Assembly (NCBI RefSeq): GCF_000720175.1 | Contig: NZ_JOIX01000074.1 | Coordinates: forward strand, 1 to 64,000 | Source of the DNA: Streptomyces sp. NRRL S-337 | Lineage (GTDB): Bacteria > Actinomycetota > Actinomycetes > Streptomycetales > Streptomycetaceae | Direction: 5' to 3' | DNA: 64,000 nt | Shown: positions 1 to 64,000 of the stretch, in pieces | Position numbering within the stretch: the first letter of the stretch is position 1 | Layout: the number at the start of each line of letters is the position of its first letter | Notes under the pieces: generated by a model | What the model saw: the letters and a program-made list of their open reading frames with translations, nothing else | The model's database searches: none | What the model was told of the DNA's origin: nothing | Made by a program: the position numbers and the translations under genes

Positions 1-1938
1 GCAGACGGTGACGCAGGCGTCGACGACCACGTCGGTCACGACGTCTCCGGACCCGTCGGTGTTCGGTGAGTCGGTGACCTTGACGGCCACGGTTGCGCCC
101 GTGTCGCCGGGTGCGGGTACGCCGACCGGTACGGTCACGTTCGTGGTCGCCGGTGGTCCGACGCTGACGGCGACGCTCGTGGGCGGTACGGCGAGTGTCA
201 GCACGAGTGCCATTCCGGTCGGGACCAGCAATGTCACGGCGACGTACAGCGGTGACGGGAACTTCACCGGACACCCACCGGTACGGTCACGTTCGTCGCC
301 ACCGACGGTGACACGACCGTGAGCCTGACCGGGACGTTGAGCGGCGGAACGGCCAGTGTCAACACCAACGGGCTTGTCACGGCCGGGACTTACGCCGTCA
401 CGGCGACATACAGCGGTGACGGTGACTTCGCCGGCTCCAGCGGCAACGACACCCAGACGGTCACCCCGGCCTCGACCACCACCTCGGTCACGACGTCCCC
501 CGACCCGTCGGTGTTCGGTGAGCCGGTGACCCTGACGGCCACGGTCGCCCCGGTGTCGCCGGGTGCGGGTACGCCGACCGGGACGGTCACCTTCGTGGTC
601 ACCGGTGGGCCGACGCTGACCGGGACGCTCGTGGGCGGTACGGCGAGCGTCAGCACGAGTGCCATTCCGGTCGGTACGCACACCGTCACGGCGACCTACA
701 GCGGTGACAGTGGCTTCAGCGGCTCGGTCGGGTCGGACACCCAGACGGTTGCGCCGGCCGTGACCACCACGTCGGTCACGACCTCCCCCGACCCGTCCGT
801 GGTCGGGCAGACGGCGACCTTCACGGCCACGGTCTCCCCGGTGTCGCCGGGGGCGGGTACGCCCACCGGTACGGTCACGTTCGTCGCCACCGACGGTGTC
901 ACGACCGTGAGTCTGACCGGGACGCTGAGTGGCGGCACGGTCGGTGTCGGCACCAACGGGCTCGTGACGGCCGGGACTTACGCCGTCACCGCGACGTACA
1001 GCGGTGACGGGGACTTCACCGGCTCGGTCGGTGCGGACACGCAGACGGTGGCTCAGGCGTCGACGACCACGTCGGTGTCGACGGCCCCCGACCCGTCGGC
1101 GGTCGGTGAGTCGGTGACGTTGTCGGCCACCGTTGCGCCGGTCTCTCCCGGCGCCGGCACTCCCACCGGCACGGTCACCTTCGTGGTCACCGGTGGGCCG
1201 ACGCTGACGGCGACGCTCTCGGGTGGTACGGCGAGCGTCAGCACGAGTGCGATTCCGGTCGGTACGCACACCGTCACGGCGACCTACAGCGGTGACGCCA
1301 ACTTCACGGCCTCCAGCGGCACCGACACGCAGACCGTGACCCAGGCGTCCACGACGACGACCGTCGCATCCTTGCCCGACCCCTCGGTGTTCGGGGAGCT
1401 GGTGACCTTCACCGCGAACGTCACCGTCGACCCGCCCGGGGTGGGCAGCCCGACCGGCACCGTCACGTTCGTCATCGACGGTGGCGGGGGCGGCACGCTG
1501 ACCGGCACCGTCGTCGCGGGGATCGCGACCGTCACCACCAGCACCCTGGACGTCGGTACGCACAACGTCACCGCGACCTACAACGGTGACGCCGACTTCG
1601 CCAGCTCTGTCGGGACGGACACCCAGACGGTGACCCAGGCCTCGACGCTCACCACGGTCACCTCGTTCCCCGACCCGTCCACGAGTGGGCAGACGGTCGG
1701 GTTCATCGCCTTCGTAGCGGCGGTGGCACCCGGCAGTGGCATTCCGACCGGCAACGTCAACTTCACCATCACCGACGGGGTGACCACCGTGAACCTCACC
1801 GGAACCCTGAACGGCAGCGGTGTCGCCACGGTCAGCTCCGCGCTGGTCACACCCGGCAGCTACCTGGTCACCGCCACCTACACCGGAGACAGCAACTTCG
1901 GCACCTCCACCGGCACCGACACTCAGATCGTCGTGTAA
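1..1938 (+). pseudogene. Ig-like repeat surface protein, 3' part, frameshifted
   Basis: Partial at the left edge. The protein is a chain of immunoglobulin-like (Big_3 type) domains of about 95-99 residues. Each has a TTTSV..SPDPS start, a PTGTVTFV strand, a GGTASVSTSAIPVGTHTVTATYSGD-like middle and a DTQTV linker. Two alternating subtypes differ in the middle (VVTGGPTLT against VATDGVTTVSLT). The upstream reading frame runs open from base 2 and stops at 322. The second frame runs 319-1938 and ends after a complete domain, with no LPXTG motif or membrane anchor. At about 268-272 the text jumps from the end of one domain (GDGNFTG) straight into the PTGTVTFV strand of another, losing roughly half a domain and the frame. 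This may be a real deletion between repeats or an assembly collapse. Domains of this kind usually act as stalks or adhesins outside the cell; no catalytic domain is visible here. Confidence 0.7.
22..1938 (+). repeat. Tandem Ig-domain coding repeats, about 287-298 bp
   Basis: Repeat starts (the ACGACCACGTCGGTC-like segment) lie near 22, 475, 762, 1060, 1348 and 1642, so the period is 287-298 bp. The first unit is fused to part of another by the deletion near 270. Copies before 1348 are very similar at DNA level; the last two are more diverged. Confidence 0.8.
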
Positions 1939-2148
1939 CCGTCCACTCCGGCAACCATCCGTCGGCGGCCATCCGCCGACAGTCATCCACCAACAACCGG
2001 CCACCGATATCCGGCCACTCCGATCCATATCCACTCACTCGCCCACCGCACAGCGCCGGGCCGTCCGAAGGGGCGGTCCGGCGCCGTGCCGTGTGCCCCT
2101 AAGCTTGCTCCCCGTTCGTACGGATGTCCGTCCACGGGGAGACAGAAA

Positions 2149-2556
2149 ATGGCCGAGAAAGCACGCCGCCGGCTGCGGTCGAGCACGGTGATCCTGGGCG
2201 GTATGGGCGCCCTGGCCGCCGCCCTGACGTCCTGCGGCTCCGACCCGGACAAGCGCTGCGTGGACCGCAACAGCTACGACGTGGTCAAGGGCTACCGCGT
2301 CGTCGACGCCAAGAGCTGCTCGGCCGGCGGCGGCTCGTCCACCGGCGGTTCGGGGACCGGCGGCGCGGGGTCCGGTACGTCGGGCCGCGGCAAGCGGCCG
2401 GTCGACGCCCAGTGGTACTACGATCCCGACAACGGCGGCGGCAAGTACGCCGACAACGGCACCTTCAGCCGGACCACGGCCGTCAACCGCGGCGGTTTCG
2501 GCTGCTCCGGAGGCCACGGCGGGCACGGCAGCCACCACGGCTCCTTCGGCGGCTGA
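2149..2556 (+). CDS. YgiB-like small lipoprotein
   Basis: The protein has 135 residues. A basic N-terminus is followed by a hydrophobic stretch and a lipobox-like ALTSC, so it is probably an exported lipoprotein. The mature part is short, rich in Gly and Ser, contains CVDRNSYDV and WYYDPDNGGGKY, and ends in an RGGFG motif followed by a Gly/His-rich tail. The RGGFG ending and the position 17 nt before a glutathionylspermidine-synthase-like gene match the Escherichia coli ygiB-ygiC pair, where YgiB is a DUF1190 lipoprotein; that assignment is inference. The ATG at 2149 is chosen because GGGGAGA lies 6 nt upstream; the frame is open further up but without a ribosome site. Function unknown. Confidence 0.75.
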   Translation: MAEKARRRLRSSTVILGGMGALAAALTSCGSDPDKRCVDRNSYDVVKGYRVVDAKSCSAGGGSSTGGSGTGGAGSGTSGRGKRPVDAQWYYDPDNGGGKYADNGTFSRTTAVNRGGFGCSGGHGGHGSHHGSFGG

Positions 2557-2573
2557 GCGGACACCGGACGGGC

Positions 2574-3764
2574 ATGGAACGCCACACCATCGAGCCCCGC
2601 CCCGGCTGGCAGCAGACCGTCGAGGCGCAGGGCCTGATCTACCCGCTCACCCGCTACCCGGACGACTCGCTGCGCCCCTACTGGGACGAGAGCGCGTACT
2701 ACTCCTTCACCCTCCCGGAGGTCGAGGCGCTGGAGGAGGTCGTCGAGGAGCTGCACGGCATGTGCCTGGCCGCCGCCGAGCACATCGTCGCCCGCGACCG
2801 CTTCGCCGACCTCGGGATCACCGACCCCCGGCTGGCCGCGCTGGTCGCCGAGTCCTGGCGCCGGCGCGCCGAACTCCCCTCCCTCTACGGGCGGTTCGAC
2901 CTGCACTACGACGGCACCGGCCCGGCCAAGATGCTGGAGTACAACGCCGATACGCCGACCTCGCTGGTCGAGGCCGCCAGCCCCCAGTGGTTCTGGATGG
3001 AGGAACGCTTCCCCGGCGCCGACCAGTGGAACTCGCTGCATGAGCGGCTGGTCGCGGCCTGGAAGCGGCAGGCCCCGCTGCTGCCGCCGGGTGCCCCGGT
3101 GCACTTCGCGCACTCCGCGGGCGACGAGCTCGGCGAGGACCTGATGACCGTCGCCTACCTGGAGGAGACGGCCCAGCAGGCGGGCCTCGCGACCGTCGCC
3201 ATCCCCGTGGAGGAGATCGGCTGGGACCGGCTCTCGGGCCGCTTCGTCGACCAGCGGCTGCGCTTCGTGCGGGCCTGCTTCAAGCTCTACCCGTGGGAGT
3301 GGCTGGCCACCGACGACTTCGGCCCGCACGTCCTGGACACCCTCGACAACGGCGGCGGCACCGGCTCCACCCTCTGGATCGAACCCGTCTGGAAGATGCT
3401 GCTCTCCAACAAGGCGCTGCTGGCCATCCTGTGGGAGCTCTACCCCGGCCACCCGAACCTGCTGCCCGCCTACCTGGACGGGCCGCGCGAGCTGGCGCAC
3501 ACCCGCGGCTACGCCGCCAAACCGCTGCTGGGCCGGGAGGGCGCCGGCGTCACCCTGCACCAGCCGGGCGACGAGCCGGTGCTGCGCGGGCCGGACGACC
3601 CGTGCTGCTACCAGGAGTTGGCGCCGCTGCCGGACTTCGACGGCAACCGGGTGGTGCTGGGGGCCTGGGTCGTCGAGGACGAGGCGGCCGGCCTCGGCAT
3701 CCGCGAGTCGGCAGGACCGGTCACGGACGAGTACGCCCGTTTCCTTCCCCATGTGATCCGCTGA
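2574..3764 (+). CDS. Glutathionylspermidine synthase family (YgiC-like) ATP-grasp protein
   Basis: The 396-residue protein resembles the C-terminal synthetase domain of glutathionylspermidine synthase (ATP-grasp, PF03738). Visible hallmarks are a Tyr-rich N-terminus (YWDESAYYSF), LEYNADTPTSLVEA, YPWEWL, IEPVWKMLLSNKALLAILW, and the C-terminal KPLLGREGAGV ATP-binding loop. Homologues join an amine to a carboxylate with ATP, but for YgiC-type proteins without the amidase domain the substrate is not established. It starts 17 nt after the YgiB-like gene, so the two are likely an operon. Streptomyces use mycothiol rather than glutathione, so the family name should not be read as the reaction. The last codons and the stop are duplicated just downstream. 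Confidence 0.85.
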   Translation: MERHTIEPRPGWQQTVEAQGLIYPLTRYPDDSLRPYWDESAYYSFTLPEVEALEEVVEELHGMCLAAAEHIVARDRFADLGITDPRLAALVAESWRRRAELPSLYGRFDLHYDGTGPAKMLEYNADTPTSLVEAASPQWFWMEERFPGADQWNSLHERLVAAWKRQAPLLPPGAPVHFAHSAGDELGEDLMTVAYLEETAQQAGLATVAIPVEEIGWDRLSGRFVDQRLRFVRACFKLYPWEWLATDDFGPHVLDTLDNGGGTGSTLWIEPVWKMLLSNKALLAILWELYPGHPNLLPAYLDGPRELAHTRGYAAKPLLGREGAGVTLHQPGDEPVLRGPDDPCCYQELAPLPDFDGNRVVLGAWVVEDEAAGLGIRESAGPVTDEYARFLPHVIR

Positions 3765-3799
3765 GCCGGTCCTTCCCCCATGTGATCCGCTGAGCCGGA
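3743..3799 (+). repeat. Tandem duplication spanning a stop codon
   Basis: A 28-bp unit at 3743-3770 (CCTTCCCCATGTGATCCGCT and onward) is repeated at 3771-3799 with one extra C and one end mismatch. The stop of the preceding gene lies inside the first copy. Confidence 0.9.
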
Positions 3800-3930
3800 C
3801 GGACCGGCGCGGGGCTCGGCACGGACCTGGCACAGCGAGCGGCCAGGGCCTCGCACCCGCCGCCGGCCGCCCGCTGCACGTCCGTCGCCCCCTCACGCCC
3901 CCCGCCACGCCGTTCCCTCACACCCTCCCG

Positions 3931-5148
3931 TCACGCCTCCAGGACGTCCCTCAGCCGTTCCAGCCCCCAGTCCAGGTCCTCCTTGCTGATCATCAGGGGC
4001 GGCGCGAGCCGGATCGTCGCGCCGTGGGTGTCCTTGACCAGGACGCCGCGCGCCATCAGCTGCTCGGAGACCGCGCGACCGGTGCCGCGGGACGGGTTGA
4101 CGTCCACGCCCGCCCACAGTCCGCGGCCGCGCACCGCGTCCACCGTCCCGCCGCCCACCAGCAGCCCCAGCTCGCTGTGCAGGTGCTCGCCCAACTCCGT
4201 TGCCCGTTCCTGGTATTCGCCGGTCCGCAGCATCGCGATCACCTCCAGCGCGACCGCGCACGCCAGCGGGTTCCCGCCGAACGTCGAGCCGTGCTCGCCC
4301 GGCGCGAAGACGCCCAGCACCTCGCGCGAGGACACCACCGCCGACACCGGCACCACCCCGCCGCCCAGCGCCTTGCCGAGCACGTACACGTCGGGCACCA
4401 CGCCCTCGTGCTCACAGGCGAAGGTCCGGCCCGTGCGGCCCAGCCCGGACTGGATCTCGTCGGCGACGAACAGCACGTTCCGGCGCCGGGTCAGCTCGCG
4501 TACGCCCGCCAGATAGCCGGGCGGCGGCACGCGTACGCCCGCCTCGCCCTGGATCGGCTCCAGCAGGACCGCGACGGTCCGCTCGTCGACCGCCGCCTCC
4601 ATCGCGGCCAGGTCGCCGTAGGGGACGATCTCGAAACCGGGGGTGTACGGGCCGAAGCCGTCGCGGGCCTCGGGATCGGTGGAGAACGAGACGATGGTGG
4701 TGGTCCGGCCGTGGAAGTTGCCGTCCGCGACGACGATCTTCGCCTGGCCGTCCGGGACGCCTTTGACCTGGTAGCCCCATTTGCGGGCGGTCTTCACCGC
4801 GGTCTCCACCGCCTCGGCGCCGGTGTTCATCGGCAGCACCAGTTCCATCCCGCACAGCTCGGCCAGCCGGGTGCAGAAGTCGCCGAACCGGTCGTGGTGG
4901 AAGGCGCGTGAGGTGAGGGTGACCCGTTCCAGCTGGGCGCGGGCGGCGGCCAGCAGCCGCGGGTGGCCGTGCCCGAAGTTCAGCGCGGAGTACCCGGCGA
5001 GCATGTCCAGATAGCGCCGGCCCGTCACGTCCGTCATCCAGGCACCCTCGGCGGTCGCCACGACCACGGGGAGCGGGTGGTAGTTGTGCGCGCTGTGGGC
5101 TTCCGCGGCGGCGAGGGCGGCTGCGATGCCGGGTTCCGTGGACGTCAC
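3931..5148 (-). CDS. rocD: Ornithine aminotransferase
   Basis: The 405-residue protein is a class-III PLP-dependent aminotransferase. It moves the delta-amino group of ornithine to 2-oxoglutarate, giving glutamate semialdehyde, in arginine/ornithine breakdown. Features in order: SALNFGHGHPRL, the cofactor phosphate loop NTGAEAVETAVKTARKWGY, FHGRTTT, the glutamate EPIQGEAGV, DEIQSGLGRTG, the PLP lysine in LGKALGGG, and HGSTFGGNPLA. Full RocD length and these motifs favour ornithine over acetylornithine aminotransferase, but the two are close. It starts at GTG with GGAG 9 nt upstream. It stands alone and is divergent from glyA. A near-perfect inverted repeat lies 27 nt before the start. Confidence 0.88.
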   Translation of the reverse strand: MTSTEPGIAAALAAAEAHSAHNYHPLPVVVATAEGAWMTDVTGRRYLDMLAGYSALNFGHGHPRLLAAARAQLERVTLTSRAFHHDRFGDFCTRLAELCGMELVLPMNTGAEAVETAVKTARKWGYQVKGVPDGQAKIVVADGNFHGRTTTIVSFSTDPEARDGFGPYTPGFEIVPYGDLAAMEAAVDERTVAVLLEPIQGEAGVRVPPPGYLAGVRELTRRRNVLFVADEIQSGLGRTGRTFACEHEGVVPDVYVLGKALGGGVVPVSAVVSSREVLGVFAPGEHGSTFGGNPLACAVALEVIAMLRTGEYQERATELGEHLHSELGLLVGGGTVDAVRGRGLWAGVDVNPSRGTGRAVSEQLMARGVLVKDTHGATIRLAPPLMISKEDLDWGLERLRDVLEA

Positions 5149-5174
5149 CGTGACTCCGTTCCGGTAGACCGTAC

Positions 5175-5207
5175 GGGGCGTATGGAGTGAGGTAACCCAT
5201 ATGCCCC
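5175..5207 (-). promoter_or_regulatory. Inverted repeat before rocD, candidate operator
   Basis: GGGGCGTATGG (5175-5185) and CCATATGCCCC (5197-5207) pair at 10 of 11 positions around an 11-nt spacer. It sits just upstream of rocD, where a regulator such as an Lrp/AsnC or arginine-type repressor might bind. The regulator is not identifiable from the sequence. Confidence 0.45.
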
Positions 5208-5321
5208 TCTATATTGCCCCGCAGGCGGTTCGTCCGGAAGGCACCGGGGCGGTCGGGTGGTGCAGGCGCCGGGTCGTGGGGCAGAAGGGGTGTTCCCGGC
5301 ACCGGGCCGCGCACGGCCGTC

Positions 5322-5327
5322 TAGACT
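5322..5327 (+). promoter_or_regulatory. glyA promoter -10 element
   Basis: TAGACT fits the TANNNT consensus and places transcription start near 5333, at the 5' edge of the riboswitch. No convincing -35 was seen at 17-19 nt. Confidence 0.5.
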
Positions 5328-5334
5328 CGGCGGT

Positions 5335-5425
5335 GCGCATCGCGACTGGCGTACGGGGAAGCGACCCCGAGGGAGCGCTGCGTGGCCACCACCACGAGGT
5401 GTCGCCCCGCCTGGGCACCCCGGGA
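5335..5425 (+). promoter_or_regulatory. ZTP (pfl) riboswitch upstream of glyA
   Basis: The leader holds the conserved pfl-motif pieces in order: GCGACTGGCG (5342-5351), GGGGAAGCGACCCCGAGGGAGCGC (5355-5378, a short stem plus the GGGAGC-type segment) and, after a variable part, CCGCCTGGGCACC (5407-5419). Such riboswitches sense ZTP/ZMP, which build up when 10-formyl-tetrahydrofolate runs short, and commonly control glyA in actinobacteria. Position directly between a -10 element and glyA supports this. The structure was recognised by eye only. Confidence 0.75.
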
Positions 5426-5464
5426 CCACGACCGGACCACCGATCGACCGCCCCGGAGGACGCC

Positions 5465-6766
<1,302 letters not shown>

Positions 6767-6768
6767 CG

Positions 6769-6846
6769 GCCGGCGCGTCACCGTGGGGGCGCAACCGCCG
6801 GCGCGTCACCGTGGCGCGCACCCGCCGGGAACACCCGCCGGGAATA
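6769..6846 (+). repeat. Short tandem repeats behind glyA
   Basis: GCCGGCGCGTCACCGTGG occurs at 6769-6786 and 6797-6814 (period 28). It is followed by CCCGCCGGGAACA at 6821-6833 and CCCGCCGGGAATA at 6834-6846 (period 13). Both sets begin within 60 nt of the glyA stop. Confidence 0.85.
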
Positions 6847-6871
6847 CCCGCCCCCACCTGCACGTTGTGGC

Positions 6872-6925
6872 CCCGCAGGGGGCCTCGCCATCCCCTAAGG
6901 GATGCGTTCGAAAACCCCCTGCGGG
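6872..6925 (+). terminator. Nested hairpin between glyA and trpS
   Basis: CCCGCAGGGGG (6872-6882) pairs exactly with CCCCCTGCGGG (6915-6925). Inside it CATCCC (6889-6894) pairs with GGGATG (6899-6904). It is probably the glyA terminator; there is no T-run, as usual for Streptomyces. It could equally be an RNA element. Confidence 0.55.
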
Positions 6926-7013
6926 ATCTCCCCTACGAACCCCCATCCCCGCCCCCGAGGCCCGCCACCCATCCCCGCGCCCACCGGACGCCCTACCGCT
7001 CCTCGCGACCTGA

Positions 7014-8039
<1,026 letters not shown>

Positions 8040-8224
8040 CGGAACGGTCCGCGCGGCCCGCCCCGGCCGGCCGCGCGGACCCCACCGGGGCCCGCCGCCC
8101 CCACTCATGGGGGCACAACGGCCCGGCCGTCCGAGGGCCGGGGACGCTCCCCGTCCGGGGTGCGCACCCGGCACACTAAGAGGGTGCGCGAGCGCGCCGC
8201 ACACACGTCAGGAGGGAGAAGCCA

Positions 8225-8809
8225 GTGGGGACCGTAACGCTGGGCGTTTCGATCGCGGTCCCGGAGCCGTACGGCAGCTTCCTCCAGCGGAAGCGCGCCG
8301 GCTTCGGGGACCCCGCCGCACACGGCATCCCCACCCACATCACCCTCCTCCCGCCCACGGAGGTCCAGGCCGACGCGCTGCCCGCCATCGAGCGCCACCT
8401 GGCCGGCGTCGCGGCCGTCTCCCGCCCCTTCCCGCTCCGGCTGGAGGGCACCGACACCTTCCGCCCGCTCTCCCCGGTCGTCTTCGTGAAGGTCACCGAG
8501 GGCGCGGCCGGCTGCACCGCCCTCCAGGCCCGGGTCCGCGCCACCTCCGGCCCGTGCGCCCGTGATCTGCAGTTCCCGTACCACCCCCATGTGACGGTCG
8601 CGCACGGCATCGCCGAGGACGCCATGGACCGCGCCCAGGCCGAGCTCGCGGACTTCTCCGCGACCTGGACGATCGCCGGGTTCGCCCTCTACCAGCAGGG
8701 CGCGGACGCCGTCTGGCGCCTGGAGCGCGAGTACCCCTTCGGCCCGCAGACCCCCGCCGTTCCGCGCCAGGCCGTCGACCTCTCCCGCCCCCCGGCCCCT
8801 TCCTGCTGA
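8225..8809 (+). CDS. 2'-5' RNA ligase / cyclic phosphodiesterase superfamily protein
   Basis: The 194-residue protein belongs to the 2H phosphoesterase superfamily. Two HxT motifs are present, HITL near residue 38 and HVTV near residue 123, at the expected spacing for the paired catalytic histidines. Members cleave or join 2'-5' or cyclic phosphates in RNA; the bacterial role is unclear. The N-terminal MGTVTLGVSIAVPEPYG is typical of actinobacterial copies. The GTG start follows AGGAGGGAGAAG. A Pro-rich C-terminal tail of about 20 residues lies outside the domain. Confidence 0.85.
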   Translation: MGTVTLGVSIAVPEPYGSFLQRKRAGFGDPAAHGIPTHITLLPPTEVQADALPAIERHLAGVAAVSRPFPLRLEGTDTFRPLSPVVFVKVTEGAAGCTALQARVRATSGPCARDLQFPYHPHVTVAHGIAEDAMDRAQAELADFSATWTIAGFALYQQGADAVWRLEREYPFGPQTPAVPRQAVDLSRPPAPSC

Positions 8810-8830
8810 CACCGGCGCGCGGTCTGCCGC

Positions 8831-8893
8831 CGGCCCTCCCCTGGCGTGAGCCGGCCCTCTCCCGGCGTGCGGCGGCTCTCTCCCGGCGTGCGG
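8831..8893 (+). repeat. Three 21-bp tandem repeats
   Basis: Units at 8831-8851, 8852-8872 and 8873-8893 share CGGCCCTCTCCCGGCGTGCGG with a few differences. They start 22 nt after the preceding stop codon and lie in the gap before the YihY gene. Confidence 0.85.
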
Positions 8894-9016
8894 CAGCCGT
8901 CGGCCGGATGCGCCGGGCCGTGACGGGGCACCGGATGCACGGAGGCCGTTACGGGGTAGTCGGACTTTAGGGTTCCGGATCACCGGGGCGACCGACTGCC
9001 GTACGAGGGGAGCGCC

Positions 9017-9934
9017 GTGGACTGGTTGAGGAAACTGCCGGTGGTCGGGCCGGCCTTCGGCTGGCTGATGACCACTCACCTCTGGCACGCCTACGAGCGC
9101 ATGCTCCGGGTGCACTGGACCCGGCTCGCCGCCGCGATCACCTTCACCAGCTTCGTCGCCCTCTTCCCGCTGCTCACCGTGGGCGCCGCGATCGGCGCCG
9201 TGCTGCTCAGCGACAGGGATCTGCACAAGCTGGAGGGCAAGGTCGCCGAGCAGCTCCCCGGCATCTCCGGGCAGATGGACATCGCCGGGCTCGTCGCCAA
9301 CGCCACCACGATCGGTCTGGTCGCCGGTGCCGCGCTGCTGTTCACCGGCATCGGCTGGGTCGACTCGCTGCGCGACTGCCTGCGCGCCGTATGGGAGAAG
9401 GGCGACGACGACGCCAACTTCTTCGTCGGCAAGCTCCGGGACGGCGCCCTGCTGCTGGGACTCGGCGGGGTCGCCCTGCTGTCGTTCGCCTGCTCGGCCT
9501 TCGCGTCCTCCGCGGTCGGCAAGGCGGCGCACGCGCTCGGCCTGGCGGAGGGCGGCATCGGCACCGTCCTGCTGTCCGCCGCCGGCTTCTGCATCGCCGT
9601 CCTCGCGGACTTCCTGCTGCTCGTCTACGTCCTGACCAAACTGCCCGGCGCCCACCCGCCGCGCAGTGCCGTGGTCATCGCCGGCCTCCTCGGCGCGATC
9701 GGCTTCGAACTGCTGAAGCTGCTGCTCAGCGGCTATCTGCAGGGCGTCGCCTCCCGCAGCATGTACGGCGCTTTCGGCACCCCGATCGCGCTGCTGCTGT
9801 GGATCAACTTCACCGCGAAGCTGCTGGTGTACTGCGCCTCATGGACGGCCACGGCGGGGGAGGAGACGAACGGGACGGAGGAATCCGGCGACGCGGGACC
9901 CGGGACCGCCGAAGCGGCGGCGGGGGCCGCATAG
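9017..9934 (+). CDS. YihY/virulence factor BrkB family membrane protein
   Basis: The 305-residue integral membrane protein (PF03631) has about six membrane segments: one near residues 37-62 (AAAITFTSFVALFPLL), pairs around 95-115, 145-165 and 175-205, and two more near 215-270. HWTRLAAAITFTSFVALFPLL and FGTPIALLLWINFTAKLLVYCA are family signatures. Function is not established; the family was once called ribonuclease BN in error. A short acidic, Ala/Gly-rich tail follows the last segment. The GTG start has GGGGAGCG 6 nt upstream. Confidence 0.9.
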   Translation: MDWLRKLPVVGPAFGWLMTTHLWHAYERMLRVHWTRLAAAITFTSFVALFPLLTVGAAIGAVLLSDRDLHKLEGKVAEQLPGISGQMDIAGLVANATTIGLVAGAALLFTGIGWVDSLRDCLRAVWEKGDDDANFFVGKLRDGALLLGLGGVALLSFACSAFASSAVGKAAHALGLAEGGIGTVLLSAAGFCIAVLADFLLLVYVLTKLPGAHPPRSAVVIAGLLGAIGFELLKLLLSGYLQGVASRSMYGAFGTPIALLLWINFTAKLLVYCASWTATAGEETNGTEESGDAGPGTAEAAAGAA

Positions 9935-9945
9935 CCCCCGCCCCA

Positions 9946-10035
9946 CAGACTCACTCCGCTCGCCGGCTCGCTGCGCCCCGCCCGCAGGCTCACTCCGCCC
10001 GCAGGCTCACTCCGCCCGTCGGCTCACTTCGCGGC
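9946..10035 (-). repeat. 17-bp tandem repeats spanning the D,D-carboxypeptidase stop codon
   Basis: CAGGCTCACTCCGCCCG occurs exactly at 9985-10001 and 10002-10018. A third, diverged unit at 10019-10035 contains the gene's stop codon, and a degenerate copy begins at 9946. On the minus strand each unit reads GTGAGCC at the stop position. Confidence 0.85.
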
Positions 10036-11394
10036 GCGGCGCCGCCGCACCACCAGTGCCACCGCGCCCAGCACCACCACCGCACCGCCGGTGATCCCCA
10101 CCGCGGTCCAGGTGCCGCCCGAGCCGGTGCTGTCCAGCGCCGCCTGGGTGCTCCCCTGCCCGCCCTTGTGGCGCTTGCCCTGGGCGCTCACCGCGCCGGT
10201 GCCGTCGTCCTCGCTGCGCGGCCCGACCAGCCGGCCGACCGGCTCGACCTTGTCGGCCGCCGCGAACCCCCAGTCGAGCAGCTTGGCGGCCTCGCGGTAG
10301 GCCTCGTTGTGCACCGCCTTCTCCGGGTGCATGACCGTGACCAGCAGCTTGCGGTCACCGCGCTGTGCCATGCCGGTGAAGGTCGACCCGGCGTTGGTGG
10401 TCGAGCCGTTCTTCACGCCCGCGATCCCGGGATACGGCTTGATGTCGTAGTCGCCGCTCAGCAGGCGGTTGGTGTTCTGGATCCCGAACGTCGCGCGCTT
10501 GCCGTCCTTGCCCTTGTCCCCGGGGAACTGGGCGCTCGCGGTCGAGCAGTACTCGCGGAAGTCGGCGTTCCGCAGCCCGGCCCGGGCGAACAGGCTCAGG
10601 TCGTACGCGCTGGAGACCTGCCCCGGCGCGTCGTAGCCGTCCGGCGTGACGACGTGCGTGTCGTTGGCGTTCAGTTCCTTCGCGTGCCGCTGCATCTGCG
10701 TGACGGTGGCCTTCGTCCCGCCGTTCATCGCCGAGAGGGTGTGCACCGCGTCGTTCCCGGAGCGCAGGAAGACCCCGAGCCACAGGTCGTGGACCGTGTA
10801 GGTCAGGTTCTCCTTTATCCCGACCAGGCTGCTGCCCACGCCCATGCCCGCGAGGTCGGCGGGCTTGACCGTGTGCTTCTGGTTCTTCGGGAACTTCGGC
10901 AGGACGGTGTCCGCGAACAGCATCTTCAGCGTGCTGGCGGGCGCCAGTTGCCAGTGCGGGTTCTTCGCGGCCAGCACCTTGCCGGACGCGGCGTCCGAGA
11001 TGATCCAGGACCGGGCGGTCAGCGCGTCCGGCCCCGGCAGCTTCGGCGCACCGGGCTTCAGCTGCACCTGTACGCCGGGCGTGCCCAGCCGATCCCCGCC
11101 GATCCGCGACATCTTGGCCGGCGGCGCGGGGGCCTTGGGGTCCTTCTGGTCGGCGTACGCGGTGCCGGCCAGCAGCGGAGAGGCCAGCAGCCCGGAGACG
11201 GCCAGTGCGGCGGCGGCACGCAGGGACCGGCCGCGACGCACCGCCGCGCGCCCGGCGGCACCGGCGGCACGGGATGCTCCGGCGGCGCCGGCCGGACCGG
11301 AGGTGCCGGACGCATCGAGGGCGTCCGGGGCGCCGGGGGACGTGGAGGGGCGGGCAGGGACGGAAGCCGTGAAAGCACTGAAGGTCGTCGGCAC
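10024..11394 (-). CDS. D-alanyl-D-alanine carboxypeptidase, membrane anchored
   Basis: The roughly 456-residue protein (PF00768, peptidase S11) trims the terminal D-Ala from peptidoglycan stem peptides outside the membrane. Order: Ala/Gly/Arg-rich N-terminus, signal segment (AAAALAVSGLLASPLLAGTAYA), catalytic SxxK in PASTLKML, SGN in LRSGNDAV, and KNG in GVKNGSTTNAG where most family members have KTG. A C-terminal membrane helix follows (AVGITGGAVVVLGAVALVV), then RRRR. The start is uncertain: GTG at 11394 was chosen because AGAGGGG lies upstream, but the frame stays open to 11742. It is divergent from a small membrane protein. Confidence 0.85.
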   Translation of the reverse strand: MPTTFSAFTASVPARPSTSPGAPDALDASGTSGPAGAAGASRAAGAAGRAAVRRGRSLRAAAALAVSGLLASPLLAGTAYADQKDPKAPAPPAKMSRIGGDRLGTPGVQVQLKPGAPKLPGPDALTARSWIISDAASGKVLAAKNPHWQLAPASTLKMLFADTVLPKFPKNQKHTVKPADLAGMGVGSSLVGIKENLTYTVHDLWLGVFLRSGNDAVHTLSAMNGGTKATVTQMQRHAKELNANDTHVVTPDGYDAPGQVSSAYDLSLFARAGLRNADFREYCSTASAQFPGDKGKDGKRATFGIQNTNRLLSGDYDIKPYPGIAGVKNGSTTNAGSTFTGMAQRGDRKLLVTVMHPEKAVHNEAYREAAKLLDWGFAAADKVEPVGRLVGPRSEDDGTGAVSAQGKRHKGGQGSTQAALDSTGSGGTWTAVGITGGAVVVLGAVALVVRRRRAAK

Positions 11395-11481
11395 GTCGCT
11401 GAACGTACCCCTCTTCGCCCCGGTCGCCGACAGCACCCCACGGAAGAGTGCCCCTCCCGACGGCCGGATGGAGCCGCTGCC

Positions 11482-11487
11482 CATACT
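11482..11487 (+). promoter_or_regulatory. -10 element, leaderless start
   Basis: CATACT ends 8 nt before the ATG at 11495; no Shine-Dalgarno sequence is present. Confidence 0.35.
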
Positions 11488-11494
11488 GGAACCC

Positions 11495-11746
11495 ATGAAG
11501 CTCTCTCGCCCCGTGTCCTGGTTCCTGCTCGCCTTCGGGGTCTGGAGCTGGTTCATCTGGATCACTTTCGTCAAAAACCTCTGCAAGGACGGGAGCGGTC
11601 TGGCCTTCAACGACGCCGGCGACCCGACCGCGTACTTCTGGGTCCATCTGCTGCTGGCCGTGACGTCCTTTCTGTTGGGGACGGCAATCGGCGTGATCGG
11701 GTTCCGTGGCGTACGGGCCTTGCGCCGCGAGACGGCGGACAAGTAG
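11495..11746 (+). CDS. Small membrane protein (SCO4848-like)
   Basis: The 83-residue protein has two predicted membrane helices: WFLLAFGVWSWFIWITFV at about residues 8-25 and WVHLLLAVTSFLLGTAIGVIGF at about 50-71. The short loop between them (KNLCKDGSGLAFNDAGDPTA) holds one Cys. Small proteins like this are conserved in Streptomyces and have no known function. It is divergent from the carboxypeptidase, with about 100 bp shared between them. Translation is probably leaderless. Confidence 0.75.
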   Translation: MKLSRPVSWFLLAFGVWSWFIWITFVKNLCKDGSGLAFNDAGDPTAYFWVHLLLAVTSFLLGTAIGVIGFRGVRALRRETADK

Positions 11747-11750
11747 CGGA

Positions 11751-11808
11751 CGGGGCGGCTTCGGCGAACTCCCGGGGACGGACCGGCTCCTCGGTCCGCG
11801 CCGCCCCG
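11751..11808 (+). terminator. Hairpin after the small membrane protein
   Basis: CGGGGCGGC (11751-11759) pairs with GCCGCCCCG (11800-11808). An inner CGGACCG/CGGTCCG stem (11779-11785, 11792-11798) is nested inside. It begins 5 nt after the stop codon. Confidence 0.6.
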
Positions 11809-12127
11809 CCCGGGCCCCCGTCGCCCCGCCCTGCTCAGCCCGCGGCTTACTCACCCTCCGTGAACCGCCGTAATCGTCCCGGAATGTGAGCGATTCGTCG
11901 CGAGGAATTTTGCTGCGGGGTTTTCCCAGAACCGCTTCCGCCGGTCACAATCACCAGGCGACTTCCCCCGTCTCATGCGGACCCGGCGCTACCCGGGTGC
12001 GGTCACGGCTGCCCTGCCGTGCGCCGTCCCCGGCTCCGGGTGCCGCCCGTGCGGGGTGGGTGCTTTCGGATGCGTGAAGGAGATGATCTCCCGTCGAGGA
12101 GGCACGTAGGTGGAAGGAAGGCTGTCC
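11809..12127. other. Intergenic, no gene seen
   Basis: This 319-bp gap holds no convincing reading frame. It contains a perfect GGAGATGATCTCC palindrome at 12079-12091 and two ribosome-site-like segments (GAGGAGG at 12096-12102; GGAAGGAAGG at 12112-12121) serving alternative starts of the next gene. Confidence 0.6.
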
Positions 12128-12895
12128 ATGACGTCGGACGCGCGTGGTGAGGTCGAGGCGTTCATCCTGGGGGACCGGTTCTCCTGCCTGGCGGGCCGTT
12201 CGGCCTGGCGCCAGGGCGGCATCACACACCGGCACTATGACGTGCTGGGGAGCGAGGAGGCCGCCCGGCTGATGGCGCTCGATCTCGCGGAATTCGTCGG
12301 CTCGGCGGATTGGAGCGCCCGGTCCTTCACCAGCTTCATCGCCACCTTCGAGCAACCCCGCGGCGTCGACGAACTGCGCTTCGAGGAACTCCTCTGGCAG
12401 CAGCTCCAGCTCCTCCACGAGCAGGACGCGGAGAACCACCAGTGGGCGGCGGGCTATGCCGCCGACCCGCAGGCCAGGGAATTCGCGTACAGCGTGGCCG
12501 GACACCCGTTCTTCGTGATCGGCCTGCACGAGACCCACCGCCGCTGGGGCCGCCGCCCGCCCTTCCCGATGCTCGCCTTCAACTCCCACGAGCAGTTCAG
12601 CCGCATCAAGGGCGCGGGAATGTGGGACCGCCTGGCGGAGAAGATACGCAAGCAGGACATCAAGCTGCAGGGCGATATCAATCCGAATTTGCAGGAATAC
12701 GAGGAGCTTTCCGAGGCCCGCCGCTATTCCGGCCGCCCCAAGCCCGCGGAATGGCAGTGCCCGTTCGTCCCCGTCCCCGCCTCCGCCCCTGTCTCCGTCT
12801 CCGTCTCCGGCGAAGAGGGTCAGGACCGGGAAGGGGAGCTGGACCTGGGCCGGGACCGGGATCGAGACCTGGAACTGACTCCCTCGGGGGCCTGA
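12128..12895 (+). CDS. YqcI/YcgG family protein (GntA-like)
   Basis: The 255-residue protein matches the YqcI/YcgG family (PF08892). The conserved block is at about residues 120-150: GHPFFVIGLHETHRRWGRR, then FPMLAFNSHEQF. In cyanobacteria a member of this family, GntA, is a haem-dependent N-hydroxylase in guanitoxin synthesis, so some kind of haem oxygenase chemistry is possible here; no guanitoxin partner genes are nearby. The last 45 residues are a Pro/Val/Ser then acidic-Arg repeat tail and probably disordered. ATG 12128 follows GGAAGG; GTG 12110, preceded by GAGGAGG, is an equally good alternative adding six residues. Confidence 0.8.
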   Translation: MTSDARGEVEAFILGDRFSCLAGRSAWRQGGITHRHYDVLGSEEAARLMALDLAEFVGSADWSARSFTSFIATFEQPRGVDELRFEELLWQQLQLLHEQDAENHQWAAGYAADPQAREFAYSVAGHPFFVIGLHETHRRWGRRPPFPMLAFNSHEQFSRIKGAGMWDRLAEKIRKQDIKLQGDINPNLQEYEELSEARRYSGRPKPAEWQCPFVPVPASAPVSVSVSGEEGQDREGELDLGRDRDRDLELTPSGA

Positions 12896-12974
12896 GCGAG
12901 CGAGGCGCGTGGGGGCCTGAGCGAGGCGCGTGGAGAGCTGAGCCGAAGCGCGTGGGGGGCTGAGCGGAACGCGT
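12886..12974 (+). repeat. Four 21-25-bp tandem repeats spanning a stop codon
   Basis: Units at 12886-12910, 12911-12931, 12932-12953 and 12954-12974 share GGGGGCCTGAGCGAGGCGCGT. The stop codon of the YqcI/YcgG gene (12893-12895) is the TGA of the first unit, and every unit keeps that TGA. Confidence 0.88.
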
Positions 12975-13147
12975 GGGGGGAGCGGGCCGACCGGCTGTCG
13001 GCGGCCTGTGCCCCCACGGCCGGGCGCTGCTTCCCCGTCCCGGTCCGCCCCGCCCGATAGCGTGTCCATGCCCACGCCGATTCCCATGACGGTGCCCGTG
13101 CCCATGGATCGGTGTGTACGGGGGCCGGTGACTACTCGGGAGACGCG

Positions 13148-14443
13148 GTGATCTTCGCTCTGATCGCGGTGCCGGTCCTCGGCCTGTTCTTCGGCGTGCA
13201 CCGCTACGTGTGGTGCCGTCTGGTCCGCGACACCACCGCACCCGGCAGCCGGACTCGCCGCGCCGGCACCGCCGCCGCCTTCGTCCTCCCGCTGCTCTCC
13301 CTCGGCGCCCTCCTCTCCGGCCGGGCCGGCGTCCCCTTCGTGCTCCAGCAGGTGCTGGCCTGGCCCGGGTACCTCTGGCTGGCCCTGCTGCTCTACCTCG
13401 TCCTGGCACTGCTGGCCGGCGAGGTCGTACGGGCGGTGGGCCTGCGGCTCCTCCGGGGACGGGAGACACCGGCAACCACGCCTTCAGCCGCACTCCCGGT
13501 CCCGTCCCCGTCTCCGTCCCCCTCGCCCGAGACCCCCAGCGGCCCGCGGGCCCCCACCCCCTCCTCCGCCCCCACCCTCCTGCCGCCGCGCACCCCCGCC
13601 CTGCCCCCGCTCCCCACCCCGCCCCGGCGGCTCTTCCTCTCCCGGGCGGTGGCCGCCGGTGCGTCCCTGGCCGCCACGGCCGCCGTCGGGTACGGGACCG
13701 CGACCACCTTCCGCGGCCCGTCCGTGAAGCGGGTGACCGTGCCGCTGGCCAAACTGCCGCGCGCCGCGCACGGCTTCCGCATCGCCGTGGTGAGCGACAT
13801 CCACCTGGGGCCGATCCTCGGCCGCGCACACACGCGGCGCGTCGTCGAGACGGTCAACCGCACCTCTCCCGACCTGATCGCCGTCGTCGGCGACCTGGTT
13901 GACGGCAGCGTCGCCGACCTGGGCCCGGCCGCGGAGCCCCTGCGCGAACTGCGCGCCCGCCACGGCGCGTTCTTCGTCACCGGCAACCACGAGTACTACT
14001 CGGGTGCCGCCCAATGGGTGGACCACGTACGGGAGTTGGGCGTCCACCCGCTGGAGAACGCGCGGACCGCACTGCCCGGCTTCGACCTCGCGGGTGTCAA
14101 CGACCTCGCCGGTGCGACCGAACACGCCGGCCCCGACTATGAGCTGGCGCTGGGCGACCGCGACCCGGCCCGCGCCGTCGTCCTCATGGCGCACCAGCCG
14201 GTGACCATCCATGACACGGTGCGGTACGGGGTGGACCTCCAGCTCTCCGGCCACACCCACGGCGGCCAGATGTGGCCCTTCACGTACGTCGCCGAGGCCA
14301 CGAACCCGACCGTCGCGGGCCTGGAGCGCTACGGCGACACCCAGCTGTACGTGACCCGCGGAGCAGGGGCCTGGGGGCCGCCCGTACGCCTGGGCGCGCC
14401 ACCGGACGTCACGGTGATCGAACTGGCCTCCCTGCGGGCATGA
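13148..14443 (+). CDS. Membrane-anchored metallophosphoesterase
   Basis: The 431-residue protein has membrane helices near residues 2-20, 40-60 and 75-100, a long Pro/Ser linker (about 110-165), another hydrophobic segment (about 175-195), and a C-terminal calcineurin-like phosphoesterase domain. The domain shows all metal motifs: SDIHLG, VGDLVDG, GNHEYYS, MAHQP and SGHTHGGQMWP. It resembles YaeI/YkuE-type enzymes, some of which cleave lipid-linked pyrophosphates or phospholipids at the membrane; the substrate is unknown here. GTG 13148 was chosen for the GGGAG 5 nt upstream. Confidence 0.88.
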   Translation: MIFALIAVPVLGLFFGVHRYVWCRLVRDTTAPGSRTRRAGTAAAFVLPLLSLGALLSGRAGVPFVLQQVLAWPGYLWLALLLYLVLALLAGEVVRAVGLRLLRGRETPATTPSAALPVPSPSPSPSPETPSGPRAPTPSSAPTLLPPRTPALPPLPTPPRRLFLSRAVAAGASLAATAAVGYGTATTFRGPSVKRVTVPLAKLPRAAHGFRIAVVSDIHLGPILGRAHTRRVVETVNRTSPDLIAVVGDLVDGSVADLGPAAEPLRELRARHGAFFVTGNHEYYSGAAQWVDHVRELGVHPLENARTALPGFDLAGVNDLAGATEHAGPDYELALGDRDPARAVVLMAHQPVTIHDTVRYGVDLQLSGHTHGGQMWPFTYVAEATNPTVAGLERYGDTQLYVTRGAGAWGPPVRLGAPPDVTVIELASLRA

Positions 14444-14564
14444 CCGCCACCCGCTTTGATCGCCTACGGTCAGAGCGGACAGCAGGTTGCGCTCGCAGGT
14501 AACAACCCTTCTACAAAGTGCGGCACCATCCTGCGCTAAATCGGACAGATCATGACTTTCGATC

Positions 14565-14594
14565 TTGCATCGAAGGCACCCAACTCCCTAGTAT
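14565..14594 (+). promoter_or_regulatory. Promoter of the type VII secretion module
   Basis: TTGCAT (14565-14570), an 18-nt spacer and TAGTAT (14589-14594) form a good housekeeping-sigma promoter in a stretch more AT-rich than its surroundings. It lies about 90 nt before the small WXG-like gene. Confidence 0.6.
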
Positions 14595-14682
14595 TTATTG
14601 ACTTTATGTTGCCCTTAGCCACGGCTTCACGGGGCAGTGCGTGGGGAACGGGCCGGGGCAGACGGGGAAACGGGGAGAAGGA

Positions 14683-14994
14683 ATGAGCGAGCGCTTCAGG
14701 GTCGATCTCGACGAACTGGACAGCGTGGTGCGCCAACTCCGCCACCTTCGGGGCGACATGGACGAACCCAGCCAGAAGGTGAAATACAGCACGACCATTC
14801 CGAAGTCGGCATTCGGCGTGAATTTCCTCGAGGCGGGCGACCTCGCGAAGGCCCATGACGACATGCAGTCGTACATGTCGCAGGTCATCGACGCGCTCCA
14901 GGACCTCATCCACAAGTTCGGCGAGAAGACGGAAGCCAGCCGAGGCGCGTACGAGGACCAGGAGCACCAGACGAAGACCTCGATGAATGGCTGA
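14683..14994 (+). CDS. Small WXG100-like protein, type VII secretion associated
   Basis: The 103-residue protein is predicted all alpha: helix one covers about residues 8-30 (LDELDSVVRQLRHLRGDMD) and helix two about 50-90 (LEAGDLAKAHDDMQSYMSQVIDALQDLIHKFG). This is the size and layout of ESX/WXG100 substrates, although the WXG turn itself is not clear. The ATG follows GGAGAAGGA. It starts a four-gene run with a large WXG-like protein and a mycosin, which supports a type VII secretion role. Function otherwise unknown. Confidence 0.7.
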   Translation: MSERFRVDLDELDSVVRQLRHLRGDMDEPSQKVKYSTTIPKSAFGVNFLEAGDLAKAHDDMQSYMSQVIDALQDLIHKFGEKTEASRGAYEDQEHQTKTSMNG

Positions 14995-15050
14995 GCACCA
15001 CACGGGGACGCGCGCACGAAGGGCGGAGATGGAGATGAAGGGGGGCCTGC

Positions 15051-16472
15051 ATGGTTGACGCCAAGCAGGAGTACGACAGCGCCAAGGCGATGGAACAGCA
15101 GCGCAAGAACCACGAGCGGGAAGAGCGGCTGAAGTCGTTCCAGGGCCACCGTGTGCTGTCTCCCCCGTCTCCGTCGAACTTCCATCACCACGGTCTCAAT
15201 GCCCTCCGGGCGATGATCGAGCACGCCAGTCCGGAGGCGATCGAGACCTCCGGTCACCACTGGCGGGCCTCCGCCGACCGGCTGGCCGGCGACGACGGTC
15301 ACGGCGGCATCCGGAAGGCGTTCATGGACGCCGTCGACCATGCCACGGCGCACTGGGAGGGCTCGGCTGCCGATGCGTTCCGCAGGGAGGCGTCCAAGGT
15401 CCTGGAGAAGATCGACAGGACGTACGGCCATGCCCGGGTCGTCGAGCGCGCCCTGATCGGCACCAGGGGCTCGGGTCCGGAGATCGGGGTCGCGCACAAT
15501 CTTCGCGAGGCCAAGAAGGCCATGTCGAAGATCAAGGACCCTGGTGTGGTGGACCGCGCCATGGACGAGAGCGGCGACGACAGCCAGTTCAAGAAGGACA
15601 TGGCCAATCCGAAGATGGACGCCCGGATGGCGCTGGAGCTCAACAGGGACAACCTGTCCCTCACCAAGGAGCGCCAGGTCGAAGCGGTCATCGTCATGGA
15701 AGAGCTCGCAGCGCACTACCACGGCAACGGTGACGTGCTGAAGGACGGGACCGACCCGGGCGGAGTTTCGGGTGACTGGCCGAAGCATCCATCGACGAAG
15801 CACGCCCCGCCGCCGGTGAACATGCCTGTCATCGGTGGCGACCACCCGCGCACTTCCGGGAGTCAGCAGCCGCGTATGCCCAATGGGGCGGGCGGCGGAG
15901 CCGTTCCGGATGGGTTCGACGCGCCCAAGCTGCACCGCCCCGACGTGCCGGTGACCACCGGTCTCGACAGCGTGCAGGGCGGCACCCTCGCCCCGCCGAC
16001 GGGCGGCGGCACCTTCAGCGGTGGGACGACCGGCGGCAGCCACGGCGTGACCGGCGGTACGGGGGGCTTCCCCGGCGGCGCGGTCCCGCCCAGTGTCATC
16101 GGCATGCCCGGCGGCATGGGCGGATCCCGGGGCGCCGGCGGTGCCGGTGGGATGCGCGGCGGCATGCCGGGCGCCGGAGCAGCCGGCAAGACGGGCGGCC
16201 TCAAGGGCGCGGCCGGGCGCAGCGGTCCGCAGGCGCGTACCCGCGGCGGACTGGTCGGCAAGCCGGGCGGTCCCGCGGGCGGTGCCAAGCAGGGCGGCTC
16301 GGGCCTGCACCGCAGCCGCGGCGGCAAGCAGGCGGGCATGATGGGCGCCGCCGGAGCGAAGGGCAAGGGCAAGGAGAAGGAGCGCACCACCGGACAGCGC
16401 CCCGACTACCTCGTCGAGGACGAGGAGACCTGGAACCCGCAACGTAACGTTGCCCCTCGCGTCATCGAGTAG
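15051..16472 (+). CDS. WXG-containing, Gly-rich type VII secretion substrate-like protein
   Basis: The 473-residue protein has three parts. A helical domain covers about residues 40-230 with HWRASADRL and the WXG-type turn HWEGSAADAFRREASK near residue 102. A long Gly/Pro-rich region covers about 250-430 with many GG repeats. A conserved end, QRPDYLVEDEETW followed by PRVIE, occurs widely at the C-terminus of Streptomyces proteins next to mycosins. This layout suits a PPE/WXG-like secreted or surface protein; no toxin domain is visible. A terminator hairpin follows the gene directly. Confidence 0.75.
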   Translation: MVDAKQEYDSAKAMEQQRKNHEREERLKSFQGHRVLSPPSPSNFHHHGLNALRAMIEHASPEAIETSGHHWRASADRLAGDDGHGGIRKAFMDAVDHATAHWEGSAADAFRREASKVLEKIDRTYGHARVVERALIGTRGSGPEIGVAHNLREAKKAMSKIKDPGVVDRAMDESGDDSQFKKDMANPKMDARMALELNRDNLSLTKERQVEAVIVMEELAAHYHGNGDVLKDGTDPGGVSGDWPKHPSTKHAPPPVNMPVIGGDHPRTSGSQQPRMPNGAGGGAVPDGFDAPKLHRPDVPVTTGLDSVQGGTLAPPTGGGTFSGGTTGGSHGVTGGTGGFPGGAVPPSVIGMPGGMGGSRGAGGAGGMRGGMPGAGAAGKTGGLKGAAGRSGPQARTRGGLVGKPGGPAGGAKQGGSGLHRSRGGKQAGMMGAAGAKGKGKEKERTTGQRPDYLVEDEETWNPQRNVAPRVIE

Positions 16473-16500
16473 GCCGACGATAACGTCGCATGCGGCCAAC

Positions 16501-16542
16501 GAGGAAAGGCCCCGCACTCCCATGTGTGCGGGGCCTTTCCTC
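16501..16542 (+). terminator. Strong terminator between the WXG-like gene and mycosin
   Basis: GAGGAAAGGCCCCGCAC (16501-16517) pairs perfectly over 17 bp with GTGCGGGGCCTTTCCTC (16526-16542) around an 8-nt loop. Confidence 0.88.
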
Positions 16543-16587
16543 AGGCGGAACAAGGCCGCTGGACAGCACAGCAAGAAGGAGCGAAGG

Positions 16588-17775
16588 ATGAGGGTCACCC
16601 GAACACTGCGCGCGACGGTGGGTGCTGCGCTGACCGGAGCACTGCTGCTGTCCGCGGGCGGGGCCGCCTCCGCGGACCAGGTGCGCAAAGGGCAGTGGCC
16701 GCTGGAGGCGTTCGGGGCCCAGCAGCTTTGGAAGGAGGCCACCGGCAAGGGCGTGACGGTGGCCGTGCTCGACAGCGGCTTCCGCCAGACCCACCAGGAC
16801 CTGACCGGTCAGTTCGTCGCCGGTAAGAACTTCGCGAACACGTCGGCCGGGGACGGAACGGAGAAACTCTCCCCGGGTCAGGACATCCGGGACCACGGCA
16901 CGGCGATGGCCGCGATCATCGCGGGCCACGGCCACGGGCCGGGGGGCTCGGAGGGCATCAAGGGACTGGCGCCGGACGCCAAGATCATGCCCATTCCCCA
17001 GTACAAGAACGGTGCGGCAGCAACGCGGTGGGCGGTGGACCACGGGGCCGACGTCATCAACATGTCCTTCGTGGAAAGCCCGTCAGCCGACACCTGCGCC
17101 TCGATCCACTACGCGGTGGAGAAGGGCGTCGTGGTGGTGGCCGGCGTGGGCAATGACGGCCTGCCCAAGAAGAACTACCCGGCTGCCTGCCCCGGTGCCA
17201 TCGGTGTGGGCTCCGTGGACCAATACGGTGAGCCGGACGACGCCAACAACGCCAACTCCACCCTTGACCTCCTCGCTCCCGGGATGAAGATCCCCGTTGC
17301 CATGGGCAAGAGCGATAGGGACTACCGCACCGCCGACGGCAGTTCCGCCGCCACCGCCTACGTGTCCGCCGCCGCGGCCCTGCTCAAGCAGAAGTTCCCC
17401 GACCTCACCCCGGGTCAGATCGCCAACCGCCTGGTGAAGACCGCCGGTCTCGCGCAGGCCGAGAAGGCCAAGCACCTCAAGCTCCCGGACGCCCACTACG
17501 GCTACGGCTTCATCCAGCCCGGCCCCGCCCTGCGCCGCGACATCCCCGTCGGCCCGGCAGCCGGCCCCCTGCCGATGCCGCAGGGCAAAGCGCCGCAGGA
17601 GGCCGTCGTCCCCGGCGCCGACAAGCCCTCCGACCCCAATCCCCCCATGGGTGGCAAGCAGACGGCCCTGCTCATCGGCGGCATCGCCCTCGGTGTCCTG
17701 GTCGTCGCCGGTATCGTCATCGGCATCGTGGTCTCCGTTCGCCGTCGCAACTCGCGCAATCAGGCGTGGGGCTGA
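16588..17775 (+). CDS. mycP: Type VII secretion-associated serine protease mycosin
   Basis: The 395-residue subtilisin-like protease is anchored outside the membrane. A signal peptide (about residues 1-30, LLLSAGGAASA) is followed by the S8 domain with the triad Asp in VAVLDSGF, His in RDHGTAMAA and Ser in DGSSAATAYVSAA. A Pro-rich linker and a C-terminal helix (LLIGGIALGVLVVAGIVIGIVV) then RRR complete the mycosin layout. Mycosins process secreted ESX substrates and stabilise the translocon. The ATG follows AAGGAGCGAAGG. No EccB/C/D/E genes are in the window, so it may serve the main ESX machine encoded elsewhere. Confidence 0.92.
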   Translation: MRVTRTLRATVGAALTGALLLSAGGAASADQVRKGQWPLEAFGAQQLWKEATGKGVTVAVLDSGFRQTHQDLTGQFVAGKNFANTSAGDGTEKLSPGQDIRDHGTAMAAIIAGHGHGPGGSEGIKGLAPDAKIMPIPQYKNGAAATRWAVDHGADVINMSFVESPSADTCASIHYAVEKGVVVVAGVGNDGLPKKNYPAACPGAIGVGSVDQYGEPDDANNANSTLDLLAPGMKIPVAMGKSDRDYRTADGSSAATAYVSAAAALLKQKFPDLTPGQIANRLVKTAGLAQAEKAKHLKLPDAHYGYGFIQPGPALRRDIPVGPAAGPLPMPQGKAPQEAVVPGADKPSDPNPPMGGKQTALLIGGIALGVLVVAGIVIGIVVSVRRRNSRNQAWG

Positions 17776-17795
17776 GCCTCCGCTCCGGACCACTG

Positions 17796-17826
17796 CCGCG
17801 GCCGTTCCGCTCCGGAGCGGCCGCGG
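17796..17826 (+). terminator. Terminator after mycosin
   Basis: CCGCGGCCG (17796-17804) pairs with CGGCCGCGG (17818-17826); the 13-nt loop itself contains a CCGCTCCGGAGCGG-like palindrome. Confidence 0.7.
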
Positions 17827-18061
17827 TGCATGTCTTCTCGGGGTCCTGCCCGGCGCGACGGCGCTCCGGGCTCGACGGCGAAGCCCGTACTGCACGGCGG
17901 CTTTCCCGAGGAGCCGGTCTGGTCTGGCAGGGCACGAAAATGCGGTGACCGCCCGCCGAAAAGACGGACGGGGCCGAAAGTGCGGGTCCGGGCTCGGGTG
18001 CTGCGCCCGACACCACGAAGAACCGTTCGGTGGGTCGCAGCCGACCCCGAAGGAGAATGTC

Positions 18062-18718
18062 ATGGCGCACGACGCCCAGACCGCGGCACCATCTGAGGCG
18101 CCACCTGAAGCTCCGGACATGGCGCAGGTATTGAGGGCCAACCACCTCTCCCTGGCCACGTTCGTTGCTCTGCGCCTCCTGATCACCGCCGTTCTTGTGG
18201 CGATTCCGGTGGCGGCGGATCGCTTGCTGGGACTGGACTCGATCTTCCTTACGCTGTGCATTCCGGCCGGCGTGCTCCTGCTGATCTTCACGCTGTACCG
18301 CCTGGTGTACGGACTCCGGGTCGCCCAGTGCGCGCGCGTACTCCGCAGCTATCCGCTGGAGTTCCACCCCCGGGTGGTCAAGAAGCGTGAGCGGTGGACC
18401 CGGTACGGCAACGTCTTCGAGATCCGCGTGACGACGCGCGGGCAGCACGGGGCGCCGCTGATGCTGGCGGTCCACGCGGCCGGACGCCGGCGCTGGCCGG
18501 AGGGCACGGAAGACGGCGTGTGGTTCGCCGGTGACCTGCCCTTCGGCGGCGTCATGGTGGTGCCGGGAGGCAAGGAGATGTTCTTCCTGAAGCCGGCGGA
18601 CTGGGACAAGACCGGACGCCGTCGTGACGAGGCCGACCCCGAGCGTCTCGCACGAGCGGAGCAGGCGAGGCTCACGCACCGGACGAAGCGCGCGGTGATG
18701 ATGCGGCCGGGGGCCTGA
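18062..18718 (+). CDS. Membrane protein of unknown function
   Basis: The 218-residue protein has an acidic Pro/Ala-rich start, two adjacent membrane helices (about residues 40-62 and 65-85: LLITAVLVAIPVAADRLLGL and IFLTLCIPAGVLLLIFTLY), then a soluble domain with RVVKKRERWTRYGNVFEIRV and VWFAGDLPFGGVMVVPGG. The soluble part probably faces the cytoplasm. It follows the type VII module and may belong to it. ATG 18062 follows GAAGGAGAATGTC. Not recognised beyond this. Confidence 0.75.
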   Translation: MAHDAQTAAPSEAPPEAPDMAQVLRANHLSLATFVALRLLITAVLVAIPVAADRLLGLDSIFLTLCIPAGVLLLIFTLYRLVYGLRVAQCARVLRSYPLEFHPRVVKKRERWTRYGNVFEIRVTTRGQHGAPLMLAVHAAGRRRWPEGTEDGVWFAGDLPFGGVMVVPGGKEMFFLKPADWDKTGRRRDEADPERLARAEQARLTHRTKRAVMMRPGA

Positions 18719-18787
18719 GGCCGGCACCCTGCGGCCCGTCGTTCCCGGCGGCGAATAAATGGGACGACGCCTCCGTGCGCCCGCTGT

Positions 18788-18793
18788 TAGCTT
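18788..18793 (+). promoter_or_regulatory. -10 element, leaderless start
   Basis: TAGCTT ends 9 nt before the ATG at 18802, which has no Shine-Dalgarno sequence. Confidence 0.4.
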
Positions 18794-18801
18794 CGGGCGT
18801 T

Positions 18802-19302
18802 ATGGACCCCGTAGGTGAAAAAGCGATACGTGCCTCCTTTGTGAACTGCTCGAAGGGGGAGGCGAGCCGGATCAATCTGCCGGTGGGGCTGGCCGGACTG
18901 CCGTGGCAGGATCTGGACTTCCTGGGGTGGCGGGATCCCGGGGCGCCGGACCGGAGTTATCTGGTGGCGCCGCGCGGCGAGGGGCTCATCGGCGTCACTC
19001 TCAGGGTTCCGCAGGGCGTGCGGCGGAGTTTCACCAAGACGACGGTGTGCTCGGTGTGTGTGACCGGCCATCCGGGATCCGGTGTCAGTCTCCTCGCGGC
19101 GCGCCGGGCGGGAGCCGCCGGGCGGCAGGGAAACACCGTCGGCACGTACCTCTGCGCCGACCTCGCATGCTCCCTCTACGTACGCGGACGCAAGCGGTCC
19201 CAGCTCGCCGGGCGGCACGAGGAGACGCTGCCGCTGGAGGCGCGCATCGAGCGCACGGTGCGCAACCTGGACGAGTTTCTCGACAAGGTGGTTGACGGCT
19301 GA
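18802..19302 (+). CDS. FBP-domain (FusB-like) treble-clef zinc protein
   Basis: The 166-residue protein resembles the FBP/FusB family (PF07299), whose known members bind elongation factor G and rescue stalled ribosomes from fusidic acid. Zinc ligands are visible in CSVCVTGH and YLCADLACSLYVRGRK, giving the four-Cys treble clef. The N-terminal half is helical with WQDLDFLGWRDP. Whether this actinobacterial copy gives fusidic acid tolerance is unknown. The gene is monocistronic and starts leaderless. Confidence 0.75.
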   Translation: MDPVGEKAIRASFVNCSKGEASRINLPVGLAGLPWQDLDFLGWRDPGAPDRSYLVAPRGEGLIGVTLRVPQGVRRSFTKTTVCSVCVTGHPGSGVSLLAARRAGAAGRQGNTVGTYLCADLACSLYVRGRKRSQLAGRHEETLPLEARIERTVRNLDEFLDKVVDG

Positions 19303-19330
19303 GCCGGGGGTGGGCGAGGGCGTGTGAGGA

Positions 19331-19400
19331 AGTGCCCTCGCAGGCCCTCGCAGGCCCTCGCAGGCCCTCGCGCACGCCCTCACACGCCCTCGTACGTCCT
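19331..19400 (+). repeat. 10-bp tandem repeats
   Basis: CAGGCCCTCG occurs exactly three times at 19341-19370, with degenerate units before (19331) and after (to 19400). The array lies in the gap between convergent genes, 9 nt beyond the hydrolase stop codon. Confidence 0.85.
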
Positions 19401-19409
19401 CGCCACCCG

Positions 19410-20654
19410 TCACGGGTTCTGGAACAGGACCTCCGGGTTGGCCGCGGACGGGCCGTTCAGCAGCGGGCGCGGGAGGCCGCGCAGGTGCTGGTCGAAGAAG
19501 GCGGTGACGTAGTCGCGGGTGATCTCCCCGGAGCGCTTGCCGGGGAGCGGGGCGGTGGGGTCGGAGACGCCGAGCTGGCCGCCCAGGACCGGGAGGTCGA
19601 TGAAGGTGAAGTGTCCGGCGTCGCGGACCGTGAGCCAGCGCTTCCAGCCGTCCAGCCGCCGCCAGTCGCGCAGCCAGGTGGTGTCCTGATCCTGCGGCGC
19701 ATGGCCGTTGAGCGCGCCGAGCATCAGGAACGGGCGGCCGCCGAGCCCGGCGCGGGGGACGGGCGCGAAGAACGTGCCGTCCATGTTGATGCCGGCTCGG
19801 ATACGGGGGTCGGCCGCCATGGCGGCCGCGGCGCCGTTGCCGCCGATGGAGTGGCCGGCGACGCCGATCCGCCGGGTGTCGATCACGGCGGAGTAGCGCC
19901 AGGCGGTCCGCTTCCCGTGACCACCCGGCCTCGTCAGGGCGTCGAGGACGAAGCGGATGTCGGCGGCGCGGCCGGTGGCGACCTTGGCCATCAGCCGCTT
20001 CTGCGCGTCCTCGGGCGCCTTCCCGACCGTGTCGCAGGCGACGCAGGTGAGGGTGCGGCCGCCGGGGAAGGCCGTGCCGAAGGACTCGTAGGCATGGTCG
20101 AGGAGGGCGACGACGTAGCCGTGCGAGGCGAGTTCCTCGGAGAGGAGCGAGAGCGTGGCGCGGTTGAGGGAGAAGCCGGGGGAGAGCACCACCAGCGGAT
20201 GGGTGCCGGGGGCCGGCCGGGCGTCGGTGCGGGCATGGGTACGGGTGGCGGCGAGCGCCTCGGCCGGCAGGACGTCGGCGCGGCGGATGCCCTGGAGGAG
20301 GAGCTGCGCCTCCTTGGTGCTCAGATACGCGGCGCGGTGGTGGCCGGTGCCCGGGCGGGCCGGGTAGTACACCGAGGACATCAGCTCCCGTGCGCCCGCG
20401 GAGGGCACCCAGGGGTCCCGGCGCTGCTTGTCGGTGAGGTGCAGGGTGTCGCGTCCGACGGCGTAGGGGCCGGTGGGGCGCGGAAGGTGCAGGGTGGCGG
20501 CCGCCGCGGGAGCCGGGGCGGCGGCCGGCGCCGCCCGGTCCGCGTGGGGGGCGGCGAGGGCGGCACCGGCGAGCGGGAGCGGCAGCGTGGTGGCGAGGGC
20601 CAACGCCACCGCGCCGCGGCGGAGTTGGTCGCGGACGTGCTTCAAACGGTTCAT
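19410..20654 (-). CDS. Secreted alpha/beta hydrolase, PAF-acetylhydrolase-like lipase
   Basis: The 414-residue protein starts with a signal peptide (ALALATTLPLPLAGAALA). It carries the alpha/beta hydrolase nucleophile elbow GHSIGGNG, an oxyanion-type segment (LVVLSPGFSLNRAT), a catalytic Asp candidate in GINMDGTFF and a late His in RDAGHFTFIDL. It resembles platelet-activating factor acetylhydrolase isoform II-type lipases (PF03403) found secreted in Streptomyces. It probably cleaves short-chain esters; the natural substrate is unknown. The start is the ATG before RLKHVRDQLRRG. Confidence 0.85.
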   Translation of the reverse strand: MNRLKHVRDQLRRGAVALALATTLPLPLAGAALAAPHADRAAPAAAPAPAAAATLHLPRPTGPYAVGRDTLHLTDKQRRDPWVPSAGARELMSSVYYPARPGTGHHRAAYLSTKEAQLLLQGIRRADVLPAEALAATRTHARTDARPAPGTHPLVVLSPGFSLNRATLSLLSEELASHGYVVALLDHAYESFGTAFPGGRTLTCVACDTVGKAPEDAQKRLMAKVATGRAADIRFVLDALTRPGGHGKRTAWRYSAVIDTRRIGVAGHSIGGNGAAAAMAADPRIRAGINMDGTFFAPVPRAGLGGRPFLMLGALNGHAPQDQDTTWLRDWRRLDGWKRWLTVRDAGHFTFIDLPVLGGQLGVSDPTAPLPGKRSGEITRDYVTAFFDQHLRGLPRPLLNGPSAANPEVLFQNP

Positions 20655-20740
20655 GGAGCCCGAGCGTAAGCAGGGCGGTGCGCGGACGGTACTGACGAAC
20701 GTCAGGGGTCCACGGATGCGCTCGCGGGTACCGGACCGCC

Positions 20741-20794
20741 GCCTCACGGCCCGTGCCTGGCTCACAGTCCGTGCTTGGCTCACAGTCCGTGCTT
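20741..20794 (-). repeat. 18-bp tandem repeats spanning a stop codon
   Basis: GGCTCACAGTCCGTGCTT occurs exactly at 20759-20776 and 20777-20794, with a diverged unit (14 of 18) at 20741-20758. Eighteen bp is six codons, so the last codons and stop (KHGL then TGA) are repeated in frame and give three successive in-frame stop codons. Confidence 0.9.
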
Positions 20795-21592
20795 GGCCAG
20801 GAAGGTATGGATCAACTCCTGCCACTCCGCCGGCCGTTCGACCATCGGGAGGTGGCCGGTGGCGATCTCGGCGTACTCGGCGCCGGGGATGTGGTCGGCC
20901 AGATAACGGGAGTGGGACGGGTGCAGCAGGGTGTCCAGGGTGGTGGCGATGACCAGGGTGGGCACGGTGATGGCGGGCAGGTCGGCGGTGGTGTCCAGGG
21001 CCCGTACCAGCGCGGCCTGTTCGGCGGAACCGGCGGGCGGCAGGGACGGGTCGGGGTCCAGGAGGGCCGCGCGTTCGGCGGGGGAGAGGGCGTTGAAGGC
21101 CTCCGGGGCCAGGCCGGCCAGGGCCCGCGCCTGGGCGAAGCTGACGTGATCCCCGCACTCCAGGAGGCGCAGCCACAGGTCGAGCCAGACCGTGGTGCGG
21201 GCGTCCGCCTTGGCGAGGCCGGCGGTCAGGAGCAGTCCGCGGACCCGCTCGGGGTGCCGGGCCGCGGCCCGTACGGACACCGCGGTGCCCATGGAGTAGC
21301 CGATCAGGGTGAAGGTGTCCATACCGGCCTCGGTGGCCTCGGCGACCAGGGCGTCGGCCAGGGCGTCCAGCTCCAACGGGCCGGTGGCGCGCGGGGTGTT
21401 GCCCGAGCCGGGGTAGTCGGGGGCCACGACGTGGTGGCCGGTGGCGGTCAGGCTCGGGATGAGGTCGCCGTAGTTGCCCTCGACGCTGCCGGTCGCGCCG
21501 TGGGCCAGCAGGATGCCGGGCCCGGCGGGGTCACCGGCGACGGTGGTGGACAGCTTCGGAAGGGTGGTCGCGAATGCGGGAATCTGCGTCAT
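20780..21592 (-). CDS. Alpha/beta fold hydrolase
   Basis: The 270-residue cytoplasmic hydrolase (PF12697/PF00561) has LLAHGATGSVEGNYG near the N-terminus, the nucleophile elbow GYSMGTA at about residue 95, an Asp in TTLDTLLHP and the catalytic His in TGHLPMVERP. The role is unknown: ester or C-C hydrolase. The start at 21592 (MTQIPAF) was chosen because a -10-like CAACCT lies 7 nt upstream, implying a leaderless message. Divergent to a MerR regulator with a palindrome in the promoter spacer, so it is the likely target of that regulator. Confidence 0.85.
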   Translation of the reverse strand: MTQIPAFATTLPKLSTTVAGDPAGPGILLAHGATGSVEGNYGDLIPSLTATGHHVVAPDYPGSGNTPRATGPLELDALADALVAEATEAGMDTFTLIGYSMGTAVSVRAAARHPERVRGLLLTAGLAKADARTTVWLDLWLRLLECGDHVSFAQARALAGLAPEAFNALSPAERAALLDPDPSLPPAGSAEQAALVRALDTTADLPAITVPTLVIATTLDTLLHPSHSRYLADHIPGAEYAEIATGHLPMVERPAEWQELIHTFLAKHGL

Positions 21593-21599
21593 GCGGAAG

Positions 21600-21631
21600 A
21601 GGTTGCAGTGTGACACCGGTGTCAAGGTCAA
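21600..21631 (-). promoter_or_regulatory. MerR-type promoter and operator
   Basis: Read on the minus strand: TTGACC (21631-21626), a 20-nt spacer and CAACCT (21605-21600). The spacer contains the perfect 14-bp palindrome TGACACCGGTGTCA (21611-21624). A long spacer with a dyad is the signature of promoters that MerR proteins activate by twisting DNA. Confidence 0.65.
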
Positions 21632-21681
21632 GTCGGTGCCGGGCCGGTCCCGTTCGGCCCCGGTGCCGGAAGGGGAAGCGG

Positions 21682-22080
21682 ATGCGGATCGGGGAGCTGG
21701 CGCGGCGTACGGGAGTCAGTGCGCGGGTGCTGCGCTACTACGAGCAGCAGGGGTTGCTGAGTGCCGAGAGGGATGCCAACGGCTATCGGCGCTATCGGGG
21801 TGAGGAGGCGGTGGAGGCCGTACGGAAAGTGCGGGAGCTGCTTGCCGCGGGGCTGAACACCGATGAGATCCGGGGGCTGCTGCCCTGCGCCCAAGGCGGT
21901 GGGGGCCTCACCCCGTGCGCGCTCTCGGCCGGAATCGTGGAGCGGCGGATGGCCCAACTGGACTCGGAAATGGCCGAGTTGACGCGTAGGCGGGCGGCCC
22001 TGGGGGCGTATGCGCAGGTCATGCGGAAGCGCCGGGAGGAGGACGCGGCACTGGCGACGATGGCCCTGCGCTCGGCCTGA
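21682..22080 (+). CDS. MerR family transcriptional regulator
   Basis: The 132-residue regulator has the winged-helix start MRIGELARRTGVSARVLRYYEQQGLL, then RRYRGEEAVEAVRKVRELLAAGLNTDEIRGLLPC. A coiled coil follows (RRMAQLDSEMAELTRRRAALGAYAQVM). Two Cys in the linker (LLPCAQGG, TPCALS) could sense metal or thiol stress, but this is common in MerR proteins that do not. It is divergent from the alpha/beta hydrolase and probably acts at the palindrome between them. ATG 21682 follows AAGGGGAAG. Confidence 0.9.
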   Translation: MRIGELARRTGVSARVLRYYEQQGLLSAERDANGYRRYRGEEAVEAVRKVRELLAAGLNTDEIRGLLPCAQGGGGLTPCALSAGIVERRMAQLDSEMAELTRRRAALGAYAQVMRKRREEDAALATMALRSA

Positions 22081-22952
22081 CGGGCCCGGGCGCCCGCCCC
22101 CGAAGAAGGCCGTAAAGCTTCTTGCGTTCTTTCCGCTTCTTCTTGCGCTTTCCGCTTGCCATGACCCGCCCGTCCGGCCGATCCTCGTGTGCACGCCGTT
22201 CGGGGGAGCGGTGGGAAGCAGGGGGCTGCTGTGTTACGAGTGCACTTCACCGGGCAGGACTTGGCGCGTACGAGGGTGGCGGAGGGCGCCGACCCGCTCT
22301 GGGAGACCGCGCTGAGCCTGCAGATCCTGCGGGAGGACCGCGGTGAGCCGGCGCTGGCCGCCTGGCGGCAGCACGCGGTGCGGCACGGCCCCGGGCCGCT
22401 GCGGACCCTGTTCCCGCTGGTGCCGCTGCGCGGCTACTTCCCGGACTTCCTCACGCCCTACGCGGCCCTGGAGGGCGTCGAACCGGGGCTGGAGGCGGTG
22501 ATGCGCACCCCGCGCGCGCGGCTGCGCGCCGAGGTGGCGCTGCTGGCCGGGCACCGGGCGCTGCCGGGCGAGGCGCGCGGGATCGGGGAGGGCGAACCGG
22601 CCGCGCTGCGCCAACTGGCGCGCAGCCTGCGGACGTACCACCACCTGGCGGTCGCACCGGCCTGGCCGCGGATCGCCGGGCGGGTGGGCGCGGACCGGGC
22701 TTTGCGGGCGCACGCCCTGGCGCAGTCCGGGGCGGAGGCGATGCTGCGGACGTTCGGGCCGGCGATGCGCTGGCGGCCGCCGGTGCTGGAGGTGGCGTAC
22801 CCGGTGGAGCGGGAGCTGTTCCTCCAGGGGCGTGGGCTGGTGTTCGTGCCCTCGTACTTCTGCCGGGGCGTGCCCATCGCGCTGGTGGACGACGCGCTGC
22901 CGCCGGTGCTGGTGTACCCGGCGGCGGAGCCGGAGGCGGCCGGGAATGCCGA

Positions 22953-22988
22953 AGGGCCCCGCTCCCGTGCGTACGGGGGCGGGGCCCT
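22953..22988 (-). terminator. sdhCDAB terminator, distal
   Basis: AGGGCCCCGCTCCCGT (22953-22968) and ACGGGGGCGGGGCCCT (22973-22988) pair at 15 of 16 positions (the other is G-T) around a GCGT loop. It lies about 70 nt past the sdhB stop. Confidence 0.8.
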
Positions 22989-23000
22989 CGGGGATGTTCC

Positions 23001-23028
23001 GGCCCCGGCCGGCGTCCGGGCCGGGGCC
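23001..23028 (-). terminator. sdhCDAB terminator, proximal
   Basis: GGCCCCGGCC (23001-23010) pairs with GGCCGGGGCC (23019-23028), about 28 nt past the sdhB stop codon. Confidence 0.6.
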
Positions 23029-23055
23029 CGGGCCGCCGTCCGGCGCTGAACGGTG

Positions 23056-23832
23056 CTAGAAGCGCCGGGTGATCAGCGCCCGCTTGACCTCCTGGATGGC
23101 CTTGGTGACCTCGATGCCGCGCGGGCAGGCCTCGGAGCAGTTGAACGTCGTCCGGCAGCGCCAGACGCCGTCCTTGTCGTTGAGGATCTCCAGGCGCTGC
23201 TCGCCGCCCTCGTCGCGCGAGTCGAAGATGAAGCGGTGCGCGTTGACGATCGCCGCCGGGCCGAAGTACTGGCCGTCGTTCCAGAACACCGGGCACGAGG
23301 ACGTGCAGGCGGCGCACAGGATGCACTTGGTGGTGTCGTCGAAGCGCTCGCGGTCCTCGGCGGACTGCCGGCGCTCACGGGTCGGCTCGTTGCCGGTCGT
23401 GATCAGGAACGGCATCACGTCGCGGTACGCCTGGAAGAAGGGCTCCATGTCGACGACAAGGTCCTTCATCACGGTCAGGCCCTTTATGGCCTCGACGGTG
23501 ATCGGCTTCTCCGGGTTGATGTCCTTGATCAGCGTCTTGCAGGCAAGCCGGTTGCGGCCGTTGATCCGCATGGCGTCCGAGCCGCAGATGCCGTGGGCGC
23601 AGGAGCGGCGGAAGGTCAGCGAACCGTCCAGCTCCCACTTGATCTTGTGGAGGGCGTCCAGGACGCGCTCCTTGGGGTCGATCTCCAGCTGGAAGTCCTG
23701 CCAGCTGGCCTCCTCGGAGACCTCCGGGTTGAACCGGCGGATCCGGAAGGTGACCGTGATGTAGGGGGAGTCGGCGAAACCGGGCTCGGGCGCGCCGGCC
23801 TCGTCCGCCTTTTCCAGGGTCGGGGTTGCCAT
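23056..23832 (-). CDS. sdhB: Succinate dehydrogenase iron-sulfur subunit
   Basis: The 258-residue protein carries electrons from the flavin to the quinone site. Three cluster sites are visible: [2Fe-2S] ligands in SCAHGICGSDAM with the following LACKTL, [4Fe-4S] in CILCAACTSSCP, and [3Fe-4S] in CSEACPRGIEV. The length is usual. Its ATG overlaps the sdhA stop by 1 nt (TGATG), so translation is coupled. It is the last gene of the sdhCDAB operon, with two hairpin terminators downstream. Confidence 0.97.
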   Translation of the reverse strand: MATPTLEKADEAGAPEPGFADSPYITVTFRIRRFNPEVSEEASWQDFQLEIDPKERVLDALHKIKWELDGSLTFRRSCAHGICGSDAMRINGRNRLACKTLIKDINPEKPITVEAIKGLTVMKDLVVDMEPFFQAYRDVMPFLITTGNEPTRERRQSAEDRERFDDTTKCILCAACTSSCPVFWNDGQYFGPAAIVNAHRFIFDSRDEGGEQRLEILNDKDGVWRCRTTFNCSEACPRGIEVTKAIQEVKRALITRRF

Positions 23833-25586
23833 CAGTACTTACGCTCCATCGGCTGGTAGCGGGTCTGCACGACCGGCTTGTAGTCGAGACGGATCGACTC
23901 GGTGCCGTCGTCGCCCACCTCGCGGTACGCCATGGTGTGCCGCATGAAGTTGACGTCGTCGCGGTTGGGGTAGTCCTCGCGGTAGTGACCGCCGCGGGAC
24001 TCCTTGCGGGCCAGTGCGGACACGGCCATGACCTCGGCCAGGTCGAGCAGGTTGCCCAGCTCGATGGCCTCCAGCAGGTCGGTGTTGAACCGCTTGCCCT
24101 TGTCCTGGATGGACACGTTCAGGTACCGCTCGCGCAGCTCGCCGATCTTCTCGACCGCGGTCTTGATCGTCTGCTCGGTGCGGAACACCATCACGTTGGC
24201 GTCCATGGTCTCCTGCAGCTCCTTGCGGATCTCGGTGACCCGCTCGCTGCCGGTGGCGTTGCGCAGCCGCTCGACCTGCTCCTCGACCAGCTTCGCCGGG
24301 TCCTCGGGGAGCTCGACGAAGTCGGCGGTGGCCGAGTACTCCGCCGCCGCGATGCCGGCCCGGCGGCCGAAGACGTTGATGTCCAGCAGCGAGTTGGTGC
24401 CCAGACGGTTGGCGCCGTGCACGGAGACGCAGGCCACCTCGCCGGCCGCGTACAGGCCGGGGACGACGGTGGTGTTGTCGCTGAGGACCTCACCCTCGAC
24501 GTTGGTCGGGATGCCGCCCATGGCGTAGTGCGCGGTCGGCTGGATCGGGATCGGGTCCGTGTAGGGCTCGATGCCGAGGTACGTCCGCGCGAACTCGGTG
24601 ATGTCCGGGAGCTTGGCGTCCAGCTGCTCCGGCGGAAGGTGCGTCAGGTCGAGGTAGACGTGGTCGCCCTCGGGACCGCAGCCCCGGCCCTCGCGGATCT
24701 CGGTGTAGATGGAGCGCGAGACGACATCGCGGGACGCGAGGTCCTTCATGACCGGCGCGTACTTCTCCATGAAGCGCTCGCCGTCCTTGTTGCGGAGGAT
24801 GCCGCCCTCACCGCGGGCGCCCTCCGTCAGCAGGATGCCCATGCGCCAGATGCCGGTCGGGTGGAACTGGAAGAACTCCATGTCCTCCAGCGGCAGCCCG
24901 CGGCGGTAGACGGCGGCCTGGCCGTCACCGGTCAGGGTGTGCGCGTTGGACGTCACCTTGAAGAACTTGCCGCAGCCGCCGGAGGCGTAGATGACGGCCT
25001 TCGCCTGGAAGACGTGGATCTCGCCGGTGGCGAGCTCGTAGGCCACCACACCGGCCGACTTCTTGACGCCGTCGACCTCGGTGATCAGCTGGTCCAGGAC
25101 GTAGAACTCGTTGAAGAACTCCACGCCCTCCTTGACGCAGTTCTGGTACAGCGTCTGGAGGATCATGTGGCCGGTGCGGTCGGCCGCGTAGCAGGACCGG
25201 CGGACCGGGGCCTCACCGTGGTTGCGGGAGTGACCCCCGAAGCGGCGCTGGTCGATCGTGCCGTCCGGCGTGCGGTTGAACGGCAGGCCCATCTTCTCCA
25301 GGTCGAGGACCGAGTCGATGGCCTCCTTCGCCAGGATCTCGGCGGCGTCCTGGTCGACCAGGTAGTCACCGCCCTTGACCGTGTCGAAGGTGTGCCACTC
25401 CCAGTTGTCCTCCTCGACGTTCGCGAGGGCGGCGGCCATACCGCCCTGGGCGGCGCCGGTGTGGGAGCGGGTCGGGTAGAGCTTCGTCAGGACCGCGGTG
25501 CGGCTGCGCTTGGTCGCCTCGATGGCGGCGCGCATGCCCGCGCCGCCGGCGCCGACGATGACGGTGTCGTACTTGTGGATCTTCAT
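23832..25586 (-). CDS. sdhA: Succinate dehydrogenase flavoprotein subunit
   Basis: The 584-residue subunit oxidises succinate to fumarate in the TCA cycle. The FAD dinucleotide fold [13 protein letters not shown] is at the N-terminus. The covalent FAD histidine lies in [12 protein letters not shown]. The active site region includes [12 protein letters not shown] and the Arg-containing [11 protein letters not shown], and HAMGG-type [10 protein letters not shown] follows. Start chosen at the ATG before [10 protein letters not shown]; the frame is open further up but overlaps sdhD. Sits 20 nt after sdhD. Confidence 0.97.
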
Positions 25587-25606
25587 GGTTCCAGTCAGCC
25601 CCGGCT

Positions 25607-26083
25607 TCAGGAGATGTTCGGGTCGAAGGTGAAGATCACCAGCGTGCCCAGAAGGACGGTGAACACCGTCGCGGTGTACAGCAGCATCTTCAGCCAGAAG
25701 CGGGTGTTGTCCCGCTGCGCGTAGTCGTTGATGACGGTGCGCAGGCCGTTGGCGCCGTGCAGCATGGCCAGCCACAGCATCAACAGGTCCCAGACCTGCC
25801 AGAACGGCGAGGCCCAGCGGCCGGCGACGAAGGCGAAGCCGATCTTGGAGACACCGCCGTCGAGCACGAGCTGGATCAGCAGGTGGCCCAGGACCAGGAC
25901 GACCAGCACGATGCCGGACAGCCGCATGAACAGCCAGGCCTGCATCTCGAAGTTGCCCCGGGAGGCGCGGCCGGTCTTCTTGGTGCGCTTGCGCGGTGCC
26001 TCGATGACCGGAGCCGGGTTGTCCACGTCGTAGAGGCGGACGTCGTTCGCGGTGGCGCCTGCGGAAGTGGTTTCAGCGGACAT
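25607..26083 (-). CDS. sdhD: Succinate dehydrogenase hydrophobic membrane anchor subunit
   Basis: The 158-residue subunit has three membrane helices: [20 protein letters not shown] near residues 52-71, [18 protein letters not shown] near 98-115, and [21 protein letters not shown] near 130-150. Histidines in VLGHLL and MLHGANG are candidates for haem b ligation. With SdhC it anchors the enzyme and forms the quinone site. It starts 6 nt after sdhC. A charged 50-residue N-terminal extension precedes the first helix, as usual in Streptomyces. Confidence 0.93.
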
Positions 26084-26089
26084 CTCGCG

Positions 26090-26470
26090 TCAGCTCCCGA
26101 ACAGCGTGCGCAGGGTGTGCTGCAGCACGGGGTAGAAGGCACCGGCCATCAGCACGACCCAGACGCCCACGACGGTCCACAGCATCTGCTTCTGGTACTT
26201 CGGGCCCTTCGACCAGAAGTCGACCAGGACGACCCGCAGGCCGTTGAGCGCGTGGAAGAGGATGGCGGCCACCAGGCCGTACTCCATCACATTGACGATC
26301 GGCGTCTTGTAGGTCGCGACGACGTTGTCGTAGGCGTCGGGGGAGACGCGTACGAGAGCGGTGTCGAGGACGTGTACGAACAGGAAGAAGAAGATGAGGA
26401 CGCCGGTGACTCGGTGAGCCACCCAGGACCACATGCCTTCCCGGCCGCGGTACAGCGTTCCAGCCGGCAC
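26090..26470 (-). CDS. sdhC: Succinate dehydrogenase cytochrome b556 subunit
   Basis: The 126-residue first gene of the operon has the family signature GTLYRGREGMWSWVAHRVTG. Three membrane helices follow: LIFFFLFVHVLDTALV, YGLVAAILFHALNGLRVVLV and WTVVGVWVVLMAGAFYPVL. The histidine in LFHALNGLR is the expected haem ligand. The GTG start follows GGAGGG. The 243 bp before it, up to the ureide decarboxylase, must hold the operon promoter, but no clear hexamers were identified. Confidence 0.94.
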   Translation of the reverse strand: MPAGTLYRGREGMWSWVAHRVTGVLIFFFLFVHVLDTALVRVSPDAYDNVVATYKTPIVNVMEYGLVAAILFHALNGLRVVLVDFWSKGPKYQKQMLWTVVGVWVVLMAGAFYPVLQHTLRTLFGS

Positions 26471-26713
26471 GGAAAAACCCTCCGGGAGCGGGGATTGGGG
26501 CGCCAGCCGGCTTCTCTGTCGGTCGGGCCCGGCCGGGTACGGTCCACCGGCCGCTCGTCATCGTATCGACGAGTTGTCGGTTCCTCGCGCGGGGGTCCTT
26601 AGGTGTGATCAAACAGGCACCAACGGGCTATCACACAAGGACGAACCTGGACTTCGCAGGGCATACGGCGTGATTGCTGCGAGCTCGGGCCCGCGCCGCG
26701 GCGGGCGCCGGCC

Positions 26714-27217
26714 TCAGGTCGCGAGGCGGCGCAGCCGGCCGTGGACCACCCGCCGGAGCTGCTCGGTGGTGACCGACCGCTCCTCGTCCGGGCCGTTGCC
26801 CAGCCGCATGCGGATGCCGAACAGGATCTGGTCGAGCGCCTCCTCCTCCCGGCAGCCGTCGAGGCAGATCACGAACGCATGACGGAAGCGCTGCTCGTAT
26901 GCGGCGTATGCGGCATTCAGGGCGGTACGGGCGGCCGGTGCGCCGGGCCCATGGGTGCCGGCCGGGGGCCGCGGCGGGGACTCGGCGGCGAGCGCCTCGT
27001 CCAGACCGGCCACCGGGAGGCCGGCGAAGGCCCGGTCGGCGGCGGCGAGCAGGGCCTCCGGATCCGGGTACGGGCGCCGGTCGGCGAGCTGCCCGGCCCA
27101 TTCGCGGCTGCCGCAGCAGTGCAGCAGCGCGGCCAGGGCGCCGTCCGGGTCCAGGGCGTTGAGGCGGCGCAGCCCCGTGCCGTCGGGGCGGGGTCGCGGC
27201 AGGGCGGCGGAGGGCAC
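26714..27217 (-). CDS. OHCU (2-oxo-4-hydroxy-4-carboxy-5-ureidoimidazoline) decarboxylase
   Basis: About 167 residues. It decarboxylates OHCU to S-allantoin in urate breakdown. Family signatures: LNALDPDGALAALLHCCGSREWA at the N-terminus, where the usual active-site region sits, and ALNAAYAAYEQRFRHAFVIC. No other urate genes are adjacent. The start is uncertain: GTG 27217 gives the normal family length but lacks a clear ribosome site, and the frame stays open to 27589 through low-complexity sequence. Transcribed away from the hexosaminidase gene. Confidence 0.75.
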   Translation of the reverse strand: MPSAALPRPRPDGTGLRRLNALDPDGALAALLHCCGSREWAGQLADRRPYPDPEALLAAADRAFAGLPVAGLDEALAAESPPRPPAGTHGPGAPAARTALNAAYAAYEQRFRHAFVICLDGCREEEALDQILFGIRMRLGNGPDEERSVTTEQLRRVVHGRLRRLAT

Positions 27218-27627
27218 CTGGGAGGGTATGCCGCACCGCGCGGGCTGGGGGCGCAGCGTCGGCCGGGCGGCCGGGGTGTCACCGGACAGCGTGGGCTCCT
27301 CGGACGGATGCGATCGGAACGGTTCGACAGGTGCGGGGCGGGCGACTGACGGAAGCTGAGGGAAGCGGACCGACGCCGGGACGCGGAACGAAGCGGCGAC
27401 GGGTGTGGCGGTGGTGCGTCGAACACGACACCCCGGCGGTATCCGGCGGTTCCAGGAGAGCCCTGGGAAAGGGGTGACGAACGAGAACGCCACGCTAACG
27501 ACGCCTGTCGACAGCTGTCCGACGGATGCGCGAATTTCACCCGGAGGAGAGAGTTCCCGCGCATCCGGTGGACGACCGGCCCCGCACACCTGGCAATGCC
27601 TTCGCCCCGAAAAGTGAGGATTGCACG
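27218..27627. other. Divergent intergenic region
   Basis: About 410 bp between the divergent OHCU decarboxylase and hexosaminidase genes, if the short start of the former is right. It contains a CTGTCGACAG palindrome (27506-27515). No DasR-type site (TGGTCTAGACCA-like) was found, although the hexosaminidase would be a likely chitin/GlcNAc regulon member. Confidence 0.5.
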
Positions 27628-29295
27628 ATGTCGAACCCGATGCGGCCGTCGCGCGCCGCGCTGCCGGCCGCGGCGCTCACCGGCGCGCTGCTGCTCGCCG
27701 GCTGCTCCCACTCCGCCGGCACCGAGTCCCCCGGCAGCACCAGCGCCAAGGTGAACCCCTCGGCCGCCGCGACCCCGAGCTGGGCGCCGGTCACCGGAAC
27801 GCCACAGGTCATCCCGGCGGTACGGGAGTTCCACCGGGCCGAGGGGCGCGGCTGGCGCCCCTCCAAAGGGGCCCGGGTGGTGGTCCCGGCCGGCAAGCGG
27901 AGCAATGTCGCCGACGAGGCCGCGCTGATGGCCCGTGACCTGGGCGGCCTGACCGTCGTCTACGGCGACGAGCCGGTCCGCCCCGGCGACATCGAGGTGA
28001 AGCTCTCCGGCAAGAACGGCGGCAAACAGGGCAACAACCTGCCCGTCCAGGGCGCCGCCGACGAGGCCTACACCCTCACCGCCAAAGGCACCCGGCTCAC
28101 TCTCACGGCCCCCACCGACGCCGGAATCTTCTACGCCACCCGCACGGTCAAGCAGGCCGTACACGCCGCCGGCGGGCTCCCCGAGGGCACCGTCCAGGAC
28201 CGCCCGGACCGCCCGCAGCGCGGAATGTCGCTGGACAACGCCCGCAAGCCGTTCACCGAAGCGTGGATCGAGGCGCGGCTGCGGGAGATCGCCGACCTCA
28301 AGCTGAACCAGTTCCAGCTGCACTTCTCCGACGACCAGGGCTTCCGCATCCAGAGCGATACCCACCCCGAGGTGGTCTCCGCCGACCACCTCACCAAGGC
28401 CCAGGTCCGCCGGATCATCGCGCTCGCGCGCAGCCTGCACATCTCCGTCGCCCCGGAACTGGACTCGCCCGGCCACCTCGGCGCCGTGCTGGCCCACCAC
28501 CAGGACCTGCTGCTGCACCGGGCGTCCGGCTCGGTGGTCCCGGGCGCGATCGACATCTCCAACCCCAAGGCCGGCCCGCTGATCGACTCGCTGCTGCGCG
28601 AGATGAGCCAGCTGTTCGCCAACCCCAAGGGCGCCCCCGCCTACTGGCACCTGGGCGGTGACGAGTACCAGGCGCTGATGTCGTCCTCGCCGTCCACCAC
28701 GTACCCGCAGCTGGCCCGGGCCGCACGGCAGAAGTTCGGGAGCAACGGCACGATCGAGGACCTGGCCACCAGCTGGCTCAACGACCGGCAGAAGACCGTC
28801 GAGGGGCAGGGCAAGAACCGGATCGAGGCCTGGAACGACGGCTTCTTCTCCAGCCCCGCGATCAGCGCCGACAAGAACCGGACGGTCGCCTACTGGACCG
28901 GCAAGGAGATCGGCAAGCGTCCCCCCGAGGCCTTCCTGCGCGAGGGCCGCGACGTGCTGAACTTCAACGACGAATACCTCTACTACGTCCTCGGCCAGCC
29001 CAACCAGTTCACCTATCCCACCGGCGAGCGCATCTACCGGGACTGGACACCGAAGGTCATCCGCGGCACCCGGGCGGTGAACGTCCCCGCCTCCATGACC
29101 GGCCCGGACCGGATCCCCGGCGCGCGCTTCGCGATCTGGTGCGACCGTTCGCAGGCGCAGACCGCACCGCAGGTGGCCGCCGGAATCCGGATGCCGCTGG
29201 CGGCACTGGCGCAGAAGACCTGGGCCCCGGGGACACCGGCCCTGTCCTGGACGGCCTTCACAGCCCTGGCCAAAAAGGCCGGCTTGTCCGGTTGA
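27628..29295 (+). CDS. Beta-N-acetylhexosaminidase, GH20 lipoprotein
   Basis: The 555-residue exported lipoprotein (lipobox LLAGC near residue 24) releases terminal GlcNAc from chitin or glycan fragments. The GH20b domain spans about residues 65-195. The catalytic barrel follows, with RGMSLDNARKPF, LKLNQFQLHFSDDQGFR, PELDSPGHLGA, the catalytic Asp-Glu pair in YWHLGGDEYQAL, EAWNDGFF and YWTGKE. Aromatic lid residues occur in FNDEYLYYVLG. ATG 27628 follows GTGAGGA. No partner sugar genes adjoin it. Confidence 0.92.
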   Translation: MSNPMRPSRAALPAAALTGALLLAGCSHSAGTESPGSTSAKVNPSAAATPSWAPVTGTPQVIPAVREFHRAEGRGWRPSKGARVVVPAGKRSNVADEAALMARDLGGLTVVYGDEPVRPGDIEVKLSGKNGGKQGNNLPVQGAADEAYTLTAKGTRLTLTAPTDAGIFYATRTVKQAVHAAGGLPEGTVQDRPDRPQRGMSLDNARKPFTEAWIEARLREIADLKLNQFQLHFSDDQGFRIQSDTHPEVVSADHLTKAQVRRIIALARSLHISVAPELDSPGHLGAVLAHHQDLLLHRASGSVVPGAIDISNPKAGPLIDSLLREMSQLFANPKGAPAYWHLGGDEYQALMSSSPSTTYPQLARAARQKFGSNGTIEDLATSWLNDRQKTVEGQGKNRIEAWNDGFFSSPAISADKNRTVAYWTGKEIGKRPPEAFLREGRDVLNFNDEYLYYVLGQPNQFTYPTGERIYRDWTPKVIRGTRAVNVPASMTGPDRIPGARFAIWCDRSQAQTAPQVAAGIRMPLAALAQKTWAPGTPALSWTAFTALAKKAGLSG

Positions 29296-29791
29296 TGAGG
29301 AACGCGAGGGCCGAGCGGGCCGCCACCCGGTAAGAAACGGGTGAGAGAAAGAGCCGGCATCAGGCTCCGTGACGGCCTGGGTCCACGAGGACGGCCGGGG
29401 CCGCCACCCCCCGATACGGGCTGACGTTGCTCTCGACGGGGAGGGGGAATGCGGCATCAGGCTCCGTGACGGCCTGTCTATCCGGTACAGCGCCGGACGG
29501 CCCGAAAGCGTCACACGGGGTGCGGGCGGTGGTACGGCCAGTGGTCTGGACGCGGGCCCGGCCAGGCCCGTAACGTGCGCATCCGCGCCGGTGGGCGCAC
29601 GGTCTCCCGTATTCCGGTCCCGTGCGGTCCGCGACCCGGCCCGGGTGCGGAGCGGGTGTGCGCACGGGTTACGGTCAGCAGGAACAGCGGGGTTACCGGG
29701 GGTTCTCCCGGAGCCCCGATCCACGGCGAAGCAAAGCACTGAAGCAGCAAGGACCGGGCGGCGGACATTCCACGTGCGACAGGATGGACCC
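29296..29791. other. Intergenic with 25-bp direct repeats
   Basis: This 496-bp gap before the sigma factor holds no convincing gene. A perfect 25-bp direct repeat (CGGCATCAGGCTCCGTGACG and five more bases) lies at 29355-29379 and 29452-29476, 97 bp apart. The first copy is 60 nt past the hexosaminidase stop. A GGGGTTCTCCCGGAGCCCC-like hairpin lies near 29699-29724. Confidence 0.7.
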
Positions 29792-30463
29792 GTGCGAGGG
29801 GACGACATTCAGCCGGACGACCGCCGGCTGACGGTGGCCGTACAGGCGGCGCAGGACGGCGACGAGGCAGCGTTCCGTACCGTCTACCGCGCCGTACACC
29901 CCCGACTTCTGGGGTATGTGCGGACGTTGGTGAGCGAAGCGGACGTAGAGGACGTCACCTCCGAGGCCTGGCTGCAGATAACCCGCGACCTCGCCCGCTT
30001 CAGCGGTGACGCCGACCGCTTCCGCGGCTGGGCCGCCCGGATCGCCCGCAACCGCGCCCTGGACCACATCCGGATGCGCGGCCGGCGCCCGGCGATCGGC
30101 GGCGACGAGAGCGAACTGGCCGACACCCCGGCGACGTCCGACACCGCCGGTGAGGCCCTGGAGGCCCTCGGCACCGGCCGCACCATGCAGCTGATATCCC
30201 GGCTGCCGCAGGACCAGGCCGAGGCCGTGGTGCTCCGGGTGGTGGTCGGGCTCGACGCCAAGAGCGCGGCCGAGGTGCTCGGCAAACGGCCCGGTGCGGT
30301 ACGCACCGCCGCACACCGCGGACTCCGGAAGCTCGCCGAACTGATCGGCGACCCGCAGGGCGCCGGGGACCACGTCCCCGAGCAGCAGCGCGCCGGGGAC
30401 GTGGCGGATTCCCGCCTACGGGGTGTGACGGAATCGGCCGCACGAACGCAGAAGGACATGTGA
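29792..30463 (+). CDS. ECF-type RNA polymerase sigma factor
   Basis: The 223-residue sigma-70 family protein has region 2 at about residues 25-95 (AAFRTVYRAVHPRLLGYVRTL, DVEDVTSEAWLQI, FRGWAARIARNRALDHIR) and region 4 at about 125-180 (LPQDQAEAVVLRVVVGLDAKSAAEVLG, then AVRTAAHRGLRKLA). A 40-residue tail follows. It overlaps the next gene by 1 nt (TGATG), typical of sigma/anti-sigma pairs. GTG 29792 was chosen because AGGA lies 8 nt upstream; GTG 29774 is an in-frame alternative. The target regulon is unknown. Confidence 0.88.
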   Translation: MRGDDIQPDDRRLTVAVQAAQDGDEAAFRTVYRAVHPRLLGYVRTLVSEADVEDVTSEAWLQITRDLARFSGDADRFRGWAARIARNRALDHIRMRGRRPAIGGDESELADTPATSDTAGEALEALGTGRTMQLISRLPQDQAEAVVLRVVVGLDAKSAAEVLGKRPGAVRTAAHRGLRKLAELIGDPQGAGDHVPEQQRAGDVADSRLRGVTESAARTQKDM

Positions 30464-31500
30464 TGGCCGACGATCGGTACGACTGGCTCGACAAGGACAC
30501 TGCGGAGCGACTGCTGCGTGGTGAACGGGTCAGTTCCCCGTACGACGCCGGCGCACAGGAACTCGAACAGCTGCTGGCGGCCGCCGCCGCGGTCGGCGCG
30601 CGGGCACCCGAGGCCGCGCCGCTGCCCGGCGAAGAGGACGCCGTCGCCGCGTTCCGCCGGGCCGTTCCGCGCGGCTCCGGCGCCCGTTCGGCGCGCCGCG
30701 GCTCCGAAGCCGCCGTACCGACGGTCCACACCGCCGCCGTTGCCGAACGCACCCGGTTCGCCCGCCCCTTCCGGCGCGGCTTCGCCGTCGCGCTCGCGGC
30801 CTGCGCCATCGGCGGGGTCGCCGTCGCGGCCGGGGCGGGAGTCCTGCCCGGCCCTTTCCGCGGCGGCGGGGACCCCGGACCGGGGGCCAGTGCCTCCTCC
30901 GCCAAGACGCCGGGACAGCTGGCCACCACTGAGCCCGGCGAGGCCCAGACCGACGGCACCACGGGCAGCACGCCCGACGCCACGCACGGCGGGACGTCCA
31001 CCGCGCCCTCCGACACCGCGACGCCCGGGGCCAGTCCCGGCGCGACCGGGGTGCCGGGCAGCGGTACGCCCGGCCGCCACGGCGACCAGGGCGGCAAGAA
31101 CACCGACCCCGGCCGCGGCGCCAAGAAGAAACTTCTGCTCACTCTCTGTCAGGAGTACGAGTCCGGAAATCGGGACCGCATGGACCGCGACAAGCGGCAG
31201 CGCCTCGAACGCCGGGCCGGCGGCGCGGACAACGTACACACCTTCTGCCGTGCCTACCTGGCGCGCTATCAGCCCGGTGGCGGCTCGGGTGACAACGATG
31301 GCGTGGTCGGCAATCTCACCGGCGGCACCGGGACCACCGGCAGCACCGGCCAGACCGGTGGCTCCGCCGGCTCCGGCGACGAGGAGGGCGACCAGCCCGC
31401 CCAGTCGCCCAGCGCCTCCACCCCCGCCCCCACGCCCTCCGCGACCAGCACGGATCCCGCCGGGGCGACCCCGGGCACCACGGCCTCCGGCCGGGTGTGA
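30463..31500 (+). CDS. Membrane protein coupled to the ECF sigma factor, putative anti-sigma factor
   Basis: The 345-residue protein has a cytoplasmic N-terminus of about 105 residues (DRYDWLDKDTAERLLRGE, ELEQLLAAAAAVG), one membrane helix at about 108-130 (FAVALAACAIGGVAVAAGAGVL), then a long Ser/Thr/Gly/Pro external region. That region holds a small helical piece with two Cys (LLLTLCQEYESGNRDRM and VHTFCRAYL). Overlap with the sigma gene and topology suggest a membrane anti-sigma factor, but no ZAS zinc motif is seen. Function is inferred from context only. Confidence 0.7.
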   Translation: MADDRYDWLDKDTAERLLRGERVSSPYDAGAQELEQLLAAAAAVGARAPEAAPLPGEEDAVAAFRRAVPRGSGARSARRGSEAAVPTVHTAAVAERTRFARPFRRGFAVALAACAIGGVAVAAGAGVLPGPFRGGGDPGPGASASSAKTPGQLATTEPGEAQTDGTTGSTPDATHGGTSTAPSDTATPGASPGATGVPGSGTPGRHGDQGGKNTDPGRGAKKKLLLTLCQEYESGNRDRMDRDKRQRLERRAGGADNVHTFCRAYLARYQPGGGSGDNDGVVGNLTGGTGTTGSTGQTGGSAGSGDEEGDQPAQSPSASTPAPTPSATSTDPAGATPGTTASGRV

Positions 31501-31677
31501 CGTTTTTTGAGCCGGTGACGCAGTACTGAGTGAAGCCGACTGGTCATCGGCTGCGCGAGAGCCGGGGTTCCCCCCGTACCCACGGCTCAGCGCATTTGGC
31601 GCGGGCGGGGCACGTTCCCCCGGCCCTGCCCGCGCCCTTCTCCCTCTTCTCGGCCTTCTCTCCCTGGTGGTCCACCC

Positions 31678-32547
31678 CTAGTGGTAGACGACCACCTTGG
31701 TCCCCTTGTGCACCGCCGCGAACAGCGATGCGATCTTGTCCTTGTCCCGGACGTTGACGCAGCCGTGCGAGGCGCCGCGGTAGCCGCGGGCCGCGAAGTC
31801 CGCGGAGTAGTGCACCGCCTGGCCGCCGCTGAAGAACATCGCGTACGGCATGGCCGTGTGATACAGCGTCGAGACGTGGCGCCGGCTCTTGAAGGCGATG
31901 GCGAAGGTGCCTTCCCGGGTCGGGGTGTACTGCGAGCCGAACCGGACGTCCATCGCGGACACCACCCGCCCGTCGACCACCCAGGCCAGGGTGTTGCTCC
32001 GCTTGCTGATGCAGATCACCCGGCCCCGCAGACAGCGCGGATCCGGTACGCCGACCGGCCTGGTAGTCGGCGGGTAGAGCTCCGTCCGCGACGGCTCACG
32101 GGTCCGGGCCCGCAGCGCACGCCACGCCGTGGGCCGCATCGTCCCCGTACGCGGCAGCCCCTGGTGCTTCTGGAACGCGCGGACCGCGGTGGCGGTGACC
32201 GAGGCGTAGTAGCCCGTCGGGGCGCGGTTGAACAGACCCAGCTGGGTCAATCGCGCCTGGAGTTCGCGGACCTGCGCGCCGCGCGAGCCCACCGCCATCA
32301 CCGCGCGCGGGGCCCGCGGCGCCGGATGCCCGGTGCGGTGCGGGCGCGCGGGAGCGGTGGGCCGGGCGGGCGCGGGGCGGGCGGTCAGCGGCGGGGGAGC
32401 GGGGGTGGTCGGGGCGTAGCGGACGCCCTTGCTGTCCGGCGCGCCGGTCCTCGTCACCGTCACCGGCCGGCAGCCCACCGCGAGCGCCGCCACCACCAGC
32501 ACCGCGGCCGCCACCGGCGCCGTACCTCTTCCGCTGCTCCGCCTCAT
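31678..32547 (-). CDS. L,D-transpeptidase with peptidoglycan-binding domain
   Basis: The 289-residue lipoprotein (lipobox ALAVGC) has a Pro/Ala linker, a PG_binding_1 domain at about residues 85-145 (VRELQARLTQLGLFN, AVRAFQKHQGLPRTG) and a YkuD catalytic domain at about 170-289. The nucleophile motif VHYSADFAARGYRGASHGCVNVRD holds the His and Cys. It makes 3-3 (L,D) crosslinks in peptidoglycan or attaches proteins to it. It stands alone, facing the mutase gene. Only 177 bp separate it from the converging sigma operon end. Confidence 0.9.
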   Translation of the reverse strand: MRRSSGRGTAPVAAAVLVVAALAVGCRPVTVTRTGAPDSKGVRYAPTTPAPPPLTARPAPARPTAPARPHRTGHPAPRAPRAVMAVGSRGAQVRELQARLTQLGLFNRAPTGYYASVTATAVRAFQKHQGLPRTGTMRPTAWRALRARTREPSRTELYPPTTRPVGVPDPRCLRGRVICISKRSNTLAWVVDGRVVSAMDVRFGSQYTPTREGTFAIAFKSRRHVSTLYHTAMPYAMFFSGGQAVHYSADFAARGYRGASHGCVNVRDKDKIASLFAAVHKGTKVVVYH

Positions 32548-32719
32548 GCGCTACCCCCGGATCTGGGCGGCCCGACCGGCCAGTGGAGATGCTTCCCAGC
32601 GCTGCGGCGTGGCGAACCTGCGGGCATGCTGTGAGCAAGGCGTAAAACCGTGACGACGGTGCATCGACCGTCGGAAAAGGACCACCGGATCGCGGTTACC
32701 CAGGCGGAGGCGTACTTTT

Positions 32720-34318
<1,599 letters not shown>

Positions 34319-34410
34319 CTTTGCGGCGCCCCCGCACGTACCTGTCTTTCCCGCCGCGGTGGTTTCTCGCTGTTGCGCCTGCGGCGGGCTGGGTGGGTGT
34401 CGGGTGCGGT
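34319..34410. repeat. Left arm of a large inverted repeat
   Basis: This 92-nt segment, starting right after the mutase stop, is an imperfect reverse complement of 34795-34885. Shared blocks include GCTTTGCGGCGCC at the outer end and GTTGCGCCTGCGGCGGGCTG in the middle. Similarity continues more weakly to about 34445. Confidence 0.75.
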
Positions 34411-34492
34411 GACGGGCCTCCGGGCCGTCCCCTCCCGTGGGGGGAAGGGTGTGGGTGGGAGGGGGTGGACCGTCGTGGGCGAGTGCGGGGGG

Positions 34493-34498
34493 AACAAT
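34493..34498 (+). promoter_or_regulatory. -10 element, leaderless start
   Basis: AACAAT ends 7 nt before the ATG at 34505, as at trpS. Confidence 0.4.
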
Positions 34499-34504
34499 GG
34501 ACGC

Positions 34505-34717
34505 ATGTCCAGTCCGCGTCGTGCGTGCCCCGTCTGTACTCGAGAGATCGCCGTTGTCGGCGGCCGCTTTGCCCGGCATGACCCGCCGGGGCGGCGGACG
34601 GGGCTGGAGCTGATCTCCTGTCCGGGGTCGCGGCGGATCGCCCCGTTGATGGCCCCCGCCGAGCGGCTCTTCGACCCCGAGGAGCCGCCGTTCCCGGGCC
34701 AGCAGCCGCTGTTCTGA
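34505..34717 (+). CDS. Small zinc-ribbon-like protein
   Basis: The 70-residue protein has ACPVCTREI near the N-terminus and a later Cys (ELISCPGSRR), with a His between (ARHDPPG), so a single zinc site is possible. The C-terminus is Pro-rich (EEPPFPGQQPLF). It lies between the arms of a large inverted repeat. Small proteins of this kind are seen in Streptomyces without known function. Probably leaderless. Confidence 0.6.
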   Translation: MSSPRRACPVCTREIAVVGGRFARHDPPGRRTGLELISCPGSRRIAPLMAPAERLFDPEEPPFPGQQPLF

Positions 34718-34794
34718 CGCGCACCCCCACCGGCCTTTTCCCTGTCCCCCAACGGGAGGGGCTGGACCGGAGGACGAAGTCTGGAGGGCCGGCA

Positions 34795-34935
34795 CCGCAC
34801 CCGACAACCACCAGCCCGCCGCAGGCGCAACGGAGAACAACACCCCGCGGCGGGACGGCCGAGTACGTGGGAGGCGCCGCAAAGCGCGCAACCGCGAGCA
34901 CGCCCCGCGGCGGGACGGCCGAGTACGTGGGAGGG
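34795..34935. repeat. Right arm of the inverted repeat, with a 60-bp direct repeat
   Basis: 34795-34885 is the reverse-complement partner of 34319-34410. Within and beyond it, CCCCGCGGCGGGACGGCCGAGTACGTGGGAGG occurs at 34842-34873 and again at 34902-34933, exactly 60 bp apart. The array ends at the stop codon of the GntR gene. Elements like this recur between Streptomyces genes, from memory. Confidence 0.8.
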
Positions 34936-34939
34936 CCAA

Positions 34940-35641
34940 CTAGGGGGCCAGGACGTCCAGTTCGGCCATCGCGCCGGCCGTGATCTCGCGGGTCAGCCGC
35001 TCCGCGGCCCCCGCGTCGCCCGTGCGGACCGCCTCTGCGACCTGGACGTGGAGGGTGACCGCGGCCGGGTCGGGGTCGGTGAACATGACGTGGTGGTGGG
35101 TGCGGCCGGTCAGGACGGCCGCGACGACGTCCGCGAGGCGGGCGAACATCTCGTTGCCGGAGGCGGCGAGGATCACGCGGTGGAAGGCCACGTCGTGGAC
35201 CAGGTACGCGTCGAGCTGCTGGCCGCGTGAGGTGGCGACCATGCCCATCGCGTGTTCGGTGAGTTCGGCGCACTGGGTGGGCGTGGCGTGCCGGGCGGCG
35301 AGTCCGGCGGCGACCGGTTCGACGGCCGAGCGCAGGACGGTCAGCGAGCGCAGCTGGCGGGGGCGGTCCCGGCCGGTCAGCCGCCAGCCGATGACCCGCG
35401 GGTCGTAGACGTTCCACTCCTCGGTGGGGCGGACGGTCACCCCCACCCGGCGCCGGGAGGCGACCAACTGCATGGATTCCAGGACCCGGATCGCCTCGCG
35501 GATGACCGTGCGCGAGACGTCGAAGCGCTGCGCCAGCTCGTCGGTGCGCAGGACCGTGCCCGGAGGGTGGTCGCCCGCGGTGATCTCGGGCCCGAGGGCC
35601 TCCAGCACGCGGCCGTGCAGGCCCTTCCCCTCGTTCTCCAT
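34940..35641 (-). CDS. FadR-type GntR family regulator, probable gluconate regulator
   Basis: The 233-residue regulator has an N-terminal winged helix (LRTDELAQRFDVSRTVIREAIRVLE) and a C-terminal FCD ligand domain. Metal-site residues are visible in HDVAFHRVILAASGNEMF, THHHVMF and LHVQVAEAVRTGD. It is divergent from gluconokinase and gluconate permease, so it probably represses them and is released by gluconate or 6-phosphogluconate. A candidate operator lies in the shared promoter region. The right inverted-repeat arm ends at its stop codon. Confidence 0.88.
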   Translation of the reverse strand: MENEGKGLHGRVLEALGPEITAGDHPPGTVLRTDELAQRFDVSRTVIREAIRVLESMQLVASRRRVGVTVRPTEEWNVYDPRVIGWRLTGRDRPRQLRSLTVLRSAVEPVAAGLAARHATPTQCAELTEHAMGMVATSRGQQLDAYLVHDVAFHRVILAASGNEMFARLADVVAAVLTGRTHHHVMFTDPDPAAVTLHVQVAEAVRTGDAGAAERLTREITAGAMAELDVLAP

Positions 35642-35672
35642 GGAGTAAGCGTACGTTCCCGCATCCCGGGCA

Positions 35673-35721
35673 ATTAAGTATGACGTTTACATCACAGGCT
35701 CTTGAATACGTCGTACCTAAT
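35673..35721. promoter_or_regulatory. Candidate operator of the gluconate regulator
   Basis: ATTAAGTATGACGTT (35673-35687) and TACGTCGTACCTAAT (35707-35721) form an inverted repeat with 12 of 15 positions matching. It lies in an AT-rich patch between the divergent gntR-like and gluconokinase genes. Confidence 0.5.
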
Positions 35722-35772
35722 GGGTTTCAGTGGGGGCGCACGGGGTCAAGGAAGACAGCGAGGTAACCCGGG

Positions 35773-36303
35773 ATGAGCACTCCCGACGCCGCCCCTGGCG
35801 TCATCGTCGTGATGGGCGTGGCCGGCACCGGCAAGACCACCATCGGCCCGCTGGTGGCCGCCGAACTGGGCGTCCCGTACGCCGAGGGCGACGATTTCCA
35901 TCCCCCGGCCAACATCGCCAAGATGACGGCCGGCGTCCCGCTGGACGACGCCGACCGCGGCCCCTGGCTGGATGCGATCGGCGCCTGGGCGCACGACCGT
36001 GCCGGGCGGGGTGGCGTGGTCAGCAGCTCGGCTCTGAAGCGGGCCTACCGGGACCGGCTGCGGGCCGCCGCCCCGGGCCTCGTCTTCCTGCACCTGACCG
36101 GTGACCGCGCGCTGATCCAGGCGCGGATGGCCGAGCGCCAGGGCCACTTCATGCCGACCGCGCTGCTGGACTCGCAGTTCGCCACGCTCGAACCCCTCGG
36201 GCCGGACGAGGCGGGCGTCGCGGTCGACGTCGCCGGCACCCCGCAGCAGATCGCCGGGCGGGCGGTGGCCGCACTGCGTGCGCTGGCCGCATCCGCCGGG
36301 TAA
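35773..36303 (+). CDS. gntK: Gluconokinase
   Basis: The 176-residue P-loop kinase phosphorylates gluconate to 6-phosphogluconate. Walker A is GVAGTGKTTIG at the N-terminus, followed by GDDFHPPANIAKMTAGVPLDDADRGPWL, the family's gluconate-binding signature. SSSALKRAYRDRLR and MAERQGHFMPTALLDSQFATLE complete it. Full length for the family. It is followed by the permease 60 nt downstream and faces the regulator. Confidence 0.94.
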   Translation: MSTPDAAPGVIVVMGVAGTGKTTIGPLVAAELGVPYAEGDDFHPPANIAKMTAGVPLDDADRGPWLDAIGAWAHDRAGRGGVVSSSALKRAYRDRLRAAAPGLVFLHLTGDRALIQARMAERQGHFMPTALLDSQFATLEPLGPDEAGVAVDVAGTPQQIAGRAVAALRALAASAG

Positions 36304-36362
36304 CCCCTTCTCCCCCACCCGTCCACCCAAGTCCTCCCTCCCGTCCAACCAAGGGAAGCGCC

Positions 36363-37760
36363 GTGACACATCTCAGCGTCGAGATGCTCGCAGCGGACGC
36401 GACCGTGCCGATCACCTCGGCCGGTCACGCCCAGCTGGGCATCGCCGTCCTGGCCGGCATCGCCGTCATCGTCCTGCTCATCACCAAGTTCAAGCTGCAC
36501 GCCTTCCTGTCGCTGATCATCGGCTCGCTGGTGCTCGGGGCGGTGGCCGGGGCGCCGCTCGACAAGGCCATCGCCAGCTTCTCGACGGGGCTGGGGACGA
36601 CGGTCGCCGGGACCGGGGTGCTGATCGCGCTGGGCGCGATCCTCGGCCGGCTGCTCGCCGACTCCGGCGGCGCGGACCAGATCGTCGACACGATCCTGGC
36701 GCGGTCGAGCGGGCGGGCGATGCCCTGGGCGATGGTGCTGATCGCCGGGATAGTCGGGCTGCCGATCTTCTTCGAGGTCGGCATCGTGCTGCTGATCCCG
36801 GTGGTCCTGCTGGTCGCCAAGCGCGGCAACTTCTCGCTGATGCGGATCGGCATCCCGGCGCTGGCCGGACTGTCCGTCATGCACGGGCTGATCCCGCCGC
36901 ACCCCGGCCCGCTGGTGGCGATCGACGCGGTCGGCGCGAACCTCGGCATCACCCTGGCGCTCGGCGTGGTCGTCGCCGTGCCGACCGCGATCATCGCGGG
37001 CCCGGTCTTCTCGCGTTACGCGGCCCGCTGGGTGGATGTCCGCCCGCCGGAGAAGATGGTGCCCGAGCGGGCTTCCGCCGATCTGGAGAAGCGGCCCGGG
37101 TTCGGGATCACCGTCGCCACCGTGCTGCTGCCGGTCGTGATGATGCTGGTCAAGGCGCTGGTGGACGTCGTCGTCGACGATCCGGAGGCCGCTGTGCAGC
37201 AGGTCTTCGACGTGGTCGGGTCGCCGCTGATCGCGCTGCTGACCGCGGTGATCGTCGCGATGTTCACGCTCGGCCGGGCGGCCGGTTTCAGCCGCGGGCG
37301 GACCGCGGCCACCGTGGAGAAGTCGCTCGCCCCGATCGCCGGCGTGGTGCTGATCGTGGGCGCGGGCGGCGGCTTCAAGCAGACGCTGGTGGACTGCGGT
37401 GTGGGCCAGATGATCCTGGACGTCTCCAAGGGCTGGCACATCTCCACGCTGCTGCTGGCCTGGCTGATCGCGGTCGCCATCCGGCTCGCGACCGGCTCGG
37501 CGACGGTGGCCACCATCTCGGCCGCCGGTCTGGTGGCCCCGCTCGCCGCGGACATGAGCACCACTCATGTGGCGCTGCTGGTCCTGGCGATCGGCTGCGG
37601 CTCGCTGTTCTTCAGCCATGTCAACGACGCCGGCTTCTGGCTGGTCAAGGAGTACTTCGGGATGAGCGTCGGCCAGACGCTGAAGACCTGGTCGGTGATG
37701 GAGACGCTGATCTCGGTGGTCGGCATCGGGTGCGTGCTGTTGCTCTCCCTGGTCGTGTAG
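36363..37760 (+). CDS. Gluconate permease, GntP family
   Basis: The 465-residue transporter has about 12-14 hydrophobic segments spread along its length. GntP signatures are HGLIPPHPGPL near residue 175 and FFSHVNDAGFWLVKEYFG near residue 415. It imports gluconate or a related sugar acid by proton symport. GTG 36363 has AAGGGAAGCGCC upstream. Operon with gluconokinase under the divergent GntR-type regulator. Two hairpins close the transcript. Confidence 0.92.
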   Translation: MTHLSVEMLAADATVPITSAGHAQLGIAVLAGIAVIVLLITKFKLHAFLSLIIGSLVLGAVAGAPLDKAIASFSTGLGTTVAGTGVLIALGAILGRLLADSGGADQIVDTILARSSGRAMPWAMVLIAGIVGLPIFFEVGIVLLIPVVLLVAKRGNFSLMRIGIPALAGLSVMHGLIPPHPGPLVAIDAVGANLGITLALGVVVAVPTAIIAGPVFSRYAARWVDVRPPEKMVPERASADLEKRPGFGITVATVLLPVVMMLVKALVDVVVDDPEAAVQQVFDVVGSPLIALLTAVIVAMFTLGRAAGFSRGRTAATVEKSLAPIAGVVLIVGAGGGFKQTLVDCGVGQMILDVSKGWHISTLLLAWLIAVAIRLATGSATVATISAAGLVAPLAADMSTTHVALLVLAIGCGSLFFSHVNDAGFWLVKEYFGMSVGQTLKTWSVMETLISVVGIGCVLLLSLVV

Positions 37761-37800
37761 TCCCTCTTCGACGGACCTTCCGGGCGGCTCCCCGCCGCCC

Positions 37801-37882
37801 CGGGCGCCTCAACCCCCCTCAGGCGCCCGTTCCCCTCGGCGCGAGGCCGTACGGCGGAGTTCCCGCTCGTACGGCCTCGCGC
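37801..37882. terminator. Two consecutive terminator hairpins
   Basis: CGGGCGCCT (37801-37809) pairs with AGGCGCCCG (37821-37829). GCGCGAGGCCGTACG (37839-37853) pairs with CGTACGGCCTCGCGC (37868-37882), a perfect 15-bp stem. They separate the convergent gluconate permease and monooxygenase genes and can serve both. Confidence 0.85.
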
Positions 37883-37899
37883 GCTTGTGGAACCGCAGG

Positions 37900-39477
37900 T
37901 CAGGCGGCCGGCTGCGGGGCGGGTGCGCCGGTGTACGCGGCCAGGGCTTCGTTCACCGCGGTGGTGGCGCCGGTGGCCGGGGCGGCGAGGGCGAGGTAGC
38001 CGTCCGGGCGGACGAGGAGGACGGCGGGGTCGTCCCCGTAGGCGGCGCGGAGGTGGCCGTCGGTGTCGATCAGGTCGGGGTCCGGGCCGCCGGCGCGGAC
38101 GATCCGCAGCAGGGCCGGGTCGGCGGGCAGCGCGGCGGCGTCGAGGTCGGTGTCGCCGAGGACGAGCAGGGTGAAGTGCGGGCCCTGGTAGGCCTCGAAG
38201 AGCCGGACGGCCTTCCCGTCGGGGGTGTGGCAGGGGGCGTCGGGCGCCCGGTCGCCGGCCCGTAGTGCGTCCTCGGGCAGACCGGTCCGCAGCTCCCGGG
38301 TCAGCGGGCTGTCCGGGTAGCCGATGTCGAGCTGGTGCAGATCGCGGCCGCGGCGCAGCGAACGTGAGCGGTGCAGCCGGGTGCTGGTGTCGAGGATGCG
38401 CTCGGCGATCGGGCGGCGCTCGGCCTCGTAGCTGTCGAGCAGGGTGTCGGGCGCGCCGTACCGCAGGACCAGGCCGAGCTTCCAGCCGAGGTTGTAGCCG
38501 TCCTGGACGCTGGTGTTCAGGCCCTGGCCGCCGGCCGGTGAGTGGATGTGCGCGGCGTCGCCGGCGAGGAAGACCCGGCCGGTGCGGAAGGTGTCGGCCA
38601 GGCCGACCTTGGGCCGGAAGACGGAGGTCCAGACGACGTCGGTGACCTGCTCGGCGGTGAGGTGGGTCTGCGCCGCGATCGCCGCCCGGACCCCCTCGGC
38701 CGAGGTGTCCGGGTCCTCGGTGGAGGACCAGATCATGCCCTGGAAGAGGTCGGTGCCGGCGAGGGGGAGCAGGGCGGCGAAACCGCCCTGGGGCGCTTCC
38801 CAGCGGTGCCAGTGGTCGCGGTCCAGGCCGCTGATCCGGACGTCGGCGAGCAGCGCGGCGCCCGGCCCCGCTTCCAGTGCGCCCGTCCCGCTCATCCTGG
38901 TGCCGAGCGCCCGGCGGACGGTGCTGCGCCCGCCGTCGGCGGCGACCAGGTAGGCGGCACGCACGGCGTGCGGTGTGCCGCCGGCGGTGACGAGACGGGC
39001 CGTCACCCCGTCCGCGTCCTGGGTGAAGTCGGTGAGTTCGGTGGAGAACAGGACGCTGCCGCCGAGCTCGGTGAGCCGTTCGTGGAGCAGCTCCACGTTG
39101 CGGAACTGGGGCACCATCATCGTGTTCGAGTGCGGCGCGGCGGGCGTCGGATCGACCCGCTCGATCATCACCTCGGTGCCGATGATCCGGCCGTCCTTCC
39201 AGCGGGCGGTGACCGGGTAGTCGCCGCCGGCCGCGCGGATCGCGTTCAGCACCCCGAGGTCTTCGTAGACCTCCTGGGTGCGCGGCTGCAGGCCGTTGCC
39301 GCGGGCGCCGGGGGAGAGGCGGTCCTGGCGCTCGACGATCAGGGCGCGCACGCCGCGGCGGGCCAGGTCGATGCCCAGCGCGAGGCCGGTCGGGCCCGCT
39401 CCGGCGATCAGTACGTCGACGGCCGCGGGAAGGGTGTCCGGCTGACCGCTCATGTCCTTAACGTTGTTAAGTTCCAT
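37900..39477 (-). CDS. FAD-dependent aromatic-type monooxygenase
   Basis: The 525-residue group A flavoprotein monooxygenase (PF01494) has the FAD fold VLIAGAGPTGLALGIDLARRG, the middle motif AAYLVAADGGRSTVRRALG, and the third motif GRVFLAGDAAHIHSPAGGQGLN. A C-terminal thioredoxin-like domain (about residues 400-520) follows, as in phenol- and antibiotic-modifying members. It hydroxylates an aromatic or antibiotic substrate with NAD(P)H and O2; the substrate is unknown. The ATG at 39477 fits a leaderless promoter; MSGQP at 39453 is an alternative. Divergent TetR regulator and twin operators point to induction by its substrate. Confidence 0.88.
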   Translation of the reverse strand: MELNNVKDMSGQPDTLPAAVDVLIAGAGPTGLALGIDLARRGVRALIVERQDRLSPGARGNGLQPRTQEVYEDLGVLNAIRAAGGDYPVTARWKDGRIIGTEVMIERVDPTPAAPHSNTMMVPQFRNVELLHERLTELGGSVLFSTELTDFTQDADGVTARLVTAGGTPHAVRAAYLVAADGGRSTVRRALGTRMSGTGALEAGPGAALLADVRISGLDRDHWHRWEAPQGGFAALLPLAGTDLFQGMIWSSTEDPDTSAEGVRAAIAAQTHLTAEQVTDVVWTSVFRPKVGLADTFRTGRVFLAGDAAHIHSPAGGQGLNTSVQDGYNLGWKLGLVLRYGAPDTLLDSYEAERRPIAERILDTSTRLHRSRSLRRGRDLHQLDIGYPDSPLTRELRTGLPEDALRAGDRAPDAPCHTPDGKAVRLFEAYQGPHFTLLVLGDTDLDAAALPADPALLRIVRAGGPDPDLIDTDGHLRAAYGDDPAVLLVRPDGYLALAAPATGATTAVNEALAAYTGAPAPQPAA

Positions 39478-39506
39478 GTTCCGAGCATCGCCTTAACGGT
39501 GTTAAG
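39457..39506. promoter_or_regulatory. Twin TetR operators in the divergent promoter
   Basis: CTTAACGTTGTTAAG (39457-39471) and CTTAACGGTGTTAAG (39492-39506) share CTTAAC-N3-GTTAAG; centres are 35 bp apart. The second lies between TTGACA (39513-39508, minus) and the -10 GATGCT (39489-39484) of the monooxygenase. It also touches the TAAGTT -10 (39503-39508, plus) of the TetR gene. Repression of both genes by the TetR protein is expected. Confidence 0.75.
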
Positions 39507-39514
39507 TTGTCAAC

Positions 39515-40198
39515 ATGGTTTCGCGCATCGACCGGAAACAAGTGGTCACCACCGCCCTGCGGCTGCTGAACGAGGTCGGCCTGGACGGCCTGACCCTGCG
39601 CCGGATCGCCAACGAGCTGGACGTCAAGGCACCCGCGCTCTACTGGCACTTCAAGAACAAGCAGGAACTGCTCGACGAGATGGCCACCGAGATGTTCCGG
39701 CGGATGACCGCGCAGCTCATGGGGCACGGGGCGGACGGGCCGGGCCCCGACGGGACCTGGCAGGACCTCCTGCTCGGCGCCTGCCGGGGGCTGCGCCGGG
39801 AACTCCTCGGCTACCGCGACGGCGGGAAGGTCTTCAGCGGGACACGGATGACGGACACCAGCTACGCCGCGCCGCTCGACGGCTTCCTGCGCCGGCTCAC
39901 CACGGCCGGCTTCACGCTGGGGGAGGCCGCGCAGGCGTGGTGGACCGCGTACAACTTCACCATCGGGCTGGTGATAGAGGAGCAGTCGGTGTACCCGGAG
40001 CCCGGCCGGCCGGAGGCCCGGGACCCGGCCTACGACCTGGAACGGCGCGAGGCGGACCTGGGCGACCGCTATCCGCTCGCGGCCCGCGCCGGCCGGGAGA
40101 TGTTCGCCGACCTCCAGGGCAACTTCGAGGCCGGCCTGCGGATCATCCTCGCGGGCATCGAGGCGACGGCCGGCCCGGGAGCCCGGACCGGCCGCTGA
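39515..40198 (+). CDS. TetR/AcrR family regulator
   Basis: The 227-residue repressor has the N-terminal helix-turn-helix LRLLNEVGLDGLTLRRIANELDVKAPALYWHFKNKQELLDEMA and a TetR_C-type ligand domain (PF02909) as in tetracycline-class repressors. ATG 39515 sits 7 nt after the -10 TAAGTT, so its message is leaderless. It probably represses itself and the divergent monooxygenase. Its stop codon abuts that of the convergent acyltransferase. Confidence 0.9.
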   Translation: MVSRIDRKQVVTTALRLLNEVGLDGLTLRRIANELDVKAPALYWHFKNKQELLDEMATEMFRRMTAQLMGHGADGPGPDGTWQDLLLGACRGLRRELLGYRDGGKVFSGTRMTDTSYAAPLDGFLRRLTTAGFTLGEAAQAWWTAYNFTIGLVIEEQSVYPEPGRPEARDPAYDLERREADLGDRYPLAARAGREMFADLQGNFEAGLRIILAGIEATAGPGARTGR

Positions 40199-41359
40199 TC
40201 AGCGCCGCGGATCCAGCGCCCGCTTCAGGCGGGGAGTCAGCGGACGCTCCACACAGCGGTACAGCACCCACGCCAGCAGCAGCATCAGCCCGGTCGTCAG
40301 GACCAGCGTCAGGGCGGACGGCACACCGAGGGTGCGGTGCAGGGCGCGCACCACGACCCAGCCCAGGTGCTCGTGGACCAGGTAGAAGGGGTAGGTGAGC
40401 GCGCCGGCGACGGTCAGCCAGCGCCAGTCCGCCCACCGCAGCGCGCCCAGGGCGACCGCCCCGACCAGTACGAAACCGAGCGTGACGACGGCGATGATGC
40501 CGGCCGTCGAACGGTAGGAGAAGGCGTGCACCGACGCGGCGTGCCACAGGCCGGCGACCGCGTAGTGCTGCCCGATCAGCCAGCTGACCAGGACGATCGC
40601 CCAGGCGACCGGGTCCCGGGGGCCGTAGCGGTGCAGCAGGTACAGCCCGATGCCGCCGATGAAGAACGGTGCGTACTCCGGCATCAGGACGACGTTCAGC
40701 AGTGGCTGGTGTGCGGCCTGGGCCAGCGCGGCGGCCAGCGTCCAGCCGGCGCAGAAGAGGACCACCCGGCCGCGGGTGGCGCCCGGCAGGACCACGCAGA
40801 GCGCGAAGAGCGCGTAGAAGCGCATCTCCGCCCAGAGGGTCCAGCAGACGCCGAGGACGCGGTGCGCGCCGAGCGGCTGCTGGAGCATGGTGAGGTTCGT
40901 CAGCACCTCGCTGGGCGCGAGCGCCTTGTAGGCGACGAAGGGGAGCGCGAAGACCGCGGTGACGAGCAGGACCGCGGCCCAGTAGGCGGGATAGAGGCGG
41001 GAGATACGGGAGGCGACGAAGGCCCGCAGGGTCCGGCCCCAGCCGCTGAGGCAGATCACGAACCCGCTGATCACGAAGAAGATCTGGACGCCCAGGCAGC
41101 CGTAGGCGAACAGCGGCGCCAGCGTGGGGAATTGATGGGACGGGGAGCCGCCCCAGGCCCCGGCTATCTCGCCGCCGCGCCCACCGTAGTGGTACGCGGC
41201 GACCATCAGGGCGGCCAGCAGCCGCAGCCCGTCGAGGGCGCGCAGCCGGGACGGTGCTCCGTCGCGGCTGCGCCGCCGTATCAGGCGCTGCGGGGCGGGG
41301 GTGACGAGATCCGGCGCGACGGGTGGCGCGCCGGTCGCCAGCGGCGGGGTCGTCGTCAT
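40199..41359 (-). CDS. Membrane acyltransferase (OafA/YrhL type)
   Basis: The 386-residue protein (PF01757) has about ten membrane helices. The family start LRALDGLRLLAALMVAAYHYGG holds the conserved His, and FFVISGFVICLSGWG, RISRLYPAYWAA and TYPFYLVHEHLG follow. It transfers acetyl or similar groups to glycans at the membrane. It overlaps the polysialyltransferase-like gene by 4 nt (ATGA), so it belongs to the wall-glycopolymer operon and may O-acylate the Kdn polymer; the acceptor is inferred. Confidence 0.88.
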   Translation of the reverse strand: MTTTPPLATGAPPVAPDLVTPAPQRLIRRRSRDGAPSRLRALDGLRLLAALMVAAYHYGGRGGEIAGAWGGSPSHQFPTLAPLFAYGCLGVQIFFVISGFVICLSGWGRTLRAFVASRISRLYPAYWAAVLLVTAVFALPFVAYKALAPSEVLTNLTMLQQPLGAHRVLGVCWTLWAEMRFYALFALCVVLPGATRGRVVLFCAGWTLAAALAQAAHQPLLNVVLMPEYAPFFIGGIGLYLLHRYGPRDPVAWAIVLVSWLIGQHYAVAGLWHAASVHAFSYRSTAGIIAVVTLGFVLVGAVALGALRWADWRWLTVAGALTYPFYLVHEHLGWVVVRALHRTLGVPSALTLVLTTGLMLLLAWVLYRCVERPLTPRLKRALDPRR

Positions 41360-42711
41360 CCGAAGACGGCCCGCTTCTTCAGCCGCCGCTGCACCGCCCG
41401 GGCCCGGCGGGCGACCCGGCGGACCGCGGCGTTGCGCGGGATGAAGGACAGCTGGGAGGGGATCGCGCCGGGCAGTGCCAGCGCGGTCAGTCGGCGGCGC
41501 TTGAAGTAGCGCCAGGTCCGCGCGTCGAGGTGGGCGGCGAGATAGCGTTCGGCGGCCGGCCGCAGCTCCGGGTAGATCTGGTGCTGCATCGCATAGCCGA
41601 CCGCGGCGACCAGCCCTTCGACGGACGCCGCGGTGGCGATCGTACGCGGCCGCTCGCCGGTGTCCTCCAGGTCCGGTACCAGGGCGTCCACCAGGGTCAC
41701 CGGGATGCGGTTGCTGTTCTGATAGGGCGTCAGCCGCTCCAGCAGCAGATCGGTCCCGGTGCGGGCGACCGGCAGGCCGTAGAAGGTGGCCGCGGTCAGC
41801 AGGGCGGTGGAGAAGCAGCCGACCACCAGCGCGGGCCGCATCCGCTGGTAGAGCACCTCGGCCAGCACCGGGCTGTCGAGCACCGTCAGTGCCACGTCCA
41901 GCTTCTCCGCCTCCCGCTCCAGCAGCCGCGACCAGCGGGCCGGCGCGGACGGGTGCGGCTTGAAGACGATCTCGCGGTGCCCGCGCCCGGCGGCGCCGCG
42001 CACCATCCGCACGTGCAGCTCCTCCTCCTCTTCCGGGGTGAGGATGCCCAGCGCGGAGAGGTACTGCCCGAGGAGCAGCGCCCCGCCCTCCGGGACGTCC
42101 AACGGGCCGCTGACGCCGGCGAGTTCGGACAGCACCTTGGTGAAGGCGTCGGTCGGGACGGTCTCGGCCGGCACGTCGAACTCGGTGAGCAGCAGCGGCG
42201 ACAGGCCCGGCACCAGGTCCAGGTGCAGCAGCCGGCCGATCCGGGTGCCGACCAGCGGGTCGAGCTTGTTGCGGGTCGGCCCGTAGCTCATCAGCCCGTC
42301 CGCGTAGACCTCGATCGGCGCGTCCGGGAAGAGCTGGGCGATCGCCAGCGCGGGATTGACCTGGATGGACTCCACGACCAGCTCGACCTGGTCGTCACCC
42401 AGGCCCCACAGCAGCCGCAGGTGGCGCTCCCACAGCGGGACGTCGTCCGCGCGCGGGGACCAGCCGCCCGGGTGGAAGGGGCTGATCGTCTCGTTCCACG
42501 ACAGCACCCGGTCGAAGCGGCCGCGCAGCCGCTCGAAGCCGGGCATGGTGTCCAGCGACGCGGTGGTCTCCGGGGTCGTCGCGTTGTTGCTGAGCAGCAG
42601 CAGCCGGCGGCCGGCCGGGGCGAAGCAGTCGGCGTCCAGCGCGGCGGCGAGGGTCGCCGCGCCGTAGAGCGTGGACGCCACGAAGATCTGGGTACGGGGC
42701 CGGGCGGACAT
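41356..42711 (-). CDS. Polysialyltransferase-like glycosyltransferase
   Basis: The 451-residue protein resembles the alpha-2,8-polysialyltransferase group (PF07388, CPS-type). It shows QIFVASTLYGAATLAAAL at the N-terminus, an acidic-Gly element YADGLMSYG, the KPHPSAPARWS His-Pro motif and a Ser-containing VVGCFSTALLTA, which bind the CMP-sugar in this fold. With NeuA and NeuB nearby, it is the best candidate to polymerise Kdn into a teichulosonic acid. Coupled at both ends by short overlaps. Confidence 0.78.
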   Translation of the reverse strand: MSARPRTQIFVASTLYGAATLAAALDADCFAPAGRRLLLLSNNATTPETTASLDTMPGFERLRGRFDRVLSWNETISPFHPGGWSPRADDVPLWERHLRLLWGLGDDQVELVVESIQVNPALAIAQLFPDAPIEVYADGLMSYGPTRNKLDPLVGTRIGRLLHLDLVPGLSPLLLTEFDVPAETVPTDAFTKVLSELAGVSGPLDVPEGGALLLGQYLSALGILTPEEEEELHVRMVRGAAGRGHREIVFKPHPSAPARWSRLLEREAEKLDVALTVLDSPVLAEVLYQRMRPALVVGCFSTALLTAATFYGLPVARTGTDLLLERLTPYQNSNRIPVTLVDALVPDLEDTGERPRTIATAASVEGLVAAVGYAMQHQIYPELRPAAERYLAAHLDARTWRYFKRRRLTALALPGAIPSQLSFIPRNAAVRRVARRARAVQRRLKKRAVFG

Positions 42712-43688
42712 CAGGCGGCGACCTCCGTGGGAACAGGGCGACGGCGCAGCCGCCGCAGCCGGGACGCGCGCTGCACATCCATCGAATCCAGTGCTTCCTT
42801 CAGTACGTCCTGCGGCATGCGTTTCATGGCCGCGGCACTCATCGAACGCAATTTACGGGCCACCTGCGGTTCGAAACGTTCGATCGAACCGAGGTGGTGG
42901 GAAATGATCGCGCAATAGGTCCGGACCGCTTTCGGAAGCAGCCGGTCCGCATCGCGGTCCTGTGCGGTTTCCTCGATCACCTGGTCGAATGCCCGGATGA
43001 AATCCAATTGCCGCACGTCACCGATCTGGGTAAGCGACGAGGCCACTCCGCGCCGGTAGAAAACACCGAGCAGACCGACCACCGCCATGGACTTCGCCTC
43101 GCGGTGCAGCCGCCAGATCCACGGCCGGTCCTCGGCGGTGCGCAGCCCGTCCTTGAAATGCAGCACCCCGTCGTCCAGCAGCCGGCGGTGGTACATCCCG
43201 GCCCAGGCGTAGGCGTAGTCGACCGAGGTGGAGCGGTCCGCGGGCAGGATCACCCCGCGCGGATCCAGCACCACCCCGCGCCGGCCGTGCGGCACGCGGT
43301 GCACGGTGCGCGCCCGGGCGGTGCACTGGACGTGGTCGGTGCGGACGAAGTCGCACCCCAACTCCTCGATCGCCGAGAGGAGTTCGGTGAAGTAGCCGGG
43401 CGCCAGCCAGTCGTCGCCGTCGAGGAAGGTGAGGTACTCCCCGCGGGCCTGGTCCAGACCGGTGTTGCGGGCGGTGGCCAGGCCGCCGTTCCGTTCGTGC
43501 CGCAGCAGTCTGGCGCCCGGCAGCTCACGCTCGGCGCGCGCGAGGATCTCCGGGGTCTCGTCGCGCGAACAGTCGTCGACGAGCAGGAATTCAAAGTCGT
43601 CGCGGGCGTTGGCCGCGAGGCTTTTCAGGGTGTCGGGCGCGTATGTCTGCACGTTGTAGAACGGCACGATGACGGAGAGCTTAACCAC
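42711..43688 (-). CDS. Glycosyltransferase family 2
   Basis: The 325-residue GT-A enzyme has LSVIVPFYNVQTY, VDDCSRDETPEI, GLATARNTGLDQARGEYLTFLDGDDWL (nucleotide-sugar and DxD metal site), and a helical C-terminal half ending in basic residues. It probably adds a neutral sugar to the wall glycopolymer. The GTG start at 43688 begins the left-pointing operon GT2 - polysialyltransferase-like - acyltransferase. Its stop overlaps the next start by 1 nt. Divergent from the DUF6716 gene. Confidence 0.9.
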   Translation of the reverse strand: MVKLSVIVPFYNVQTYAPDTLKSLAANARDDFEFLLVDDCSRDETPEILARAERELPGARLLRHERNGGLATARNTGLDQARGEYLTFLDGDDWLAPGYFTELLSAIEELGCDFVRTDHVQCTARARTVHRVPHGRRGVVLDPRGVILPADRSTSVDYAYAWAGMYHRRLLDDGVLHFKDGLRTAEDRPWIWRLHREAKSMAVVGLLGVFYRRGVASSLTQIGDVRQLDFIRAFDQVIEETAQDRDADRLLPKAVRTYCAIISHHLGSIERFEPQVARKLRSMSAAAMKRMPQDVLKEALDSMDVQRASRLRRLRRRPVPTEVAA

Positions 43689-43862
43689 CCGGGTGACGTT
43701 AGGTGCCGGTCCGGCATTCGTCTTTACGCGGTGTGGACACCGGGGTGAACGAAGAATGGCGGGATGGTTAACCGGGTTGGTAATCGGGCCGGTTCGCCGT
43801 TCGTCGACCCGCTGTTAACCCTTTGTTGCGACCCAGTTGGCCCGCCAAACGGAATGCCTTCC

Positions 43863-43868
43863 TAGCGT
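43863..43868 (+). promoter_or_regulatory. -10 element, leaderless start
   Basis: TAGCGT ends 8 nt before the GTG at 43876. TTAACC recurs at 43681, 43767 and 43815 in this divergent region, once as the palindrome GGTTAACC, and may mark a shared regulator site. Confidence 0.4.
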
Positions 43869-43875
43869 CTTCGAC

Positions 43876-45222
43876 GTGCCATCACGTACCGCTTCCTCGC
43901 CGCGAGTCGCCGTGCTCGCCGACTCGGATACCCGCTGGAAATGGGGCGCTTTGACAGCGTACCGAATCCAACCGGACATCCGGCTCGACGGGTATCTGCT
44001 CCGCGGCCGCGCCACTCCCACGGTCCGCCAGCTCGACGAGGTCGGCGCCCGGGCGGACGCGCTGCGCGAGATCCGGGGCGTCGACTTCGTGCGCACCATC
44101 GACCGCACCCGCTACGACGTCGTCGTGCTGGCCTGCGTCGGCGGCGCGGTACAGGCCATGCTGCACGGCCTCGCCCGCTCCTGGGACACGGAGACACCGG
44201 CGGCCGCCGCCGCCGCGGGCGCCCGGCGGCCCGTGGTCGTCACCGGCTACGTCGGGGTGGTCTACGAGAAGCTCGCCGACGGGCTGCTGCTGCGGCACGG
44301 CGCGGACGTCGTCCTCGCCAACTCCCGGCACGACGCAGACCGGTTCCGCGCCGTCTACCGCGGGGTCGGCGCCGACGACGGCAGTGTCGTCGAATGCGCC
44401 CTGCCGTTCCTCGGCGGCGACCGGCACACCACCGAACACGACCCGTACACCGTGGTGTTCGCCGCCCAGCCCTCCGTCCCGGAGAACCGCGCCGACCGGA
44501 CGTACCTGCTGCGCCGGGCCGCCCAGCACGCCCGGCAGCACCCCGGCCGCGAGGTGCTGATCAAGCTCCGCAGCAAGCCCGGCGAGCACACCACGCACAT
44601 CGAGGAACTGCCCTACCAGAAGCTCGCCGCCAAGATCCCCGGCGGACTGCCCGCCAACTGCCGCCTGGTGTACGGCAACATGGGCGAGGTCCTGGACCGC
44701 ACCGACCTGCTGGTGACGGTCAGTTCCACCGCCGCCCTGGAATCCCTGCACCGCGGCATCCCCACCGCCGTCCTCACCGACCTCGGCATCCGCGAGGTCC
44801 TCGGCAACCACCACTTCCTCGGCTCCGGCTGCCTGGCCTCCTGGGACGAGCTGGACGCCGGCCACCGCCCGGAACCCGACCCGGACTGGCTGGCCCGCCA
44901 GGGAGTCGCCGCCGACGGGGAGTACGCACGCGCCTTCGACGCGGCCCGCGCCCGGGTCACCGCACTCCGCGAGGCCGCGACCCTGCCGCCGCTGCGCCCG
45001 TACTACACACCGCGCACCGCCCCCGGCTACCTGCCCGGCATCCTCGCCCGGCACGGCCTGGACCCGCAGGGTGCCCCGCTCCCCGGCCACACCGACGCCC
45101 CCGAGGAGACCGGCGGACTGCGCCGGATCGCCCGCGAGACCGTCCGCGAGGCCGCCCGCGGCGCCTACCGCCACGGCGTCCAGCGCGTCGCCCCCGCCAT
45201 CCGCCGCTGGGGCCAGCTGTGA
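43876..45222 (+). CDS. DUF6716 putative glycosyltransferase
   Basis: About 448 residues, of the actinobacterial DUF6716 glycosyltransferase-like family. Visible elements are RVAVLADSDTRWKWG at the start, VTGYVGVVYEKLADGLLLR, VLIKLRSKPGEHTTHIEELPY and VTVSSTAALESLHRGIP, the last two resembling the His-Ser pattern of CMP-sugar-using enzymes. It opens the right-pointing arm with NeuA, NeuB and a GT52-like gene, so it probably adds Kdn or another sugar to the wall polymer. GTG 43876 was chosen from the leaderless promoter. Confidence 0.8.
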   Translation: MPSRTASSPRVAVLADSDTRWKWGALTAYRIQPDIRLDGYLLRGRATPTVRQLDEVGARADALREIRGVDFVRTIDRTRYDVVVLACVGGAVQAMLHGLARSWDTETPAAAAAAGARRPVVVTGYVGVVYEKLADGLLLRHGADVVLANSRHDADRFRAVYRGVGADDGSVVECALPFLGGDRHTTEHDPYTVVFAAQPSVPENRADRTYLLRRAAQHARQHPGREVLIKLRSKPGEHTTHIEELPYQKLAAKIPGGLPANCRLVYGNMGEVLDRTDLLVTVSSTAALESLHRGIPTAVLTDLGIREVLGNHHFLGSGCLASWDELDAGHRPEPDPDWLARQGVAADGEYARAFDAARARVTALREAATLPPLRPYYTPRTAPGYLPGILARHGLDPQGAPLPGHTDAPEETGGLRRIARETVREAARGAYRHGVQRVAPAIRRWGQL

Positions 45223-45278
45223 CCGGCCCCGCCGCTGTGCCCGGCCCCTCCGTCCCCGGCCCGACCAAGGAGCCCGCA

Positions 45279-46481
45279 ATGCCACCCACCGTGGTTGCCG
45301 TCATCCCCGCCCGCGGCGGATCCAAGGGCGTACCCGCCAAGAACCTCGCCGCCGTCGGGGGCGTGCCCCTGGTGGCCCGCGCGGTCCGCGAATGCCGCGC
45401 CGCCCGCCTGGTCACCGACGTGGTGGTCTCCACCGACGACGCCGGGATCGCGGCCGCCGCACGCAGCGCCGGAGCCGTCGTCGTCCGGCGCCCCGGCGAC
45501 ATCGCGGGCGACACCGCCACCAGCGAGGCCGCCGTCCTGCACGCCATGGACGCGTACGAGGCCGAGCAGGGCACCACGGTCGACGCGGTGCTGCTGGTCC
45601 AGTGCACCAGCCCGTTCCTGGTCCGCGAGGACGTCGACGGGGTGGCCGCCGCGGTCGTCGAGGGCGGCGCCGACAGCGCGCTGACCGTCGCGCCCTTCCA
45701 CGGCTTCGTCTGGCGCGACGCCGAGCCCGCGGTGGGCGGCGCGACCGCCGCCGACGGCGGCCACGGCGTCAACCACGACAAGTCCTTCCGGCCGCGCCGC
45801 CAGGACCGGCCCCAGGACCTGCTGGAGACCGGCGCCGCCTACGCCATGGACGCGGCCGGCTTCCGCACCAGCGGCCACCGCTTCTTCGGCCGCACCGAAC
45901 TCGTCCGCACCGACCCGGCCCGGGTGCTGGAGGTCGACGACCCGCACGACCTCGCCCGCGCCCGCGCGCTGGCCCCGCTGCTGGACGCCGCCCGCCCCGG
46001 CGCCCTGCCGACCAGGGACGACATCGACGCCGTCGTCCTCGACTTCGACGGCACCCAGACCGACGACCGGGTGCTGATCGACGCCGACGGCCGGGAGATC
46101 GTCGCGGTCCACCGCGGCGACGGCCTCGGCATCGCCGCCCTGCGCCGGGCCGAGCTCAAGCTGCTGATCCTGTCCACCGAGACCAACCCGGTCGTCGCCG
46201 CCCGGGCCCGCAAGCTGCGGGTGCCCGTCCTGCACGGCATCGACCGCAAGGACCTCGCCCTCAAGCAGTGGTGCGAGGAGGCCGGCATCGCGCCCGAGCG
46301 CGTGCTCTACGTCGGCAACGACGTCAACGACCTCCCGTGCTTCGACCTCGTCGGCTGGCCGGTGGCGGTCGCCGGGGCGCACGACGTGGTGCGCGGCGCG
46401 GCCCGCGCCGTCACCGCCACCCCCGGAGGCAGCGGCGCGATCCGCGAGATCGCCGGCTGGCTGCTGGGCCCGTCCCTGTAA
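45279..46481 (+). CDS. neuA: Acylneuraminate cytidylyltransferase fused to HAD phosphatase
   Basis: The 400-residue protein has two enzymes. The N-terminal half (about residues 1-225) is a CMP-nonulosonate synthetase: VVAVIPARGGSKGVPAKNLA, VSTDDAGIAAAA, LVQCTSPFL and RPRRQDRPQDLLETGAAYAM. The C-terminal half (about 245-400) is a KdsC-type HAD phosphatase: DFDGTQTDD, ILSTETNPVVAARARKL, HGIDRKDLAL, YVGNDVNDLPCF. It fits with NeuB: the HAD half removes the 9-phosphate and the other half activates the sugar with CTP. Ribosome site AAGGAG 6 nt before the ATG. Confidence 0.92.
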   Translation: MPPTVVAVIPARGGSKGVPAKNLAAVGGVPLVARAVRECRAARLVTDVVVSTDDAGIAAAARSAGAVVVRRPGDIAGDTATSEAAVLHAMDAYEAEQGTTVDAVLLVQCTSPFLVREDVDGVAAAVVEGGADSALTVAPFHGFVWRDAEPAVGGATAADGGHGVNHDKSFRPRRQDRPQDLLETGAAYAMDAAGFRTSGHRFFGRTELVRTDPARVLEVDDPHDLARARALAPLLDAARPGALPTRDDIDAVVLDFDGTQTDDRVLIDADGREIVAVHRGDGLGIAALRRAELKLLILSTETNPVVAARARKLRVPVLHGIDRKDLALKQWCEEAGIAPERVLYVGNDVNDLPCFDLVGWPVAVAGAHDVVRGAARAVTATPGGSGAIREIAGWLLGPSL

Positions 46482-46570
46482 CTCCCACCCGCCGTCCCTG
46501 CGTACCTCCACCCGCTCCACCCCCTGAACCCCACCCCGCACACCCCTTATCCACACGAAGGAATCTCCCC

Positions 46571-47503
46571 ATGAGCACCAACTCCCGCCTCCGCAAGCTC
46601 GGTACCCGCGAGGCCGGCCCCGGCCGCCCCGTCTACGTCACCGGCGAGATCGGCATCAACCACAACGGCGACCTGGAGAACGCCTTCGCGCTGATCGACG
46701 CCGCCGCCGACGCCGGCTGTGACGCGGTGAAGTTCCAGAAGCGGACCCCGGAGGTCTGCACCCCGCGCGACCAGTGGGACATCGAGCGCGACACCCCCTG
46801 GGGCCGGATGACCTACATCGACTACCGCCACCGCGTGGAGTTCGACGAGGACGGCTACCGCGCCATCGACGAGTACTGCAAGAAGCGCGGCATCGCGTGG
46901 TTCGCCTCCCCTTGGGACGTCGAGTCCGTCGCCTTCCTGGAGAAGTTCGACGTGCCCTGCTACAAGGTCGCCTCCGCCTCGCTGACCGACGACGAGCTGC
47001 TGCGTGCGATGCGCGCCACCGGCCGCACCGTCATCCTCTCCACGGGCATGTCGACGCCGAGGCAGATCCGCCACGCGGTCGAGGTCCTGGGCAGCGACAA
47101 CATCCTGCTCTGCCACGCCACCAGCACGTACCCGGCCAAGGCCGGGGAGCTCAACCTGCGGATGATCAACACCCTGCAGGACGAGTACCCCAACGTCCCG
47201 ATCGGCTACAGCGGCCACGAGACCGGTCTGCAGACCACCCTCGCCGCGGTCGCCCTCGGCGCCACCTTCATCGAGCGGCACATCACCCTCGACCGCGCCA
47301 TGTGGGGCTCCGACCAGGCCGCCTCCGTCGAGCCCGGCGGCCTGTCCCGCCTGGTGCGCGACATCCGCACCATCGAGGAGTCCCTCGGTGACGGCGTCAA
47401 GAAGGTCTACGAGTCCGAGCTCGGCCCGATGAAGAAGCTGCGCCGGGTCGCCGGCGTGGTCGCCGAGACGGAGGCCGCCGAGGCCCAGCCCGCGGCAGTC
47501 TGA
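46571..47503 (+). CDS. neuB: N-acylneuraminate/Kdn-9-phosphate synthase
   Basis: The 310-residue TIM-barrel enzyme condenses phosphoenolpyruvate with a hexose (or its 6-phosphate) to make a nonulosonate. Key motifs: GEIGINHNGDLENAFALID, AVKFQKRTPE, WFASPWDVESV, CYKVASASLTDDELL, ILSTGMSTP, LCHATSTYPAK and GYSGHETG. It stops after the barrel with only an Ala/Glu tail; the C-terminal antifreeze-like (SAF) domain of typical NeuB (about 345 residues) is absent. In the context of the fused phosphatase, Kdn-9-phosphate from mannose-6-phosphate is the likely product. Confidence 0.92.
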   Translation: MSTNSRLRKLGTREAGPGRPVYVTGEIGINHNGDLENAFALIDAAADAGCDAVKFQKRTPEVCTPRDQWDIERDTPWGRMTYIDYRHRVEFDEDGYRAIDEYCKKRGIAWFASPWDVESVAFLEKFDVPCYKVASASLTDDELLRAMRATGRTVILSTGMSTPRQIRHAVEVLGSDNILLCHATSTYPAKAGELNLRMINTLQDEYPNVPIGYSGHETGLQTTLAAVALGATFIERHITLDRAMWGSDQAASVEPGGLSRLVRDIRTIEESLGDGVKKVYESELGPMKKLRRVAGVVAETEAAEAQPAAV

Positions 47504-47531
47504 CACCGGCCACCAGCCGACGGGAGACAAG

Positions 47532-48815
47532 GTGAGCTCACCTGAAGGGACCCGCGCCGCGCCCGCCACGCCCGGCACCGGGGTCCCGCCCCAGGGGACG
47601 GCGGGTACTCCCGCCCGTCGTCTCCTGGGGGTGCCGCGGCAGCGCCACCGCACCCGCACCGCGACCGCCGGTGCCACCGCCCGCGCCGCCGCCCCCGGCA
47701 CCCTCGCCTTCGTCGAGAGCCCGGTGCAGCTGCTCAACGTCCTGGAATGGGCGCACGCGGCACTGCCGGAGGCCGACGCAGCGGAGGCCGACGCCCCGGA
47801 CGGCGCCGCACCGGACGGTGGCGGTCCCGACCGGGCGGCCACCGAGGTCACCATCGTCGTGCTCTCCCCGCACGACCCGATGACCCGCGGCCAGCTGCGC
47901 CGGATGGCCGAACTCGCCCGCGACGAAGGGCACACCGTGCGCTGGGAGGAGGCCCGCGGCGGCCCCACCGCGCCGCTGCGCACCATCGGCGGCCTCACCC
48001 CGCTGCTGCGCCGCGCCCGCCGGATCGTCATCGGCGACCCGTTCTCCCGCTACGTCCAGCTGCTGCTCGCCCTCACCGGCGCCCCCGACCTGGTCGTGGT
48101 CGACGACGGCACCGCCACCATGGAGTTCATCTCCCAACTCGCCCGCGGCGAACGGCTGGTGCGCTGGCACCGCAGCGGCGGCGGACGCGGCGCCCGGGAC
48201 CTGGTCTTCGCCCCGTTCTCGGCCACCGCGCGCCGCCGGCTCACCCCGCCGCCCGAGGGCGGCCGGCGCACCGTCGGTGTGTTCAGCTCGATGCCCGTCG
48301 AGGCCCCGCCCGGTGTGCACCTCGCCCGGAACGACTTCGCCTGGACCCGGGCGCGGTTCGGTCCGCCCCGCGTCATGGGTGGCGCCGATATCGTCGGCAC
48401 CTCCCTGGTGGAGACCGGGGTCGTCGACGCCGACCGCTATCTGGCGGCGGTCGGCACCCTGGCCCGTACGCACGGCGCCAGCCGCTACTTCGCCCACCGC
48501 CGCGAGAGCACCGAGAAGCTGCACCGCCTCGCCGCCGCGACCGGACTGGAGATCGTCCGCCCGGATCTGCCGCTCGAACTGATCGCCCGCCGTGGTCCCG
48601 TCGGACGGCTGATCGTCAGCTTCCCGTCGACCGTCGTGCACACCCTGCCGCTCGCCCTGGCCGGTACGGAGGTCCGGGTCGCGGTCTGCGACATCGACCC
48701 GGAGTGGCTGACGGCCAACGCCTCACCGCGCGCCCAGGGCTTCCTCGACGGGGTCACCGGGACAGCCCGCGACGTGCAACGACTTCCGTTCGGGCAGCGG
48801 ATGGCCGCCGGTTGA
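47532..48815 (+). CDS. GT52/polysialyltransferase-like glycosyltransferase
   Basis: The 427-residue protein has a Pro/Ala/Arg-rich N-terminal extension of about 55 residues, then FVESPVQLLNVLEWAHAAL, a common start of CMP-sialate-using GT52-type enzymes. The acidic-Gly motif VVVDDGTATMEF, YFAHRRES and the Ser motif VSFPSTVVHTLPLAL follow in the order expected for that fold. It probably transfers Kdn during wall-polymer assembly. Last gene of the right-pointing nonulosonate arm; GTG has GGGAG upstream. Confidence 0.75.
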   Translation: MSSPEGTRAAPATPGTGVPPQGTAGTPARRLLGVPRQRHRTRTATAGATARAAAPGTLAFVESPVQLLNVLEWAHAALPEADAAEADAPDGAAPDGGGPDRAATEVTIVVLSPHDPMTRGQLRRMAELARDEGHTVRWEEARGGPTAPLRTIGGLTPLLRRARRIVIGDPFSRYVQLLLALTGAPDLVVVDDGTATMEFISQLARGERLVRWHRSGGGRGARDLVFAPFSATARRRLTPPPEGGRRTVGVFSSMPVEAPPGVHLARNDFAWTRARFGPPRVMGGADIVGTSLVETGVVDADRYLAAVGTLARTHGASRYFAHRRESTEKLHRLAAATGLEIVRPDLPLELIARRGPVGRLIVSFPSTVVHTLPLALAGTEVRVAVCDIDPEWLTANASPRAQGFLDGVTGTARDVQRLPFGQRMAAG

Positions 48816-48977
48816 GCGGAGCGCGGGGCATGGCGGCGGGGGTGGCGGGAAGCCGTACTTCATACCCCTCCCATAAACGGTCCATGCGCCGAGCGGCCTA
48901 GATTTTCTTCCCCTAAGGGGCTGAACTTTTGTTGATCGAGGGACAGTTGCCGCATCGGTGGCCCTAATCTTCAACAG

Positions 48978-50240
48978 GTGAACCAACTGATGTCCCGCGA
49001 TTCCGACGACGCCGACGCCCCCGCCGACACCGCCGCCGGGGCCCCGCTCCCCGGCACGCTGCCCGAGGCGCTCGGTGCCGAACTCATCGACTTCCGCCGC
49101 GACTTGCACCGCCACCCCGAGCTCGGAAACCAGGAGTTCCGGACCACCGCGGCGATCAAGGAGTGGCTGGAGAAGGCCGGACTGCGCCCCCGGGTACTCG
49201 CCACCGGCACCGGCCTGATGTGCGACATCGGCACGGACACCGCGTACGGCGACGGAACCGCCCCGCTGCTCGCCCTGCGCGCGGACATCGACGCCCTCCC
49301 CATCCCGGACACCAAGACCGTGGACTACGCCTCCGTGGTCCCCGGCCGGGCGCACGCCTGCGGCCACGACGTGCACACCACCGTCGTGCTCGGCGCCGGC
49401 CTGGTGCTGGCCGCGCTGGCCCGCGACGGCGCGCTGCCCCGCCCGGTGCGGCTGATCTTCCAGCCCGCCGAGGAGGTGCTGCCGGGCGGCGCCGCGGACG
49501 CCATCGAGTCCGGGGTGCTGGACGGCGTCGGCCGGATCCTCGCCGTGCACTGCGACCCGCGCGTCGACGCGGGCAGGATCGGCCTGCGGACCGGCGCGAT
49601 CACCTCGGCCTGCGACCGGCTGGAGGTCGAGCTGGACGGCCCCGGCGGGCACACCGCCCGCCCACACCTGACCACCGACATGGTCACCGCCGCGGCCCGG
49701 GTCGCCCTCGACGTGCCGGCGCTGATCGCCCGCCGGGTCGACGCCCGGGCCGGGCTCGCCGTGACCTGGGGCCGGCTGTCGTCCGGGCACATCTGCAACG
49801 TCATCCCGCAGCGCGCCGAGCTGTCCGGCACGGTCCGGTGTCTTGATCTCGACGCCTGGCGCCAGGCCCCGGACATGGTGCACGCCGCCATCGACGAGAT
49901 CGCGACGCTGCACGGAGCCAAGTCGCAGATCAACTACGTGCGCGGGGTGCCGCCGGTGGTCAACGAGGCCGACAGTGTGACGCTGCTCAAGGACGCGATG
50001 ACCGCCCGGCGCGGCGTCCACAGCGTGGAGGACACCGAGCAGTCCCTGGGCGGCGAGGACTTCTCCTGGTACCTGGAGGAGGTCCCCGGCGCCATGGCCC
50101 GCCTCGGTGTCCGCCGCCCGGGCGAGCTCGGCCGGTACGACCTGCATCGCGGCGACTTCGACGTCGACGAGCAGGCGATCAAGGTCGGGGTCGAACTCTT
50201 CACCGCGGCGGCGCTGCTCTCCGGAGAACTACTCCCTTAG
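48978..50240 (+). CDS. M20 family metallo-amidohydrolase
   Basis: The 420-residue M20D peptidase/amidohydrolase has FRRDLHRHPELGNQEF, ALRADIDALPI, HACGHDVHTT (zinc ligands), FQPAEEVLPGGA, a dimerisation domain with GPGGHTARPH, and SLGGEDFSWYLE at the C-terminus. Relatives hydrolyse N-acyl amino acids or hippurate-like amides; the substrate is unknown. GTG 48978 fits a leaderless start (TAATCT ending 8 nt before). ATG 48990, with AGGTGA 8 nt upstream, is an alternative. Confidence 0.88.
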   Translation: MNQLMSRDSDDADAPADTAAGAPLPGTLPEALGAELIDFRRDLHRHPELGNQEFRTTAAIKEWLEKAGLRPRVLATGTGLMCDIGTDTAYGDGTAPLLALRADIDALPIPDTKTVDYASVVPGRAHACGHDVHTTVVLGAGLVLAALARDGALPRPVRLIFQPAEEVLPGGAADAIESGVLDGVGRILAVHCDPRVDAGRIGLRTGAITSACDRLEVELDGPGGHTARPHLTTDMVTAAARVALDVPALIARRVDARAGLAVTWGRLSSGHICNVIPQRAELSGTVRCLDLDAWRQAPDMVHAAIDEIATLHGAKSQINYVRGVPPVVNEADSVTLLKDAMTARRGVHSVEDTEQSLGGEDFSWYLEEVPGAMARLGVRRPGELGRYDLHRGDFDVDEQAIKVGVELFTAAALLSGELLP

Positions 50241-50500
50241 GGGGAACGCGGGGCCCGGGCGCGCGGGCAGCGAGACCCCGGCGCGAGCGCCCGCGAGCTT
50301 CCCGGGCGTGGCGATTTCCGGCCATGAACCCGGCTGCCGGATCACCTCCGGAGCCGCTGGATGCCGTCTCTCCGGCCGCCCGGGCCTCCTCGGTGCGATC
50401 TTGAACGTCGGACCGGAGGCCGGGGCGCCCGCCCCATCGCGATCAAGGCCCTGAGAGACAAATCGATAACGTCCACACAGTGGAGGGTTTTCCGCCAGGT
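50241..50500. other. Intergenic before the BMP operon
   Basis: The first 260 bp of a 323-bp gap. No reading frame is convincing. It holds GC-rich inverted repeats just after the amidohydrolase stop and a -10-like TAACGT at 50468-50473. Confidence 0.5.
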
Positions 50501-50517
50501 CTACGCGCGTTAATCTC
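50501..50517 (+). promoter_or_regulatory. Promoter and candidate operator of the BMP gene
   Basis: TCTACGCGCGTTAATCT overlaps a TAATCT -10 (50512-50517). Its CTACGCGCGT core recurs as a full palindrome before the ATPase gene (51694-51709), so both are probably read by one regulator. Confidence 0.5.
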
Positions 50518-50563
50518 CGACAAGCCAGCGCCAATGGAGGCGCTACGAGTCGAAGGGGCCCTC

Positions 50564-51601
50564 GTGCACCGGGTATCCAAGATCGTTGCCGCGGGCATTG
50601 CCACCGCGGCCCTCACTCTCTCCCTGAGCGCCTGTGGCGAGTCGTCCACCGAGTCCGGCGGCAAGGACAAGGGCGTCGGACTCGCCTTCGACGTCGGCGG
50701 CCGGGACGACCACTCGTTCAACGAGGCGGCGGCTCGTGGCGTGGACAAGGCCGAGAAGGACTTCGGTGTGAAGTCCAAGATGATGACCGCCAAGAACGGC
50801 GAGACCGAGGCGGACCGCGAGCAGCGCCTGTCCTCGCTGGCCGAGGCGGGTTACAACCCCGTCATCGGCGTCGGCTTCAACTACGGCAAGTCCGTCAACA
50901 AGGTCGCCAAGCAGTTCCCGAAGACCACCTTCGGCGTCGTCGACTCCCCCTCCCAGGCCAAGAACGTCTACGGCATGGTCTTCGCCGAGAACGAGGCCTC
51001 CTACCTCGCCGGTGTCGCCGCCACGCTGAAGAGCAAGACCCACAAGGTCGGCTTCATCGGCGGTGTGAACAACGCGCTGATCCAGAAGTTCCAGGCCGGC
51101 TTCGAGCAGGGCGTCAAGGACACCGACCCGAAGACGAAGGTCACCTCCGAGTACCTCTACGCCAACGACGACAAGGGCTTCAACGACCCGGCCGCCGCGA
51201 AGGGCAAGGCCAAGGGCATGCTCGACGCCGGTATCGACGTGATCTACACCGCGGCCGGCCAGTCCGGTAACGGCTCGATCGAGACGGTCGCCGGCAAGAA
51301 GGGCACCTGGGCGATCGGCGTCGACTCCGACCAGTACCTCCAGCCGGGCCTGGCCCAGTACAAGAACTCGATCCTCACGTCGGTCATGAAGAACGTCGAC
51401 GTGGCGGTGTACGACCTGGTCAAGAGCGTGCACGACAAGAAGCCGCTGACCGGCAACAAGAGCTACACGCTCAAGGACGACGGTGTGCGGCTGTCCACGT
51501 CGGGCGGCTTCATCAAGGACATCCAGGCCAAGATCGACGCGGCCAAGAAGAAGATCGCGTCGGGCCAGGTGAAGGTCAGCGAGACCCCCGCCAAGCAGTA
51601 G
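50564..51601 (+). CDS. BMP family nucleoside-binding lipoprotein
   Basis: The 345-residue lipoprotein (lipobox SLSAC near residue 25) belongs to the PnrA/Bmp family (PF02608), which binds purine or pyrimidine nucleosides outside the cell. It shows GLAFDVGGRDDHSFNEAA, NPVIGVGFNYG, NVYGMVFAENEASYLAGVAA, GFIGGVNNALIQKFQAGFEQG and DVIYTAAGQSGNGSIE. It feeds the downstream ABC transporter. GTG 50564 follows GAAGGGG. A hairpin terminator separates it from the ATPase gene, which may let the binding protein be made in excess. Confidence 0.93.
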   Translation: MHRVSKIVAAGIATAALTLSLSACGESSTESGGKDKGVGLAFDVGGRDDHSFNEAAARGVDKAEKDFGVKSKMMTAKNGETEADREQRLSSLAEAGYNPVIGVGFNYGKSVNKVAKQFPKTTFGVVDSPSQAKNVYGMVFAENEASYLAGVAATLKSKTHKVGFIGGVNNALIQKFQAGFEQGVKDTDPKTKVTSEYLYANDDKGFNDPAAAKGKAKGMLDAGIDVIYTAAGQSGNGSIETVAGKKGTWAIGVDSDQYLQPGLAQYKNSILTSVMKNVDVAVYDLVKSVHDKKPLTGNKSYTLKDDGVRLSTSGGFIKDIQAKIDAAKKKIASGQVKVSETPAKQ

Positions 51602-51611
51602 GGTCTGCCCA

Positions 51612-51646
51612 GCCCGGCGCGACGGCCACCCGCCGCCGCGCCGGGC
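51612..51646 (+). terminator. Hairpin after the BMP gene
   Basis: GCCCGGCGCG (51612-51621) pairs with CGCGCCGGGC (51637-51646). A T-run (CCGGCTTTTTTCGG, near 51674-51687) follows a second small stem. Confidence 0.7.
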
Positions 51647-51693
51647 CGTTCGCCGGATCGGCCCGGCAGCTTTCCGGCTTTTTTCGGCGTCAA

Positions 51694-51709
51694 CGCTACG
51701 CGCGTAGCG
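51694..51709. promoter_or_regulatory. Perfect 16-bp palindrome, candidate operator
   Basis: CGCTACGCGCGTAGCG is self-complementary and lies 55 nt before the ribosome site of the ATPase gene. Its half matches the motif at 50501-50517. Confidence 0.55.
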
Positions 51710-51833
51710 CGGAGTTGGCGCGATATCTTCACCTCCCCGCTCCTTCGTACCACTCCCTGTCCCCCGAGGAGAGTGCGCCATCAAAGCGTCCAGCAGTTCC
51801 CAGGCAGACAGCGCCCCCGCCGCCGCACCGGCG

Positions 51834-53390
51834 GTGGAACTCCGCGGGATCACCAAGCGGTTCCCGGGAGTCGTCGCCAACCACGACATCGACATCACCA
51901 TCCACCGCGGCACCGTGCACGCGCTGGTCGGCGAGAACGGCGCGGGCAAGTCCACGCTGATGAAGATCCTTTACGGCATGCAGAAGCCGGACGAGGGCAC
52001 CATCCGCATCGACGGCGACCAGGTCAGCTTCCACAGCCCGGCCGACGCCATCGCCCGCGGCATCGGCATGGTGCACCAGCACTTCATGCTCGCCGACAAC
52101 CTCACCGTCCTGGAGAACGTCGTTCTCGGCGGTGAGAAACTCCACGGCATCGGCGCCAAGGCCCGCGCCGAGATCCTCAAGATCTCCGACCGCTACGGCC
52201 TCGGCGTGCGCCCCGACGTCCTCGTCGAGGACCTCGGTGTCGCCGACCGCCAGCGCGTGGAGATCCTCAAGGTCCTCTACCGCGGCGCCCGCACGCTCAT
52301 CCTCGACGAGCCGACCGCGGTGCTGGTCCCGCAGGAGGTCGACGCGCTCTTCGACAACCTGCGCGAACTCAAGGCCGAGGGCCTGACCGTCATCTTCATC
52401 TCCCACAAGCTGGGCGAGGTGCTCTCGGTCGCCGACGACATCACCGTCATCCGGCGCGGCACCACCGTGGCCTCCGTCGTCCCCGGCGAGACCACGCCCA
52501 AGCAGCTCGCCGAGCTGATGGTCGGCAGCGAGCTGCCCTCGCCGCAGACCCGCGAGTCCACCGTCACGGACGTGCAGATGCTGAAGGTCGAAGGGCTGCG
52601 GCTGACCACCGCCGACGCGGAGGGGGTGGAGCGCACCGTCCTGGAGGACGTGGCGCTGACCATCCACAAGGGCGAGGTCCTGGGCATCGCCGGGGTGGAG
52701 GGCAACGGCCAGGCCGAACTGGTCGAGGCGATCATGGGGATGCGCGACCCCGACGGCGGCACCATCACGCTGGACGGCATCGACATCAGCCACCTGCCCA
52801 CCCGCACCCGGCGCGAGGACGGCATCGGCTACATCCCCGAGGACCGCCACCGGCACGGCCTGCTGCTGGAGGCCCCCCTGTGGGAGAACCGCATCCTGGG
52901 CCACGTCACCCAGAAGCCCAACGCCAAGGGCCGGCTGCTCGACCTGAAGGCCGCCCGCGCGGACACCGAGCGGATCGTCGCCCAGTACGACGTCCGCACC
53001 CCCGGCATCGAGGTCACCGCGGCCTCACTCTCCGGCGGCAACCAGCAGAAGCTGATCTTCGGCCGTGAGATGAGCCACCACCCCAAACTGCTGATCGCCG
53101 CGCACCCCACCCGGGGCGTGGACGTCGGCGCCCAGGCACAGATCTGGGACCAGATCCGTGAGGCGCGCCGGGAAGGGCTGGCCGTGCTGCTGATCTCGGC
53201 CGACCTCGACGAGCTGATCGGGCTGTCCGACAACCTGCGGGTCATGTACCGCGGCCGGCTGGTCGCCGACGCGGACCCCGCCACCATCACCCCGGAGGAG
53301 TTGGGCTCGGCCATGACCGGCGCCGCTACCGGCCACCTGGAGCACCCGACCGAGGAGCACCCCGCGACGGAGGAGGGTGAGTCCGAGTGA
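51834..53390 (+). CDS. Nucleoside ABC transporter, double ATP-binding protein
   Basis: The protein has 518 residues from GTG 51834 and carries two fused ATPase domains as in RbsA/NupA-type importers. Domain one: GENGAGKSTLMKILYG, the Q-loop region VHQHFMLADNLTVLENVVLG, Walker B TLILDEPTAVLVPQEV. Domain two: a degenerate Walker A GVEGNGQAEL, IPEDRHRHGLLL, LSGGNQQKLIFGRE, LIAAHPTRGVDVGAQ. The start is odd: GTG 51834 has no ribosome site, while the strong CGAGGAGAG at 51765-51773 precedes an in-frame ATC at 51780 that would add 18 residues. The 3' end overlaps the permease gene by 4 nt. Confidence 0.9.
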   Translation: MELRGITKRFPGVVANHDIDITIHRGTVHALVGENGAGKSTLMKILYGMQKPDEGTIRIDGDQVSFHSPADAIARGIGMVHQHFMLADNLTVLENVVLGGEKLHGIGAKARAEILKISDRYGLGVRPDVLVEDLGVADRQRVEILKVLYRGARTLILDEPTAVLVPQEVDALFDNLRELKAEGLTVIFISHKLGEVLSVADDITVIRRGTTVASVVPGETTPKQLAELMVGSELPSPQTRESTVTDVQMLKVEGLRLTTADAEGVERTVLEDVALTIHKGEVLGIAGVEGNGQAELVEAIMGMRDPDGGTITLDGIDISHLPTRTRREDGIGYIPEDRHRHGLLLEAPLWENRILGHVTQKPNAKGRLLDLKAARADTERIVAQYDVRTPGIEVTAASLSGGNQQKLIFGREMSHHPKLLIAAHPTRGVDVGAQAQIWDQIREARREGLAVLLISADLDELIGLSDNLRVMYRGRLVADADPATITPEELGSAMTGAATGHLEHPTEEHPATEEGESE

Positions 53391-54502
53391 AGAAATTCGC
53401 CAGGTTCGACAAGAACAAGGTGATCCTCGGGATCGCCGCCCCCGTCCTCGCCATCGTGGCGGCCCTGCTGATCACCTCGGTGATCATCCTGGCCACCGGC
53501 AAGGACCCGATCCACGCCTACCTGGTGATGGCCGACTTCGGCTCCAAGAGCGACAGCCAGGTCTGGATCATCAACAAGGCGGTCCCCTACTACCTGTCCG
53601 CGCTGGCCGTCGCCATCGGCTTCCGGATGAACCTCTTCAACATCGGCGTCGACGGCCAGTACCGCATCGCGGCGTTCTTCGCCGCGGTGGTCGGCGGTGC
53701 ACTGACCCTCCCCGGCTTCCTCCAGATCCCGATCATCATCATCGTCGCGATGCTGGTCGGCTCGGTCTGGGCAGGCATCGCGGGTCTGCTGAAGACCACC
53801 CGCGGCGTCAGCGAGGTGATCACCACGATCATGCTGAACGCCATCGCGGCCGCGGTCATCGGCTACTTCCTCCAGGACGGCCGGCTCGCGGTCAAGGACG
53901 GCAACCTCTTCCACACGCCGAACCTCCCGGCCTCCAGCCACTTCTTCACCATCCCCACCCAGCCCGCTCCGCTCGACGGCTTCCTCGTCATCGCCGTGGT
54001 CGTCGGCTTCGTGTACTGGTTCGTGCTCAACCGCACCCGCTTCGGCTTCGACCTCCGCACGGTCGGCCAGTCCGAGTCCGCGGCCGAGGCGGGCGGCGTC
54101 AGCGTCAAGCGGATGATCGTCACCTCCATGCTGCTGTCCGGCGCCGCGGCGGGCCTGATCGGCATGCCGACGCTGCTCGGGTCCTCGTACAACTACGGCA
54201 CCGACTTCCCCATCGGCATCGGCTTCACCGGCATCGCCATCGCGCTGCTGGGCCGCAACCACCCGCTCGGGATGGCCGCCGCCGCACTGCTGTGGGGCTT
54301 CCTGGAGCGCACCGGCACCCAGCTCGAATTCGAGGACTACCAGCAGGAGATCGTCGGCGTGATGCAGGGCGTCATCGTGCTGTGCGTCGTCGTCGCCTAC
54401 GAACTCGTACGGCGCTACGGCCTCAGACTCCAGCAGCGGCAGGTCGGCGCGGAGCTCGCCGCCCAGGCCCGTAAGACCGAGAAGGCGGAGGTGTCCTCGT
54501 GA
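53387..54502 (+). CDS. Nucleoside ABC transporter permease
   Basis: The 371-residue permease (BPD_transp_2, PF02653) has about nine membrane helices, the first at about residues 15-40 (VILGIAAPVLAIVAALLITSVIIL). Family marks are GFRMNLFNIGVDGQYRIAAF, TRGVSEVITTIMLNAIA and FGFDLRTVGQSESAAEAGG (coupling helix), and NYGTDFPIGIGFTGIAIALLG. It pairs with the next permease to form the channel. GTGA overlaps link it to both neighbours. Confidence 0.93.
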   Translation: MKKFARFDKNKVILGIAAPVLAIVAALLITSVIILATGKDPIHAYLVMADFGSKSDSQVWIINKAVPYYLSALAVAIGFRMNLFNIGVDGQYRIAAFFAAVVGGALTLPGFLQIPIIIIVAMLVGSVWAGIAGLLKTTRGVSEVITTIMLNAIAAAVIGYFLQDGRLAVKDGNLFHTPNLPASSHFFTIPTQPAPLDGFLVIAVVVGFVYWFVLNRTRFGFDLRTVGQSESAAEAGGVSVKRMIVTSMLLSGAAAGLIGMPTLLGSSYNYGTDFPIGIGFTGIAIALLGRNHPLGMAAAALLWGFLERTGTQLEFEDYQQEIVGVMQGVIVLCVVVAYELVRRYGLRLQQRQVGAELAAQARKTEKAEVSS

Positions 54503-55788
54503 GTACGAACCTCACGGCTCCGGTCGACCAGAGCCCCCACCACCACAAGCCCAAGGCCTCCCGGGCCAAGCTCAGCTACCCCAAGGTCCTGCTGATCATC
54601 TCGGGCAGCCTGATCCTGTTGTCCCTGCTGCGGGTGATCACCGGCGCCAACAACCTGACCGAATCCGGCCAGTACACCGCCGCGCTCAACGCCGCCGTGC
54701 CGATCGGCCTGGCCGGCCTCGGCGGTCTGTGGTCCGAGCGTTCCGGCGTCATCAACATCGGCCTCGAAGGCATGATGATGCTGGGCGCCTTCTCCGCGGG
54801 CGCGGTCGGCTGGCAGCACGGCCCCTGGGCCGCGGCGGCGGCCGGAATCGTCGGCGGCGCGCTCGGCGGACTGCTGCACGCCGTCGTCACCGTCACCTTC
54901 GGCGTCGACCACATCATCTCCGGCGTCGCCATCAACATCATGGCGCTCGGCCTGACCCAGTTCCTCGCCAAGCTGTGGTTCGGCGCGGACGGCAGCGCGG
55001 CGGCGGCCGCCGGCGGCAACGACAAGCAGTCGCCACCGATGCCCGACATGCCGACGTTCACCGTCCCCGGTCTGTCCGACTGGCTCTACTCCATCGAGCA
55101 CCACCACTGGTTCCTGGTCTCCGACGTGGCCGGCATCCTCGGCTCCCTGGTCACCAACGTCTCCTGGCTGACCCTGCTGACCGTCGTCGTCTTCGTACTC
55201 AGCTTCTTCGTCCTGTGGCGTTCCTCCTTCGGCCTGCGGCTGCGCTCCTGCGGCGAGGGCCCGATCGCGGCCGAGTCGCTGGGCGTCAACGTCTACCGCT
55301 ACAAGTACGCGGCGGTGATCGTCTCCGGCGCGCTGGCCGGCCTCGGCGGCGCGTTCCTCGCGATCTACGTGCACATCTACCAGGACGGCCAGACCGGCGG
55401 CCGCGGCTACATCGGCCTCGCCACCATGATCTTCGGCAACTGGCGGCCGGGCGGCGTCGCCATGGGCGCCGGCCTGTTCGGCTTCATGGACGCGCTCCAG
55501 CTGCGCGGCGGCGGCCCCACCGTCCACGCGCTGCTGCTCCTGCTCGCCGTGCTGCTGGTCGGCCTGGCGGTGTGGAAGCTGCGCGCCGGGCAGCGCCCGC
55601 AGGCCGTGATCAGCGTGGTCGCCGCCGTGCTGCTCGCCGTCTGGTACGCCACCACCGACACGGTCCCGCTGGAGATCGTCGGCGTCGCCCCGTACATCGC
55701 CACGCTGCTGGTGCTCTCGCTGGCGTCGCAACGACTGCGGCCGCCGAAGGCCATCGGCAAGATCTACCGGAGAGGCCAGGGCAAGTGA
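54499..55788 (+). CDS. Nucleoside ABC transporter permease, second subunit
   Basis: The 429-residue permease of the same family has LGGLWSERSGVINIGLEGMM, FGVDHIISGVAINIMALGLT, SSFGLRLRSCGEGPIAAESLGV and AIYVHIYQDGQTGGRGYIGLATMIFGNWRP. It has about ten helices and a His-rich N-terminus (PHHHKPK). An insert of about 50 residues after the fourth helix (GGNDKQSPPMPDMPTFTV) is exposed. It is followed at once by cytidine deaminase with a GTGA overlap, tying uptake to breakdown. Confidence 0.93.
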   Translation: MSTNLTAPVDQSPHHHKPKASRAKLSYPKVLLIISGSLILLSLLRVITGANNLTESGQYTAALNAAVPIGLAGLGGLWSERSGVINIGLEGMMMLGAFSAGAVGWQHGPWAAAAAGIVGGALGGLLHAVVTVTFGVDHIISGVAINIMALGLTQFLAKLWFGADGSAAAAAGGNDKQSPPMPDMPTFTVPGLSDWLYSIEHHHWFLVSDVAGILGSLVTNVSWLTLLTVVVFVLSFFVLWRSSFGLRLRSCGEGPIAAESLGVNVYRYKYAAVIVSGALAGLGGAFLAIYVHIYQDGQTGGRGYIGLATMIFGNWRPGGVAMGAGLFGFMDALQLRGGGPTVHALLLLLAVLLVGLAVWKLRAGQRPQAVISVVAAVLLAVWYATTDTVPLEIVGVAPYIATLLVLSLASQRLRPPKAIGKIYRRGQGK

Positions 55789-56180
55789 GCACCACTCCCG
55801 ACTGGGAGTCGCTGCGGGCGCAGGCCCGGGACGCGATGTCCCGGGCCTACGCCCCGTACTCCGGCTACCCCGTCGGGGCCGCCGCCCTCGTGGACGACGG
55901 CCGCACGGTCACCGGCTGCAACGTCGAGAACGCCTCGTACGGCCTCGGCCTGTGCGCCGAATGCGGCCTGATCTCCGCCCTGTTCGCGGGCGGCGGCGGC
56001 CGCCTGACCGCCTTCACGTGCGTGGACGGCGCGGGCGAGCTGCTGGTCCCCTGCGGCCGCTGCCGCCAGCTCCTGTGGGAACACGGCGGCCCGGAGCTCC
56101 TGGTGGACACCCGGGCGGGCATCCGGCCCCTGTCGGAGCTGCTGCCGGATGCGTTCGGGGCGGGGCATCTGGCGGGGTGA
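55785..56180 (+). CDS. cdd: Cytidine deaminase
   Basis: The 131-residue zinc enzyme converts cytidine and deoxycytidine to uridine and deoxyuridine. Zinc site and catalytic Glu: NVENASYGLGLCAECGLISALFA (the CAE motif) and VPCGRCRQLLWE. The family start AYAPYSGYPVGAAAL is present. Normal homotetrameric length. It is translationally coupled to the permease; a terminator hairpin lies about 90 nt after its stop. Its usual partner deoA is now 6.2 kb away, beyond the RiPP island. Confidence 0.95.
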   Translation: MSTTPDWESLRAQARDAMSRAYAPYSGYPVGAAALVDDGRTVTGCNVENASYGLGLCAECGLISALFAGGGGRLTAFTCVDGAGELLVPCGRCRQLLWEHGGPELLVDTRAGIRPLSELLPDAFGAGHLAG

Positions 56181-56271
56181 CGGCGGGCTGACGGACGTGC
56201 GGCGGCATGCTGCGGCTACTGGGGGCACCTGGCGAGCCGACGGGCCGACGGGCGACAGCCCTTGTTGTACG

Positions 56272-56301
56272 GCCCTAGGGGCGCCATCGCCCCCTTAGGG
56301 C
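56272..56301 (+). terminator. Terminator after cdd
   Basis: GCCCTAGGGGCG (56272-56283) pairs with CGCCCCCTTAGGGC (56288-56301) with one bulge and one mismatch. It marks the left edge of the inserted accessory island. Confidence 0.6.
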
Positions 56302-56451
56302 ATGGCACCCCCGCCACCCACCCCCGCTCGGGAAGGCCGGGGATCCGTAGCGCTCACACCCCACTGCGCTCAGTTCCGCGATGCGGGTGACCTTGCTGGG
56401 GTGCCACCTGTCATAGCGACGGCTGAGAACTGCGGTTCGGCGACCCGGTGT

Positions 56452-56952
56452 CTACCTCCAGCCGTCCAGCGAGACCTGTTCCCCGTCGGCCAGGTAGTGA
56501 TGAAGAGCGCTGGCGGTGGTGCCGACGAACTCGTCGGGGATGGCATCGGCGTCGACCCAGCACACCTGGTCGTGCTTCCGCGGCTCCCGGTTCTCGGGTT
56601 CGCCGGTCCATTCGTGGGCGGCGAAGACGACGGTGAGGAAGCCGTTGGGGGCCTCGACGCCCCAGGCGCAGTGAATGATGTGGGCGACCTTCAGATCCTC
56701 AGGTTTCACTGTCAGGCCGGTCTCCTCGTACAGCTCGCGTACGGCGGTCTTGGTGATCGGCTCGCCGGGCTCGCTCTTGCCGACGGGGAGGTCCCACATC
56801 CGCTGTGCGAACTTGGCGTTCCGGCTGCGCTGGAGGAGGACGACGCGGTTGGTGGCCGTGTCGTGGACGATGACGGCGGCGACCAGCAGGGTCATGGCTT
56901 CGAGGGCGGGCCTGAGTGCTTCGGGCTGGTCGTCGGTCTTCGGCTGAGCCAC
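56452..56952 (-). CDS. Nudix hydrolase
   Basis: The 166-residue protein has a complete Nudix box, GKSEPGEPITKTAVRELYEETGL, matching GX5EX7REUXEEXGU. It cleaves a nucleoside diphosphate linked to some group X; the substrate is unknown. VLLQRSRNAKFAQRMWDLPVG precedes the box and WVDADAIPDEFVGTTASALHHYL closes the domain. The GTG at 56952 follows AAGGGA. It starts 34 nt behind the XRE/TPR regulator on the same strand, so the two may share a transcript. Confidence 0.9.
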   Translation of the reverse strand: MAQPKTDDQPEALRPALEAMTLLVAAVIVHDTATNRVVLLQRSRNAKFAQRMWDLPVGKSEPGEPITKTAVRELYEETGLTVKPEDLKVAHIIHCAWGVEAPNGFLTVVFAAHEWTGEPENREPRKHDQVCWVDADAIPDEFVGTTASALHHYLADGEQVSLDGWR

Positions 56953-56986
56953 GGTGCATCCCTTCGTCGGCCGGTTGATCGGCAGC

Positions 56987-58348
56987 TTAGGCCAGCGCTT
57001 CTCGTGCGCGGCGGGCGAGTTCGGCGGCGCCCGGCACTTTCCGTCGCTGGTAGATGGCAAGGGTGGACCTGAGCGATGTGATCGCCTTGCGCGTACGGTC
57101 GGAGGTCATCCCTCCCATGAGGCTCAGGGCCTGGGACCAAGAGGCGACGGCTTCGTCGGCACGGGCCTGGGCGGCGAGGCTGTCGCCGAGGTCGGCGTAG
57201 GTGAGGGCGTGGACACGTTTGTACTCCTGAGGATCCCAACGGATGAGGGCATCGCGGTGCTGCTGCTCGGTGCCGAGGTGGTCAGCGAGGTCAGTCAGGG
57301 TGCGGGCGGTGTGGCTGGCGACGGTGCCGGCGGCCGGGCCGCTGACGCGGGAGTAGCTGGGCTGAGGCCCGTCGTCGCGGATGAGGGCATCTTCGGCGGC
57401 GAGGAGGGCGCGCGCTGCAGCGGGCTTCTCACCAATGGCGGCGTATGCGCGGGCGTGAGTGATGTGGAGGAGGGCCTCGGTCCGGCCATCGATGCGGTTG
57501 AGGCCGCGGGTGAGCGCGGCAGCGGCGAGATCGACGCAATGGTGAGGCTGTTTGAGGCTGAGGGCCTGGTGCGCGAGGGCGCGCATCATCCAGGCGGCGT
57601 GACCATATGGGTCGGCTTCGCAGGCGAGTTGGTAGCCGACTTGGTAGTAGCGCTGGGCGGCGCCTTCCTGGCCGAGGTCGTGGTGCTTCCAGCCGGCCAG
57701 ATAGGTGAGTTCGGCGACCGCACCGAAGGCGGCTCGACGTAAGGCGTCGCTGGGGAAACGTCCGCGGAGCATGGGGGCTGCGGTGTCGGCGAGATAGGCA
57801 GTGACGGTGGTCAAGCCGTGACCACCGCCGAGACGTTCGTCGGCCGCGCTGAAGGTGGTGGTGATCTGGCGTACGACATCCACCTCCTCCACGCCAACCA
57901 TGGCCGCTCCGGTGCGTGCGCGGAGCATGCGGGCGGTGGCGTCGTGGTCGTAGGCAAGCGGCATGGCGACGCCCGCGGTGGTGAAGGCGGCTACGGAGAG
58001 GAAGCGGCGGCGCTCCACATCGGCGCGGCCAAGGTCGGTGGCGGCGAGAACCGGGTCGGATTCCCTTTCCGTTGACTCGGGCGCCTCGGATGGGCCCACA
58101 CCGATCTCGGTCCGGGTGATGGTGCGGCCTGCTCGGCGAGACAGTGCCTCGGCGAGGTACTGGCCGGTCCGGCCGGCGGGCTGGCGGGTGCCGTTCACCC
58201 AGTGGGAGATGGCCGACTTGTTGGTCTGGAGGATCTCGCCGTTCTCCGCGGCGACGCGTCGCACGTCCTTGGCCAGGGCCTCGTAGGTGCAGCCGATCGC
58301 GTCGATGGTCTCGCGCAGGCGGGAGTTGGGCGCTTTCTGTTCTGCCAC
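56987..58348 (-). CDS. XRE-family regulator with TPR-like domain
   Basis: The protein has 453 residues. The N-terminal helix-turn-helix (about 5-75) reads LRETIDAIGCTYEALAKDVR and LQTNKSAISHWVNGTRQPAG. A variable linker follows, then a helical repeat domain (about 130-450) with TPR-like pairs (TYLAGWKHHDLGQEGAAQRYY, ALTYADLGDSLAAQARADEAV). Regulators of this build are common in Streptomyces, often beside small accessory and RiPP genes. Being divergent from the small-protein/RiPP genes, it probably controls them. GTG 58348 was chosen because GGAG lies 6 nt upstream; the frame runs on to 58396. Confidence 0.82.
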   Translation of the reverse strand: MAEQKAPNSRLRETIDAIGCTYEALAKDVRRVAAENGEILQTNKSAISHWVNGTRQPAGRTGQYLAEALSRRAGRTITRTEIGVGPSEAPESTERESDPVLAATDLGRADVERRRFLSVAAFTTAGVAMPLAYDHDATARMLRARTGAAMVGVEEVDVVRQITTTFSAADERLGGGHGLTTVTAYLADTAAPMLRGRFPSDALRRAAFGAVAELTYLAGWKHHDLGQEGAAQRYYQVGYQLACEADPYGHAAWMMRALAHQALSLKQPHHCVDLAAAALTRGLNRIDGRTEALLHITHARAYAAIGEKPAAARALLAAEDALIRDDGPQPSYSRVSGPAAGTVASHTARTLTDLADHLGTEQQHRDALIRWDPQEYKRVHALTYADLGDSLAAQARADEAVASWSQALSLMGGMTSDRTRKAITSLRSTLAIYQRRKVPGAAELARRAREALA

Positions 58349-58579
58349 GATCGGCTCCAATCCGGAGCTGTAAACGACGTATACCGCTTCAACCACCTCT
58401 CACCGTACCCACTGTGCGTGACGTCGGGTTCACTAGTCGTCAGCCGCCTGACACGTGCCCAGCGCAGCAACCACCGAGGCTGACGGCGCCCCGGAGGGCT
58501 CGACAGGGCACACGCAGAACCCCCGCGACCGTCCGACCGGCCCGGGGGCATGGCCATCAACTACCAAGGAGTTGACAAC

Positions 58580-58897
58580 ATGACCAACGCTACAGCGAGG
58601 TTCTTACTCGTGCTGCTGCGGCTGCTGCTTCCAGCGCGGGGCCGCCACCGGACGGACCGTACTCAGCCGGAGGCGAGGCGCGAGGACGCGCCGACGCTCG
58701 TCCTTCCCCGTGTGCACATTCGGCGGCCTGGGCTCCTGCGTGGCGAGGACTCCGCCCTGATCCGCCCATACGTCCTGACGACCGAAGAGCTGTACGCGCG
58801 CCGCTTGCAGGGCCAGCCGGGACGGGCGTTGTGGCTGGCCGTTCACGGCGTCGACGCGGGGCCGCGCCGGATTCGCGGAGTTGAGGTGGCGGCGTGA
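58580..58897 (+). CDS. Small conserved protein, first gene of the RiPP arm
   Basis: The 105-residue protein has a hydrophobic then basic start (ARFLLVLLRLLLPARGRHR), and GLLRGEDSALIRPYVLTTEEL. It ends in RALWLAVHGVDAGPRRIRGVEVAA, a pattern recurring in small Streptomyces proteins next to XRE/TPR regulators, from memory. Function unknown; it could help target the peptide or act with the regulator. AAGGAG 8 nt before the ATG. The stop overlaps the next start (TGATG). Confidence 0.7.
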   Translation: MTNATARFLLVLLRLLLPARGRHRTDRTQPEARREDAPTLVLPRVHIRRPGLLRGEDSALIRPYVLTTEELYARRLQGQPGRALWLAVHGVDAGPRRIRGVEVAA

Positions 58898-59262
58898 TGT
58901 ACCCCACGGAGAAACCGCGGCTGCTGCCGTGGTCCAGCCCGGACGGGAAGCCGTGCTACCTGGCAGGCGACGGGAACGGATACGTGTCCCGCCTGGCCGA
59001 CAACGTGGAGGCGGCACAGCTCAGCTCGGCCGCTGAACTGATCGAGGAAGCCCGCCCCCTCCTCGCCGGACGGACCTGGACCCCTGAGGAAGTCCATCTA
59101 CTGGCATGCGTGTTGACCGCCTCCCTGGCCGATGTGCACCGGGTGGCGGAGAGCAGAGGCGCGCGGATGCCCGCCCCGGACGATGACGAGCCCGACAGCG
59201 ATGCCGCTCCGGGCGGCGGCGATGGCGGCAAGTCACGGCTTCCTGCAGACGCGTTCGACTGA
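58897..59262 (+). CDS. Small conserved protein, second gene of the RiPP arm
   Basis: The 121-residue protein has YPTEKPRLLPWSSPDGKPCYLAGDGNGYVSRLADNVE and a helical part WTPEEVHLLACVLTASLADVHRVAESRG. An acidic Gly-rich tail (DDDEPDSDAAPGGG) ends it. It starts within the stop codon of the preceding gene and is followed by the RiPP precursor 146 nt later. Unknown function; no known domain recognised. Confidence 0.68.
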   Translation: MYPTEKPRLLPWSSPDGKPCYLAGDGNGYVSRLADNVEAAQLSSAAELIEEARPLLAGRTWTPEEVHLLACVLTASLADVHRVAESRGARMPAPDDDEPDSDAAPGGGDGGKSRLPADAFD

Positions 59263-59408
59263 TCCGGGCGCGTGCACACTCACCCGCCGGAGCGGCTGTT
59301 GCCCTCACGGCCGACAGCCCAACCGATGGCGGAGCCCGATCCGTGGCGACGGATGGGCAACTCCCGCGCCCAGTCGGGCCGGGACCGACGAGAGAAAGGG
59401 GGCGCGGC

Positions 59409-59693
59409 ATGGCCGCGACCGCTGAGATCGAGAGCGCCACGTCCACTACGCACCTCACCGGCACCCGCCCCTGGGGGGCCGGCCGACTCGCGCCGTATCC
59501 GACCACGTTGCACCGTCCGCACGCCACGGTCACCGTCGACCCCGCCACGCAACTCGGCGTGTTCCGCGACCATGCCGGCCAGGTGGTCGAGATGGGCAAG
59601 CACGGCACCAGCTCCGGCACCGAGACCTCCACGACCACGAACTCGGACTCGCAGAACGACCAGGGCCACGACCAGGACAGCCAGCAGGACTGA
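59409..59693 (+). CDS. tgmA: ATP-grasp-modified RiPP precursor peptide
   Basis: The 94-residue precursor belongs to the putative ATP-grasp-target family (GRASP_targ type). The leader has the family motif RPWGAGRLAPYP (residues 20-31), a VTVDPATQLGVF strand (41-52) and GQVVEMGKHGTSS (57-69). The likely core is residues 65-94: Thr67, Ser68, Ser69, Thr71, Thr73 to Thr77 and Ser79 as hydroxyl donors, and Glu72 with Asp80, 84, 88, 90 and 94 as acid partners. There is no Cys and no Lys in the core, so ester rather than amide links are expected. The stop overlaps the maturase start (TGATG). Ribosome site GAGAAAGGGGG. Confidence 0.85.
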   Translation: MAATAEIESATSTTHLTGTRPWGAGRLAPYPTTLHRPHATVTVDPATQLGVFRDHAGQVVEMGKHGTSSGTETSTTTNSDSQNDQGHDQDSQQD

Positions 59694-60661
59694 TGCCTGC
59701 GAACGAGGAGAGGCCGGTACTGGTGGCCACCGAGGCGGACGATGTCACCGCCGACATGGTGATCACCCAACTCAACCGGCGAAACGTGCCGGTGGTCAGG
59801 TTCAACCCCGGTGACTTCGGCGGATGCCTGACGGTCTCGGCCCGGTTCGGCGCCGGCCCGGCCCCAGTGGCCGGGCAGGTGCGTACCCTGTCGAGAACCG
59901 TCGACCTGGATCACGTGCGAGCGGTGTACTGGCGCCGCCCAGCCTGGCCCGACTTCCCGTACTTGAGCGACGACGATGCGCGGTTCGCCGCCGCGCAAGT
60001 GCGCTATGGGCTCGGCGGTGCCCTTTTCGCCCTCGAAGGCCCGCTATGGGTCAATCATCCCCTTCGTAACGCAGCGGCCGACTACAAGCCTGCTCAACTC
60101 GCTGTCGCCCAGCGGCTTGGCCTCACAGTGCCGTCGACCCTTGTGACCAATGACCCGGATGAAGCACGGGAGTTCATCGCCGCACACGGGCAGGTGATCT
60201 ACAAGACTCTGCGGTGGACCTCGTACAAGCGAGACGGAGTTCCGGTTACCGGGTGGGCAGACCCGGTCACCGCCGCGGAGATCGATGACAGCGTGCGCGT
60301 GACACCGCACCTGTTCCAAGCCCGCGTGGACAAGGTCGCCGACGTGCGAGTGCTGGTGGTCGGCGAGCGAGCGTTCTCCGTGCGGATCGACTCCGACCTC
60401 CTGGACTGGCGCAAGGACTACTCCGCCCTCTCCTACAGCGTGGTAGACCTGCCGGACCACGTGGACAAGGCGCTCCTTGCCTACTTGGACCGCTTCGGGC
60501 TGGTGTCCGGGAGCTTCGACCTCGCCGTCGACCGGGCGGGTGACTACTGGTGGTTGGAGCTGAATCCGAACGGCCAATGGGGGTGGCTGGAAGAGAAGAC
60601 CGGCCTGGAAATGTCCGCCACATTCGCCGACCTGCTGACCCGAGGAGAGCCCGCCCCATGA
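59693..60661 (+). CDS. tgmB: ATP-grasp ribosomal peptide maturase
   Basis: The 322-residue protein belongs to the SAV_5884-type maturase family. The pre-grasp part has VLVATEADDVTADMVITQLN, YWRRPAWPDFP and LWVNHPLRNAAADYKPAQL. The ATP-grasp fold has VIYKTLRW (ATP lysine), HLFQARVDKVADVRVLVVG and the metal-binding WWLELNPNGQWGWLE. Such enzymes activate Asp/Glu side chains with ATP so that Thr/Ser/Lys of the precursor close macrolactones or macrolactams. Overlaps the precursor by 1 nt and the methyltransferase by 4 nt. Confidence 0.92.
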   Translation: MPANEERPVLVATEADDVTADMVITQLNRRNVPVVRFNPGDFGGCLTVSARFGAGPAPVAGQVRTLSRTVDLDHVRAVYWRRPAWPDFPYLSDDDARFAAAQVRYGLGGALFALEGPLWVNHPLRNAAADYKPAQLAVAQRLGLTVPSTLVTNDPDEAREFIAAHGQVIYKTLRWTSYKRDGVPVTGWADPVTAAEIDDSVRVTPHLFQARVDKVADVRVLVVGERAFSVRIDSDLLDWRKDYSALSYSVVDLPDHVDKALLAYLDRFGLVSGSFDLAVDRAGDYWWLELNPNGQWGWLEEKTGLEMSATFADLLTRGEPAP

Positions 60662-61824
60662 CGGAAACCGCGCCCGAGCGACGTGCCCTTGCCGACCGGC
60701 TGGAGAAGGCCGGTGTCCTCTCGATCCCCCAATGGCGGGCGGCGGTCGAGGCCGTACCGCGTGAGCTGTTCTTGAACCCCGGGGTCTTCCTGCCCGTGGA
60801 CGGTGGCCGCTGGCAACCGGTCACAGCGGTGGGAGCCAACCCGGCGGAGTGGGCGAAGATCGCCTACAGCGACCAGTCCCTTACCACTCAGCTCGATGGT
60901 CACCTCACCGCCGACCAGGCCGCTGACCTCGTGACAGGTGTGCCCACGTCCTCGTCCACCACGCCCGTCACCGTGGTCGGCATGATCGAGAGCCTGGACG
61001 TGGAAGACGGGCACCAGGTGCTGGAGATCGGCACCGGCACCGGTTACTCCTCGGCCCTGATGTGCCACCGCCTCGGCGAAGACAACGTCACCACGGTCGA
61101 GGTGGACCCCGACGTGGCGGCCCGCGCGGACGCCGCGCTGGAAGCAGCCGGGTTCTCGACATGGACCGTGACGGGGGACGGGCTCCTGGGGCACCCCCGC
61201 CGCGCCCCGTACGACCGGGTGATTGCCACCTGTGCCGTACGCCGCATCCCCCACACCTGGATCCGGCAGACGAAGCCGGGCGGCATCATCCTCGCGACCC
61301 TTGGCTCCTGGCCCTACGGCACGGGTCTGGCAAAGGTGACCGTGGGCGAAGACGGGACCGCCGAGGGCCGGATCATCGGCCGCTCCTCGTTCATGCAGGC
61401 TCGGGCGCAAGCCGTGGTCCCGCCGGCCGGCGACCTGTCCGCACGCACGGCCTTCCCCGACAGCGAGCGCGCGGTGAAGGTAGCGCCGGTCATGCTGGCG
61501 GAGTGGATGCCCGCCTTCCTCGCCCAGCTTGCCGCGCCCGGCGCACACCTCGTTCGCGCCTCGACGCGCGAAGGACCAGAGCTCCTGTACCTCTTCCACC
61601 CGGAGCGCGAGTCCTTCGCACAATTCACGTCCGACGGCGAGGGCTGGACCGTCCGCCAGGGCGGCCCGGTGGCCCTGTGGGACGACATCGAGCAGGCCCT
61701 CACCGCATGGCAGGACACGGGAAGCCCCGACATCACCGCCGTACAGCTCCAGATCGACAGCAAGGCCCACACTTATTGGATCGAGGACAGCCCGTCGCTG
61801 CGCTGGCACCACCGCCTCGCATGA
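60658..61824 (+). CDS. tgmC: PIMT-like methyltransferase of the ATP-grasp RiPP system
   Basis: The 388-residue protein has an L-isoaspartyl methyltransferase (PCMT) fold: SLTTQLDGH near the substrate site, VLEIGTGTGYSSALMCHRLG for S-adenosylmethionine, VEVDPDVAARADAAL, and YDRVIATCAVRRIPHTWIRQ. An extra C-terminal domain of about 170 residues (after ILATLGSWPYG) is typical of the RiPP-linked type. In characterised PIMT-containing graspetides (such as fuscimiditide) the homologue methylates an Asp of the ester-crosslinked peptide, giving an aspartimide. The same is inferred here. Its ATGA start overlaps the maturase stop. Confidence 0.9.
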   Translation: MTETAPERRALADRLEKAGVLSIPQWRAAVEAVPRELFLNPGVFLPVDGGRWQPVTAVGANPAEWAKIAYSDQSLTTQLDGHLTADQAADLVTGVPTSSSTTPVTVVGMIESLDVEDGHQVLEIGTGTGYSSALMCHRLGEDNVTTVEVDPDVAARADAALEAAGFSTWTVTGDGLLGHPRRAPYDRVIATCAVRRIPHTWIRQTKPGGIILATLGSWPYGTGLAKVTVGEDGTAEGRIIGRSSFMQARAQAVVPPAGDLSARTAFPDSERAVKVAPVMLAEWMPAFLAQLAAPGAHLVRASTREGPELLYLFHPERESFAQFTSDGEGWTVRQGGPVALWDDIEQALTAWQDTGSPDITAVQLQIDSKAHTYWIEDSPSLRWHHRLA

Positions 61825-61907
61825 AAGAGCGCGAAGCGATCAACCCCGGCGGCCCCCTACCCTCCTGGGGAGCAGCCGCCGGATCGTAAGGATGCGAGAG
61901 GTGCGAG

Positions 61908-62213
61908 ATGGACGACGAACCGTTGTCGGAATGGGCGGAGCGCCGTTACGCGAAGGTCGGACGGCTCCGCGCAATTCCCCTCGTCACCGGTGACGGCCCC
62001 AGAGGCGCGCATCTGAACCCGGATGCACCCCGTGTCATCCAGCGATGGAACGGATACTCCTGGGAACCCCACGGTTTCGCGTCCAACCTCGCCGAGGCGA
62101 AACGGATCCTGTACCCCGAGGTCATCGAGTCCCCGGCCCCGGGGTCTGCGCCCAAGCTCGGCGCAGGCACCGGCAAGCACCGTAAGCCCCGGGCGCCAAG
62201 GTCGGAGCGCTAG
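61908..62213 (+). CDS. DUF6087 family small protein
   Basis: The 101-residue protein matches the Streptomyces DUF6087 family: EPLSEWAERRYAKVGRLRA, GAHLNPDAPRVIQRWNGYSWEPHG and ASNLAEAKRILYPEV, with a basic tail (GKHRKPRAPRSER). Function is unknown. It lies 83 nt after the methyltransferase and is the last gene of the inserted island. GTGCGAGATG holds the start; a purine-rich GGATGCGAGAGG lies just before. Confidence 0.75.
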   Translation: MDDEPLSEWAERRYAKVGRLRAIPLVTGDGPRGAHLNPDAPRVIQRWNGYSWEPHGFASNLAEAKRILYPEVIESPAPGSAPKLGAGTGKHRKPRAPRSER

Positions 62214-62349
62214 GGACCGTCCGGCCGCGTGGCCTGCACCGCGCCGGACGGGAAGGTCCGCCGCATCCCCGCCCACACCCACCCTGGCCACCCGGCATCT
62301 ATGCGTGTAGAACGGGGATGGGACCTACCCGTTCGAAAGGAAACCGTCC

Positions 62350-63627
62350 ATGGACGCCATCTCCGTCATCCGTACCAAGCGCGACCGCGGTGAGCTGACC
62401 CCCGATCAGATCGACTGGGTCATCGACGCCTACACCCGCGGTGAGGTCGCTCACGAACAGATGTCGTCCCTGGCGATGGCGATCTTCCTCAACGGTATGA
62501 ACCGCAAGGAGATCGCCCGCTGGACCGCCGCGATGATCGCCTCCGGTGAGCGGATGGACTTCTCCTCGCTGCCCCGCCCCACCGCCGACAAGCACTCCAC
62601 CGGTGGCGTCGGCGACAAGATCACCCTGCCGCTCGCCCCGCTCGTCGCCGCCTGTGGCGCCGCCGTGCCCCAGCTGTCCGGCCGCGGTCTCGGCCACACC
62701 GGCGGCACCCTCGACAAGCTGGAGTCCGTCCCCGGCTGGCGCGCCCACCTCAGCAACGCCGAGATGCTGGACGTCCTCCGCGATGTCGGCTCCGTGATCT
62801 GTGCCGCCGGCGACGGCCTGGCCCCCGCCGACAAGAAGCTCTACGCGCTGCGCGACGTCACCGGCACCGTCGAGTCCATCCCGCTGATCGCCTCCTCGAT
62901 CATGTCCAAGAAGATCGCCGAGGGCACCGGCTCCCTCGTCCTGGACGTCAAGGTCGGCTCCGGCGCCTTCATGAAGCACCTCGACGACGCCCGCGAACTC
63001 GCCTCCACCATGGTCGAGTTGGGCAACGACCACGGCGTGCGGACGGTCGCCCTGCTCACCGACATGGCCACCCCGCTCGGCCGCACCGCGGGCAACGCCC
63101 TCGAAGTCCGCGAGTCCGTCGAGGTGCTGGCCGGCGGCGGCCCCCAGGACGTCATCGACCTCACCCTCGCCCTCGCCCGCGAGATGCTCGACGCGGCGGG
63201 TCTGCCGGACGCCGACCCGGCCAAGGCGCTCACGGACGGCTCCGCCATGGACCACTGGCGCCGCATGATCACCGCCCAGGGCGGCGACCCGGACGCCCCG
63301 CTCCCGGTCGCCCGCGAGCAGCACACCATCACCGCCGCCGCCACCGGCACCCTCACCACCCTCGACGCCTACGCCGTCGGCCTCGCCGCCTGGCGCCTCG
63401 GCGCCGGCCGCGCCCGCAAGGAGGACCCGGTCCAGGCCGCCGCCGGCATCGAACTCCACGCCAAGCCCGGCGACCGCGTCACCGCCGGCCAGCCCCTCCT
63501 CACCCTCCACACCGACACCCCTGAAAAGCTCCCCTACGCCCTGGAGGCCCTGGACGGCGGAGTGCTGATCGGCGCCCCCGACACCACCTTCACGGCGGGC
63601 CCGGTGGTCCTGGAACGCATCGGCTGA
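62350..63627 (+). CDS. deoA: Thymidine phosphorylase
   Basis: The 425-residue enzyme splits thymidine or deoxyuridine with phosphate to the base and deoxyribose-1-phosphate. Signature PTADKHSTGGVGDKITLPLAP (phosphate binding), SGRGLGHTGGTLDKLESVPG, the family Arg/Ser/Lys region in LIASSIMSKKIAEG, VLDVKVGSGAFMK and TAGNALEVRE. Normal length. Ribosome site GAAAGGAAACC. It completes the nucleoside salvage set with the BMP transporter and cdd, from which it is now separated by the RiPP island. Confidence 0.96.
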   Translation: MDAISVIRTKRDRGELTPDQIDWVIDAYTRGEVAHEQMSSLAMAIFLNGMNRKEIARWTAAMIASGERMDFSSLPRPTADKHSTGGVGDKITLPLAPLVAACGAAVPQLSGRGLGHTGGTLDKLESVPGWRAHLSNAEMLDVLRDVGSVICAAGDGLAPADKKLYALRDVTGTVESIPLIASSIMSKKIAEGTGSLVLDVKVGSGAFMKHLDDARELASTMVELGNDHGVRTVALLTDMATPLGRTAGNALEVRESVEVLAGGGPQDVIDLTLALAREMLDAAGLPDADPAKALTDGSAMDHWRRMITAQGGDPDAPLPVAREQHTITAAATGTLTTLDAYAVGLAAWRLGAGRARKEDPVQAAAGIELHAKPGDRVTAGQPLLTLHTDTPEKLPYALEALDGGVLIGAPDTTFTAGPVVLERIG

Positions 63628-63649
63628 CCTGCGGTTTTCCCGTACGGGT

Positions 63650-63683
63650 GAACGGGATCGGTGGACCGGCGCCGGTCCCGTTC
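63650..63683 (+). terminator. Hairpin after deoA
   Basis: GAACGGGA (63650-63657) pairs with TCCCGTTC (63676-63683); an inner CCGG/CCGG stem lies in the loop. Confidence 0.6.
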
Positions 63684-63724
63684 GGCATGCTGGGATCGGT
63701 GACGTACCGATAGAGGAGACCGCC

Positions 63725-64000
63725 ATGAGCGCACTCACCGTCGACCACACCGCGGGCACCGGCCCCGAGTGGGACGACCTCGTCCGTATCTGGGAACAGG
63801 CGGACGCACGCGAGGGCTGGAAGGTGGAGATCATCGAGGGGATCGTCACCGTGTCACCGCCGCCCGACAACAACCACAACTTCATCGCCGCGAAGGTCCA
63901 GCGCCGTCTGTACGCCGTGCTCCCGGAGGACTGGGACATCTACCAGACGCTCGGGACGGGAATTCCCCTGCGCAAGGGCCTTTACATCCCGGACCTCGCC
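63725..64000 (+). CDS. Uma2-family protein, partial
   Basis: Partial: 92 codons to the window edge, no stop reached. The sequence ALTVDHTAGTGPEWDDLVRI, WKVEIIEGIVTVSPPPDNNHN and IPLRKGLYIPDLA matches the start of Uma2 (DUF820) proteins. These have a PD-(D/E)XK nuclease-like fold; the Glu in VEIIEG and the Asp near PDL are the usual acidic pair. Copies are numerous in Streptomyces, and their role is unknown. ATG follows AGAGGAGA. Confidence 0.8.
   Translation, partial: MSALTVDHTAGTGPEWDDLVRIWEQADAREGWKVEIIEGIVTVSPPPDNNHNFIAAKVQRRLYAVLPEDWDIYQTLGTGIPLRKGLYIPDLA

What the first reader, a model, noticed from the sequence alone, without database searches (positions are those of the whole stretch)
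59409..61824. Complete ATP-grasp RiPP cassette with PIMT-like methyltransferase (aspartimidylated graspetide candidate)
Three tightly coupled genes (1-nt and 4-nt overlaps) encode a 94-aa precursor, an ATP-grasp maturase and a PCMT-fold methyltransferase. The core (residues 65-94) is almost only Thr, Ser, Asn, Gln, Gly, His and Asp with a single Glu, unlike the strict TxxE-type repeats of microviridin-class graspetides. The order suggests several Thr/Ser clusters first (67-79), then five regularly spaced Asp (80, 84, 88, 90, 94), as if folded into a hairpin by ester links. The PIMT partner predicts a final methyl ester or aspartimide. No protease or exporter is obvious in the cassette, so leader removal may be provided by other genes.
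Basis: partly seen in the sequence, partly recalled or inferred. Interest (0 to 1): 0.85.

Follow-up and report, generated by a model that had tools for sequence, protein, structure and literature searches.

The report
Streptomyces ester-stapled aspartimide peptide cassette
Three overlapping Streptomyces genes make a small peptide that is probably stapled into a hairpin by ester bonds and then given an unusual reactive ring on one aspartate; it belongs to a known family, and comparing its relatives suggests which residues are stapled to which.

Summary
All three score above the curated cut-offs of the NCBIfam models for this system (TIGR04186, TIGR04187, TIGR04188). A review cites surveys of 962, 1326 and 1432 such clusters.

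This work adds a prediction of the cross-links. Thr67/71/73/77 mirror Asp94/90/88/84 with a constant sum of positions (161), so four nested esters are expected, with Asp80 in the loop as methylation site. The mirror holds in two other core classes with different spacings: the Thr arm changes with the Asp arm. It agrees with the published fuscimiditide links. A fourth class (18 cores) does not fit. For SsfA-like precursors the rule proposes a connectivity, including the fifth link to the C-terminus, that the original authors could not resolve.

The window's class has Ser, not Gly, after the loop Asp, and a short predicted loop. New member of a known kind; modest interest.

The parts
59409..59693 (+). 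Precursor peptide gene (TgmA-type, 94 aa)
   Evidence: TIGR04186 96.1 bits against cut-off 25; PF14408 85.1 against 25
59466..59477 (+). Leader residues 20-23, RPWG, the place of the RPFG recognition motif reported for fuscimiditide
   Evidence: sequence; motif from a passage of PMC13003496
59601..59690 (+). Core residues 65-94; predicted rungs T77-D84, T73-D88, T71-D90, T67-D94 (inferred)
   Evidence: conservation and arm comparison
59646..59648 (+). Codon of Asp80, predicted loop Asp that is methylated and forms the aspartimide (inferred)
   Evidence: invariant in 114 of 114 His-Gly cores; relatives such as L032, L034 and L038 have Asp-Gly here
59693..60661 (+). ATP-grasp ligase (322 aa), ester-forming enzyme
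   Evidence: TIGR04187 423.3 bits against cut-off 350; overlaps precursor by 1 nt
60658..61824 (+). PIMT-like O-methyltransferase (388 aa) with C-terminal domain and WXXXGXP motif at 351-357
   Evidence: TIGR04188 491.4 bits against cut-off 380; PCMT domain; motif columns; model
61908..62213 (+). DUF6087 gene (101 aa), occasional neighbour, role unknown; not claimed as part of the pathway
   Evidence: PF19565 118.1 bits against 27.1; found beside 19 of 58 relative cassettes

Best explanation
This is a graspimiditide (group 13 graspetide) cassette. The ATP-grasp enzyme binds the leader, probably through RPWG, and uses ATP to join Thr hydroxyls to Asp side chains. It likely starts at the loop and works outward: T77-D84, then T73-D88, T71-D90 and T67-D94, giving a four-rung antiparallel hairpin. 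The methyltransferase then recognises the cross-linked hairpin and methylates loop Asp80. The methyl ester closes to an aspartimide with the Ser81 nitrogen, which may open later, mainly to isoaspartate. The leader is removed by a protease encoded elsewhere. Shown here: the genes, their families, their conservation and the mirrored spacing. Inferred from studied relatives: the chemistry, the order of steps and Asp80 as target. Inferred from spacing: the exact connectivity. My odds: cassette type 0.95; Asp80 as site 0.8; the four-rung connectivity 0.65.
For: All three proteins pass the curated cut-offs for this system. The three genes co-occur in relatives: precursor match 56, methyltransferase match 55 of 58. 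Core Thr and Asp are conserved. Arm mirroring beats shuffled arms in classes A, C and D, and each of these Thr arms fits its own Asp arm better than those of the other four-Asp classes. Published fuscimiditide links have a constant sum. Published SsfA work shows esters, +14, -32 and +18 Da steps and modification at a loop Asp by the homologous enzyme set. Amycolimiditide (29 aa, four esters) is closed in order from the loop outward (passage).
Against: Class G (18 cores) scores 1.83 of 4, no better than shuffled arms at 1.88. The five-Asp pattern 0,4,6,8,10 (5 cores) scores 3.20 of 5 against 2.16, reached by 26% of shuffles, although class-A Thr arms would fit that Asp arm at 4.99 of 5. Thr75 is invariant too but has no partner in the model. 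The predicted loop of 6 residues is shorter than the 10-12 aa stated for the group. Ser follows Asp80, whereas the four characterised members have Gly. Nothing chemical was measured.
Confidence: 0.85

Rival explanations
1. Same chemistry, shifted register: three esters T77-D88, T75-D90 and T71-D94 (sum 165), leaving a 10-residue loop that holds both Asp80 and Asp84.
For: It gives the 10-residue loop reported for fuscimiditide and amycolimiditide and uses the invariant Thr75.
Against: It leaves Thr67, Thr73 and Asp84 unexplained although all are kept. It is not the best register for class A, where 138 of 140 cores reach 4 of 4 with Thr only. Class C, with a 6-residue loop by the same reading, keeps the mirror at another spacing.
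Confidence: 0.15
2. Five esters, the fifth using the C-terminal carboxylate, as postulated for SsfA.
For: SsfA has five esters with only four Asp in its last 12 residues; the window peptide also has four Asp and no Glu there.
Against: In class D a Thr (68) lies opposite the chain end; in class A the matching place is Gly66. The window peptide ends in Asp94, itself a predicted partner.
Confidence: 0.1
3. The methyltransferase is an ordinary isoaspartate repair enzyme that merely lies next to a graspetide pair.
For: It has the PCMT domain and the PIMT fold.
Against: It scores below the repair-enzyme cut-offs (96.7 of 188, 95.8 of 282, 79 of 159.05) and above TIGR04188. It overlaps the ATP-grasp gene by 4 nt, is matched in 55 of 58 loci, and has the WXXXGXP motif of RiPP PIMTs.
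Confidence: 0.03

Closest known systems
SsfA(BM), Streptomyces sp. F-3 (PMC10787088, section 2.1 read)
   Same: Same three genes; four Asp and no Glu in the last 12 residues; methylated loop Asp three residues after the inner Thr (by my class D reading).
   Different: 97 aa, five esters, Asp-Gly site, Asp arm spaced 2,4,2 rather than 4,2,4, ends in Gln. SsfA's own sequence was not retrieved.
Amycolimiditide, Amycolatopsis cihanbeyliensis (passages of PMC13003496 and PMC12291112)
   Different: Native loop of 10 aa; Asp-Gly site. Its sequence and links were not seen here.
Fuscimiditide, Thermobifida fusca (passages of PMC12291112 and PMC13003496)
   Same: Founding graspimiditide; its links Thr3-Asp22 and Thr7-Asp18 obey the same constant-sum rule; RPFG leader motif, here RPWG.
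   Different: Two esters and a 10-residue loop.
Albusimiditide, Streptomyces albus J1074 (source paper not held; named in PMC13001092)
   Same: Streptomyces graspimiditide, stem-loop of Thr-Asp esters. From recall: four esters, and the largest sequence cluster.
   Different: Asp-Gly site. Sequence not seen, so whether it shares the window's class is unknown.
Microviridin-type graspetides (MvdC and MvdD maturases)
   Same: ATP-grasp ligase making side-chain links.
   Different: Maturase far below MvdC and MvdD cut-offs; microviridins lack this methyltransferase partner (recall) and are staggered, not nested (passage).

Membership tests
Group 13 graspetides / graspimiditides | ATP-grasp ribosomal peptide maturase of this subfamily | tested here: met
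   TIGR04187 423.3 bits, cut-off 350
Group 13 graspetides / graspimiditides | Dedicated precursor with leader and C-terminal Thr/Asp core | tested here: met
   TIGR04186 96.1 bits, cut-off 25; core
Group 13 graspetides / graspimiditides | Adjacent PIMT-like methyltransferase with extra C-terminal domain and WXXXGXP motif | tested here: met
   TIGR04188 491.4 bits, cut-off 380; W351 and P357 invariant, G355 at 90% or more in 28 sequences; 388 aa with PCMT domain at 99-217
Group 13 graspetides / graspimiditides | Thr-Asp ester cross-links forming a stem-loop | not testable with these tools
   Needs mass spectrometry; the mirrored spacing is only indirect
Group 13 graspetides / graspimiditides | Methylation and aspartimide at a loop Asp | not testable with these tools
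   Asp80 is invariant; chemistry not measured
Microviridins | MvdC or MvdD maturase | tested here: not met
   TIGR04185 162.1 of 425 and TIGR04184 143.1 of 475 bits
Canonical PIMT repair enzymes | Score above the repair-enzyme models | tested here: not met
   NF001453 96.7 of 188, NF010549 95.8 of 282, TIGR00080 79 of 159.05

The most novel reading that the evidence does not exclude
Graspimiditide precursors carry a readable hairpin code: ester partners lie at a constant sum of positions, with even spacings, so the rungs point to one face. The Thr arm and Asp arm co-vary between core classes A, C and D. For SsfA-like precursors the code gives T78-D88, T76-D90, T72-D94, T70-D96 and a fifth Thr68-to-C-terminus link, where connectivity was reported as unresolved. 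Class A would add an 8-residue loop ring with an Asp-Ser aspartimide site, unlike the four characterised members. One class (G) does not follow the code as scored.
Probability: 0.6. Interest if true: 0.5.

Novelty: new member of a known kind. Interest (0 to 1): 0.33.

Why it matters
Family, gene order and chemistry are known, so the cassette itself is ordinary. It is a good test case for two points: whether connectivity can be read from sequence by the mirror rule, and whether an aspartimide forms at Asp-Ser in a short loop. The role of the aspartimide is described as largely unknown (PMC10787088 passage) and the leader protease as undetermined; this work settles neither.

Tried and rejected
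RimK family PF08443 in the own genome hit three other places, not this cassette. A PDB sequence search with the precursor gave two weak, unrelated hits; two typed core peptides gave none, so the deposited fuscimiditide and amycolimiditide chains were not reached. The source papers for albusimiditide, the group 13 survey and amycolimiditide are not held.

A search for co-conserved neighbours used crude ORF calling. It recovered a methyltransferase cluster in only 33 loci, although tblastn finds it in 55 of 58, and a mixed cluster around the precursor in 43. The four remaining clusters (8-15 loci) looked like wrong-frame ORFs and were not pursued. It shows no protease or exporter, but its sensitivity is low. 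The upstream genes (Nudix, NsdA-type regulator, two small ORFs) and thymidine phosphorylase downstream were matched in 0, 1, 1, 2 and 1 of 58 loci within the flanks held, so I do not count them as part of the unit.

Against the mirror rule: class G (18 cores, Asp at 0,4,8,9 from the end) scores 1.83 of 4 with Thr only against 1.88 for shuffled arms; with Ser allowed, 17 of 18 reach 3 and 1 reaches 2 of 4. Class C reaches 4 of 4 with Thr only in 5 of 16, and in 16 of 16 when Ser is allowed. Pattern 1,3,7,9,12 (7 cores) scores 3.00 of 5 against 2.50, and pattern 0,4,6,8,10 (5 cores) 3.20 of 5 against 2.16. Several single-core patterns are not distinguishable from shuffles.

Limits of the counts: the profile used was built from the 120 class-A-like proteins, so sampling leans to class A. 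The 100 stretches fetched and the loci were the better-scoring matches, not a random sample. The 101 cores were selected by His-Gly and by Asp at 84, 88, 90 and 94, so those columns are invariant by choice; one search repeats the count without choosing on Asp. The 58 proteins were selected by length 97 and an Asp-Gln end. Rows dropped before the arm test: L016 and L059. No precursor was found by the profile in L001-L003, L049, L058, L061, L063, L065, L066, L183, L187, L189, L192 and L195.

Full report
CHECK. The precursor is 94 aa with RPWG at 20-23 and the core from His65; the core has one Glu and Asp at 80, 84, 88, 90 and 94. NCBIfam gives TIGR04186 at 96.1 bits (cut-off 25), TIGR04187 at 423.3 (350) and TIGR04188 at 491.4 (380). 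Pfam adds PF14408 and PCMT.

RELATIVES. A scan of public genomes with the ATP-grasp protein gave 58 loci, 54 of them named Streptomyces. A precursor match is present in 56 and a methyltransferase match in 55 of 58. In the genus, 214 of 295 sampled genomes have a TIGR04186 match; this includes other precursor types, such as a second one in this genome. A class-A DNA motif (DQGHDQD) occurs in 16 of 150 genomes, 13 of the 16 inside TIGR04186 matches listed; the pattern read backwards hits 2 of 150. The cassette is therefore not rare.

CORE CONSERVATION. Of the best 120 precursor relatives listed (227 found), 114 have a 30-residue core starting His-Gly. In these, Thr67, 71, 75 and 77, Asp80, 84, 88, 90 and 94, Ser81 and Gln89 are invariant, and Thr73 and Gly86 are kept in 113. 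In a wider set of 101 distinct class-A cores, chosen by their Asp pattern, Thr67 and Thr73 are kept in 100, Thr71, 75, 77, Asp80 and Ser81 in 101, while position 76 varies. In 45 loci, 15 of 30 core codon columns vary without changing the residue.

MIRROR RULE. The spacing Thr67-71-73-77 (4, 2, 4) mirrors Asp84-88-90-94 (4, 2, 4): 67+94 = 71+90 = 73+88 = 77+84 = 161. The arm is Thr-rich, so one sequence proves little, and I compared core classes. Over 234 distinct cores, with 200 shuffles of the Thr arm each, class A (140 cores) scores 3.99 of 4 with Thr only against 2.37 (2.4% of shuffles reach it). Class D (26) scores 3.85 against 2.31 (4.1%), class C (16) 3.31 against 2.14 (9.7%), and class G (18) 1.83 against 1.88 (84%), a failure. 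When arms of different classes are swapped, the own Asp arm fits best among the four-Asp classes for A (3.98; others 3.03, 3.04, 3.65), C (3.32; others 3.06, 3.17, 3.00) and D (3.86; others 3.00 each), but not for G (1.77; others 2.78, 2.08, 2.74). Asp arms with five Asp give higher totals with several Thr arms, as they offer more chances. Allowing Ser, all 140, 16 and 26 cores of A, C and D reach 4 of 4. Cores within a class are related, so these are not independent counts; the comparison between classes carries the weight.

AGREEMENT WITH PUBLISHED DATA. Fuscimiditide links Thr3-Asp22 and Thr7-Asp18 sum to 25 (passages of PMC12291112, and PMC13003496). SsfA has Asp81-Gly82, Asn83, Gly77-Thr78 and Ser89, a GluC fragment 63-97, and four Asp with no Glu in its last 12 residues; five esters were found but connectivity was not resolved (PMC10787088 section 2.1). 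These numbers fit class D precursors: 34 of 110 proteins found with a class D query meet all of them. In 58 proteins of 97 residues ending Asp-Gln, Thr68, 70, 72, 76 and 78 are present in 53-55, and Asp88, 90 and 94 in all 58 (Asp96 by selection). The rule then gives T78-D88, T76-D90, T72-D94, T70-D96, and places Thr68 opposite the chain end, where a fifth, C-terminal ester was postulated. That SsfA is class D is inferred; its own sequence was not retrieved.

METHYLATION SITE. In class A, Asp80 is the third residue after the predicted inner Thr77, as Asp81 is after Thr78 in class D. Several relatives with longer loops (L032, L034, L038, L052, L056) have Asp-Gly at this place; L082 has Asp-Asn. 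The four characterised graspimiditides have Gly there, and the review lists Ser among residues predicted from core motifs. The predicted loop of 6 residues is shorter than the 10-12 aa stated for the group; class C has the same length with Asp-Gly.

METHYLTRANSFERASE. An AlphaFold2 model (28 sequences, mean pLDDT 77.6, pTM 0.61) best matches 1DL5, a PIMT with a C-terminal domain (E 2.2e-16, but TM 0.48/0.58 and rmsd 13.1, so the two domains are not superposed together); the PIMT part fits 1JG1 well (TM 0.85 by target). The RiPP-PIMT motif WXXXGXP is present as W351-G355-P357; W and P are invariant and G is at 90% or more in 28 sequences. Scores against repair-enzyme models are below their cut-offs.

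VERDICT. Its added value is the mirror rule and the connectivity predictions. Nested stem-loops are published for this group; I found no statement of a constant-sum rule across classes in the passages and sections I saw of PMC13001092, PMC10787088, PMC12291112 and PMC13003496, nor in the listings. The albusimiditide survey, where it could be, is not held.

Noticed in passing
61908-62213: A DUF6087 gene follows the cassette. A DUF6087 match lies beside 19 of 58 relative cassettes. In a genus sample 43 of 121 genomes carry the family; of 30 such loci read, the window's own included, 11 have a matching methyltransferase next to them and 19 do not. The term DUF6087 gave no paper in the held library. 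It may be an accessory gene.
   Followed up: partly
L066, G000:C1:110480-111604: The genome holds a second precursor and ATP-grasp pair (TIGR04186 52.7 bits, TIGR04187 374.4 bits) with a different, short core ending FDD. Whether a methyltransferase belongs to it was not tested with its model.
   Followed up: partly
L016 (Streptomyces nigrescens HEK616): The closest relative has a broken copy: the precursor lacks its core and the ATP-grasp match begins only at residue 61, as after a deletion.
   Followed up: no
L045 (Amycolatopsis rhizosphaerae): A related ATP-grasp (68% identity) with an Asp-rich core and no methyltransferase match in the locus: a possible version without aspartimide.
   Followed up: partly
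56452-58396, - strand: A Nudix hydrolase gene overlaps an NsdA-family TPR regulator gene upstream of the cassette; among the 58 relative loci one had an NsdA match (32%) and none a Nudix match.
   Followed up: no
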